Below are positions 1 through 40,207 of a stretch of DNA of 40,207 nucleotides, piece by piece. Location: the NCBI GenBank assembly GCA_018061685.1, contig JAGOTR010000005.1, positions 1-40,207 of the forward strand. The letters are read 5' to 3'. How positions within the stretch are numbered: position 1 is the first letter of the stretch; every line of letters starts with the position of its first letter. The notes under the pieces are model-generated. The model ran no database searches. It worked only from the letters and a program-made list of their open reading frames with translations, and was not told where the DNA came from. A program made the position numbers and the translations under genes. The DNA comes from Candidatus Magasanikiibacteriota bacterium (GTDB taxonomy: Bacteria; Patescibacteriota; Patescibacteriia; Magasanikbacterales; UBA922).

Positions 1-2
1 TT

Positions 3-215
3 GTGATTGCGGCTGAAGCCGTGTTTATTGAGGTGTTTGGAGAAAAAGAAGCCCTGCATGTAAAAGCCCTCTATGTAAAAAACAGAACATTGACCGTTAC
101 CTGCTCAAGCTCCACTGTGGCACAAGAAATTAGGCTCAATCAAGCAGAAATTGTTCAAAAATTAAACGACAAAGTAGGAAAAAACGAGGTCGACAGAATT
201 CGATACTTGTCATAA
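3..215 (+). CDS. DciA/DUF721-like protein, C-terminal part (5' truncated by window edge)
   Basis: The visible 70 residues match the C-terminal half of the DUF721/DciA fold: a strand-rich segment reading VKNRTLTVTCSSSTVAQEIR, followed by a helix with QAEIVQKLNDKVG and a final IRYLS. In well-studied bacteria DciA family members load or assist the replicative helicase DnaB. That role here is inferred from family only. The reading frame is open to the first base, so the true start probably lies outside the window, and the GTG at position 3 need not be an initiation codon. The gene is followed by a good intrinsic terminator, so it ends its own transcription unit. Confidence 0.6.
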   Translation: MIAAEAVFIEVFGEKEALHVKALYVKNRTLTVTCSSSTVAQEIRLNQAEIVQKLNDKVGKNEVDRIRYLS

Positions 216-256
216 TACCGGTTCCTTGCCAAGAGGCGAGAAAAACGATACACTTC

Positions 257-292
257 AGAGTAGCGTACTATAACGCTCTCTTTTTCTTTTTT
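257..292 (+). terminator. Intrinsic terminator after the DciA-like gene
   Basis: AGAG-T-AGCGT, a 6-nt loop, then ACGCTCTCT forms a nine-pair stem with one bulged T. It runs directly into a T-rich tract interrupted by a single C. It sits about 40 nt past the preceding stop codon and just before the next start. Confidence 0.65.
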
Positions 293-298
293 ACGGGT

Positions 299-706
299 AT
301 GACACTTCGGCAATATTTTATTATCATGGGATTTGGCACTGTTTTGGGCTGGGTTGCATGGGTATTTGTATTGTTTAATGTGGATCCATTTCTCGATACG
401 GGTATTGGATTTTTGTTTTTCTTTCTTACCTTGGGATTTGCGCTTATTGGCACCACTTCTATTGCCGTATTTGTGTGGTATCACGAAATTACCCGCATTG
501 CCATGCCAACGTTTCGATTGGTACAAAAATCATTCACCTTGGGAACCATGGTGACTGTGGTGAGTATGAGTTGGTTGTTTTTACAAGGCAAAGGCGTGAT
601 TACACTGTGGAATACGATTATTTTTATTGCTATTTTATTATTTTTGCTTTTATTTAAACTGTCACTCAAAATGACAAAAAAAAATACATATGATCTTACC
701 GAATAA
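299..706 (+). CDS. Small four-helix integral membrane protein, function unknown
   Basis: 135 residues with about four hydrophobic segments (roughly residues 7-27, 36-60, 78-98 and 100-120) and a short charged C-terminal tail ending KMTKKNTYDLTE. There are no catalytic motifs, Cys pairs or recognised domain. The ATG at 299 follows the terminator of the preceding gene by only a few bases. The gene ends 4 nt before proS, so the two are probably co-transcribed. I do not recognise a family. Its conserved-looking aromatic and glycine-rich helices suggest a structural or accessory envelope protein, but no function can be assigned. Confidence 0.7.
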   Translation: MTLRQYFIIMGFGTVLGWVAWVFVLFNVDPFLDTGIGFLFFFLTLGFALIGTTSIAVFVWYHEITRIAMPTFRLVQKSFTLGTMVTVVSMSWLFLQGKGVITLWNTIIFIAILLFLLLFKLSLKMTKKNTYDLTE

Positions 707-710
707 TTAG

Positions 711-1943
711 ATGACTATGAAACAATCACAGCTTTTTACTAAAACACAAAAACAAGTGAGTACCGATATTACAAGCGTCAATGCACAGCTCTTACTTCGG
801 GGTGGCTTTATTGATCAAGTAACTGCTGGTGTATACACCATGTTGCCATTGGGATTATTGGTATTACAACGGATAGAAAAAATTATTCGCGAAGAAATGA
901 ATGCCGTGGGTGGACAAGAAATTAGTATGCCAGCCTTGGTACCAAAAGAATTATGGGAGACCACGGGCAGATGGAATGCGATTGATGTGTTGTTTAAACT
1001 CACAGGGAGTGGTGAAAAAGAATATGCCTTGGGTGCGACGCACGAAGAAGTCGTGACACCATTAGTCCAAAAATACGTTTTTTCATATAAAGATTTACCT
1101 CAAGCCGTGTATCAAATACAAACCAAATTTCGTGATGAACCTCGTGCAAAATCTGGGCTTCTTCGGGGCAAAGAATTTCGCATGAAAGATTTATATTCGT
1201 TCCATACCAGCCAAGAAGATTTAGATGCATATTACGAAAAAGTGACAACGGCCTACCACAACGTGTATCGCCGCTGTGGTATTGGTGAAAGTACCGTATT
1301 AACCTATGCGTCGGGTGGTGCGTTTTCAAAATATTCACATGAGTTTCAAACCATTTCTTCTGTGGGAGAAGACCTCATATTTTTTTGTGCCGCATGTACT
1401 ATTGCCATTAATAAAGAAATCATTGACGATCTTGCTCATACCTGTCCACAATGTGGCAATACATCGTTAGAAGAAAAACAAGCCATTGAAGTGGGAAATA
1501 TATTTAAACTTGGTGTTCGATTTAGCCAAAGCTTCCAATTTTCATATCTCGACGAAGCTGGTATTGCACAGCACCCGATTATGGGCTGCTATGGCATAGG
1601 GCCATCTCGGGTGATGGGAACCATTGTTGAAATGCATCACGATGAACAAGGTATTATTTGGCCAAAAGAAATTGCGCCGTATGACATTCATCTTGTGTCG
1701 CTTTGTCGAGAACCAGAAGACAAACAAAAAGCTGACGCAGTGTACGAACAATTACGCGCAAGTGGCATGTCGGTGCTGTATGATGATCGCGATGATGTCC
1801 GCCCCGGAGAAAAATTTGCCGACAGCGACCTTATAGGCATTCCTACACGATATGTTGTAAGTAAAAAAACAATAGAAAATAATCACATAGAATGCGTGGA
1901 TAGAAAAACGAAAGAAGTTACATATCAACAAGTAACTTGTTGA
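711..1943 (+). CDS. proS: Prolyl-tRNA synthetase, short form lacking the editing insertion
   Basis: Class II synthetase that charges tRNA-Pro in the cytoplasm. Motif 2 is visible around residues 141-164 (RDEPRAKSG through FRMKDLYSF) and motif 3 around 292-303 (GCYGIGPSRVMG). The C-terminal anticodon-binding domain follows from about 320 and includes YDDRDDVRPGEKF. At 410 residues it is about 160 shorter than the E. coli-type enzyme. The INS editing domain that normally splits motifs 2 and 3 is missing. In its place is a segment of about 35 residues with two Cys pairs (Cys226/229 and Cys245/248) that looks like a small zinc ribbon. Short ProRS forms exist in other bacteria, but the Cys pairs here are notable. 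Post-transfer editing of Ala-tRNA-Pro would have to come from elsewhere or be absent. Confidence 0.95.
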   Translation: MTMKQSQLFTKTQKQVSTDITSVNAQLLLRGGFIDQVTAGVYTMLPLGLLVLQRIEKIIREEMNAVGGQEISMPALVPKELWETTGRWNAIDVLFKLTGSGEKEYALGATHEEVVTPLVQKYVFSYKDLPQAVYQIQTKFRDEPRAKSGLLRGKEFRMKDLYSFHTSQEDLDAYYEKVTTAYHNVYRRCGIGESTVLTYASGGAFSKYSHEFQTISSVGEDLIFFCAACTIAINKEIIDDLAHTCPQCGNTSLEEKQAIEVGNIFKLGVRFSQSFQFSYLDEAGIAQHPIMGCYGIGPSRVMGTIVEMHHDEQGIIWPKEIAPYDIHLVSLCREPEDKQKADAVYEQLRASGMSVLYDDRDDVRPGEKFADSDLIGIPTRYVVSKKTIENNHIECVDRKTKEVTYQQVTC

Positions 1944-1967
1944 TCATTTGGATGGAATTTATATAGG
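1940..1967 (+). promoter_or_regulatory. Possible promoter for the mre operon
   Basis: TTGATC at 1940-1945, a 16-nt spacer, and TATAGG at 1962-1967, located 34 nt upstream of the mreB ATG. The -10 match is only partial. The -35 overlaps the end of proS, so it is a tentative call. Confidence 0.3.
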
Positions 1968-1973
1968 ATCAAA

Positions 1974-1987
1974 AACAGTTAACTGTT
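1974..1987. repeat. 14-bp perfect palindrome of the AACAGTTAACTGTT family
   Basis: AACAGTT/AACTGTT lies between proS and mreB. The same AGTTAAC-type words recur around the two tRNA genes at 22744-22775, 23174-23208 and 23293-23384, so this looks like a member of a dispersed AT-rich repeat family. It could equally be an operator. Confidence 0.45.
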
Positions 1988-2000
1988 ACCGGTTCAGTCT

Positions 2001-3053
2001 ATGTTTGGTAATTTTTTCAAAAAATTTAGTAAAGATTTGGGAATTGACCTTGGTACGGCCAGTACGTTGGTGTACACACAAGAAAAGGGTATTGTGGTCA
2101 ATGAGCCAACCGTGGTGGCCATTAATATTAAGACCGATCAAATTTTGGCCGTGGGTGACGAAGCCAAGCGAATGCTAGGAAAAACACCCCCTCATATTTG
2201 GGTAAGTCGACCGCTCACGCATGGAATTATCTCCGATTACGAAGTAGCAGAAAAATTAATTAAATTTTTTATTGATAAAATTCATGAAAAAGGATTTTCG
2301 TTTATTACACGACCACGTATTGTTGTGTGTGTACCACTCGAAGTTACCGAAGTAGAAATAAAAGCCGTAGAAGATGCTGCGATAGCGGCCGGTGCCCGAG
2401 AAGTATTTATCGTGCAAGCGCCTATGGCAGCCGCTATTGGATCACGTATGCCTATTCAAGACCCAATTGGTAACATGGTGGTGGATATTGGTGGAGGAAA
2501 TACTGAAGTTGCTGTTATTTCACTCAAAGGAATTGTGGCATGGAAATCAACACACATTGCCGGAGACGAAATGAATAAAAATATTATGCAGTACGCACGA
2601 GAGGTGTGTAATTTACTCATAGGAGAAAGTCATGCCGAAATGATTAAAACAAAAATAGGGTCTGCTGTTCCGCTGCCTGAACCAAAAGAATTTCCTATGC
2701 GTGGGCGTGATGTTATGAGTGGATTGCCACGAGAAATTATGGTAACAGATACCCATATTCGTGAGGCCCTCGAGCGTTCACTTCGCACCATTACCGACTT
2801 GATCAAAATGACGCTTGAAATTACGCCGCCCGAATTAACAGCCGATATTCATGAACGAGGGTTGCTCTTAACGGGAGGAGGATCACTGTTGCATGGTATG
2901 GATCGTATTATCCGTGAAGCAACCGATATCCCCGTTCGCATTGCAGATGATCCTCTCACCGCCGTTGTTCGTGGTGCCGGTATATTACTTGAAGAAGAAC
3001 AATTGTTACGCGAGGTCGCACTTCCATCTGCACGTGATAATAAAAAAAGATAA
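2001..3053 (+). CDS. mreB: Rod-shape actin homologue MreB
   Basis: Bacterial actin that polymerises under the inner membrane and positions the elongation machinery. The phosphate-1 loop GIDLGTASTLVYT starts near residue 14. A second nucleotide-binding signature VVDIGGGNTEVAVIS lies near 160, and the adenosine motif LLLTGGGSLLHGM near 290. An N-terminal FGNFFKKF segment looks like the membrane-binding amphipathic helix. The length of 350 residues is normal. It heads a compact operon with mreC (6-nt gap), mreD (5-nt gap) and the transpeptidase gene mrdA, the classic rod-shape arrangement. Confidence 0.97.
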   Translation: MFGNFFKKFSKDLGIDLGTASTLVYTQEKGIVVNEPTVVAINIKTDQILAVGDEAKRMLGKTPPHIWVSRPLTHGIISDYEVAEKLIKFFIDKIHEKGFSFITRPRIVVCVPLEVTEVEIKAVEDAAIAAGAREVFIVQAPMAAAIGSRMPIQDPIGNMVVDIGGGNTEVAVISLKGIVAWKSTHIAGDEMNKNIMQYAREVCNLLIGESHAEMIKTKIGSAVPLPEPKEFPMRGRDVMSGLPREIMVTDTHIREALERSLRTITDLIKMTLEITPPELTADIHERGLLLTGGGSLLHGMDRIIREATDIPVRIADDPLTAVVRGAGILLEEEQLLREVALPSARDNKKR

Positions 3054-3059
3054 TGTTCT

Positions 3060-3872
3060 ATGCGAGGATCTAAATTACGCAAAGCGCTTACAATTAGTGC
3101 TATTATTGTCATGGTCATCGTATTACATATTTTTGGGGTCTTACGTCCTGTAGAAGAATTGGTTCGCCGCATTATTTTACCTGGATCCAATGCTTTATAT
3201 TCTTGGAGTATTACGTTGGGAGACGAAACAGAAACATTTGAATCCGTAGAAGCCCTCGAACAAGCCTATACACAGCTCCATACCAAATACATTGAAGAAC
3301 AAAGAAAAAGTGCCTTAGCATTTTTACTGCAAGAAGAAAATATACAGTTGCGTGAACAATTAGTCTTTTTTTCTTCATCTACCTATCCGCACATTGGTGC
3401 CGAAGTGGTAGGAAAAAATATTGAACCACTGGGAAGTACGATTATTATTAATATTGGGGAAACCCATGGCGTACGTATTGGAAATCCTGTTATCGTGAGA
3501 AATGGTATTCTTGTGGGTACGGTTATTCGTGTCAACAAAACTACGGCTTTGGTGCGACTCCTCAATGATAATCAAAGCAAAATTGCCGCAACCATTACCA
3601 ATAGAGACAAAAGTATTGGTATTATTGAAGGTGGGTATGGTATTAGTATTCGTATGAATTTTATTCCACAAAATGAAGAATTATTTGTAGGTGATACCGT
3701 GGTTACGTCTGGCTTGTCAGAAACAATTCCAAAGGGGTTATTTATTGGCACTATTGAATCTATTGAAAAAGAAGCATACCAACCATTTCAAGAAGCCGTT
3801 ATTACCCCCGCGGTTCAGTTAAATAAAATTGATATTGTGTCTGTTATTCTTACTCCCACGCCCACCCAATAA
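3060..3872 (+). CDS. mreC: Rod-shape-determining protein MreC
   Basis: Bitopic membrane protein that links MreB to the periplasmic wall synthases. It has a basic cytoplasmic N-terminus, one membrane segment (about residues 10-27), a helical coiled-coil region (about 58-103, with EALEQAYTQLHTKY and LLQEENIQLREQLVF) and a beta-rich C-terminal domain. The last shows the family pattern GETHGVRIGNPVIVRNGILVGTV and later GDTVVTSGLSETIPKGLFIG. The length of 270 residues is typical. Position between mreB and an mreD-like gene supports the call. Confidence 0.93.
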   Translation: MRGSKLRKALTISAIIVMVIVLHIFGVLRPVEELVRRIILPGSNALYSWSITLGDETETFESVEALEQAYTQLHTKYIEEQRKSALAFLLQEENIQLREQLVFFSSSTYPHIGAEVVGKNIEPLGSTIIINIGETHGVRIGNPVIVRNGILVGTVIRVNKTTALVRLLNDNQSKIAATITNRDKSIGIIEGGYGISIRMNFIPQNEELFVGDTVVTSGLSETIPKGLFIGTIESIEKEAYQPFQEAVITPAVQLNKIDIVSVILTPTPTQ

Positions 3873-3877
3873 ATTGT

Positions 3878-4429
3878 ATGAAATTTTTTTTGAGCATACT
3901 ATTGGTGATAGTATTTATTGTATTGATTGTTACACTGCATTTGGGTATCGCCTATGTATTGCCGTTTCCATGGAATAAAATAAATATTATTTTTGCTGCT
4001 ATTATTATTGCGTTAGTGTGGTTTCAATCTGGGTTGACGGTATGGGTGACTGCTGCGGTATACTTATTTATAGAAGTGTATACGCCGGTTCCCTTTGGGG
4101 TGAATTTGCTTGCGAGCACGGTGAGCATTTTGGGGGTATATTGGTTGTCAAAAGAATTTGTGACGAACACGTCGTGGTATAGTGTATTTGGCATGACGGC
4201 AATAGGATTGTTTGTTTATCGGGTGTTATATACCCTGTTACTTGCTATTATTTATGCCATTGAAGGAATTCATACACTGCCTCTTGGAGAATTGAGCGTA
4301 TTATATGTATGGGAAATGGGCTTGACCACTGTATTTTCTATTGTGGTGTATACAGGGCTTCAATTTATTGGTGGAAAAAGAAAAAAAGAATCAAAAACGC
4401 TCTTATGGAAAAATATTTCTCAACAATAA
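3878..4429 (+). CDS. mreD: MreD-like integral membrane protein
   Basis: 183 residues with about five hydrophobic helices and no soluble domain. Sequence identity to MreD cannot be judged by eye because MreD is poorly conserved. The call rests on topology, size and on the gene's place between mreC and the PBP2 gene. The C-terminal tail is strongly basic (GGKRKKESKTLL). The last 25 nt overlap the start of mrdA in a different frame, which suggests translational coupling. Confidence 0.75.
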   Translation: MKFFLSILLVIVFIVLIVTLHLGIAYVLPFPWNKINIIFAAIIIALVWFQSGLTVWVTAAVYLFIEVYTPVPFGVNLLASTVSILGVYWLSKEFVTNTSWYSVFGMTAIGLFVYRVLYTLLLAIIYAIEGIHTLPLGELSVLYVWEMGLTTVFSIVVYTGLQFIGGKRKKESKTLLWKNISQQ

Positions 4430-6405
4430 AAAACAAAATATCAGAACTGCTGTTTGGTGAGCCATATCCACATACCAGCATGTATACTCGTCCATACGAA
4501 TGGGTAGAGCAGTCTGTTTTTTTTGAAGAAAAAATGGGCAAACAGGTGGGGAGTGCATACAGTGATGAATTTGTAGGATCAAGCTTTAGTAAAAAAAAAG
4601 CAATTGTCGCATTTTTTTGTATTCTTATTGCATTGTGTATTTTGTTAGGAAAAATTATTTTTTTGCAATTTTTTGAAGGTGACGCATATGTACTTCGCTC
4701 CGAAAAAAATAGACAACGTATTATTCCAATTCCTGCAGAGCGTGGTCTTATTTATGATAGAAATCAAATTCCGCTTACGGATAACATTCCCAATTTTTCA
4801 CTTGCTGTTACACCACAAGATTTGTCGCGTGATCCACAAGAGCGGTTGGCACTTATTAGCCGACTTGCTAGCCTAACCGGAGAAAAAGAAGACGTATTGA
4901 AATCAATTTTAGAAGAATATGGTTCATACAGCTATGAATCATTGATTATTTTAGAAGATATTGAATATGAAACAGCATTACAATTACAAATAGCAGCGGG
5001 GGATTTGTCTGGTATTCATATTGTGCGGGGGAGTAAACGATTATATCGCGAACCTGGTGTTGCTGATACGAGCACGTCATCATTGTCACTCGCACACACA
5101 ATTGGATATGTGGGAAAATTAAATAGAAAGGAATTAGATGAAAAATACGAAGAGGGGTATTTGCCTTCTGATTCTATTGGGAAAATTGGGGTAGAACAAT
5201 TTTATGAAGCAGCACTTCGTGGCGAATATGGAAGAAAAAGAACCGAAGTGGATGCATTAGGGAAATATAGAAGTACGGTGGCAGAAACAGCCCCTATTCC
5301 AGGGAAACACCTGGTGCTCTCTATTGATATTGCCATGCAGCAAGCACTCGAAAAGAGTATGAGGCAGCACATGGAAAAGGCGCAAAAAACCAGAGGGGCG
5401 GGGATTATTGTTGATCCAAATAACGGAGAAATTTTAGCCTTGGTGAGTATTCCATCATTTAATAATAATGCATTTTCTGGGGGTATTGATTACGAAACCT
5501 ATACGTCATATGTAAACAATCCTGATGCTCCCTTGTTTCATCGCGCAATTGGTGGAATGTATCCCTCGGGGTCAACGATTAAGCCCGCCGTGGCTGCTAT
5601 AGCGCTCCAAGAAGGAATTATTAATTCGGCAACGACATTTTTAAGTGTGGGGGGAATTGGTGTGGGACAATGGTTTTTTCCGGATTGGCTTGCTGGTGGA
5701 CATGGGATGACGGATGTCCGAAAATCATTGGCGCAATCAGTCAATACATTTTATTATTATATTGGTGGAGGATATAAAGAATTTACTGGCCTCGGGGTAG
5801 AAACAATTGTAACGTATTTACGACAGTTTGGATTTGCCGATACATTACATCTTGATATCGCTGGCGAAGCAGCAGGATTTTTGCCTTCCAAAGAATGGAA
5901 AGAACAAACAAAAAAAGAACGGTGGTATGTGGGTGATACATACAATCTTTCTATTGGACAAGGCGACTTATTGGTTACCCCACTTCAAATAGCCATGATG
6001 ACGGCCATGGTAGCCAATGGTGGCACGCTGTATGAACCGCATGTGGTACAAAAGCTCATTGAGCCAGTGAGTAAAACAGAAGAAATGATTCCTTCGAAAA
6101 TTATTCGTGATGATGTGATCAATCGTGAACATATTGAAACAATTCGATGGGGCATGCGAGATTGTGTGACATATGGGGCATGTGCACGATTATCGCTGTT
6201 ACCATTTTCTGCCGCAGGCAAAACAGGAACCGCACAGTGGAACAAGCAAAAAGAACCCCATGCATGGTTTACCTCATTTGCTCCATTTGAAAATCCCGAA
6301 ATTGTGGTGACTATTTTAGTAGAAGAAGGAGTTGGTGGCAGTACCATCAGTGCTCCTATTGCCTATGATTTTTATGCGTGGTGGGGGGAATATAGGGCGA
6401 GATAA
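4405..6405 (+). CDS. mrdA: Penicillin-binding protein 2 (elongation transpeptidase)
   Basis: Class B transpeptidase that cross-links peptidoglycan during elongation with MreBCD. Active-site motifs are all present: S390-T-I-K (SxxK) within YPSGSTIKPAV, S445-V-N (SxN), and K606-T-G. A single membrane helix lies at about 66-90, followed by the PBP dimerisation segment with ERGLIYDRN (about 112-120). The ATG at 4405 was chosen because the longer frame from 4309 lies inside mreD and encodes an unlikely Cys/Trp-rich peptide. Even so there is a cytoplasmic N-terminal extension of about 65 residues before the membrane helix, longer than in the usual PBP2. This is the last gene of the mre operon. Confidence 0.95.
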   Translation: MEKYFSTIKNKISELLFGEPYPHTSMYTRPYEWVEQSVFFEEKMGKQVGSAYSDEFVGSSFSKKKAIVAFFCILIALCILLGKIIFLQFFEGDAYVLRSEKNRQRIIPIPAERGLIYDRNQIPLTDNIPNFSLAVTPQDLSRDPQERLALISRLASLTGEKEDVLKSILEEYGSYSYESLIILEDIEYETALQLQIAAGDLSGIHIVRGSKRLYREPGVADTSTSSLSLAHTIGYVGKLNRKELDEKYEEGYLPSDSIGKIGVEQFYEAALRGEYGRKRTEVDALGKYRSTVAETAPIPGKHLVLSIDIAMQQALEKSMRQHMEKAQKTRGAGIIVDPNNGEILALVSIPSFNNNAFSGGIDYETYTSYVNNPDAPLFHRAIGGMYPSGSTIKPAVAAIALQEGIINSATTFLSVGGIGVGQWFFPDWLAGGHGMTDVRKSLAQSVNTFYYYIGGGYKEFTGLGVETIVTYLRQFGFADTLHLDIAGEAAGFLPSKEWKEQTKKERWYVGDTYNLSIGQGDLLVTPLQIAMMTAMVANGGTLYEPHVVQKLIEPVSKTEEMIPSKIIRDDVINREHIETIRWGMRDCVTYGACARLSLLPFSAAGKTGTAQWNKQKEPHAWFTSFAPFENPEIVVTILVEEGVGGSTISAPIAYDFYAWWGEYRAR

Positions 6406-6537
6406 AGGTGATTGACGAGGGGGAGAGAAGTTGGGTATGTTAAGGATAACTTCATAGAACATGGCAGCATGGAGCATGGAACACAAAATTTTGAATATAT
6501 TTCGTATAAGACAGGAATGAAACTGAATTAATTAAAT

Positions 6538-7041
6538 ATGATAGGAGAATCTATTTTTACAATACCAATTTACAGATGCTCACCAAAAAAATTTCAAGAG
6601 GAAATAGAATTAGAAAAAAAGCGCCTCCATGCATATTTTACAAAAGGATTACCTACCGATATAAGAGCAAACTATGATGCAAGCGATCTGGTTGAAATAA
6701 CTATGCAAACAAAATGGAAATGCTGGCAATACAATGAAATAGTAGGGTTTATAGAAATTTTTATTTTAGGAGATCAAATTAGAGGGACAAAATATTATAT
6801 TAAGCATAAAAGAATTGGAAAAGGTATAAAAAATAAAAATTTTGAATATATGGGTAAGGAATTTGAGATGTCAACGGCATTCATAAATTCAAATGAAGAA
6901 ATTTTTAATAGATTGATAAAATTGCTAAACGGACTAACATCCCAAAGCACAAGATTGAAAAACAGGTTCATTGACCTTTCTGAAATAAAAAGAATTGGTA
7001 GATATATAAACTGGAAAAAATTAATTAAAGAGAGCGAGTGA
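6538..7041 (+). CDS. AT-rich orphan protein, function unknown
   Basis: 167 residues, unrecognised. It is rich in Lys, Ile, Asn and Phe. It begins IGESIFTIPIYRCSPKKF, has a central strand-like region (EIVGFIEIFILGDQIRG) followed by basic KHKRIGKGIKNKNFEY, and ends with a Leu/Lys-rich helical tail. There is no signal peptide or membrane segment. Base composition is visibly more AT-rich than in mrdA and greA on either side. No Shine-Dalgarno sequence precedes the ATG. It sits next to a toxin-antitoxin pair in a small patch between two housekeeping operons, which suggests horizontal acquisition. It could be a defence or mobile-element remnant, but nothing in the sequence proves it. Confidence 0.65.
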   Translation: MIGESIFTIPIYRCSPKKFQEEIELEKKRLHAYFTKGLPTDIRANYDASDLVEITMQTKWKCWQYNEIVGFIEIFILGDQIRGTKYYIKHKRIGKGIKNKNFEYMGKEFEMSTAFINSNEEIFNRLIKLLNGLTSQSTRLKNRFIDLSEIKRIGRYINWKKLIKESE

Positions 7042-7112
7042 TCATTGCCTAATATCGTATATGGATGAGCGTTATTATATATTTTATAATCCCAACATAT
7101 ATATCTTTGAAA

Positions 7113-7151
7113 TATACCCGAATTTGACTTATTTTTTCTCTCGGGTATACT
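7113..7151 (+). promoter_or_regulatory. hicBA promoter with a perfect inverted-repeat operator candidate
   Basis: TTGACT at 7124-7129, a 16-nt spacer and TATACT at 7146-7151 form a good sigma-70-type promoter. A perfect 9-bp inverted repeat, TATACCCGA (7113-7121) and TCGGGTATA (7141-7149), brackets the -35 and overlaps the -10. That is the layout expected of an autoregulated toxin-antitoxin operator. The predicted transcript starts only about a dozen nucleotides before the hicB ATG. Confidence 0.6.
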
Positions 7152-7170
7152 CAACGTATAATACTAAAAT

Positions 7171-7392
7171 ATGCGTACTGTAGATCTCAAAGCAGCAGTG
7201 TGGAAAGAGGGAGATTACTATATCTCTCAATGTTTGGATGTCGAAGTTTCAAGCTTTGGTAAGACCAAAAAAGAAGCCCTTGCCATGCTTCAAGATGCGC
7301 TTGCATTGTATTTTGAAGATACACCGCTTCCAAAGAAAACTGAACGGGTGAAAAACCCAGCTATTGCGTCCGTTACACTTCAATATGCCTAA
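7171..7392 (+). CDS. hicB: HicB-family antitoxin, minimal form
   Basis: 73 residues with the HicB partial RNase H-like fold: KAAVWKEGDYYISQCLDVEVSSFGKTKKEALAMLQDAL shows the alternating strands and the helix carrying the family KKEAL pattern. HicB neutralises the HicA mRNA interferase and usually represses its own operon. The protein ends shortly after the fold (ASVTLQYA), so the C-terminal ribbon-helix-helix or HTH DNA-binding domain seen in many HicB proteins is missing. Its stop overlaps the hicA start by 8 nt. Antitoxin comes first, the reverse of the original hicAB order but common in hicBA loci. Confidence 0.8.
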   Translation: MRTVDLKAAVWKEGDYYISQCLDVEVSSFGKTKKEALAMLQDALALYFEDTPLPKKTERVKNPAIASVTLQYA

Positions 7393-7609
7393 ACCCTACC
7401 TTCTTCGGCTGGTAGTACATGTCCTTGAAAGCAAGGGCTTCTTTTTTGTATCACAAACTGGCAGTCATGCAAAATATAGAAATAATAGTAATCCACAGCT
7501 TACCGTCATTGTCCCTATTCATGGTAAAGAGATTCGCTATGGCACGTTTCGATCAATATTACGCCAATCAGGATTAGAAGAATCTGACTTTAAGAAAGGG
7601 AAAAAATAG
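7385..7609 (+). CDS. hicA: HicA-family toxin (mRNA interferase)
   Basis: 74-residue double-stranded-RNA-binding-like fold. The catalytic histidine is in TGSHAKYRN (His28), followed by the strand pattern LTVIVPIHGKEIRYGT and the helix FRSILRQSGLEESDF, which closely follows the HicA/YcfA family. The toxin cleaves mRNA when free of HicB. The ATG at 7385 was chosen over an upstream in-frame codon because it gives the family's normal N-terminus (LLRLVVHVLESKGF) and an 8-nt overlap with hicB. All key residues look intact, so the toxin should be active. Confidence 0.85.
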   Translation: MPKPYLLRLVVHVLESKGFFFVSQTGSHAKYRNNSNPQLTVIVPIHGKEIRYGTFRSILRQSGLEESDFKKGKK

Positions 7610-7610
7610 T

Positions 7611-7648
7611 AAAATTTTGTAAACAAATAATGTATCAAAATTTTTTTT
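7611..7648 (+). terminator. AT-only hairpin terminator candidate after hicA
   Basis: AAAATTTTG (7611-7619) pairs with CAAAATTTT (7636-7644), and the T-run continues to 7648. The stem contains only one G-C pair and the loop is 16 nt, so it is weak. Its position 2 nt past the hicA stop supports the call. Confidence 0.4.
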
Positions 7649-7678
7649 ATATTCTGTTCCATGAAGTAACCCCATTCT

Positions 7679-8140
7679 ATGACTACCCAATACCTTACAA
7701 AAGAAAAATACGCACAACTCGAACAAGAGCGAGAAGAATTAATCAAACGCACCATGCCAGAAACTGCGGTTCGTATTGACGAAGCACGACAATTGGGTGA
7801 CTTGCGTGAAAACGCAGAGTACCATGCGGCGCGAGAACGTATGGCATGGCTTCAAAGCCGGGTCAAAGAAATTGATGCTATTTTGCAACTTGCTGAAATC
7901 GTGAGTAGTAAGGCCTCAAGCGCCCACAGTGTTGGTATTGGGAATACCGTTGTCATTAGTTTCAATGGAAAAGAAAAAACATATAGTATTGTCGGCGCGC
8001 AAGAAGCCAACCCACAAACTGGCCATATTTCCAATGAATCTCCTATTGGGAATGCCCTCTTGGGCAGAAAAGTAGGGGATACGGGAACGATTACCCTTCC
8101 AGGAGGCGAACAGCCGTTTGAGGTTTTGTCTATATCATAA
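7679..8140 (+). CDS. greA: Transcription elongation factor GreA
   Basis: Rescues backtracked RNA polymerase by stimulating transcript cleavage. The N-terminal coiled coil (about residues 5-75) carries the tip signature ARQLGDLRENAEYHAARE, with the acidic residues that coordinate the catalytic metal. The C-terminal FKBP-like domain (about 80-153) has the family pattern SPIGNALLGRKVGDTGTI. Length of 153 residues is normal. It is followed by a dispersed inverted repeat and then a terminator immediately before lysS. Confidence 0.96.
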   Translation: MTTQYLTKEKYAQLEQEREELIKRTMPETAVRIDEARQLGDLRENAEYHAARERMAWLQSRVKEIDAILQLAEIVSSKASSAHSVGIGNTVVISFNGKEKTYSIVGAQEANPQTGHISNESPIGNALLGRKVGDTGTITLPGGEQPFEVLSIS

Positions 8141-8213
8141 TGTCATCCCCGTGAAAACGGGGATCCACTCATTCTCACTGGAGAGTGGATCCCCGATTAA
8201 GTCGGGGATGACA
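8141..8213. repeat. Nested palindromic repeat of the TGTCATCCCCG family
   Basis: Outer arms TGTCATCCCCG (8141-8151) and CGGGGATGACA (8203-8213). Inner arms CGGGGATCCACTC (8158-8170) and GAGTGGATCCCCG (8183-8195). The two arms can fold into a long cruciform or RNA stem with small bulges. A partial copy (ACGGGGATGACA) lies at 26451-26462. It resembles REP-type repeats found in many bacterial genomes. Confidence 0.75.
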
Positions 8214-8228
8214 GTTACGCCCACTGCC

Positions 8229-8257
8229 TTGTCTTCCTCTCAACTTTCTGCTACAGT
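8229..8257 (+). promoter_or_regulatory. Candidate lysS promoter overlapping the upstream terminator
   Basis: TTGTCT (8229-8234), a 17-nt spacer and TACAGT (8252-8257). A start about 7 nt downstream would fall inside the next hairpin and give a leader of only about 20 nt before the lysS ATG. Confidence 0.45.
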
Positions 8258-8280
8258 AAGTGCATATTTTGCACTTTTTT
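8258..8280 (+). terminator. Intrinsic terminator abutting the lysS start codon
   Basis: AAGTGCA (8258-8264), a 5-nt loop and TGCACTT (8270-8276) running into TTTTTT. The U-tract ends 3 nt before the lysS ATG at 8284. It most likely terminates greA read-through. Confidence 0.65.
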
Positions 8281-8283
8281 GTT

Positions 8284-10191
8284 ATGGAAAAAACTATCCA
8301 ATCACAACCCAATATTAACGATGAAAGAGAAATACGCCTCCAAAAATTACACGATTTTGTAGAGAGCGGTATAAACCCATACCCAGCAAAAACACCCGAA
8401 AAAATAGCCATTGCAGAAGCGTTGATAGCAGCCGAAGGCACACAGGTGTCTATTGCAGGAAGAATTATGACCAAACGAGACATGGGAAAGCTCACGTTTT
8501 GTCATATCCAAGATGCAACGGGCAAAATGCAAATTGCCTTAAAAAAAGATGATTTGCCCGAAGAATTGTATACGCGATTTATTAAAAAAATAGACGCCGG
8601 CGATATTATTCATATCACGGGTGAACGATTTTTGACGCACAAAGGTGAGCCATCTATTTTAGTTGCTACTTGGCAATTATTATCAAAAGCACTTCGACCA
8701 CTTCCCGATAAATTTCATGGCATTAAAGATGATGAGGTACGACTTCGAAAACGCTATCTTGATTTACTGCAGCAAGAAGAGTTGCGTCAGATGTTTGAAA
8801 AGAAAGCATTGTTTTGGGAAGTCGTGCGTTCGTTTATGAAAGAAAAAGGATTTTTTGAAGTAGAAACGCCATTTTTAGAAACCACAACCGGCGGTGCCGA
8901 AGCCACCCCATTTGCCACACATCACAATGATTTTGATTTAGATGTGTATTTACGCATTTCGGTAGGTGAGTTATGGCAAAAAAGACTCATGGCCGCAGGA
9001 TTTGAAAAAACATTTGAAATTGGACGTATTTTTCGAAACGAAGGCTCCAGTCCCGATCATTTGCAAGAATTCACCAACATGGAATGTTATTGGGCGTACG
9101 CGGACTACGAAAAAGGTATGGCACTGACCCAAGAATTGTATCAACGCATTGCAAACGATGTGTTTCATACTACAAAATTTGAAACCAAAGGGCATACGTT
9201 TGATTTAGCTGGTGAATGGCCCCGCATTGATTATTGTACCGAAGTACAAAAACAAACAGGGGTGAATGTGTTAACCGCAACAGAAGAAGAAATGAAACAA
9301 ACACTTACCTCACTTGGGGTGGTGTATGAGGGAGATAATCGAGAACGGTTAACCGATACCTTGTGGAAATATTGTCGCAAAAAAATTGCTGGACCTGCAT
9401 TTTTGGTACATCATCCAAAAATTGTGTCGCCACTTGCAAAAGTACACCCCACCAATCCACAGCTTACCGAACGCTTTCAAATTATTATTGCCGGGAGTGA
9501 AGTAGGCAATGGTTTTTCTGAGTTAAATGATCCTATTGATCAACGCGAACGATTTATGGCACAACAAGCCCTCATTGATAGGGGAGATAGTGAAGCCATG
9601 ATGCCAGACTTTGAATTTGTTGAGATGCTTGAGCATGGTATGCCACCCACGTTTGGGTTTGGATTTGGTGAACGGTTGTTTGCCTTTTTAGTAAATTTGC
9701 CTATTCGCGAAACCGTCTTATTTCCACTTATGCGACCCGAAGTGGAAGAGCATATGCCAAAACAAAAAAAACAAACCATGGTTGCTCATGCCGTACTGTT
9801 GGACACTCCCCAGGTACCATACTGGTCAAAATTAAATGCCGCGGCTCACTTAGCAGCATCATTAGCTGCACGAGAAGGAAGAAAATTAATTCATATTGAC
9901 AGCACTAAAACGACCGATGGTGAACAAATTCCCATGAATATTCAACACGCCATCATGATGAAAAAAACAGACGCACGAGAAAATTTACTTGCGCTGAAAC
10001 ATGCTGCCGAGGCAGGTGGATTCATGGTCACTTGCTTTACCGAAGAAATGCGTGATTCAAGTAACGATGAAAAAGTAAAAGCAAAACAAGAGCAGTGTGC
10101 GGCAAAAGATATTCGATTTTTAGGGGTTCTCGTGTATGGGCCGTTGAAAGAGGTTTCTGCATTAACCGAACAATTTCCTTTGGCTGATTAA
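8284..10191 (+). CDS. lysS: Lysyl-tRNA synthetase (class II) fused to a C-terminal DUF2000 domain
   Basis: Charges tRNA-Lys. The OB-fold anticodon-binding domain (about residues 54-133) is followed by the class II core with RIFRNEG (motif 2, about 248-254) and a motif-3 region GFGFGERLF (about 458-466), where Glu-Arg replaces the common Asp-Arg. The protein has about 635 residues, roughly 130 more than usual. The extra part, about 498-634, matches DUF2000: LNAAAHLAASLAAREG, a helix ending AGGFMVTCFTEEMRDSS, and DIRFLGVLVYGPLKEVSAL. DUF2000 is related to the peptidyl-tRNA hydrolase 2 fold. ATG 8284 was chosen because the longer frame begins inside the terminator. First gene of a nine-gene run, 4 nt before the next gene. 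Confidence 0.95.
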   Translation: MEKTIQSQPNINDEREIRLQKLHDFVESGINPYPAKTPEKIAIAEALIAAEGTQVSIAGRIMTKRDMGKLTFCHIQDATGKMQIALKKDDLPEELYTRFIKKIDAGDIIHITGERFLTHKGEPSILVATWQLLSKALRPLPDKFHGIKDDEVRLRKRYLDLLQQEELRQMFEKKALFWEVVRSFMKEKGFFEVETPFLETTTGGAEATPFATHHNDFDLDVYLRISVGELWQKRLMAAGFEKTFEIGRIFRNEGSSPDHLQEFTNMECYWAYADYEKGMALTQELYQRIANDVFHTTKFETKGHTFDLAGEWPRIDYCTEVQKQTGVNVLTATEEEMKQTLTSLGVVYEGDNRERLTDTLWKYCRKKIAGPAFLVHHPKIVSPLAKVHPTNPQLTERFQIIIAGSEVGNGFSELNDPIDQRERFMAQQALIDRGDSEAMMPDFEFVEMLEHGMPPTFGFGFGERLFAFLVNLPIRETVLFPLMRPEVEEHMPKQKKQTMVAHAVLLDTPQVPYWSKLNAAAHLAASLAAREGRKLIHIDSTKTTDGEQIPMNIQHAIMMKKTDARENLLALKHAAEAGGFMVTCFTEEMRDSSNDEKVKAKQEQCAAKDIRFLGVLVYGPLKEVSALTEQFPLAD

Positions 10192-10195
10192 TTAT

Positions 10196-10627
10196 ATGAA
10201 AGTCATGGTATTTGGCACATTTGATATTTTGCACCTCGGACACATTGATGTGTTTCGTCAAGCAAAACAGTACGGGGATGAACTCATTGTGGTTGTGTCA
10301 ACAGATACGCATGTTAAAAAAATAAAAGGCAAAACAGCCGTACATACACAGCAAGAACGAGCCACGCTTTTGGCGGAATTAAAAAATATTTCCAAAGTGG
10401 TGCTGGGGAGTAACACCGATGTGTATACTGCTATTCGCGAAGAACAGCCTGATGTGATTGCACTGGGGTATGATCAACACACGTTTGTTGATGCATTACA
10501 AAAAAAATTAGATGAGTATGGATTTACTCACACGCGCATTGTTCGATTAGAACCATATAAAGAATCACAACACAAAAGCAGTCATATTAAAAATACGCTT
10601 CGACGATTCATTGCTCAATCTGTATGA
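10196..10627 (+). CDS. Cytidylyltransferase-like protein, probable archaeal-type FAD synthase (RibL-like)
   Basis: 143-residue nucleotidyltransferase with the HxGH motif (His13-Leu-Gly-His16) in GTFDILHLGHIDVF, a later KKIKGKTAVHTQQERATLL segment, and PDVIALGYDQ, which is characteristic of the RibL/TagD group. RibL-like enzymes adenylylate FMN to FAD in archaea. TagD-like enzymes activate glycerol phosphate. The GYDQ motif and the presence of a stand-alone flavokinase elsewhere in the window favour the FAD role, but this is inference. It follows lysS by 4 nt and its stop overlaps the next start (ATGA). Confidence 0.75.
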   Translation: MKVMVFGTFDILHLGHIDVFRQAKQYGDELIVVVSTDTHVKKIKGKTAVHTQQERATLLAELKNISKVVLGSNTDVYTAIREEQPDVIALGYDQHTFVDALQKKLDEYGFTHTRIVRLEPYKESQHKSSHIKNTLRRFIAQSV

Positions 10628-11673
10628 CACCAACAATACTTATTGCCACAACGAATCCAGATAAATACCGTGAAATAAAACACGCATGGGCTGATCTTTC
10701 TGTTACTTTTGTGTCACTCCAAGATATAGACCTAATTCCAGAACCAGAAGAAACCGAAGCCACAATAGAAGGGAATGCCATGCTGAAAGCTCGTTATTAT
10801 GCCACAAAAAGTGGGTTGATTACCTTATCTGACGATAGTGGCTTGTTTGTGCATGGGTTAGCGGGTTGGCCAGGGGTCACAAGTGCCCGTATTGCGCCAA
10901 ATAATGATGAACGAAGAAAGCTCGTGCTTGATCGCATGACGCATCTTAACGATGCAAGCGAACGGGCAGCATCATTTCGTACGGCACTCGCGTTATTTGA
11001 TCCATTTCTCAAAACATATCATGTGGTAATTGGTGAAGACACGGGTGAAATTGTGTCAACACTCCCGGCAGATGCGCATGAAAAAGCATTTTGCTATGAT
11101 CCTATTTTTTTTGCACCCGATATACAAAAAACGTATGGCGACATTTCGGTAGCAGAAAAAAATGCACGAAGCTCGCGGGGCAAAGCCTTGGCGCAAATGG
11201 CGTATCATCTTGCAAATACATACGCGTATAAACAAGTATTTGTGCCACTCGCGATTATAATAAAAAACGGAAAAATTTTAATGAATCTCCGGCATGATCC
11301 TCATTCGCCCCAGTATGATAACAAATGGGAATTTCCCGGTGGAGGAATTCAACAGGGAGAAACAGTAGAAGAAGCACTGCAGAGAGAAGTCAAAGAAGAA
11401 ACAGGCTATACCGTCAAAATTATACAACAATGTAAACACATTCATTTAAATAGCACGGTACGAGGGGGGAGAGATGTGGCTATTTATCTTATTCCATTTG
11501 TGTGTGAAATTGTGGGGGGCTCACTCGAATTACCTCCCAATGAAGTGGTCAAATCCGATTGGTTTTCTCCCGATGATATTCCACACCAAGATTTAATTGC
11601 AAAAAATCAAGAACTCTATACCATTATATATCCGGAAATTGTTGCTTTTATCCAATCTCATCATAATGCCTAA
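10624..11673 (+). CDS. Fusion: RdgB/HAM1 non-canonical purine NTP pyrophosphatase plus Nudix hydrolase
   Basis: Two house-cleaning pyrophosphatase domains in one chain. Residues 1-195 follow the HAM1/RdgB family: ATTNPDKYREIK near the N-terminus, SDDSGLFVHGLAGWPGVTSAR (about 69-89), FCYDPIFF (about 156) and SSRGKAL (about 183). These enzymes remove dITP and XTP. Residues 203-345 form a Nudix domain with a perfect box from Gly240 to Tyr262 (G-x5-E-x7-REVKEETGY), typical of MutT-like or ADP-ribose hydrolases. The linker is short (about 8 residues) and there is no stop or frameshift between the halves. The start overlaps the previous stop by 4 nt. Confidence 0.9.
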   Translation: MTPTILIATTNPDKYREIKHAWADLSVTFVSLQDIDLIPEPEETEATIEGNAMLKARYYATKSGLITLSDDSGLFVHGLAGWPGVTSARIAPNNDERRKLVLDRMTHLNDASERAASFRTALALFDPFLKTYHVVIGEDTGEIVSTLPADAHEKAFCYDPIFFAPDIQKTYGDISVAEKNARSSRGKALAQMAYHLANTYAYKQVFVPLAIIIKNGKILMNLRHDPHSPQYDNKWEFPGGGIQQGETVEEALQREVKEETGYTVKIIQQCKHIHLNSTVRGGRDVAIYLIPFVCEIVGGSLELPPNEVVKSDWFSPDDIPHQDLIAKNQELYTIIYPEIVAFIQSHHNA

Positions 11674-11680
11674 ATTCTGT

Positions 11681-12940
11681 ATGCTTGATATCACCTATAT
11701 TCGAGAACATGAAGAAATAATCAAAAAAAATATTCAAGATCGTCGTGTGTCACTTGACCTCGATGCATTTCTTGTTTTAGAAGAAAAACGACGCAGTCTC
11801 ATAAGTGAACGCGACACCCTTCGAGCGGAAAAAAATAAAGGATCAAAAGGAAAACCAACTCCTGAAGAAATTATGGCCATGAAGGAGTTAGGAGAAAAAA
11901 TTGCAGCACTTGAAAGTACGTATACCGCAGTAGATGCGGAATATTCGGCACTTCTCCAAAAAATTCCAAACATCACACACCCCGATGCACCCATTGGTGG
12001 CGAAGAAGATTTTCGTGTCGTTGAAGTACGTGGTACCGAACCAGCATTTAATTTTATTCCTAAAGATCATGAAACGCTGTTGACAGAGCACGGATTACTT
12101 GATTTTGAACGAGGTGCCAAAGTCGTTGGTGCAAAATTTTATTATGCAAAAAATGCACTGGTACGCCTCAATCACGCATTGCTCCAATATGGATTCGATA
12201 TTTTAGAAAAACATGGGTTCGATATATTTGAAACGCCTGATCTTGCAAAAGAAGAAGTTCTTATTGGTGCAGGATTCAATCCTCGTGGGGCCGAAGATCA
12301 AATTTATTCCGTAGAAAACACGGGGCTGTCACTTATTGGTACTGCAGAAATTACCATGCTGGGGTACCATGCCGATGAAACGATCGACGTTGCAACAACG
12401 CCAAAAAAATATGCCGCCATTTCTCACTGCTACCGAAAAGAAGCCGGAGCCTATGGCAGAACAAGTAAAGGCTTATATCGCGTGCACCAATTTACCAAAT
12501 TAGAAATGTTTGTATTTTGTTCCAAAGAACAAAGTGATGCATTGCATGAAGAATTACTGGCAATTGAAAAAGAAATCTGTGATGGATTGGGTTTACACTA
12601 CCGGGTGATTGATACAGCCTCTGCTGATTTGGGTGCACCAGCGTATAGAAAATTTGATATAGAAGCATGGATGACCATGAAAGGTACTGACACAACACAG
12701 GGAGATTTTGGCGAAATAACGAGTACCAGTAATTGTTTAGATTATCAGGCACGTCGATTACGTATTATGTACAAAAATGCCGAAGGCAAATCAACCCCAG
12801 TGCATACATTAAATGGGACAGCGATTGTCTTGAGCCGATTCCCGATTGCGATTATTGAACAATATCAAGAAGCCGATGGTCGGGTTCGTATTCCAACAGT
12901 ATTGCAGGCATATATGGGAGGAAAAGAATATCTTTTCTAG
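11681..12940 (+). CDS. serS: Seryl-tRNA synthetase
   Basis: Class II enzyme charging tRNA-Ser. The N-terminal antiparallel coiled coil spans about residues 27-95 and binds the long variable arm. The core has EITMLGYHADE before motif 2 (CYRKEAGAYGRTSKGLYRVHQF region) and a motif 3 of the NGTAIVLSRFPIAIIEQYQ type. Start: ATG 11681 gives the canonical MLDI N-terminus. An in-frame ATG at 11666 would add five residues and overlap the preceding stop, so it is also possible. About 420 residues, a normal length. Confidence 0.95.
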   Translation: MLDITYIREHEEIIKKNIQDRRVSLDLDAFLVLEEKRRSLISERDTLRAEKNKGSKGKPTPEEIMAMKELGEKIAALESTYTAVDAEYSALLQKIPNITHPDAPIGGEEDFRVVEVRGTEPAFNFIPKDHETLLTEHGLLDFERGAKVVGAKFYYAKNALVRLNHALLQYGFDILEKHGFDIFETPDLAKEEVLIGAGFNPRGAEDQIYSVENTGLSLIGTAEITMLGYHADETIDVATTPKKYAAISHCYRKEAGAYGRTSKGLYRVHQFTKLEMFVFCSKEQSDALHEELLAIEKEICDGLGLHYRVIDTASADLGAPAYRKFDIEAWMTMKGTDTTQGDFGEITSTSNCLDYQARRLRIMYKNAEGKSTPVHTLNGTAIVLSRFPIAIIEQYQEADGRVRIPTVLQAYMGGKEYLF

Positions 12941-12950
12941 AGAGCTTGGT

Positions 12951-13676
12951 ATGACAAAACCCTATAGCATTATCATTCTTCCTGGGTGGGGCGGTTCACA
13001 TGAAACGTGGCATAATTTTGTGACGCTTCTTTCGCCACAGGTAGACGAGGTGCGTGTGATTGATTTACCTTGTTTTGGCACTGAACCCTGCCCCAAAGAA
13101 GTGTGGGGAATACCAGAATATGCGGCGTTTGTTGAAAAAAAAATACAAGATATTCCTCCCGAAAAACGAGTCATGTTAGGGCATTCTTTTGGTGGACAAG
13201 TGGCTGCTTTTCTTGTATCGCAAAACCCAAGCGTATGTGCTAAACTGATACTGAGTGGTGCTGCTATTTTTCGCCCCAAACGGCGTATAAAACGCTGTGT
13301 GTTTGGAGCTCTCTCACGAGTGGGAAAAGTATTTTTTTCCCTGCCATACATTTCTCGATATCGTGCTGTTGCGGAACGGCTGTTATACAAAGCAGCCGAT
13401 TCTCCGGATTATCAACACACAAAGCAAAACCCAATACAACAAGCCATATTTCAACAGGTCACACGATCCTCGGTGGATGGGGGATTATCACATATTTCCG
13501 TTCCCACACTCCTCTTATGGGGCACCCATGATACCTACGTTCCCATTCGATTTGGCAAAAAAATAGCTGCACGTATACCACACGCAACATTTGTTTCTTT
13601 TCAAGGAGGAACCCATGGACTTCATCGCTCGAAGTCTCAAGAAATGGTACAGGAGATTCTGTTATTTTTGTCATAA
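12951..13676 (+). CDS. Alpha/beta hydrolase
   Basis: 241-residue alpha/beta-hydrolase fold: oxyanion strand LPGWGGSHETW near residue 10, nucleophile elbow GHSFGG with Ser79, acid in LLWGTHDTYVP and catalytic histidine in GGTHGLHR. A basic segment (FRPKRRIKR) sits in the cap region. There is no signal peptide. Substrate is unknown; the family includes esterases, lipases and acyltransferase-like enzymes. It lies 10 nt after serS and 5 nt before the membrane Mur ligase gene, so a role in envelope or cofactor metabolism is possible but unproven. ATG 12951 was chosen because the upstream frame lies within serS. Confidence 0.85.
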   Translation: MTKPYSIIILPGWGGSHETWHNFVTLLSPQVDEVRVIDLPCFGTEPCPKEVWGIPEYAAFVEKKIQDIPPEKRVMLGHSFGGQVAAFLVSQNPSVCAKLILSGAAIFRPKRRIKRCVFGALSRVGKVFFSLPYISRYRAVAERLLYKAADSPDYQHTKQNPIQQAIFQQVTRSSVDGGLSHISVPTLLLWGTHDTYVPIRFGKKIAARIPHATFVSFQGGTHGLHRSKSQEMVQEILLFLS

Positions 13677-13681
13677 TTTCT

Positions 13682-15319
13682 ATGCTGCAAATTTCCTCGC
13701 TTGATGTGACATACTTTTTTATCGCATGCCTTTGGTTGCTGAGTGCCATTGTTGATCACGCACAGTATTGCTATTATTTGCAGCTCAAAGAATATCGATT
13801 CGATCGATGGAAAGATTTTTTACGTACTCGAGAAGGCCATTCATTTTTATTACAACCCACAATGGTATGGCGAAGTATTGTCGTACTCACCGCTTTCACC
13901 CTTTTTTATGATACGAAATGGGCATCGTTCGTCGTGTTGGGTATTTTATGTCTTGATGTGGGGTATGGCTCCTATAAAGCACTGGTTTTAAAAAAGTTAC
14001 GGTATCCAACACCAACACCAAAGGCACTCCTTATTGTATTAACCAGTATTGTATTAGAAGCAAGTATTTTATTTTTTGCACAAAAAATAAATGTGTTGTT
14101 GCTTATTTTAGTGTTTCGATTTTTTATTACTATCACCGTTGTTTTGTTGTTTCATATCGGTACTAAAGCAATTAAATATTGGTATATCTATACCGCAACA
14201 AAAAAATTAGCCAAGTATTCAAATCTTACGGTTGTCGGTATTACCGGTAGCTATGGAAAATCATCGGTAAAAGAATTTGTGGCTCATTTGGCAACTGGAA
14301 CGTTTCAGGTAGTCAAAACACCTGGCAACGTCAATACCGATATTGGGGTAGCAAAATTTATTCATAGTCATGATTTTTCAAACGATAAGGTATTTATTTG
14401 TGAAATGGGTGCGTATCGCATTGGCGAAATTGCACGCATTTGTGAAATGGTGCGTCCTACCATTGGCGTCTTAACCGCTATTAACGAACAGCACTTATCA
14501 CTTTTTGGCAGCATTCGTCATATTCAACAAGCAAAATATGAATTGCTTCGTTCAATTCCTGCCAATGGATCTGTGATCACCAATGCAGATAATACGTATT
14601 GCATGGAATTTATTTCAGAGTTAATGTGCAAAAATATTCATACCTTTGGTACCGAAGAAGACGAACATCCGAGCGGTCTTTTTACCGATATACACCCGCA
14701 TGACCAGGGCACAGATTTTACCATCACGATTCAACAAACTGATTACCGAGTAACCACGCCGGTTATTGGTGCGCATCATGCATACAATGTAGGGGCTGCA
14801 ATACTGATTGCACAGGCACTTGGCATACCCCTCGCGACGTGTGTTGATCGGTGTCGCAGTCTGCCTACCAATGTTCATGGGTCGCTCCACATGTATCCCT
14901 ATGGCAAGGCAATAATTATTGATGACAGTTATAATTCCAATCCACAAGGATTTCGAGCCGCGCTCGATGTGTTTCATAAATACCCCTCCGAGAAAAGACG
15001 TATTGTGATTACCCGTGGTATGGTGGAATTAGGTGACAAAAGTGATGAATTGCATGAACAAATTGGAGGAGAAATTGCATTTGTCGCAGATGAGTTGGTG
15101 GTTATTACCCCCGACAGTGTTGATGCATTAACACGAGGGGTGGGAACGAAATATCACACCGATATTCACACCATGTATGATCATAGTGAGTTATTATCAT
15201 ATATTCAATCACAGCGTGACAATAATGTGGTTCTGTTGTTAGAAAACAGAATGCCTGGGATTGTCGTAAAAGAATTGTCGCCGTACCGTGATATGACTCG
15301 TTCAGAAGCCCACCCATGA
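13682..15319 (+). CDS. Membrane-anchored Mur ligase family protein (MurF-like)
   Basis: 545 residues. The first ~165 hold about five hydrophobic segments (for example near 10-32, 61-77, 80-97, 113-132 and 136-160). The Mur ligase core follows: ATP loop GITGSYGKSS (186-195), NEQHLSLFG, QAKYELLRS with the Lys position used for metal binding, TNADNTYC, and a C-terminal domain with DDSYNSNPQGF and GMVELGDKSDELHEQIG, both typical of MurF. MurF adds D-Ala-D-Ala to UDP-MurNAc-tripeptide. Here the UDP-sugar-binding N-terminal domain is replaced by membrane helices, so the substrate may be lipid-linked or different. It overlaps the next gene by 4 nt. Gene symbol withheld because substrate is uncertain. 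Confidence 0.88.
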   Translation: MLQISSLDVTYFFIACLWLLSAIVDHAQYCYYLQLKEYRFDRWKDFLRTREGHSFLLQPTMVWRSIVVLTAFTLFYDTKWASFVVLGILCLDVGYGSYKALVLKKLRYPTPTPKALLIVLTSIVLEASILFFAQKINVLLLILVFRFFITITVVLLFHIGTKAIKYWYIYTATKKLAKYSNLTVVGITGSYGKSSVKEFVAHLATGTFQVVKTPGNVNTDIGVAKFIHSHDFSNDKVFICEMGAYRIGEIARICEMVRPTIGVLTAINEQHLSLFGSIRHIQQAKYELLRSIPANGSVITNADNTYCMEFISELMCKNIHTFGTEEDEHPSGLFTDIHPHDQGTDFTITIQQTDYRVTTPVIGAHHAYNVGAAILIAQALGIPLATCVDRCRSLPTNVHGSLHMYPYGKAIIIDDSYNSNPQGFRAALDVFHKYPSEKRRIVITRGMVELGDKSDELHEQIGGEIAFVADELVVITPDSVDALTRGVGTKYHTDIHTMYDHSELLSYIQSQRDNNVVLLLENRMPGIVVKELSPYRDMTRSEAHP

Positions 15320-16581
15320 AAAAACAAACACTCCACAATACTATTTTTACTGGGTTTGCACCCAATGTGACTGCAGAAGATGTTCGTATTGCATGTTCGT
15401 ATCTTTTTTTTCCATGGAAGTGGAGCAATCTTCGAACAGGTGTGTTTCGTACACGGGCAGATAGTCATATTGCAACATATCTTGGCGTCTCATATGCAAA
15501 GACGGTAGACAGTGGCAGGAGTGCCATTCTGTTGGCACTTAAAGCATTTGATCTAAAACCAGGTGATGAGGTATTAGTTCCGGCATATACCTGTGTGGTC
15601 GTTATCAATGCCATTACTGCTATAGGAGCCGTGCCCGTGTATGTTGATATACAAAAAAATTGTACCATCGATGTTCGTGACGCTGAAAAAAAAATTAGTT
15701 CAAAAACAAAAGTATTATTTTTACAGCATACTTTTGGCATACCCGTCGACATAGAGGCATGCTTGGCGCTTGCCAAAAAATATCATCTGTGCACACTTGA
15801 AGATTGTGCACACACGTTTGGTGCTCGATATAAAAATACTGGCTATTTAGGAACGGTTGCTGATATTGGCATGTATAGTTTTGGAAGCGATAAAAGTATG
15901 TCTTGTGGTAGGGGAGGAGCTATTGTTACAAACAATGCAACCTATGCTGGGAGGCTCACGGGTTTTATAGACACTCTTCCAAAAATGCCAATCAAAGACG
16001 TATTCCAGCATTTATGGCATTTTCCACTTTTTTATGTTGGGAAAAAAACGTATGGGTGGGGGATTGGCAAGATACTTCTTTGGCTGGGAAAAAATTTACA
16101 TATCATGAATCGGATTATTACAACAGAAGAAAAACAAGGCATGTTTCCAAAACAATATCCAGCACAATTACCAAATGCACTGGCACAGATTCTTCTTTCG
16201 CAACTTGGTACTATTGATGAATACAACCGTAAGCGAAAAGAAGCTGCAAATTTTTACACCACACATATTCCTACCGCAATACAACTTCCAACTCAAAGTG
16301 ATATGCCGCTGCTTCGATACCCAATTTTTGTACAAAATCCAAAGGCACTGCAGCACTTGGCAAAACAGCGGAGAATATTTTTGGGCGATTGGTACCAAAC
16401 ACCCATTGCCCCACACGATATTGATACCACAAAAACACTCTATCAAAAGGGGACGTGCCCCACTGCTGAAGCAATTGCACAAGAGTCAGTCAATTTGCCA
16501 CTCAACCGATATCTCACCCACGAAGAGCAACAGCTGATTGTGGCATGTATAAACAGTTATTTAGAAAAAAATAACGGGTAA
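15316..16581 (+). CDS. DegT/DnrJ/EryC1-family PLP aminotransferase
   Basis: Fold-type I aminotransferase of the sugar-aminotransferase family. DSGRSAILLAL (phosphate-binding, near residue 65), PGDEVLVPAYTCVV, LEDCAHTFGA with the PLP-nitrogen Asp163, and SFGSDKSMSCGRGGAIVTN with Schiff-base Lys193 are all visible. 421 residues, full length. Members usually transfer an amino group to a keto-sugar nucleotide. Here the gene is locked between a Mur ligase (4-nt overlap) and a FemAB-like gene, hinting at an amino-sugar or amino-acid precursor for the cell surface. Lys193, rather than the His seen in dehydratase relatives, supports aminotransferase chemistry. Confidence 0.88.
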   Translation: MKKQTLHNTIFTGFAPNVTAEDVRIACSYLFFPWKWSNLRTGVFRTRADSHIATYLGVSYAKTVDSGRSAILLALKAFDLKPGDEVLVPAYTCVVVINAITAIGAVPVYVDIQKNCTIDVRDAEKKISSKTKVLFLQHTFGIPVDIEACLALAKKYHLCTLEDCAHTFGARYKNTGYLGTVADIGMYSFGSDKSMSCGRGGAIVTNNATYAGRLTGFIDTLPKMPIKDVFQHLWHFPLFYVGKKTYGWGIGKILLWLGKNLHIMNRIITTEEKQGMFPKQYPAQLPNALAQILLSQLGTIDEYNRKRKEAANFYTTHIPTAIQLPTQSDMPLLRYPIFVQNPKALQHLAKQRRIFLGDWYQTPIAPHDIDTTKTLYQKGTCPTAEAIAQESVNLPLNRYLTHEEQQLIVACINSYLEKNNG

Positions 16582-16608
16582 CATTTCTATTTTTTTATCT
16601 TGCTTTAC

Positions 16609-17655
16609 ATGGAATATACTATTCGCGAAATACCGCAGAAAGAAGACTGGGAGGCATGGATTCGCACACAACCATATACACTTTTTGTTCAATCTCCAAC
16701 CTATGGAAAATTTTTTCAATTATTAGGGGAACAGTATTGGATTTTTGGTATATATAATGAAAAAAATACGTTAATAGGCGGATCTTTGGTATTGTCTACT
16801 CATGCCAAACGAGGAAATTTTTTATATGTTCCCTATGGCCCATATATTGCGCTAGAACATCACCACGCAAAAGCAGCGGCTTTTAAAGCATATACTACCA
16901 CCCTAAAATTATTTGCAAAAAAACAGGGTTATGCATTTATTCGTATGAGTCCTTTTTGGCGAGATACAAAAGAAAATACACACATGTTGAAAGATGCTGG
17001 CTATCGACCAGCACCGATGCATGCTCTTGCCGAAACTACCTGGATGTTGCCTGTGACTGCACCAGAAGATGTATTATTACAGGGCATGAAAAAAAATCAT
17101 AGAAATTTAATTCGTCGCTGTATAAAAGAAGGAGTAACGGTGACCATGCATACCGATATTGCATCGGTTGATACGTTTAATACTTTACATAACACAACCG
17201 CAAAACGACATAAATTTTCACGATTCTCACCCGACTATATTACCAAAGAATTTACTGCGTTTGCACAAAAAAATCAGGCAGTGGTGTACCATGCCTATTT
17301 GCCAGATGGCACATTAGATTCGTCTGCAATTATATTTTTTTATCATGGTATGGCCGTGTATCGCCATGGGGCATCACTCAATACGGATCATAAAATTCCT
17401 ACGTCGTATTTAATTCAATGGCATGCCATACAAGAAGCCAAAAAAAGGGGAATGAAGTGGTATAACTTTTGGGGGATTGCACCACAAGGGGCATCGCCCG
17501 CACATCCATTTCACGGCATTACGCATTTTAAAACCGGATTTGGGGGTGAAGAAAAGCAACTCGTGTCTTGCCAAGATTATGTATTGTCTTCGTGGTATTG
17601 GATCAATTGGATTATAGAAACATGTCGCCGTTTTCGACGTGGATTTCAAGGATAA
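16609..17655 (+). CDS. FemAB/FemX-like peptidoglycan aminoacyltransferase
   Basis: About 348 residues with the double-GNAT FemAB architecture. The first half reads GGSLVLSTHAKRGNFLYVPYGPY. The second has KKNHRNLIRRCIKEGVTV, AIIFFYHGMAVYRHGAS and MKWYNFWGIAP, then GITHFKTGFGGEEKQL, the family's typical C-terminal signature. Fem enzymes use aminoacyl-tRNA to add amino acids to the stem peptide of lipid-linked peptidoglycan precursors. No long coiled coil is inserted, unlike FemA. ATG 16609 was preferred to an in-frame TTG at 16600. The neighbours, a Mur ligase and ftsQ, fit an interpeptide-bridge role. Confidence 0.88.
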   Translation: MEYTIREIPQKEDWEAWIRTQPYTLFVQSPTYGKFFQLLGEQYWIFGIYNEKNTLIGGSLVLSTHAKRGNFLYVPYGPYIALEHHHAKAAAFKAYTTTLKLFAKKQGYAFIRMSPFWRDTKENTHMLKDAGYRPAPMHALAETTWMLPVTAPEDVLLQGMKKNHRNLIRRCIKEGVTVTMHTDIASVDTFNTLHNTTAKRHKFSRFSPDYITKEFTAFAQKNQAVVYHAYLPDGTLDSSAIIFFYHGMAVYRHGASLNTDHKIPTSYLIQWHAIQEAKKRGMKWYNFWGIAPQGASPAHPFHGITHFKTGFGGEEKQLVSCQDYVLSSWYWINWIIETCRRFRRGFQG

Positions 17656-17661
17656 ATCGGT

Positions 17662-18651
17662 ATGAAAAAAAGCCTGTTCCCAAGAAAAAAATACTATACA
17701 AAGCAAAAAAAATGCTATCGCGTTGTTGTTCGGAATGCCGATGAACATGTGTTGACTCACAAAAGAAATCCATATAAAAAACCCGATACAGCGTCTCAAA
17801 GGCAAAAAAGAAATATCGTATTGCTCTGTGTCAGTCTCTTGTTGCTTTTGGGAGTACTGGTGTATCATCCTTTTTTTCGTATTACCTCAATAGAAACAAC
17901 TGGGTTGAAACGTGTGAATGAAGATGAATTCCATCAAACCGTGCATGGCATTATGCAGTATAAACGATTTTTTATTATTCCGGGGAATAATTATTTTTTT
18001 GTTCACATCCAAGAATTGCATGATATTTTAGAAAAAAAATTTCCATTAAATACCATTCGAGTAGAAAAAAAATTTCCACACTATCTCACCATTACTGCCC
18101 AAGAAAAAGTATCAACACTCATTTATGATACAGGCAAACACTATAGCTATGTGGGTGAGGATGGTCATATTGTAGAAGTGGTTCGTCATGTGGGGAATGA
18201 CGAATGGAATCGTGTGACCGAAGAGGTAACAAGTACCGATGCATTTGGTGCTGTACACACAGAAATAAAAATCGTTTCAGAATCACACACCCCACCACTC
18301 ATGCGGCTGCATTCCGAAATGGGAAAATACCCAATAGTCTACGATAGATTACGCCAAGAGGATGCAAAAGAAGGCATGCTGGTGCTAGAACAGGGGACAG
18401 TGACGACCATACAACAGTGGTTTGAATTTGTGGAAAAACAACTCACTATCCCGCTCCATTATATAGAATTAGAAAATAGAGTGGGGGATGCAATACTGTA
18501 CACCAAAGCAGGATGGTATATAAAAATACAATTAGACAAACCCAGCGACATTCAACAGCTGGCACTCAAAGCCGTGCTCGATAAGCGGGGGAGCAGTGAG
18601 GGGGTCTCGTATGTAGATGTTCGATTTGGAGATAGAATTTATTGGAAATAG
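17662..18651 (+). CDS. ftsQ: Cell division protein FtsQ
   Basis: 329 residues with the FtsQ/DivIB plan: a long basic cytoplasmic N-terminus (residues 1-50), one membrane helix (about 51-69), then a POTRA domain starting FRITSIETTGLKRVNEDEF and continuing through FPLNTIRVEKKFPHYLTITAQEK. A beta domain follows to the end (VSYVDVRFGDRIYWK). FtsQ links early and late divisome proteins. It closes the co-directional run that starts at lysS, and no strong terminator follows directly. Only the POTRA and beta patterns are conserved, so the call leans on architecture as well as motifs. Confidence 0.9.
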   Translation: MKKSLFPRKKYYTKQKKCYRVVVRNADEHVLTHKRNPYKKPDTASQRQKRNIVLLCVSLLLLLGVLVYHPFFRITSIETTGLKRVNEDEFHQTVHGIMQYKRFFIIPGNNYFFVHIQELHDILEKKFPLNTIRVEKKFPHYLTITAQEKVSTLIYDTGKHYSYVGEDGHIVEVVRHVGNDEWNRVTEEVTSTDAFGAVHTEIKIVSESHTPPLMRLHSEMGKYPIVYDRLRQEDAKEGMLVLEQGTVTTIQQWFEFVEKQLTIPLHYIELENRVGDAILYTKAGWYIKIQLDKPSDIQQLALKAVLDKRGSSEGVSYVDVRFGDRIYWK

Positions 18652-18697
18652 CAATGGCAGAAATACCGTAGTGGATTTCGGTAATCATTGATTATGC

Positions 18698-18706
18698 TGG
18701 TACAAT
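18698..18706 (+). promoter_or_regulatory. Extended -10 promoter candidate in the gene-free region
   Basis: TGG followed by TACAAT (18701-18706) forms an extended -10 element about 50 nt past ftsQ. No convincing -35 is present. If used, it would start a plus-strand transcript near 18713 with no obvious protein product. Confidence 0.35.
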
Positions 18707-18736
18707 AATTATTTTGTTAAAAAACATAGTAAATCA

Positions 18737-18940
18737 GAGGGTGTGGTTACTCGTATAGAAGGGGAGCTCTGTAAAAAATAATGAGAGCGTTTGGTATGTC
18801 GTTGGATGCTCGTGTGCCCCTATACAAGGTGAAAACACTCGTGTATTGTAATGTCGCACAATGCATATTATGCGACAATATACCTATGGCGGAGGCTAAC
18901 GGGCATGTCCATACACTCCGCCTCATACTCTTTTGGTTAT
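18737..18940 (+). ncRNA. Candidate structured RNA (unassigned)
   Basis: Several helices can be drawn by eye. GTATAG-aa-GGGG (from about 18752) can pair with CCCCTATAC (about 18817-18825). TGTCGCA (18852-18858) pairs with TGCGACA (18871-18877), extended inward by AAT/ATT across one mismatch. GGCGGAG (18888-18894) pairs with CTCCGCC (18916-18922). A T-rich stretch follows. I looked for the conserved cores of tmRNA, RNase P RNA and SRP RNA and did not find them. A 6S-like rod is imaginable but unproven. No credible protein-coding frame covers this stretch. Confidence 0.25.
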
Positions 18941-19316
18941 TTCTTTTTGTATCACGTTTGTTCTGGTATTCTGTGAGGTATATTGTATACATAAATAATT
19001 TTATATTTATTTTCAGATACAGATTATTTTGTTGGATCTATGTTGCCTATGTGCCTCACCGGACTGGTGTGTAAGGCTTCGTAGGCTAGATATGTGTTTG
19101 CTCTCCCCACTCTCCCCTGTTTTGTACGGGATATACTCTATTTTGCGACACTACAAAATTCGACTTTAAAACAACAGGTAGTAAGGGTCGTCTTTTTTAT
19201 ATACTTTTTTCTTACAAGATTCTAGTCAGTAGTATACACCTGTATATATTACTGATTTCTCGTCTCTTCATGGTTTGGTTTAATACCATTGGTCTCATAG
19301 CAAGACTCAGCTTTGT

Positions 19317-19346
19317 CTGAGGGCTACCTGCCTGCCGGCAGGCAGG
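19317..19346. repeat. Palindromic CCTGCC/GGCAGG repeat, copy 1
   Basis: Contains the perfect 20-bp palindrome CCTGCCTGCCGGCAGGCAGG at 19327-19346, preceded by CTGAGGGCTA. The leading 22 nt recur as a direct repeat at 19579-19600. Translated, this DNA yields the LPAGRQA peptide often seen in falsely extended reading frames. Confidence 0.85.
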
Positions 19347-19578
19347 CGACGGGCAAGCTATGGATCATTGCAACAAAAAAATTTTTGAATAAAAAATGTA
19401 AATTACAAGATCTGTGTGAAAAATGGCTAGAGGATTCTTTACGTACCGGCTATCAGGTACAGGTATACTCAATAGAGAGTCTAAGACCACATAAGCCATA
19501 CCCCCTCTCGCCTGCTCGCGTACGAATAATTTTATTGTGCGACACATCATTAATAAGTAACTTTTGACCCGACTTCGC

Positions 19579-19606
19579 CTGAGGGCTACCTGCCTGCCGG
19601 TAGGCA
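19579..19606. repeat. Palindromic CCTGCC/GGCAGG repeat, copy 2
   Basis: Direct copy of the first 22 nt of the element at 19317, followed by a degenerated second arm (TAGGCA). The two copies lie 262 nt apart in the gene-free region. Confidence 0.8.
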
Positions 19607-19651
19607 ATTAACATTACTGTGCTAATTTATTTTTTTTGGGGATGGCTTTTG

Positions 19652-19675
19652 GTATTGAATGGGTCAATACTTTTT
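19652..19675 (+). terminator. Plus-strand intrinsic terminator in the gene-free region
   Basis: GTATTGA (19652-19658), a 5-nt loop and TCAATAC (19664-19670) followed by TTTTT. Because no plus-strand gene lies within 1 kb upstream except ftsQ, it implies that the gene-free region is transcribed. Confidence 0.5.
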
Positions 19676-19736
19676 ACTTGTGTATACTAATACTCTCGCA
19701 ACCCCGGATTCCCTCCCCTACTGTTGAAATAAAAAA

Positions 19737-19761
19737 ATCCTCTACACGTTGGCAGAGGATT
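19737..19761 (-). terminator. Intrinsic terminator of the dsbA-like gene
   Basis: AATCCTCT and AGAGGATT form an 8-bp stem with a 9-nt loop, with A-run on one side and T-run on the other. On the minus strand it lies 17 nt past the stop codon of the dsbA-like gene. It could work in both directions. Confidence 0.75.
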
Positions 19762-19777
19762 TTTATTTGATTATATA

Positions 19778-20551
19778 TTATTGTACAAATTGATCTAACA
19801 CGGTTTTTACTGAGGCAAATGGAAGGGCGCCACTTAATGGTACTGTTTCTCCGTTTGGTCCTACTACGACACTATATGGAGTCCCCTGTCCTCCTGCATT
19901 TTGTGCATCGGTTTCATCTGCTTGTACGCGAGATGCGTATTTGTTTGAACTTACACAACTGTCAAACTTTGATACATTTAAACCAAGTTGTGTTGCAAGT
20001 TGGGTGTAGAGAGCTGGGGTAAGTGATGCTTGATTTTTAAATAATTCATCATGATATTCCCAGAATTTGCCTTGTTCTGCCGCACATTCTGCTGCCAATG
20101 CCGCAGGTGCTGCTTGTGGGTGGATTGATCGAAGTGGAAAGTGACGATACACCACGCGTACTTCTCCATCGTAATCGTTTAATACTTGATCAATGGTTGG
20201 GGTAAATCGTGAACAGAAAGGACATTCAAAGTCAGAGTATTCAATAATGGTCACAGGAGCATTTTTATCTCCACGAATGTGATCCTCATCTTCATCAACC
20301 GGGCGGAAGGCAATGGGGCCTGTTGGTTCACCGCCAGTTGGATTGCTGGGCTGCACCGTTGGATTTGTTGGGTTTGTGCCGCTTACTTTGGTTGGTTTTC
20401 CATTACCAAAATATACGGCTAACATGATGAAAAATCCAATGGTACAAAGTACGAGTACACCTTGAATAATACCAAAAAGAAACACCATTCCCGGAGACAT
20501 GTTGCCAAGAATTGCATTTCCCATGCTTGCTTTTTTGTTCTCTGATTGCAT
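19778..20551 (-). CDS. Membrane-anchored DsbA-like thiol-disulfide oxidoreductase
   Basis: 257 residues. A short cytoplasmic N-terminus is followed by one membrane helix (about 21-48), a Pro/Asn/Thr-rich linker (about 55-80), then a thioredoxin-fold domain of the DsbA/thioredoxin_4 type. The active site is C110-P-F-C113 in IEYSDFECPFCSRF. The cis-Pro loop is GTPYSVVVGP. Likely forms or shuffles disulfide bonds in exported proteins. It has its own promoter (20595-20623) and terminator, so it is a single-gene unit. Confidence 0.9.
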   Translation of the reverse strand: MQSENKKASMGNAILGNMSPGMVFLFGIIQGVLVLCTIGFFIMLAVYFGNGKPTKVSGTNPTNPTVQPSNPTGGEPTGPIAFRPVDEDEDHIRGDKNAPVTIIEYSDFECPFCSRFTPTIDQVLNDYDGEVRVVYRHFPLRSIHPQAAPAALAAECAAEQGKFWEYHDELFKNQASLTPALYTQLATQLGLNVSKFDSCVSSNKYASRVQADETDAQNAGGQGTPYSVVVGPNGETVPLSGALPFASVKTVLDQFVQ

Positions 20552-20594
20552 AGAAACAATACATTAAAATGAATGATACTTTATCTGTTCAATA

Positions 20595-20623
20595 AGTATA
20601 GCAGTTTGTAAAAAGTGTGACAA
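20595..20623 (-). promoter_or_regulatory. Promoter of the dsbA-like gene
   Basis: On the minus strand TTGTCA (20618-20623), a 17-nt spacer and TATACT (20595-20600). This gives an untranslated leader of roughly 35-40 nt before the ATG at 20551. Confidence 0.65.
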
Positions 20624-20627
20624 GCGT

Positions 20628-21884
20628 TTAATAATCCTTCACCAAATACCGAAGCGGATCAACAGGAATACCGTTTAAGCGTACTTCAAAATGCAAATGT
20701 GGCCCTGTGACAAATGGGCCTGCACCCGGCGTACCCGGTGTTCCCCCCGTATAGCCAATCACATCGCCACGCGCCACAAATTGATCTTCACTTACGGTAA
20801 TGCGGCTCATGTGACCATACACCGTTGAAATGCCTCCTGCGTGTACAATCATAGTATAGGCATAGCAAGTGGAAACGGTACAGCGTCTGGCACGAGCTAT
20901 GTAGCCAGATGCAGCGGCTTTAATAGGTGTTCCATGTGCTGCACGAATATCAATAGCGTTATGTTCAAATACATGACGATATGGGTAATCAGGATCATGA
21001 AATCGTGCAGTAATGTAGCGGCTTGGTGTTGGCCAGGTGAGTTGCCCATCTCCTACATTGACATCATCTTGGAGTTTGTTTTGTGATTCTAATTTTTTTC
21101 GGATTTCGTGTTCTATGCCGGTAATTTCATTTTCTATTTGGCTATATTGTTGTTTTAAACTTCCTAACAATGTTTTATACGTTAATTCTGACGCATGGGT
21201 GGATGCCAGTAAATTTTCTTTGGCAAAGAGTTGTTCTCCTAGGTTTTTCTTTTTATTTTCTAATTCTTGTTTGAGTCCTTCATACGAAAGTTTTCTTTCG
21301 GTTGTTTGAGATTCTTTTTTTTGCAACTCTTCTTTACTGATTCGAATGCCTCGTACGGTGGCACCTAAATTTTCTTCTACTGAATGAATGTATTGTACTT
21401 GGTTGTAAAATTCAGAAAAACTACTATACCCTGCTGCTATTTCAATATACTTTTTTTTGTCATGATAATGAATGGTTCGAATCAATTCGCCTATGAGTTC
21501 TTGTTGCCGGTCAATACTCCCCTGCTTGTCTGCTATTTCAAGCTGGAGTGATTCAATTTCGAGTTCTAATGTATCAATTTTTTCTTCCGTTATTTCAATA
21601 TCGAGAGTCACTTGGCTGACTCGATTATCTAAAATAGCTAATTGATTTGAAAGCGATACGGCTTCTTTTCTTTTTTGGTTTATTTTTTCGTTATATGCGG
21701 CAATACTTTTTTCGAGTTCTTTTACTTTTTCTTTTTTTTCGGCAATTTTATCGTTTAACACATCTATTTCTGCCTTATTGCCACCGACTTCTTCTGTGTT
21801 TGCCGCAAATACCACAACACTCCCCCACCCCACGAGGGTAAGAGATATGAAAGATACGAGAATAACAGAAAAGCGAATATGCAT
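20628..21884 (-). CDS. Secreted coiled-coil murein hydrolase of the M23 peptidase family (EnvC-like)
   Basis: 418 residues: a signal peptide (about 1-28, FSVILVSFISLTLVGWGSVVVFA), a long coiled coil (about 35-145 and 178-272) and a C-terminal LytM/M23 domain. The metal ligands are visible as H308-x3-D312 in EHNAIDIR and HLH at 396-398 in GPHLHFEVRLNG, with an additional GHMS His358. The intact metal site suggests an active endopeptidase rather than a pure activator. The arrangement matches EnvC/PcsB-type proteins that split septal peptidoglycan. ATG 21884 was chosen because it starts the signal peptide. The longer frame adds 25 residues of non-signal sequence. Confidence 0.9.
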   Translation of the reverse strand: MHIRFSVILVSFISLTLVGWGSVVVFAANTEEVGGNKAEIDVLNDKIAEKKEKVKELEKSIAAYNEKINQKRKEAVSLSNQLAILDNRVSQVTLDIEITEEKIDTLELEIESLQLEIADKQGSIDRQQELIGELIRTIHYHDKKKYIEIAAGYSSFSEFYNQVQYIHSVEENLGATVRGIRISKEELQKKESQTTERKLSYEGLKQELENKKKNLGEQLFAKENLLASTHASELTYKTLLGSLKQQYSQIENEITGIEHEIRKKLESQNKLQDDVNVGDGQLTWPTPSRYITARFHDPDYPYRHVFEHNAIDIRAAHGTPIKAAASGYIARARRCTVSTCYAYTMIVHAGGISTVYGHMSRITVSEDQFVARGDVIGYTGGTPGTPGAGPFVTGPHLHFEVRLNGIPVDPLRYLVKDY

Positions 21885-21893
21885 ATAAACCTC

Positions 21894-21902
21894 AGTATAC
21901 CA
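21894..21902 (-). promoter_or_regulatory. Extended -10 promoter for the M23 peptidase gene
   Basis: On the minus strand TGG precedes TATACT (21894-21899), an extended -10 element. No good -35 is seen 16-18 nt upstream. The predicted leader is very short. Confidence 0.45.
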
Positions 21903-21960
21903 TAAAGAGTGCTGAGCCTCTATTGGTTGTGTGGGTAAAACGTGGTAGGATGGGGTCATG

Positions 21961-22072
21961 TCATTGCGAACCCTGACGCATTGGGGTGAAGCAATCTTTC
22001 ATAGAGGGTTTTAATATAATACTCTCTATGAAAGATTGCTTCGTCGCCCTGAGGGGCTTCTCGCAATAACAT
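21961..22072. repeat. Long inverted repeat of the TCATTGCGA family
   Basis: A perfect 19-bp inverted repeat, GAAGCAATCTTTCATAGAG (21988-22006) and its complement (22024-22042). It is framed by weaker outer arms: TCATTGCGA at 21961-21969 against TCGCAATAA at 22061-22069. It resembles small non-autonomous REP/MITE-type elements. It lies between the divergently transcribed M23 and bcp genes. Confidence 0.75.
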
Positions 22073-22097
22073 AAGCATATTTATTTTAATACTTTCT

Positions 22098-22559
22098 ATG
22101 ACGTCACTCGAAAACAAAAAAGCCCCAGCATTTACCCTATTGGATCAAGAGGGGGTACAACACGCACTCAAAGATTTTTTAGGCAAAAAAGTCCTCCTTT
22201 ATTTTTACCCAAAAGACGATACCCCCGGATGCACCAAAGAAGCCTGCAATTTTCGTGATCGACTCAATGAATTGCAAAAAAAAGGTGTGCAAGTGCTTGG
22301 CGTGAGTATTGACTCAGTTTCTTCACACAAAAAATTTGCACAAAAATTTTCTCTCAACTTTCCTCTTTTGGCAGACGAAGAAAAAAAAGTTGTCGAAGCC
22401 TATGGCGTATGGGGAGAAAAATCCATGTTTGGAAAAAAATATATGGGCATTCAACGGGATTCTTTTTTGATTGATGAAACGGGAACTATTGTGAAGCATT
22501 ATATGAAGGTGAAGCCTGAAACCCATGTGGATGAGGTGATTGCTGATGTATCGGCATAA
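22098..22559 (+). CDS. bcp: Thiol peroxidase of the BCP/PrxQ type
   Basis: 153-residue peroxiredoxin that reduces hydrogen peroxide and organic hydroperoxides. The peroxidatic Cys lies in FYPKDDTPGCTKEACNF, with the second Cys five residues later (CTKEAC), the usual resolving position of this subgroup. VLGVSIDSVSSHKKF and FPLLADEEKKVVEAYGVWGEK follow the family pattern. It is a monocistronic plus-strand gene among minus-strand genes and ends in a strong terminator. Confidence 0.95.
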   Translation: MTSLENKKAPAFTLLDQEGVQHALKDFLGKKVLLYFYPKDDTPGCTKEACNFRDRLNELQKKGVQVLGVSIDSVSSHKKFAQKFSLNFPLLADEEKKVVEAYGVWGEKSMFGKKYMGIQRDSFLIDETGTIVKHYMKVKPETHVDEVIADVSA

Positions 22560-22561
22560 AT

Positions 22562-22598
22562 AAAAAAGCACAATCTCTCTACGAGACTGTGCTTTTTT
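22562..22598 (+). terminator. Strong intrinsic terminator of bcp, possibly bidirectional
   Basis: AAAAAAGCACA (22562-22572) pairs with TGTGCTTTTTT (22588-22598), with an inner CTC/GAG. A-run upstream and T-run downstream would let it also stop minus-strand transcription from the tRNA-Tyr side. Confidence 0.8.
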
Positions 22599-22652
22599 AT
22601 TTATACATAATATCACAGGTGCTTGTTTGTGGTGATATGCCTAGTGTATATG

Positions 22653-22734
22653 TGGGCCGGGAGGGAATCGAACCCCCGAAGGCTGAGCCAGCAGATTTAC
22701 AGTCTGCCCCATTTGACCGCTCTGGAACCGACCC
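22653..22734 (-). tRNA. tRNA-Tyr (anticodon GTA)
   Basis: Read on the minus strand it starts GGGTCGG and ends CCGGCCC plus discriminator A, giving a full 7-bp acceptor stem with one G-U pair. The anticodon arm reads GCAGACTGTAAATCTGC with GTA in the loop. A long variable arm (GGCTCAGCC) marks a class II tRNA, as expected for bacterial Tyr. The T arm has TTCGATT. The 3' CCA is not encoded. Confidence 0.93.
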
Positions 22735-22743
22735 GATGTTGAC

Positions 22744-22775
22744 TTATAACTATTAACAATTAACAGTTAACTATT
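22744..22775. repeat. AT-rich repeat (left arm beside the S23 gene)
   Basis: Built from words TAACTATTAACAATTAACAG and GTTAACTATT. The reverse complement of these words (TTAATAGTTA, TTAATTGTTA, AGTTAACTGTTAA) appears at 23174-23208, so the two segments bracket the S23-type gene in inverted orientation. Confidence 0.6.
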
Positions 22776-22778
22776 TTG

Positions 22779-23138
22779 TTATTTATTATTTTGCCGTAGT
22801 AGTTTGATAAAACCACCAAGTTGTTTGCTAATATCACAAGCGTCTTTAAATAAAGTTATATATCTTTCTTTTGATATATACCTATTATCTTTTGCTACAT
22901 CTAAGCAGGCAACAACTTCGCTTACTGACGCAATAGATATTTCTAAAAATCTTGCAAATTCTCTATCAGACTGTTTTGCGGAACCCTCAGCTATATTTAA
23001 TATAATTGATAGTGCTGCACGTGATATCTGATCATATAAAGAATACGATACACGTTTATCAAAACAAACAACTATTGCTTGATAAAAAGTTTTTGCATCT
23101 GTATATACTTTAAATTGAAAAAATCGAAATGTATCCAT
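22779..23138 (-). CDS. S23-type four-helix bundle protein (23S rRNA intervening-sequence family)
   Basis: 119 residues of the four-helix bundle family: FKVYTDAKTFYQAIV, the hallmark YSLYDQISRAALSIILNIAEG, SDREFARFLEISIASVSEV, and a last helix DACDISKQLGGFIKLLRQ. Homologues are often encoded inside intervening sequences of 23S rRNA genes, and free-standing copies are common in small-genome bacteria. Molecular function is not established. Here it lies between tRNA-Tyr and tRNA-Thr on the same strand, bracketed by inverted AT-rich repeats. No rRNA gene is in the window. Confidence 0.88.
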   Translation of the reverse strand: MDTFRFFQFKVYTDAKTFYQAIVVCFDKRVSYSLYDQISRAALSIILNIAEGSAKQSDREFARFLEISIASVSEVVACLDVAKDNRYISKERYITLFKDACDISKQLGGFIKLLRQNNK

Positions 23139-23173
23139 ACTCCCCTCCCTCGTATATATACATCAATTACCAA

Positions 23174-23208
23174 AGTTAATAGTTAATTGTTATAAGTTAA
23201 CTGTTAAC
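23174..23208. repeat. AT-rich repeat (right arm beside the S23 gene)
   Basis: AGTTAATAGTTAATTGTTA followed by AAGTTAACTGTTAAC. It is the inverted counterpart of 22744-22775 and lies between the S23 gene start and tRNA-Thr. Confidence 0.6.
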
Positions 23209-23212
23209 CCAG

Positions 23213-23285
23213 AGCCATCTCGGGGGCTCGAACCCCGGACCCACGGTTTACAAAACCGTTGCTCTACCAGCTGAGCTAAGATGGC
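23213..23285 (-). tRNA. tRNA-Thr (anticodon TGT)
   Basis: On the minus strand GCCATCT at the 5' end pairs perfectly with AGATGGC at the 3' end, followed by a T discriminator. D arm TAGCTCAGCTGGTAGAGCA, anticodon arm ACGGTTTTGTAAACCGT with TGT, and T arm CCGGGGTTCGAGCCCCC are all canonical. CCA is not encoded. Confidence 0.96.
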
Positions 23286-23292
23286 GTCGTAA

Positions 23293-23384
23293 ACACATAA
23301 CCATTAACTATTAACAATTAACTTTTTATTTGAACATGGTGTATATTCAAAAAGTTAATTATTACCTGTTAATGGTTAATTGTT
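23293..23384. repeat. AT-rich inverted repeat pair overlapping the end of the TPR gene
   Basis: AACCATTAACTATTAACAATTAAC (left copy) is followed about 35 nt later by GTTAATTATT and TTAATGGTTAATTGTTA (right copy, opposite orientation). The right copy overlaps the stop codon of the TPR gene and encodes its last residues. Confidence 0.55.
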
Positions 23385-24293
23385 ATTCCCCATTTTGTCT
23401 ATTTTTTGTTTTAAAGAGTCTAATTTGTTGTTTGTTGGGTTGGATTGTCTTAATTTATCGTAGGCTTCTTTGGCTAATTTTTTATTCCCCACCAGTATAG
23501 CAATATGCACAAAATTGTCAAGATATTTCGGATTTTCTGGTTCAAGCTCTATTGCTTGGTTAATTGCTTCTAATGCTGTTTCGTATTGTTCTACGCGAAC
23601 TAAAAGATCTGCCAATTTGGCAAAGCGTGGAGACATGTTGTGATTAATAATGACCGCTTCTTGGTAATGATCAATTGCTTTTTGTATATCACCATCTTGC
23701 TCTGCAATTTCAGCCATGCGCACATGAGCCAATTCATTTTTTGGATTGAGTTGGAGTAAAAATGAACAGGTTTCTGCAGCTTCTTCGAGTTGATCTCGTT
23801 CTACATACACGTCGATCAATCCTTTGTAAGCATCTTCATTTTTGTTGTCTAAACGAATAACGGCAATATATTTGCTTTCGGCACTATCAAATTGATTTGC
23901 TTGAAAGGCTTGCTCTGCGTCTTTTAATAGCAAGTTTACTTTTTCTTTTTCTGTTTGGGTTGCTTCGGGAGTATTGATCTGTTCTTGTTTTTTATGCTCT
24001 ATTTTTTGACGAATAATACGGCGTTCTACCGCTCCTACGTATTGGCGGAATTGTAATTGTACTTTTTTGAGGCGTGCCAAGAGTATGTGCACTTTTGCAT
24101 CGGTTTTTTCTTTTGATTCTTTTGTTTTCTTTTTTACTCGCTTTTTTAATACTTCATTTTTCTTTACCTCTTCTTGTACTTCGGGTAATTTTTCAATATC
24201 GAGCAAGGATAATTGGGGAAATTTTCGAATAACAACAACAAGAATAGTTGCAAGCGATACTAAAATAAGAATAAATGGAAGCAATGTATACAT
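23376..24293 (-). CDS. Membrane-anchored TPR-repeat protein
   Basis: 305 residues. One N-terminal membrane helix (about 3-22, LLPFILILVSLATILVVVI) is followed by a highly charged Lys/Glu-rich region (about 35-115, including KKRVKKKTKESKEK). About four tetratricopeptide repeats occupy residues 125-290, such as AEQAFQANQFDSAESKYIAVI, EDAYKGLIDVYVERDQLEEAA and YETALEAINQAIELEPENP. TPRs act as protein-docking platforms, and partner is unknown. ATG 24293 was chosen because it starts the membrane helix; it lies 13 nt after tpiA, so the two are likely co-transcribed. The final GNNN residues are encoded by repeat DNA. Confidence 0.88.
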   Translation of the reverse strand: MYTLLPFILILVSLATILVVVIRKFPQLSLLDIEKLPEVQEEVKKNEVLKKRVKKKTKESKEKTDAKVHILLARLKKVQLQFRQYVGAVERRIIRQKIEHKKQEQINTPEATQTEKEKVNLLLKDAEQAFQANQFDSAESKYIAVIRLDNKNEDAYKGLIDVYVERDQLEEAAETCSFLLQLNPKNELAHVRMAEIAEQDGDIQKAIDHYQEAVIINHNMSPRFAKLADLLVRVEQYETALEAINQAIELEPENPKYLDNFVHIAILVGNKKLAKEAYDKLRQSNPTNNKLDSLKQKIDKMGNNN

Positions 24294-24306
24294 ACCTATA
24301 AACCGT

Positions 24307-25065
24307 TTATGATATATCGCCAGATACGGCATGCACAAGGGCTTTATATTCATCTGTATGCACCGATGCGCTGCCGACTAATACACCATCAATCCCCTCT
24401 TGTGTGATATATGATAACACATTTTGGGGTGTGACACTACCGCCATATAAACACGTAATGGCTTGTGTTGTGTATTGTTTCATCTCTTCTCGAATGAGGT
24501 GGAGCATGTGTTTGGCCTCTTCTGGGCTGCATGCGGTGCCTACCCCGGCTTGTGATATTGCCCACACAGGTTCGTAGGCAATATATATGTTTGCTTGTTC
24601 AAGTCCTGTTATATTTTGGAATGCTTCTAGGAGTTGTTTTTTTATTCGGTATTCTTGTTTTTGAGCAGCGACATCATCTGCCGTGTCTCCCACACAAAGT
24701 ACCGGCGTTATGCCAGCATCAATGGCTGCTTGCAGTCGTTTGTGTGTATCGTCATTACTTTCTCCAAACACATGTCGTCGTTCTGAATGCCCAATAAGGG
24801 AATAGGAAATATGTGCTGAGTGAAGTACCTCCATTGATACTGCGCCAGTATACGCTCCTTTGGGTGTCCAGGCGGCGTGTTGTGCTCCTACAGCTATACC
24901 CGCAGTGTTTACTATGCCTTGTACAGAGGTGGCACTTAAGAGTGTTGGAAATACGACCATGCGGACAGACGCTTTTTCGTAAGAAAGTGTGGCATACTCC
25001 CGTGCTAATTGGAGTGATTCTTCGTGATTAAGATACATTTTCCAATTGGCAAAAAGAGAAATCAT
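24307..25065 (-). CDS. tpiA: Triosephosphate isomerase
   Basis: Interconverts dihydroxyacetone phosphate and glyceraldehyde-3-phosphate in glycolysis. The substrate Lys is in FANWKMYL (residue about 9). The catalytic His is in IGHSERRHVFGE and the catalytic Glu in IAYEPVWAIS. The phosphate loops are visible as YGGSVTPQN and DGVLVGSASV. At 252 residues it has a normal length. ATG 25065 gives the canonical MISLFANWKM start. The longer frame adds 48 residues of unrelated sequence from the intergenic region. Confidence 0.96.
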   Translation of the reverse strand: MISLFANWKMYLNHEESLQLAREYATLSYEKASVRMVVFPTLLSATSVQGIVNTAGIAVGAQHAAWTPKGAYTGAVSMEVLHSAHISYSLIGHSERRHVFGESNDDTHKRLQAAIDAGITPVLCVGDTADDVAAQKQEYRIKKQLLEAFQNITGLEQANIYIAYEPVWAISQAGVGTACSPEEAKHMLHLIREEMKQYTTQAITCLYGGSVTPQNVLSYITQEGIDGVLVGSASVHTDEYKALVHAVSGDIS

Positions 25066-25096
25066 ACAAGAGAGATAAAAAAAGAAATTTTTTGCG

Positions 25097-26395
25097 TTAT
25101 ATGCGAATTGATTCGGGTGATACGTCACCAATAATTGCCAGACGCATATCGTTGAATTTAAATATTTTTTTTGCAAGCGCTTTGATGTGCTCGTTTGTGA
25201 CTGCTTCAATTTTTTCCATTTCTTCTTCTGGTGTACTGATACGATTCATAAATAAGGCTTGCTCAGCATACCAATTTGCTTGCGCACTTGAATCTTCAAG
25301 TGATAAGGTAAGCGATCCTTTGATGTGTGTTTTGGCATCCATGAGTTCGCGTTTGGTGACCCCTTTGTCAATAATTTTATGTATTTCGTCTTGCATAACG
25401 CCGAGAGCTTTGTTCACATTTTTGGGGTCAAGGCCAGCGCGAATATACATGTAGCCAGTATCGCGAAATTGTTGTGAGCCACTCCGTATCATGTAGGCCA
25501 ATCCACGTCGTTCGCGAATTTGAATAAACAAGCGTGAGCTCATTGATCCTCCTAAGATGGTATTTAATACATCAAGAGTGGTGTTTTCTTTTCCTCCGTG
25601 AGAGAATGCGGGAAATCCAATCATGAGTTGTGCTTGATCGGTTTTTTTTTGTTGCACGATAATGCGATCAGTTTTCTGTTTTGGACCAAAACAATAGGGC
25701 AAAAATGTTTTTGATGCTTTGGTTTGTGAGGCTTGTTGTCCAAAATAGGTTTCAATAGCACCTTTTGTTTTGTCTGTGACTGCTCCGGCAACAACAATGG
25801 TCATATTACTGACGTCGTAGTATTTGTCGCGGTATGCTAATACGTCGTCACGCTTGTATGACATGACATGTTTTTCTGTTCCGCCAATATCACGCCCGAG
25901 TGGTGAGCCTTTGTATAAGACATCTTCAAACACATTATCAATATCCATGAGTGGATTGTCTTTGTACATGCGTAATTCTTCTACAATTGGGCCTTTTTCT
26001 TTTTCCATTTCTTTTGGATCAAAGACCGAGTGAAATAACATGTCTGAAAGAATGTCTAAACTAATAGGAAGATATGTAGCGTCAGCTTTAATATAATAGC
26101 CGGTATATTCTTTTCCCGTAAATGCATTATATTCTGCACCAAGTCGATCAATTTCGCGTGTTAACGTCAATGTATTTTTTCTTTTTTTTGTTCCTTTAAA
26201 CATCAAGTGTTCTACATAGTGTGACACACCTGATAATTTTTCTGGTTCGTAGCGAGACCCCACTGGGTACATAACCAAGGTGGTAATGGATTTGGTATCT
26301 TGCTGAGGAATTAAAATGACGTTAGCTTTGTTTGTGAGTTGATAGGATTGGAACATAGGGTGGATGAAAGATATAGATTGTTTGTTATATGACAT
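25097..26395 (-). CDS. M16-family zinc peptidase (processing-peptidase-like)
   Basis: 432 residues with the inverted zinc motif HYVEH (His59, Glu62, His63) in GVSHYVEHLMFKGTKKR and a downstream acidic ligand in KGPIVEELRMYKDNP. The C-terminal half carries the family RERRGLAYMIRS segment. This single-domain-pair size fits the mitochondrial processing peptidase/PqqL-like M16B group. There is no signal peptide, so it is likely cytoplasmic. Start: the frame is open upstream into a CCTGCC-type repeat encoding LPAGRQA, so ATG 26395 is a better start than an upstream codon. Probably transcribed with glyS, tpiA and the TPR gene. Confidence 0.92.
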   Translation of the reverse strand: MSYNKQSISFIHPMFQSYQLTNKANVILIPQQDTKSITTLVMYPVGSRYEPEKLSGVSHYVEHLMFKGTKKRKNTLTLTREIDRLGAEYNAFTGKEYTGYYIKADATYLPISLDILSDMLFHSVFDPKEMEKEKGPIVEELRMYKDNPLMDIDNVFEDVLYKGSPLGRDIGGTEKHVMSYKRDDVLAYRDKYYDVSNMTIVVAGAVTDKTKGAIETYFGQQASQTKASKTFLPYCFGPKQKTDRIIVQQKKTDQAQLMIGFPAFSHGGKENTTLDVLNTILGGSMSSRLFIQIRERRGLAYMIRSGSQQFRDTGYMYIRAGLDPKNVNKALGVMQDEIHKIIDKGVTKRELMDAKTHIKGSLTLSLEDSSAQANWYAEQALFMNRISTPEEEMEKIEAVTNEHIKALAKKIFKFNDMRLAIIGDVSPESIRI

Positions 26396-26403
26396 AACGG
26401 GCT

Positions 26404-26460
26404 TGCCCGGCGCCTGCCTGCCTGCAGGCAGGTAGCCCTCAGGCGAAGACGGGGATGACA
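26404..26460. repeat. Composite repeat: CCTGCC/GGCAGG palindrome plus CGGGGATGACA end
   Basis: Contains CCTGCCTGCAGGCAGG at 26419-26434, then TAGCCCTCAGGCGAAG, then ACGGGGATGA. Read on the minus strand it repeats the CTTCGCCTGAGGGCTACCTGCC order seen at 19574-19596, and joins it to the arm of the 8141-8213 repeat. It separates glyS from the M16 gene. Confidence 0.75.
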
Positions 26461-26465
26461 CTGGC

Positions 26466-27833
26466 CTACCACTGAAAGTATGATTTCAAATTATCGATTG
26501 CAACACGCTCTTGTTGCATGGTGTCGCGGTCACGGACGGTGACGGTGTTGTCGGTAAGAGTATCAAAATCAATGGTGACGCAGTATGGGGTACCTATTTC
26601 ATCTTGTCGGCGGTAGCGTTTGCCCACGTTGCCATTATCATCAAATTCACACACAAAATCGGTTTTGAGCATGGCAAATACGTCGCGTGCTTTGTCTACT
26701 AATTCTGGTTTATTTTTTAATAATGGAAATACGGCTACTTGAACGGGTGCAAGGCGTTTGGGGAATTTCATGACCACGCGTGTTTCGCCGTTTACCTCTT
26801 CTTCTGTATAGGCAGATAATAATGTGACGAGCACACTTCTGTCTAATCCAAAGGTTGGTTCGAGTACATGGGGGACAAATTTTCTGTTATTCACCGGATC
26901 ATTGTATTCCAATGTTTCACCAGAAAATTTGCTGTGCTGCGTTAAATCAAAATCCCCGCGATGTGCGAGTCCAAACAGTTCTTTAAATCCACCAAAGGGA
27001 AAATTGTATTCAATATCAACGGTTTTTTTGGAATAATGAGATAGTTTTTCTTTTGGATGTTCGTGGCGGCGAATGTCTTCTTTTTTTACCCCTAATTGTT
27101 GCACAAAAGATTCTTGTTCTTCGAGCCATGATTCAAAGAGGGGTTCCCATGCAATTTCTGGGTCAATAAAATATTCAATTTCCATTTGTTCAAATTCTCG
27201 TAAGCGAAAAATAAAATTGCCCGCCACAATTTCGTTGCGAAATGCTTTTCCAATTTGGGCAATACCAAATGGAATTTTGACACGCATAGAGTCCAGCACA
27301 TGTTGAAATTCCAAAAAAATGGCTCCTGCTGTTTCTGGTCGAAGATAGGCTGTGTTTTCTCCGGAATCCGAAACTGTATTCATTTCGGTTGCAAACATAA
27401 GGTTAAAATTCCGAACGTCTGTCCAGTTTTGATTGCCACAGTTTGGGCAGGTAATTTTTTCTGTTTGAAACACGGTATTCATTTTGGCAATGTCGCCTTC
27501 CATGTCTTTGCCTGTTTTTTCTTCTACCAAGTGATCAGCACGAAAGCGTTTGTGGCATTGTTTACAATCAATCATGGCATCGTTAAATCCACTCGTGTGG
27601 CCAGATGCTTCCCATGCTTTTGGATGCAAAATAATAGGGCCATCAATTCCCACAATTTCTGCTCGTTCTTGTACAAACATTTTCCACCACAATTTTTTAA
27701 TATTATTTTTTAATTCAATGCCATAGGGCCCGTAGGTATAGGAATTGGCAAATCCCCCATAGATTTCGCTGGCAGGAAAGATAAAGCCACGACGTTTACT
27801 TAATGACACTATATTGTCCATTTTGTTGTTCAT
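26466..27833 (-). CDS. glyS: Glycyl-tRNA synthetase, dimeric (alpha2) type
   Basis: 455-residue single-chain class II enzyme of the archaeal/eukaryotic-like type, not the bacterial alpha2beta2 type. SKRRGFIFPASEIYGGFANSYTYGPYG opens the core, followed by two Cys pairs (CKQC and CPNC). Motif 2 is AQIGKAFRNEI, with the ELFGLAHRGDFDL stretch and motif 3 EPTFGLDRSVLVTLLSAY. The C-terminal anticodon-binding domain includes DDNGNVGKRYRRQDEIGTPYCVTID. A consensus promoter lies upstream (27890-27918), making this the first gene of a probable glyS-M16-tpiA-TPR operon. Confidence 0.96.
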   Translation of the reverse strand: MNNKMDNIVSLSKRRGFIFPASEIYGGFANSYTYGPYGIELKNNIKKLWWKMFVQERAEIVGIDGPIILHPKAWEASGHTSGFNDAMIDCKQCHKRFRADHLVEEKTGKDMEGDIAKMNTVFQTEKITCPNCGNQNWTDVRNFNLMFATEMNTVSDSGENTAYLRPETAGAIFLEFQHVLDSMRVKIPFGIAQIGKAFRNEIVAGNFIFRLREFEQMEIEYFIDPEIAWEPLFESWLEEQESFVQQLGVKKEDIRRHEHPKEKLSHYSKKTVDIEYNFPFGGFKELFGLAHRGDFDLTQHSKFSGETLEYNDPVNNRKFVPHVLEPTFGLDRSVLVTLLSAYTEEEVNGETRVVMKFPKRLAPVQVAVFPLLKNKPELVDKARDVFAMLKTDFVCEFDDNGNVGKRYRRQDEIGTPYCVTIDFDTLTDNTVTVRDRDTMQQERVAIDNLKSYFQW

Positions 27834-27889
27834 ACGGGAAAAGTCTTAACTAAAAAATTGCCATGTACAACCGTTTTTTGGCTACTGAT

Positions 27890-27918
27890 AGTATACGGCT
27901 GACAGGGGCTTGCGTCAA
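27890..27918 (-). promoter_or_regulatory. glyS promoter
   Basis: On the minus strand TTGACG (27913-27918), a 17-nt spacer and TATACT (27890-27895). It is near-consensus and gives a leader of about 50 nt. It is divergent from a second candidate promoter at 27929. Confidence 0.75.
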
Positions 27919-27928
27919 GGTATGCTCG

Positions 27929-27957
27929 TTGACAAAGCAATGGCTCCATGGTAGCTT
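27929..27957 (+). promoter_or_regulatory. Divergent promoter candidate for the 97-residue gene
   Basis: Consensus -35 TTGACA (27929-27934), a 17-nt spacer and a weak -10 TAGCTT (27952-27957). The -35 lies only 10 bp from the -35 of the glyS promoter. Confidence 0.45.
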
Positions 27958-28023
27958 TTTTATCTTGCTCACGCGCTCTGTGTGGGGAAGATACGTGTAA
28001 ACGGTGCATTAGGAGAAACGTGC

Positions 28024-28317
28024 ATGAAGAACCGTATTGGTTTGGATGTTTTGGCTCGTCGGCCTGCCCCGACGGGAGCGGCCGTCTCGATCCAATCTTT
28101 GTACGATAACCAAGGCAATGCCCTCGGAACCTGTATCCGCCACGCGGATCGGATTCGTCTGTATTTCAGCCTTCCCGCTGCCACGAAGTTGACGAATGAT
28201 GTGTTGATGGTCAATGCCGATGTCCCTCAGGAATTTCTTCACGGAGTTCCTGGAGATGTCGCCATTGCAACTGCAACTCTGCCTAAACGGGAGGTGGAGT
28301 ACGTCAAAGCCAAGTGA
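28024..28317 (+). CDS. Unrecognised 97-residue protein with atypical base composition
   Basis: Starts at ATG 28024, 8 nt after a clear AGGAG ribosome binding site (28011-28015), which is stronger than at most genes here. By hand count its bases are about 54% G+C against about 43% in adjacent glyS sequence. The protein begins MKNRIGLDVLARRPAPTG, has a predicted beta-rich middle (GTCIRHADRIRLYFSLPAAT, VLMVNADVPQEF) and a basic end (LPKREVEYVKAK). There is no membrane segment or signal peptide, and I recognise no family. It is the only plus-strand gene between glyS and dtd, with a candidate divergent promoter and a terminator. Both support a real, possibly transferred, gene. Confidence 0.65.
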   Translation: MKNRIGLDVLARRPAPTGAAVSIQSLYDNQGNALGTCIRHADRIRLYFSLPAATKLTNDVLMVNADVPQEFLHGVPGDVAIATATLPKREVEYVKAK

Positions 28318-28339
28318 TTGACCTCATGCTCATTCAATA

Positions 28340-28377
28340 GCCGATCGCACACTCGTGTCCCCACCTTTACGATCGGC
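28340..28377 (+). other. GC-rich hairpin between the orphan gene and its terminator
   Basis: GCCGATCG (28340-28347) and CGATCGGC (28370-28377) form a perfect 8-bp stem enclosing 22 nt that include a small ACAC/GTGT hairpin. It has no U-run. It could protect the 3' end of the mRNA or bind a protein. Confidence 0.5.
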
Positions 28378-28383
28378 CAATTC

Positions 28384-28414
28384 AAAAATCTCTCAAGTGT
28401 ATTGAGAGATTTTT
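28384..28414. terminator. Bidirectional terminator between the orphan gene and dtd
   Basis: AAAAATCTCTCAA (28384-28396) and TTGAGAGATTTTT (28402-28414) form a 13-bp stem with a 5-nt loop, flanked by A-run and T-run. It serves the plus-strand orphan gene and the minus-strand dtd. Confidence 0.85.
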
Positions 28415-28420
28415 TTATTT

Positions 28421-28864
28421 TTACATATCAATCACCAAGGTAATTGGCCCATCGTTTATGAGTGACACTTCCATATGTTCGCCAAATAATCCTGTTTGGG
28501 TAGGAATGCCTCGACGGGAGCACTCTGCCACCATATAGTCGTATAATGGTTTTGCCACCTCAGGGCGGGCTGCTTTGGTAAAGCTCGGGCGAGTGCCTTT
28601 GGCACAGTCTGCGTAGAGGGTAAATTGTGATACTGCCAAAATGGCACCACCGGCTTCCACAATATTTTTTTCCATAAACGTCGTACTCCCCTTTTCTGCA
28701 AAAAGACGAAGTTTCAAAATTTTATCAATCATCGTATCTACTATTTTTGTTGTGTCGGTGTGGGTAATGCCGATGAGGAGTAAAAAACCAACACCAATCT
28801 GTCCAACCACTTTTTCGTTTACGGTGACAGAAGCTTCTGTTACTTTTTGGAGAATGATTTTCAT
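28421..28864 (-). CDS. dtd: D-aminoacyl-tRNA deacylase
   Basis: 147-residue DTD homodimer subunit that removes D-amino acids mischarged on tRNA. The N-terminus MKIILQKVTEASVTV, the SQFTLYAD motif (about residue 80) with the following KGTRPSF, and the Gly-cisPro loop NDGPITLVID near the C-terminus are the family signatures. Length is normal. It lies downstream of the frr terminator and shares a bidirectional terminator with the orphan gene. It fits the tRNA quality-control theme of the window. Confidence 0.96.
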   Translation of the reverse strand: MKIILQKVTEASVTVNEKVVGQIGVGFLLLIGITHTDTTKIVDTMIDKILKLRLFAEKGSTTFMEKNIVEAGGAILAVSQFTLYADCAKGTRPSFTKAARPEVAKPLYDYMVAECSRRGIPTQTGLFGEHMEVSLINDGPITLVIDM

Positions 28865-28970
28865 AGATGTCCACGTTCAAGAGTCATTATAATGGAATTA
28901 TTATAGGAGTAGTCTATCATATGGATACTGTATGCTCAATCGTAGTCTAGCTTTTAATTTTTTGGTATAA

Positions 28971-29003
28971 AAAAACAACCTCAATTGAGCTGGGGTTGTT
29001 TTT
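28971..29003 (-). terminator. Intrinsic terminator of frr
   Basis: AAAAACAACCTCA (28971-28983) pairs with TGGGGTTGTTTTT (28991-29003) with one mismatch. On the minus strand it lies 14 nt past the frr stop. Confidence 0.75.
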
Positions 29004-29017
29004 CTCTCTATACGATG

Positions 29018-29560
29018 TTATATCGTATTAATTTCTTTCTCTTTTTCTTCACCAATTTGCTTAATTTTTTCATTATATGATTTTACCATTTCTTCAATAT
29101 CGTCTTGCATATTGTACTTATCATCTTCACTTATTTCTTTTGCTTTTTCTTGTTTATCAATATCGGTTCGCAATTCTTCACGAATTTTTCGAATCGCAAT
29201 TTTTGCTTCTTCCAATTTTTTATGTAAGATTTTAATTAAATCATTGCGTCGTTCGGCTGTTAATTCTGGAAGTGGCAAACGAATAACTGTGCCATCGTTT
29301 ACCGGGTTAATCCCAATATCTGACTTGCGAATTCCTTCTTCTACCGCTTGCATGAGACTTTTATCCCATGGAGAAATGTTTAATGTGCGAGCATCGGCAA
29401 CATTAATAGAGGCAACGGTGTGGAGTGGTTGTTTACTTCCATATGCTTCTACCACAATATCTTCTACTAACGCAGGAGTTGCCCTACCAGTACGAAGACT
29501 GGAAATATCTTGTTTTAGAAATTCTATACTTTTATCAAATTGTTCTTTATTTATTGGCAT
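29018..29560 (-). CDS. frr: Ribosome recycling factor
   Basis: Splits post-termination ribosomes with EF-G. The 180-residue protein has the head/hinge pattern LRTGRATPALVEDIVVEAYG, HTVASINVADARTLNISPWDKSLM, GINPVNDGTVIRLPLPELTAERRNDLIKI, and the long C-terminal helix of domain I (IRKIREELRTDIDKQEKAKEISEDD). Normal length is about 185. pyrH and tsf, frequent neighbours elsewhere, are not adjacent. Here it follows a lipoprotein gene. Confidence 0.97.
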   Translation of the reverse strand: MPINKEQFDKSIEFLKQDISSLRTGRATPALVEDIVVEAYGSKQPLHTVASINVADARTLNISPWDKSLMQAVEEGIRKSDIGINPVNDGTVIRLPLPELTAERRNDLIKILHKKLEEAKIAIRKIREELRTDIDKQEKAKEISEDDKYNMQDDIEEMVKSYNEKIKQIGEEKEKEINTI

Positions 29561-29586
29561 AGATAGTTGTTATGAGATTATTACCT

Positions 29587-29600
29587 ACCTGCCGGCAGGT
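29587..29600. repeat. Short CCTGCC/GGCAGG palindrome
   Basis: ACCTGCCGGCAGGT, a perfect 14-bp palindrome directly after the stop codon of the BNR-repeat gene. It is the shortest copy of the repeat family in the window. Confidence 0.7.
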
Positions 29601-30680
29601 TTATTCAGTTACGGGAATGGTAAAGCCAAGGTAGAGCCAGCCTATTTCTGTGGGATGGCTTCGGAGTACGGTAGGAATTTGTCCTGAAGGCAATCGTTTT
29701 GTAATCCAGCTATCACCACCATCAACGGTTTTATACAAGGTGGATCGTTCGTTAATTGTGGCAGTGTAATACATTTCTTTTGGATTGGTTGGGTCAACAG
29801 CAAAGCCAAAAATGCGAGCACTTCCTGGTGGGTGGATTAAATTGAGTGTTTGCCAATTATCTCCCCCGTCTTTCGAGATATGAATACCATAGGTAGAGAT
29901 ATAATACAAGAGGTCTTTTTCTTGTGGTGAGAGTATAAATCGTCTATATTCCAATCCCCCTGGGAATCCTTTTAATTGTGTATCTAATGCTTGCCATTGT
30001 TTTCCTCCGTCAATCGATCGGTATATCCCATCGGTTTCTGTAGCAAGGTATATTCTGCCTTCTGTATATGGATCAGAAAATAAGTCAATGACACGTTTTC
30101 CCAAATAATATATTACTTTCCAACTAATACCTTGATCTTGGCTTTCTAATATATCGCCATTACTTTTTGCCAAATATAATTGATGAGGTGCGAAGGGGTT
30201 AATAGAAAGACTGCCAATTCGTGACCCTGTATCATCGCGATACACTTCTACCCATGACCGGCTACAATCGGTACTTTTGTATACAAACCCGCCATTTGTT
30301 ACATAGAGCGTACATGTATCTTTTGGATGAACTGCAACGCTATAAATAAATCCCGTAGAAAGAGCCCCTTCTGGTTGTTGCCAGCTATTGCCATTGTTGT
30401 AGGTATACAATAACCCTTGTCCACGAGTTGCCCAGTACATGGCCCGTGGATCTTGCTGATCTTCAAAAATACGATACACACTGGCAGAAGATACATCAAG
30501 CACTCCCTCGGCATTCACTAATCGTGAAATAGGTTGCCATGTTTCGGCTTTATCTGTTGACACAAACATACCTGCGGGCCCCAGTGTGGTACTTTCGTTT
30601 TGTGAACGAGAAATACATCCTTGCCCCATAAACAGAAATGCAACAAACATTAGTGCGAGAGATGCGATGCGTGTGTTCAT
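29601..30680 (-). CDS. Exported BNR/sortilin-like beta-propeller protein, probable lipoprotein
   Basis: 359 residues. The N-terminal signal segment (about 5-21) ends in FMGQGC, a weak lipobox with Cys22. The body is a series of blades with Asp-box/BNR-type words: STDKAETWQPI, YNNGNSWQQP, STDCSRSWVEV, SQDQGISWKVI, SIDGGKQWQAL, SKDGGDNWQTL and TVDGGDSWITK. This is a seven-fold pattern typical of sortilin/Ycf48-like propellers. Such proteins bind proteins or glycans. No catalytic residues are evident. It is 8 nt downstream of holB, so likely in its operon. Confidence 0.88.
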   Translation of the reverse strand: MNTRIASLALMFVAFLFMGQGCISRSQNESTTLGPAGMFVSTDKAETWQPISRLVNAEGVLDVSSASVYRIFEDQQDPRAMYWATRGQGLLYTYNNGNSWQQPEGALSTGFIYSVAVHPKDTCTLYVTNGGFVYKSTDCSRSWVEVYRDDTGSRIGSLSINPFAPHQLYLAKSNGDILESQDQGISWKVIYYLGKRVIDLFSDPYTEGRIYLATETDGIYRSIDGGKQWQALDTQLKGFPGGLEYRRFILSPQEKDLLYYISTYGIHISKDGGDNWQTLNLIHPPGSARIFGFAVDPTNPKEMYYTATINERSTLYKTVDGGDSWITKRLPSGQIPTVLRSHPTEIGWLYLGFTIPVTE

Positions 30681-30688
30681 ACAAGATA

Positions 30689-31645
30689 TTATGGAATAGA
30701 TAATAAAATATGTTCAATTAATAATTTAGGATGAATATTTTGGTGTAACAACCGTTTTGTTTTGTGGAGCTTCTCTACAATGCGATAGGCCTGTGAGACG
30801 TCAATAACGGGTATATCACCACCAGTATACGATACTTTGTCTTTCATTCCAATACTTGCGTACAGTATATCACGCATCATGATTTCCCACAGCTCTATCC
30901 GCGTAATAAGATTTTTTCTTGCCTGAATATGATCATCTTTTTCGGAAAATAATGATTGCACCTGTTTTATTTTTGCGTGATAGGGAATAAAAAATAATGA
31001 CACAAAATCTTGGAGTGTCTCACGATGTTTTGTATACACATCGGCTTGTGTGACCCAATTGATAAGAAGCCCCGGACAGCCATGCGACATGGCAACCATT
31101 TCTTTTGCTTGATGCTCGTACTCTTTATGGTCAGATTCTATATAGCGTTCTAGCACCGTCGATTCAACTGGATAAAAATAGCATGACTGTACCCGAGAAA
31201 AAATGGTTGGCAAAAGAGACTCGGTACTTTTGGTAATGAGAAAAAAAATAGTTTTTTTGCTGGGTTCTTCGAGGGTTTTGAGTAAGGCGTTACTCGCATT
31301 TTCATTGAGTTTTTCGGCTCCATCAATAATGACTATTTTATACCCACCCATAGCTGCATAGCGTGATGCCCATTCGTTGACACGTCTAATTTGTGACACA
31401 TCAATATATTTTTTTGTTTTGCCCGTTTTTTTATTTTTTTCTTGTGTGACAAACAAATAATCTGGATGTTGGTGCAATTTTTCTGTTGAGGTTTTGAGGA
31501 GGCCTGCTGCGAGTATTTCTGCAAACGTCCTTTTTCCTAAATGGGCTACCCCAACAAAACAATACGCATGATTCCATGATTGCTTTTCAGAAACGTGTGA
31601 AAAAAATTGTTGTATGGGAGAGTGTCCGATGAGTTGGGGAAACAT
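30689..31645 (-). CDS. holB: DNA polymerase III delta' subunit
   Basis: Clamp-loader AAA+ subunit. LIGHSPIQQFFSH and HAYCFVGVAHLGKRTFAE show a degenerate P-loop. KIVIIDGAEKLNENASNALLKTLEEPSKKTIFFLIT is the family core (Walker B region and sensor 1), followed by LLPTIFSRVQSCYFYPV. The zinc-binding Cys cluster of typical DnaX and many delta' proteins is missing. 318 residues. The altered P-loop (GKR in place of GKS/T) fits delta', which does not hydrolyse ATP. It heads a small operon with the BNR lipoprotein gene. Confidence 0.93.
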   Translation of the reverse strand: MFPQLIGHSPIQQFFSHVSEKQSWNHAYCFVGVAHLGKRTFAEILAAGLLKTSTEKLHQHPDYLFVTQEKNKKTGKTKKYIDVSQIRRVNEWASRYAAMGGYKIVIIDGAEKLNENASNALLKTLEEPSKKTIFFLITKSTESLLPTIFSRVQSCYFYPVESTVLERYIESDHKEYEHQAKEMVAMSHGCPGLLINWVTQADVYTKHRETLQDFVSLFFIPYHAKIKQVQSLFSEKDDHIQARKNLITRIELWEIMMRDILYASIGMKDKVSYTGGDIPVIDVSQAYRIVEKLHKTKRLLHQNIHPKLLIEHILLSIP

Positions 31646-31654
31646 ATTTATTTG

Positions 31655-31849
31655 GGTAATATGCAGATATGCGGATAATGCAGATTTACGGATGTTATTG
31701 ATTTTCGTGTGTTATTCCGAGTTTACCCTGAACCTGCCTGCCGGCAGACAGGCGAAAAGAGACATCAGCCGAATGGAGTCGATCGAAGGGCGAGGAGTGA
31801 CAAAATAAGTATCCGTAAATCTGCATTATCCGCATATCTGCATATTACC
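31655..31849. repeat. 195-bp element with 39-bp perfect terminal inverted repeats
   Basis: The arms at 31655-31693 and 31811-31849 are perfectly complementary over 39 nt. Each arm is built from degenerate octamers: ATGCAGAT, ATGCGGAT, AATGCAGAT, TTACGGAT. Inside lies a CCTGCCTGCCGGCAGACAGG palindrome (31733-31752). A related but diverged inverted repeat is at 33958-34059. There is no transposase. It separates holB from the glycosyltransferase gene. Confidence 0.9.
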
Positions 31850-31856
31850 ATAGCAA

Positions 31857-32996
31857 TCATTCCCCTATCAACGCAGACAGTGTACGCTCTGCCGTTGCAT
31901 GCCACGAAAATTGTTTGGCTCGTTCGTGTCCGTTTTGTATACACTTGGTGCGATAGGGTGCATCATCAATCATGGTAAAAATACCAGCGGCAATACTTGC
32001 GACAGACAGTGGGTCCACAAAGCACAGCGTATCATTCCCCGCTATTTCGGCCATACTGCTGTGTTGTGATGTAACCACAGGCACACCCGAGCCCATCGCT
32101 TCAAGAACCGGTATACCAAACCCTTCGGACAAACTTGGAAATACAAATACTTCGGCAGCAGACAGAATGTATGGAACATCTTCTTGTTCCACCCAACCGG
32201 GCAAGAGAATATCTTGTTTGTAGGGTGATGTGTCAATCGCCTGTTGTACGGCTTCGTACCCATAGCCTGGTTTACCAATGCAGACCAATTGTCGAACCGT
32301 TTGTGGATATGTGTTTTGTACTTCCGTAAATGCTTGAATAAGTCGAGCGGTATTTTTTTTATATTCTTGCCGACCAATCGTGAGAATATATGGCTTTTGT
32401 ATGCCATATTTTTTTAAGACACGATTGGTTTCTGCTGCGTCTTTTTTTGTTGCATATTCTGGTGAATAGCCATGCGCGATGGGCGTTATGTTTTTTTCAA
32501 ATTGTGTACCAAAAAATTCTGTAATCTGTTGTTTGGTATACGCTGATGGGGTAATAATATGACGCGCATGGCGAAGAGCAAATCGTACCGACCACAGCGA
32601 GTACCACTGTTCAAACCAAGAATAACTTTGGGGAAATTCAATAGCGGAAATATCATGTACGGTCATGACCGTGTTTTTTGGGTGAATAAGGGGCATCACA
32701 TGCGCTGGTATCCAGAGGATATCGGGTGTATGAAACAACATCTCGAAACTGAGGCGTGCCTGTGTCCAATATTTTTTGGGTGGCCACTTAAGATGTTTGA
32801 CGCTCCAGCCGATAGGCAGATTGGCGCATTGTGATGTAGGCGGGGTATGAATATATAAAATAACCTGTATTTTTTTGTATAATTCCGGGTTTGTTTGCCA
32901 CATTTTTTTTAATTCCTCAATCACAAAATAGGTGTACCATTCGACTCCTGTTTTTTGCGGCGCGTAGGCGCGAGATGCATCAATACCCAAAATCAT
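31857..32996 (-). CDS. GT4-family glycosyltransferase
   Basis: 379 residues with a GT-B fold. The N-terminal acceptor domain includes GIDASRAYAPQKTGVEWY and MTVHDISAIEFPQSYS. The C-terminal nucleotide-sugar domain has YILTIGRQEYKKNTARLIQAF and the E-x7-E motif in SEGFGIPVLEAMGSGVPVV. Retaining transferases of this type use GDP-mannose, UDP-glucose or similar donors for surface polysaccharide, and the specific sugar cannot be read. ATG 32996 was chosen because it lies 10 nt after ribE and gives the normal MILGIDAS N-terminus. Likely the last gene of the rfk-ribE-GT unit. Confidence 0.92.
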   Translation of the reverse strand: MILGIDASRAYAPQKTGVEWYTYFVIEELKKMWQTNPELYKKIQVILYIHTPPTSQCANLPIGWSVKHLKWPPKKYWTQARLSFEMLFHTPDILWIPAHVMPLIHPKNTVMTVHDISAIEFPQSYSWFEQWYSLWSVRFALRHARHIITPSAYTKQQITEFFGTQFEKNITPIAHGYSPEYATKKDAAETNRVLKKYGIQKPYILTIGRQEYKKNTARLIQAFTEVQNTYPQTVRQLVCIGKPGYGYEAVQQAIDTSPYKQDILLPGWVEQEDVPYILSAAEVFVFPSLSEGFGIPVLEAMGSGVPVVTSQHSSMAEIAGNDTLCFVDPLSVASIAAGIFTMIDDAPYRTKCIQNGHERAKQFSWHATAERTLSALIGE

Positions 32997-33006
32997 GAGA
33001 ACAATA

Positions 33007-33591
33007 TTATCGAGTGGCTTGAGTAATATATTTGGCAATCATATCTATTTCTACATTCAGCATGTCTCCGACCGAGACGTTCTCAAATGTGGTATGGTGT
33101 TGCGTAAATGGGACGAGTGACACGACAAATCCTTCTTTTGTGACGGTTGCAATGGTTAGGCTGACGCCATGCAGAGTAATTGCCCCTTGTGGCACAATAT
33201 AGCGTTGCCATTCACCCGGGAGTGTACATGACACGAGGAGTGTTTCACCTTGCGTTTCTGTATTCATAACTGTCGCAACACAGTCAACATGACCATACAC
33301 AAAGTGCCCTCCAACTTCGTCCCCTACTTTGAGTGATGGTTCTATATTGACGGACATTCCTTCGGTCAGCGCAGAAAATGCTGTTTTTGTTATGGTTTCT
33401 TGCATTACATCAAACACAAGGATTGAGCCATGTATTTCTGTGACGGTTAAACACACGCCCGAAATGGCAACACTTGAGCCCAATTGTACGAGTGCGGCAA
33501 TTGGCCCGGCATCAACCGAGAGTCGATACGTGTTTATAAAGACTTCTTTTTTTTTGATTGTTCCTGTGTGTTGAATAATGCCGGTAAACAT
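33007..33591 (-). CDS. ribE: Riboflavin synthase alpha subunit
   Basis: Dismutates two 6,7-dimethyl-8-ribityllumazine molecules to riboflavin. 194 residues with two lumazine-binding repeats: MFTGIIQHTGTI with SSVAISGVCLTV, and VGGHFVYGHVDCVATV with GAITLHGVSLTIATV. Each has the conserved Ser/Gly/Thr pattern. The partner genes ribA/B, ribD and ribH are not in the window. It is 10 nt downstream of the riboflavin kinase gene and 10 nt upstream of the glycosyltransferase. Confidence 0.96.
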   Translation of the reverse strand: MFTGIIQHTGTIKKKEVFINTYRLSVDAGPIAALVQLGSSVAISGVCLTVTEIHGSILVFDVMQETITKTAFSALTEGMSVNIEPSLKVGDEVGGHFVYGHVDCVATVMNTETQGETLLVSCTLPGEWQRYIVPQGAITLHGVSLTIATVTKEGFVVSLVPFTQHHTTFENVSVGDMLNVEIDMIAKYITQATR

Positions 33592-33601
33592 ATAATTTTT
33601 T

Positions 33602-33949
33602 TTACCTTATGAGTGCGTAAATTTTTATAATATCTTGTGCAATTTTTTCTTTGAGTGCCTCAACTGTTGTATAGGGAATATGATCACTTATTTTGTCTTG
33701 CACTGTCACGGAGAGCTTCTGCCCATAGAGTGACTCCCCTGTGTAGTCGAGAAGATACACTTCTATTTTTTTTCTTTCATGATTCACAATAAGAGCACCC
33801 GTGTAGAGCGTATTATTTGGTAGCGTCACTTTGGCTGCATAAATACCATTCCACGCCGAAACACGTTCAAATGGGGTATCAAGGTTTGCCGTTGGATAGC
33901 CTAATGTTCTTCCAATTTTGTCTCCATGAATCACGGTGCCTTGAAACAT
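33602..33949 (-). CDS. Stand-alone riboflavin kinase (flavokinase domain only)
   Basis: 115 residues equivalent to the C-terminal half of RibF. FQGTVIHGDKIGRTLGYPTANLDTP carries the PTAN motif for Mg-ATP binding. NGIYAAKVT, YTGALIVNHERKKIEVYLLDYTGESLYGQKLSV and VEALKEKIAQDIIKIY complete the fold. It phosphorylates riboflavin to FMN. The N-terminal FAD synthetase domain of ordinary bacterial RibF is absent, and the ATG is well placed, so this is not a truncation at a repeat. FAD formation would need another enzyme, for which the RibL-like protein at 10196 is a candidate. Confidence 0.9.
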   Translation of the reverse strand: MFQGTVIHGDKIGRTLGYPTANLDTPFERVSAWNGIYAAKVTLPNNTLYTGALIVNHERKKIEVYLLDYTGESLYGQKLSVTVQDKISDHIPYTTVEALKEKIAQDIIKIYALIR

Positions 33950-33957
33950 ATAGTTGT

Positions 33958-34059
33958 ATATTCAGATATTCGGATAATTCAGATATACAGATGTGTATAT
34001 CTGGATATTCAGATTCATAGATATATCCGTAGATCTGAACTATCTGAATATCCGAATAT
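33958..34059. repeat. 102-bp imperfect inverted repeat related to the element at 31655
   Basis: Arms at 33958-33992 and 34025-34059 match in 30 of 35 positions. The left arm is made of ATTCAGAT, ATTCGGAT, AATTCAGAT and ATACAGAT, that is, the octamers of the 31655 element with GC changed to TC. The 32-nt centre also contains ATTCAGAT. It lies between ctpA and the riboflavin kinase gene. Confidence 0.85.
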
Positions 34060-34065
34060 GCTAAA

Positions 34066-35292
34066 TTAATTAAGCAATTCTATAGCCCTTTCAACCCCCA
34101 AATCACGAACACCGTTTGGCTGCGTTGCGTCTTCTTTAAACATTTCTTCCAATACTTCGTCTGGTGCCACGCCAACGCCATTAATTTCACGCCCTTTTGG
34201 CGTGAGCCATTTTGCAATAGTTAATTTTAATGCCGAGCCGTCTGGTAATACTTCAAATGTTTGTACCGATCCTTTGCCAAATGTTTGTGTGCCAAGCAAT
34301 GTTGCTTTGTTGTAGTCTTGGAGTGCTCCGGCAACAATTTCTGATCCCGATGCAGTGCCTTCGTCGATAAGAACCACTGTTGGAATACTGGCAAAGCGGC
34401 CGGTACCGGCAGATGGGTATTCACTCATTGATCCATCTTGAAATTGTTCTTTGACAATTGAACCAGACGGAATCCATTCACTTGCTACACGCACAGAGGT
34501 ATCTAAAAATCCACCTGGGTTGGAGCGCAAATCTAAAATAATTCCCTTGGGAGCAGCCAACACAATGTCTTTCATTGCCGCATCAAATTGTGCTTGGGTA
34601 TCTTCGTTAAAATAACTCACGCGGAGGTATATAATATCATGTGATTTTTTTTCCCAAGTCACTGTGGGGATATTAATTTTTTCTCGAATAATAGAAATAT
34701 CGGTGAGTGTTGATGCATTTTTTTTCATGACCGTTAACACGACTGGCGTGCCACGCTTGCCACGAATTTTTGCAATAGCTTGCTCTACCGTGATTCCAGT
34801 TGTATCAACCGTGTCAATCGCAAAAATCGTGTCGCCCTTAGTAAGCCCTGCTTTGTCGGCAGGAGAACTAGGTAGTGGTGCAATAACGGTTAACTGTTCG
34901 TCACGAATACCTATCTCCGCTCCAATGCCTTCAAATTCGCCAGATAAATCTTTGGCAAATTCTTCGGCTTCTTGAGGAGGAAAGTACACAGAATAAGGAT
35001 CGCCTAATCCTTGGACTAATCCTTGTATGGCACTATAAAATAAATCTTCATCTCGTACTGGTTGTTCCACATACCCTTTTTGTACCATGTCCCATACTTT
35101 CCAAAATTGATCAAAACTCACTTCTTCGGAGCGAGTGCGTTGATATAAATCAATTATTTTATTAATTTCTACTTTTCCAGATGTATTGGTGACTTGCGTG
35201 TATGTTTGCACACGCGAGCCGGTAAAGAATCCTACACCAAACAAAAATACACCAATACTACCTCCAAGAATAATTTTTTTTGTACGAGTCAT
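34066..35292 (-). CDS. ctpA: C-terminal processing peptidase (S41 family, PDZ-containing)
   Basis: 408 residues: an N-terminal membrane anchor (about 7-25), an N-terminal helical part, a PDZ domain (about 115-200, with GIGAEIGIRDEQLTVIAPLPSSPADKAGLTKGD), and the S41 protease core. The Ser-Lys dyad is visible as Ser315 in EGTASGSEIVAGAL and Lys340 in TFGKGSVQTF, 25 apart as in the family. Processes or degrades exported proteins at their C-termini. It follows murA by 26 nt, so the two are probably one transcript. Confidence 0.95.
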   Translation of the reverse strand: MTRTKKIILGGSIGVFLFGVGFFTGSRVQTYTQVTNTSGKVEINKIIDLYQRTRSEEVSFDQFWKVWDMVQKGYVEQPVRDEDLFYSAIQGLVQGLGDPYSVYFPPQEAEEFAKDLSGEFEGIGAEIGIRDEQLTVIAPLPSSPADKAGLTKGDTIFAIDTVDTTGITVEQAIAKIRGKRGTPVVLTVMKKNASTLTDISIIREKINIPTVTWEKKSHDIIYLRVSYFNEDTQAQFDAAMKDIVLAAPKGIILDLRSNPGGFLDTSVRVASEWIPSGSIVKEQFQDGSMSEYPSAGTGRFASIPTVVLIDEGTASGSEIVAGALQDYNKATLLGTQTFGKGSVQTFEVLPDGSALKLTIAKWLTPKGREINGVGVAPDEVLEEMFKEDATQPNGVRDLGVERAIELLN

Positions 35293-35318
35293 AAAAAAAG
35301 AAAAAGAATCAGGGTGTA

Positions 35319-36623
35319 TTAGTCTGTTGTTTTTTCTATACGAACACCGATGTTTTGTAAATCAGTGACTAATTGTTCGTAGCCTCGTTCAATAGGATAG
35401 CAATGGCGTAGTATGGATGTTCCTTTGGCAGCAATCATACACAACAGCACCATCATTGCTGGTCGAATGGCTTCGGGGCAGATAAGTTCGTTTGCTTTGA
35501 GTGTTGTTTTGCCTTCTACCATCACACGATGTGGATCGAGCAGGAGCATATTGGCCCCTAATTTTTGAAGTTCTAAGTAATAGATAGCTCGATTTTCATA
35601 TACCCAATCATGAATAAGTGTTCGTCCTTTTGCTTGCGTGGCAATACTCACAAAAAAAGGTACGTTATCAATATTTAAGCCAGGAAATGGTCTGCCATAC
35701 AATTTATCCGGGAGTGCTTTTAATTCTGACGGAATAAGGGTGATATCGACAATGGTAAAATGAGTATTTTTTGATTGTCTTTTTGTATGTACTGACCACT
35801 GTTGCCCCATGATGCGTAATTTTTCGAGTTCTAAAGAAATAAATGCCAATGGGCAATTGGTAATAGTTATGGGAGATTTTGTGGTAATGCCAAGGGCAAT
35901 CCATGTCATGGCAATAATGGGGTCTGGCATAATGGCATACGTCACGGACTGTAATTTTTTTACGCCGGTAATAGTCAAGCTCGTTGTCCCGATACCTTCA
36001 ATTTTTGCGCCCGCAGCAACCAAAAAATAACACAAGTCTTGTACCATATAGTTTGACGAAGCAAAGTCTATGGTGGTAGTGCCTGGTGCAAAAATGGCTG
36101 CCATAATGGCATTTTCTGTTGGCGTGTCACCAGACTCGTACATGACAATGTCTTGTGCTTTGAGTGGCTTGTTTTTTACTTCGTAATACAGGTCTTTTGA
36201 TACCACAGACACCCCAAATTTTTCTAATGCATAGAGGTGGGGTCGTACGGTACGTTGGCCCAGTTTACATCCGCCCGTTTTGTATAATTTGTATGAAGTG
36301 GCACGTGACGCCAAAGCACCAAGTAACAAGAGTGATGACCGTGTTTTGGTACAGGCTTCTTGATTCATTTCCGAGAGTTTTAAGGGCTTCCGACTATCAA
36401 TTTCAAGAACGCCTGTCTCTTTCCATACACAAGAAACGCCAATACTTTGGAGTAATTCCAGCATGCGTTTTACTTCTTGAATATCGGGAACATCTTCAAG
36501 CCGTACAATATTTTGTACCAGCACCGCAGCGCACAAAATACTCATGGTCGCATTTTTTGAAGAGCGAACAGGAATACTCCCGCTTAATTTTTTTCCACCT
36601 TGAATAGTGAATGTTGTTGTCAT
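35319..36623 (-). CDS. murA: UDP-N-acetylglucosamine 1-carboxyvinyltransferase (MurA)
   Basis: First committed step of peptidoglycan synthesis: transfers enolpyruvate from PEP to UDP-GlcNAc. 434 residues in the two-lobed inside-out barrel pattern. Lys23-Asn24 (SSKNATMS), the catalytic-loop Cys119 in KTGGCKLGQRTVRPH, Asp in GLNIDNVPFF, and Arg in EAIRPAMMVL line up with the E. coli active-site residues. Because the Cys is kept, the fosfomycin target residue is present. Overall the sequence is divergent from proteobacterial MurA, so a MurA paralogue with altered role is possible. Confidence 0.9.
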   Translation of the reverse strand: MTTTFTIQGGKKLSGSIPVRSSKNATMSILCAAVLVQNIVRLEDVPDIQEVKRMLELLQSIGVSCVWKETGVLEIDSRKPLKLSEMNQEACTKTRSSLLLLGALASRATSYKLYKTGGCKLGQRTVRPHLYALEKFGVSVVSKDLYYEVKNKPLKAQDIVMYESGDTPTENAIMAAIFAPGTTTIDFASSNYMVQDLCYFLVAAGAKIEGIGTTSLTITGVKKLQSVTYAIMPDPIIAMTWIALGITTKSPITITNCPLAFISLELEKLRIMGQQWSVHTKRQSKNTHFTIVDITLIPSELKALPDKLYGRPFPGLNIDNVPFFVSIATQAKGRTLIHDWVYENRAIYYLELQKLGANMLLLDPHRVMVEGKTTLKANELICPEAIRPAMMVLLCMIAAKGTSILRHCYPIERGYEQLVTDLQNIGVRIEKTTD

Positions 36624-36692
36624 ACAGGTAACAGAATAGGGTTGAGATAGGGCTTTTTTGTATCCAAAATACCTAAAAAAAGCATTGCTCTT

Positions 36693-36720
36693 TTGACAGA
36701 GTATGGTACTATTGTACAGA
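36693..36720 (+). promoter_or_regulatory. Possible promoter for the PEGA-domain gene
   Basis: Perfect -35 TTGACA (36693-36698), a 16-nt spacer and a weak -10 TACAGA (36715-36720). It lies between divergent murA and the PEGA gene and favours the ATG at 36749 over the GTG at 36722. Confidence 0.4.
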
Positions 36721-36748
36721 AGTGATACTAAAAAAGCAATTCTCTTCT

Positions 36749-38062
36749 ATGTTTGATGCTTATCCCCTTTCTCGCCGTATTCGACTGGCTATTATGCTAT
36801 TTTTAGTGGCCGGTTTTTGTGTTATTACTCCATTATTAATTTTGTTTACCGCAGGCTACCGATATAATTGGAGTGAAAAAACACTGGTTACTACGGGCGT
36901 ATTAAGCATTGATATTACCCCAAAAGATGCCTTGGTGTTTGTGAATGATATCCGCATTGAAAAAGATGTGCCCATTCGTCTCACTAATTTAACGCCAAAT
37001 AATTATCATATTCGTATTCAAAGAGACGGCTTTCATGTATGGGAAAAAGACATGACCGTACAAAGCAATCAAACCACGTATATTCGTGATATTTCTTTAT
37101 TAGAACAAAGTACTCCCATGCTTGTTCTTTCTGAAAAAAATACGCCTTCTTTTTCAGCATCGGGTATATTTGCCGCGACCCAAACGTCTGAATCATTTAT
37201 TATTTTTACCATTGAAGGTACCAATCAAACACCTATTTTTTCGGTACCAACAACACAAGAAACAGCGGTTTATTTTTCTTGGTCTCCTTACGATGATTAT
37301 GTGTATATAGTAACGGTGTTGGATGAAAACACCACCGAGTATTTGCTGTCTCCAAATGCACCCGATGGGGTCAAAATATATGAGTCCAAAATACCTCCTA
37401 CTCTTCCTGTTCAATGGGTACGTCAACCAACAGCATCTGTTATGGTACAACGAGAAACCGAAGGGTTACGTAATGTCACATTTACGAGTGCGAATTTGGT
37501 TTCTGACGTGCAGTCGCCTGTGTGGTATGTGGATACGGACAATACCGTATGGACGTTTGATGAAAACACAAATATGCTCACAAATACTCGTGATCCCTCG
37601 CAAGTATTCTTTTTTGAAAAACCTATATTCGGCATTATTGATGTGACTTCCACCTATGTGCTTGCGTTTGATGAGACTAATGCATTTGTCATTCCCAAAG
37701 ATCAAGGCCGCGAGCGTGTGACGCTTCCGTATGGAGCAACCTGGTATAACCGTGGAACAAATGAATGGATTGTTGCGTCAGAATGGGAAATTTGGACTGT
37801 GTATCCAGATGGTACTGCCGAGTTACGAAATAGAACAAGTGATGCCATGCAACAGGTGCTTCCGTTAGACGCAAATGGGCTGTTGTTAGTGGTTCGCAAA
37901 AATAGTTTAGAGGCATTTAATCCAAATCCACTCTACTACACCACACATATATTACTTCGTGATGTGACAATAGAGCATATTGCAGTGAATACACAAGAGA
38001 GAGAAATTATTTTTTGGGGAATGGTTGGAGAAACAACAGGAATTTTTTCTGTACAATACTAG
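36749..38062 (+). CDS. Membrane-anchored PEGA-domain protein with beta-propeller-like C-terminal region
   Basis: About 437 residues. One membrane helix (about 12-38) is followed by a PEGA domain (about 48-118) with TGVLSIDITPKDALVFVNDIRI, PIRLTNLTPNNYHIRIQRDGFHVWEKDMTVQ. The remaining ~310 residues are beta-rich with repeated FSWSPYDDYVYIVTV and EWIVASEWEIWTVYPDGTAEL patterns, like a divergent propeller. It likely resides on the outer face of the membrane and binds surface partners. No catalytic motif. A GTG at 36722 could add nine residues, but ATG 36749 is preferred. Confidence 0.85.
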   Translation: MFDAYPLSRRIRLAIMLFLVAGFCVITPLLILFTAGYRYNWSEKTLVTTGVLSIDITPKDALVFVNDIRIEKDVPIRLTNLTPNNYHIRIQRDGFHVWEKDMTVQSNQTTYIRDISLLEQSTPMLVLSEKNTPSFSASGIFAATQTSESFIIFTIEGTNQTPIFSVPTTQETAVYFSWSPYDDYVYIVTVLDENTTEYLLSPNAPDGVKIYESKIPPTLPVQWVRQPTASVMVQRETEGLRNVTFTSANLVSDVQSPVWYVDTDNTVWTFDENTNMLTNTRDPSQVFFFEKPIFGIIDVTSTYVLAFDETNAFVIPKDQGRERVTLPYGATWYNRGTNEWIVASEWEIWTVYPDGTAELRNRTSDAMQQVLPLDANGLLLVVRKNSLEAFNPNPLYYTTHILLRDVTIEHIAVNTQEREIIFWGMVGETTGIFSVQY

Positions 38063-38076
38063 CGGAGGGAAGAATC

Positions 38077-38376
38077 ATGCATCAGAGTGAAAACAAAAAG
38101 GAGTTTTTGCTGGGGTGCAGGAAGGAAAGAGAGTGGTATATGTTGAAACAAGCATTGACGCGTTTGTTCAAGTGGTTTACGGATATGCTTTATGACTTTG
38201 GGAGCAACACAGAACCAGAAGGAGATACTCCCGTTTCGAAAAAAAACATCCGTTGGATGACGGGAATACCAAAAACTCACAGCTGTAACACACCAAAATT
38301 CACTGCACCCCACCTCTCTCACGATATTTTTTCCCAGTCTTCACCTTCTGCCAAATACCTATCTTTCATACTATAA
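38077..38376 (+). CDS. Possible small protein, doubtful
   Basis: A 99-residue frame starting at ATG 38077, seven nucleotides after a strong GGAGGG ribosome binding site. A second in-frame ATG lies at 38140, behind a purine-rich GGAAGGAAAG stretch. The segment from there, MLKQALTRLFKWFTDMLYDFG, would form a good amphipathic helix. Against it: the frame runs through the cca terminator and 58 nt into cca antisense, the second half is low in hydrophobic residues, and no family is recognisable. Confidence 0.28.
   Translation: MHQSENKKEFLLGCRKEREWYMLKQALTRLFKWFTDMLYDFGSNTEPEGDTPVSKKNIRWMTGIPKTHSCNTPKFTAPHLSHDIFSQSSPSAKYLSFIL
38239..38259 (-). terminator. Probable terminator of cca
   Basis: On the minus strand CATCC, a 3-nt loop and GGATG are followed directly by eight T residues. 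It lies about 60 nt past the cca stop. The stem is short. Confidence 0.5.
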
Positions 38377-39764
38377 AAATATTCAAGCACACGATCATGA
38401 TCATTGGGTACTTCTCCATCAAGAATAGCTCGTTCTAATTCTTTTTTAATTTTCCCAATGGTGGGGCCAGGCTTCAGACCACAGAGCTGCATAATTTCTT
38501 CTCCACGTACTGGCGATTGAAATGCACGGAGCTGGTCTGTTTCAATGACTTCTGCAATACGTTTTTCTAAATAGTCATAATTTTTTAGCCGGCGTACTTT
38601 TTTTTGTTGATTACCCGTTGTAATGTCGGATCGGCAGAGGTGCAATAAATCCGGCAAAAGGTCTCCTAAATTGACAATCAGTCTTCGTACCGCACTATCG
38701 GTCACGCCCTCATCGGTTAATGCAATCGGCTGCAAATGCCAGCGAACTAATTCACTCACATACCATACATCTTGTCGACTAAATTTGAGTCGACGCATAA
38801 TATCTTTTGCCATTTTTTTACCCAAATGTTCATGCATGTCAAACGTCCATCCACGACCGTGTAAAAATTTTTTTGTTTGTGGTTTTGCCACATCATGCAA
38901 GAGTGCGGCTAATCGAAGCAGTGGTTTGGGACTATAGGTGGCAATGGTATCGACCACCGCCAAGGTATGGGTAAAATTATCTTTGTGCATATACCCTTTC
39001 ATTTCTTCTACACCCGAAAGGTCGGTAATTTCTGGCAAACATTCATCTAATAATTTTGTTTGAAATAACAAGGTAAGCCCAATCGATGGCACGGGAGCCG
39101 CAAGTAATTTTATGAGCTCTTCTTGCACCCGTTCTGCCGAAATAATACTCAGGCGTTTTCTATTGGTATGCATGGCGGTGAGTGTATTGGGATCAATAGA
39201 AAAATTGAGTTGTGCGGCAAATCGTGCGGCCCGAAGCATACGAAGTGGGTCGTCAAAAAATGTTTCGTCTGGATTTTTTGGTGTTTTGAGTACGCCTTTT
39301 TCTAAATCTTTTTTTCCGCCAAATGGGTCAATGATAATTCCAAGTGTCCCGTCTTTTTCTATTTTTTGTGCCATGGCATTCACCGTAAAATCACGACGTG
39401 ATAAATCTTCTTCAACACTTGTTTGTTCTACTATAGGTTTTCTTGAACCTGTCTCATACGATTCTTTTCGTGCACCGGCAAATTCTACTTCTAAAAAAAT
39501 TTCATTATTATTTTCTCGATCTAAAAATATATAGCGAGCGGTATCAAAATCGGCAAATTCTACCAGTCTCCCCTCTTCTTCTGTAAATAAGGCGGCAAAT
39601 GCTTTGGCAAATACAATACCACTGCCGTCTACCATACAGTCAATATCTTTTTTTGTTGGTTTCCCGAGCAGTTGATCACGCACAAAACCACCCACGACAT
39701 ATACCGGGGCTGCAATATGTTGTGACACCTGTGCAATATGTGAAAATACAAGCTTTTCTTGCAT
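38319..39764 (-). CDS. cca: CCA-adding tRNA nucleotidyltransferase with HD domain
   Basis: 481 residues. The nucleotidyltransferase head has VYVVGGFVRDQLLG and DIDCMVDG with the catalytic Asp pair, then EEDLSRRDFTVNAMAQKI and FDDPLRMLRAARFAAQLNF, which form the nucleotide-recognition helices. A C-terminal HD phosphohydrolase domain has HTLAVVDTI and LAALLHDVAKPQTKKF. It adds or repairs the 3' CCA of tRNAs. The need is clear here, because both tRNA genes in the window lack encoded CCA. It lies 3 nt downstream of uppP and is probably co-transcribed with it. Confidence 0.95.
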   Translation of the reverse strand: MQEKLVFSHIAQVSQHIAAPVYVVGGFVRDQLLGKPTKKDIDCMVDGSGIVFAKAFAALFTEEEGRLVEFADFDTARYIFLDRENNNEIFLEVEFAGARKESYETGSRKPIVEQTSVEEDLSRRDFTVNAMAQKIEKDGTLGIIIDPFGGKKDLEKGVLKTPKNPDETFFDDPLRMLRAARFAAQLNFSIDPNTLTAMHTNRKRLSIISAERVQEELIKLLAAPVPSIGLTLLFQTKLLDECLPEITDLSGVEEMKGYMHKDNFTHTLAVVDTIATYSPKPLLRLAALLHDVAKPQTKKFLHGRGWTFDMHEHLGKKMAKDIMRRLKFSRQDVWYVSELVRWHLQPIALTDEGVTDSAVRRLIVNLGDLLPDLLHLCRSDITTGNQQKKVRRLKNYDYLEKRIAEVIETDQLRAFQSPVRGEEIMQLCGLKPGPTIGKIKKELERAILDGEVPNDHDRVLEYFYSMKDRYLAEGEDWEKIS

Positions 39765-39767
39765 ACC

Positions 39768-40207
39768 CTATACTAATACAACAAGAATAATGATACCCAT
39801 GATGACACGATACACCGCAAAAGGCAAGAATCCTCGTGTTTGAATTACTTTGAGTAATAGACTAATGGCAAAAAAACCACTGATGGCGGCTGTGATCGCT
39901 CCTACCGCTAATACTGAAAAAGAAAGTTCTCCTACTCCAACAGTCAGTAATTCTTTTATTTTGACTAAGGCAGCTAAAAAAATAATGGGAATGCTCATAA
40001 GAAAAGAAAATTCTGCGGCAGCGGTTTTTGATACCCCACCAAATAATCCTGCACTGATGGTGATGCCAGAGCGACTCGTACCGGGTATAAGTGCCATTGC
40101 TTGGGCTAGCGACATGAATATCACTTGTTTCAAACTCAAATGATTTAGATCAGAAGTCTGTATTCCTTTTTTTTCCTGCCGTTTTGCATGCCAATCCGCC
40201 AAGCCCA
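39768..40207 (-). CDS. uppP: Undecaprenyl-diphosphatase (UppP/BacA), C-terminal part
   Basis: Partial gene; the frame stays open to the window end, so the N-terminus is outside. The visible 144+ residues have about four membrane helices and the family's catalytic stretch ALIPGTSRSGITISAGLFGGVSKTAAAEFSFLMSIP, containing the phosphatase Ser/Arg residues. It recycles undecaprenyl diphosphate to the monophosphate carrier used in wall and polysaccharide synthesis. The apparent TTG at 40202 is inside the gene and is not the start. Confidence 0.95.
   Translation of the reverse strand, partial: GLADWHAKRQEKKGIQTSDLNHLSLKQVIFMSLAQAMALIPGTSRSGITISAGLFGGVSKTAAAEFSFLMSIPIIFLAALVKIKELLTVGVGELSFSVLAVGAITAAISGFFAISLLLKVIQTRGFLPFAVYRVIMGIIILVVLV

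Follow-up and report, generated by a model that had tools for sequence, protein, structure and literature searches.

The two long inverted repeats analyzed here, from a Candidatus Magasanikiibacteriota bacterium, are probably gene-less, MITE-like copies of a small selfish element built as an iteron arm, a GxxExxY gene, and an inverted arm. Both lie in a 40,207-nt stretch of contig JAGOTR010000005.1 (hereafter, the window). As we picture it, the complete element would comprise an inverted arm of degenerate 8-base iterons, about 0.4 kb with one GxxExxY PD-(D/E)XK nuclease gene, and the arm again in inverse orientation. The nuclease would bind the iterons, each octamer being one site with two octamers per 17 bp. 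It may then cut or process the element ends, a step that would open intergenic gaps to the element and, in trans, to its gene-less copies. The latter would arise through internal deletion, and closely spaced arms would stay mismatched at positions that the protein does not read, as a perfect short-loop palindrome would be unstable. The nuclease would thus move or maintain the element, and arm recognition would be the first likely job for the GxxExxY family. We found no open-access literature linking GxxExxY to such arms.

Features of the two repeats, of the neighboring heptamer elements, and of gene-bearing relatives (window positions, or locus/genome)
Feature	Position or locus	Strand	Details
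Copy 1 left arm	31655..31693	+	four degenerate octamers ATGCAGAT ATGCGGAT A ATGCAGAT TTACGGAT, flank GGTAAT; 39 nt, 100% complementary to right arm
Copy 1 interior	31694..31810	.	117 nt, no gene; usual interior replaced by another repeat
Copy 1 right arm	31811..31849	-	inverted-repeat match to left arm
Copy 2 left arm	33960..33992	+	ATTCAGAT ATTCGGAT A ATTCAGAT ATACAGAT; PWM match and pairing
Copy 2 spacer	33993..34024	.	32 nt, without gene; further degenerate octamers inside
Copy 2 right arm	34025..34057	-	differs from left arm at 6/33 positions
Heptamer arm of sister element, GTTAAYN type	22738..22772	+	inverted repeats I6/I20
Four-helix-bundle gene inside heptamer arms	22779..23138	-	23S_rRNA_IVP (PF05635 / TIGR02436); Pfam E 3e-25, NCBIfam E 3e-25
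Second heptamer arm of sister element	23174..23208	-	inverted repeat
tRNA gene	23213-23285		between gene-bearing heptamer element and gene-less hairpin
Gene-less heptamer hairpin	23292..23384	.	arms 23292-23327 and 23349-23384, 21 nt apart; inverted repeat I4
GxxExxY genes of one subfamily inside octamer arms	L086/G044, L123/G041, L070/G011, L143/G022, L175/G037, L208/G025, L310/G045		
GxxExxY gene of that subfamily inside octamer arms	L142/G075		genome of another family
Incomplete cases	L068 (G011); L129 (MFRB)		truncated gene (L068); contig-end gene (L129)

The first-pass annotation had described perfect 39-bp arms at 31655-31849, and this is what we find for copy 1 (see table). For the element that it had placed at 33958-34059, the inverted repeat is real, but the arms are 33 nt instead of 35 nt long and imperfect (alike at 27/33), with mismatches that include the free octamer positions 5, 13, and 30. 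The replaced interior of copy 1 consists of the palindrome ACCTGCCTGCCGGCAGACAGGCGA at 31732-31755 followed by a GGAGTGAC-type repeat. Similar replacement occurs in two further copies of the same genome (three in all, copy 1 included), and about 14 copies of the genome share the anatomy of copy 1. The GC-to-TC change reported for both arms of the second copy is present; it corresponds to octamer position 3. Because both copy 2 arms and a second copy in the same genome (C32:3.1k) carry it, the change marks a subfamily of the repeats. The 211-bp gap separating the glycosyltransferase and DNA-polymerase-III-delta' genes is mostly taken up by copy 1, and the 116-bp gap from the riboflavin kinase gene to the S41 protease gene mostly by copy 2. 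The position of the two copies on either side of the rfk-ribE-glycosyltransferase unit, which the first-pass annotation had pointed out, looks incidental because other copies sit elsewhere in the genome. Like MITEs, the window copies have inverted terminal repeats without coding capacity; unlike 23S rRNA intervening sequences (IVS), which lie inside an rRNA gene, both sit between protein genes. A search for known RNA families found two tRNAs in the window and nothing else, and a known RNA family was accordingly rejected as an explanation.

Within the window, a two-octamer pattern allowing up to two mismatches has 16 matches versus 4.45 +/- 2.27 in shuffles, and none of 100 shuffles reaches 16. 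Genome-wide (851 kb, 63 contigs), exact matches to ATNCNGATATNCNGAT number 14 forward and 15 reverse, about 29 in total, and the reversed-pattern control has 0; these copy numbers come from pattern searches, which undercount degenerate copies. Chance local duplication, the reading that a lack of further copies and of conservation in relatives would have favored, has almost nothing left to recommend it. Both were found, so that the genome-wide family suggested by the first-pass annotation is real. The octamer framework AT-N-C-D-GAT recurs across the genome itself and many related genomes, including about a third of those of the same family. Moreover, when 84,980 species genomes were scanned for a core pattern of 20 fixed bases, 58 stretches matched, all in Magasanikbacteria-lineage MAGs and none elsewhere (we estimate about 0.5 by chance). 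Chance local duplication is refuted by this genome-wide and lineage-wide recurrence. The core pattern has zero matches in viral contigs, on which ground virus-borne spread was rejected, and a scan of genome contigs with riboflavin synthase yielded no relative.

Copies follow a common plan of a four-octamer arm (octamers 1 and 2, an A, octamers 3 and 4), a spacer, and the inverted arm. Spacers in the window's genome range from 24 to 162 nt, and some copies are single arms. Across 90 arms, octamer positions 3 and 5 are free. Position 5 was unconstrained in the search pattern, yet C does not occur there in any arm. Complete octamer elements are also present in G075, a genome that belongs to another family; most other single matches in the search of relatives' genomes are isolated and lack arms.

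Full versions of the element, found in relatives, carry a nuclease gene that the earlier reading had missed. In G044 and G041, at two different loci, arms about 0.5 kb apart surround one ORF whose product is assigned to PDDEXK_3 / GxxExxY by both Pfam and NCBIfam; the L086 protein is 132 aa long. The protein of the octamer-armed gene scores 88 bits against PF13366 (cut-off 22) and 81 against TIGR04256 (cut-off 35) and has an intact D...ExK motif; the catalytic residues D71, E81, and K83 are invariant in GxxExxY proteins. Its structural model (pLDDT 90.6) has lambda exonuclease and Cas4 as nearest folds, and the protein is predicted with high confidence to be a PD-(D/E)XK nuclease. A sequence search of solved structures returned nothing useful. 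Overall, the spacer holds a single GxxExxY gene in at least eight other genomes, and from these same-armed, gene-bearing elements we deduce that the window copies are gene-less derivatives of a GxxExxY element. A second armed GxxExxY case in G041 has weaker octamer matching on one side. Wherever a gene lies between octamer arms it is GxxExxY, so the elements hold GxxExxY or nothing; the S23p/IVP ORF of 23S rRNA IVS is absent from them and present in the separate window element at 22738-23208. Octamer-armed proteins cluster in the protein tree (2 changes versus 7.3 in shuffles, 0/500 as low), where strict monophyly is not resolved. We did not find a GxxExxY gene in the window's own assembly (89.5% complete). 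Gene-bearing kin with the same ends, as expected of a MITE, are thus present in relatives and not in the genome itself, and the copies in that genome would be either relics or dependent on a GxxExxY gene that was missed.

REP/BIME elements are dispersed extragenic palindromes with RAYT transposases. The octamer elements are likewise dispersed extragenic palindromes, but differ in size and word structure, and neither the window genome nor the richest carriers encode a Y1 transposase. A related reading, in which the repeats belong as MITEs or REPs to some ordinary transposase (Y1/RAYT or another) and the GxxExxY gene is a passenger, would fit the inverted ends, the lack of genes, the dispersal, and the presence or absence of copies between sister species. 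We consider it improbable, given that the gene between octamer arms is always GxxExxY, that arm words diverge with GxxExxY sequence, and that no target-site duplication is seen. A PF01797 search also found no Y1_Tnp in the octamer-richest genomes (G000, G011, and G025) or in G038 and G075, and with a count of 0 in all five a RAYT/REP origin was rejected.

At the same intergenic site, different genomes hold the element in different states. The gatA-LOG gap contains the nuclease and arms in G044 and G036, in different dialects and with the G036 gene broken in two pieces, and an arms-only hairpin in G025. A full element occupies the gap-pgk gap in G041 and G025, and one arm does so in G044. Empty sites are also found in close genomes: six elements of G025 are missing at the aligned sites of G038, a second species of the same genus, through gain or loss, and some of these are inside the rplM-rpsI region. 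No target-site duplication is visible at the six sites, which have diverged such that a short one could be lost. Several genera have elements at the gap-pgk, gatC-gatA, and groES-groEL sites, so the elements there could be ancient retentions or could serve the host. Copies lie inside the rplM-rpsI, groES-groEL, and gap-pgk operons; on account of these, and of the lack of terminators at the elements, intrinsic terminators were rejected.

Two further observations concern individual sites. One G025 copy (L149 versus L139) has a 17-bp internal deletion, exactly as long as a two-octamer block, which suggests that slippage removes whole units. In the tRNA-hydrolase region of genus g9 (L112/L179/L101), an orthologous arm site has a TTCGTA-type word in MFRB and octamers in G008 and G033, reflecting either word replacement or independent insertion.

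The repeats could also be chromosomal binding sites, of nucleoid or segregation type, for a host protein. The fixed framework with free positions and the inverted arrangement would suit such sites, as would conservation in place that extends to G008, a genome whose nearest GxxExxY gene found has another arm word. We regard this explanation as very improbable: there are few copies per genome, most sister genera lack them, they are present or absent at orthologous sites, and they are tied to one nuclease clade. The conservation in genomes such as G008 may nevertheless leave room for a host role of old copies.

What is conserved in the arms is the framework of the word. Among nine orthologous arms, taken from alignments, 1/216 framework sites differ versus 14/81 free sites (Fisher 6e-8). 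Comparing arm with arm in short-loop copies, position 3 differs in 22/22, position 30 in 22/22, and position 11 in 19/22 (versus 0/15 of the long copies); mismatches in the 22 framework columns average 0.09 per pair. In long-loop and gene-bearing copies, most free positions match between the arms. Loop class is partly confounded with genome, but within G025 and G044 themselves the gene-bearing elements follow the long-class pattern at positions 11 and 30. Because short-loop arms mismatch at free positions while framework columns agree, selection holds the word framework, not pairing, and pairing is disfavored where the arms are close. An identical framework whose free positions are forced to differ in closely spaced arms is an unusual signature, and a measurable one, of selection that acts against palindrome pairing in addition to sequence recognition.

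Preserved base pairing, which the first-pass annotation had taken as a sign of selection on the hairpin, therefore lacks support as a general rule, and base-pair covariation as a selected trait was rejected given that the arms of short-loop copies anti-match. The arm-to-arm conversion that it had offered as another option fared better: in the window's genome, arms are alike at 35/40 free positions (0/5,000 re-pairings as high), which fits arm-to-arm homogenization within subfamilies. Copies within a single genome have come close to saturation at free positions while keeping the framework intact, a pattern that fits long-lived constrained copies better than recent bursts.

These comparisons bear on the view that the repeats are host regulatory hairpins, in which the arms pair as RNA stem-loops, serving as attenuators or as processing or stability elements, and are maintained through selection on base pairing. 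Predicted folding is indeed strong (DNA z -5.7 to -8.0), copies occur directly before start codons or after stops, and the framework is conserved in place. However, arms of short-loop copies in relatives are less alike than expected, being mismatched at free positions above chance. The A/G difference is found in both directions on the sense strand, copies are absent at the same place in a sister species, even in the rplM-rpsI operon, and no terminator-like site occurs at the window copies. We give this explanation a small share of the probability and regard it as unlikely.

The window also contains, at 22738-23208, a complete gene-bearing element of a sister kind, in which heptamer arms enclose a four-helix-bundle (IVP) gene, and a gene-less heptamer hairpin lies nearby. 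Other repeats were seen in the window and in linkers of octamer elements. The palindrome ACCTGCCTGCCGGCAGGCAGGT and its variants occur in the window at 19326, 19588, 26412, and 31732, and a 48-nt inverted repeat (19311-19358 / 26401-26448, 92% complementary, 7 kb apart) includes it. At L070, L075, L079, and L080 of G011, this palindrome falls precisely within the linker that joins octamers 2 and 3, and other genomes have other mini-palindromes there (L057, L101, and L166). Because different mini-palindromes occupy this linker across genomes, it is an insertion hot spot.

More broadly, arms accompany other genes of both protein families. At an inverted-repeat score of >=36, flanking inverted arrays were detected for 18/25 GxxExxY genes (72%), 15/29 IVP genes (52%), and 10/200 control genes (5%), several of the 10 being octamer elements themselves. 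GIY-YIG genes, at 2/25 versus the 5% of controls, are unsupported as a third arm-flanked family despite one striking case (G038, L230): in the gatA-LOG gap (L230, 300-800), a GIY-YIG-like ORF lies between inverted GTCATCCCGACCGAAGTGGAGGGATCCC repeats, and the same site in relatives holds octamer elements. The flank test also picked up an unplanned positive control, a Y1 transposase gene (PF01797; L177, 5294-5714) between AAAGTCCCGTTAGGGACG-type inverted repeats of ordinary REP/Y1-like kind. The arm period is 8-9 for GxxExxY (17 for two units) and 7 for IVP (four-helix-bundle, 23S_rRNA_IVP). Across 39 armed GxxExxY elements, arm-word similarity follows protein identity (Spearman 0.45, Mantel p = 0.0005), with ATnCnGAT in the octamer clade and ATACTAAT and TCCGAATCnACAAAT in neighboring proteins.

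Outside CPR, arms surround GxxExxY genes of Bernardetia, Bacteroides finegoldii, and Sphingomonas (between fabD and fabG), and those of a Treponema gene are shorter. GxxExxY plasmid loci of Fusobacteria, Persicobacter, and Prevotella have no clear arms, and that of Gemmatirosa has an array nearby and no clear pair. Heptamer arrays surround four-helix-bundle genes in five cyanobacterial plasmids and one Azospirillum plasmid, loci found with a consensus-like typed query sequence used solely for that purpose; in Calothrix the upstream array is outside the immediate flank, making a weaker case. The arrays in these plasmids (L303-L308) are inverted and near-perfect, of GGGAGTA, AGGGAAC, and TTAGCTT types; the heptanucleotide repeats of cyanobacteria may thus be the arms of IVP elements. 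We see roughly even chances that GxxExxY nucleases and IVP four-helix-bundle proteins form a pan-bacterial class of small mobile elements, each protein recognizing its own inverted short-iteron array (8-9 bp and 7 bp, respectively), and that gene-less debris or satellites of these elements account for much of the short-word repeat DNA, so far unexplained, between the genes of CPR bacteria, cyanobacteria, and Bacteroidota.

The closest described relative is the 23S rRNA IVS. That of Coxiella burnetii is 428 nt long, with a 28-bp inverted-repeat stem, an S23p ORF, and tandem heptamers (GACAGAT) upstream, and is regarded as selfish (PMC4990558). The octamer elements resemble it in size (about 0.4 kb), terminal inverted repeats, and one small ORF, and the window element at 22738-23208 shares its protein family and heptamer arms. 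In contrast, the octamer elements encode a PD-(D/E)XK nuclease, sit between protein genes rather than in rRNA, and have many gene-less copies. In CPR bacteria, insertions in rRNA code for homing endonucleases and, in some cases, IVP (PMC11270868). Like bacterial MITEs (reviewed in PMC10969869), the octamer elements are short, gene-less, dispersed, and intergenic, with inverted ends and gene-bearing kin that have the same ends. They differ in that no target-site duplication is seen, the GxxExxY nuclease is not a known transposase, and each arm iterates a degenerate 8-mer in which some positions are fixed and others free.

Intergenic 7-mer arrays are also known. In the accessible portions of the sources, those of Xanthomonas and Nostoc are described as G-rich, with fixed and free positions (GGGANTN) and a location near start codons, and Xanthomonas has about 70 convergent inverted pairs (PMC4692102); TAACTGA repeats form such arrays in Beggiatoaceae (PMC4679880). 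The same portions contain no protein link for the heptamer arrays of these three groups. The octamers, in contrast, belong to another protein, and heptamer arrays flank four-helix-bundle genes at the plasmid loci described above. GxxExxY is a common annotated family, named merely in passing in the accessible open-access text. With inverted iteron arms of its own, arm words that change along with the protein, and gene-less copies, this 'unknown nuclease' would become a recognition system whose DNA substrate is defined and which can be tested directly. Separate puzzles would also be linked: the octamer hairpins of CPR genomes, the heptanucleotide repeats seen in cyanobacteria and Xanthomonas, and the selfish 23S rRNA IVS.
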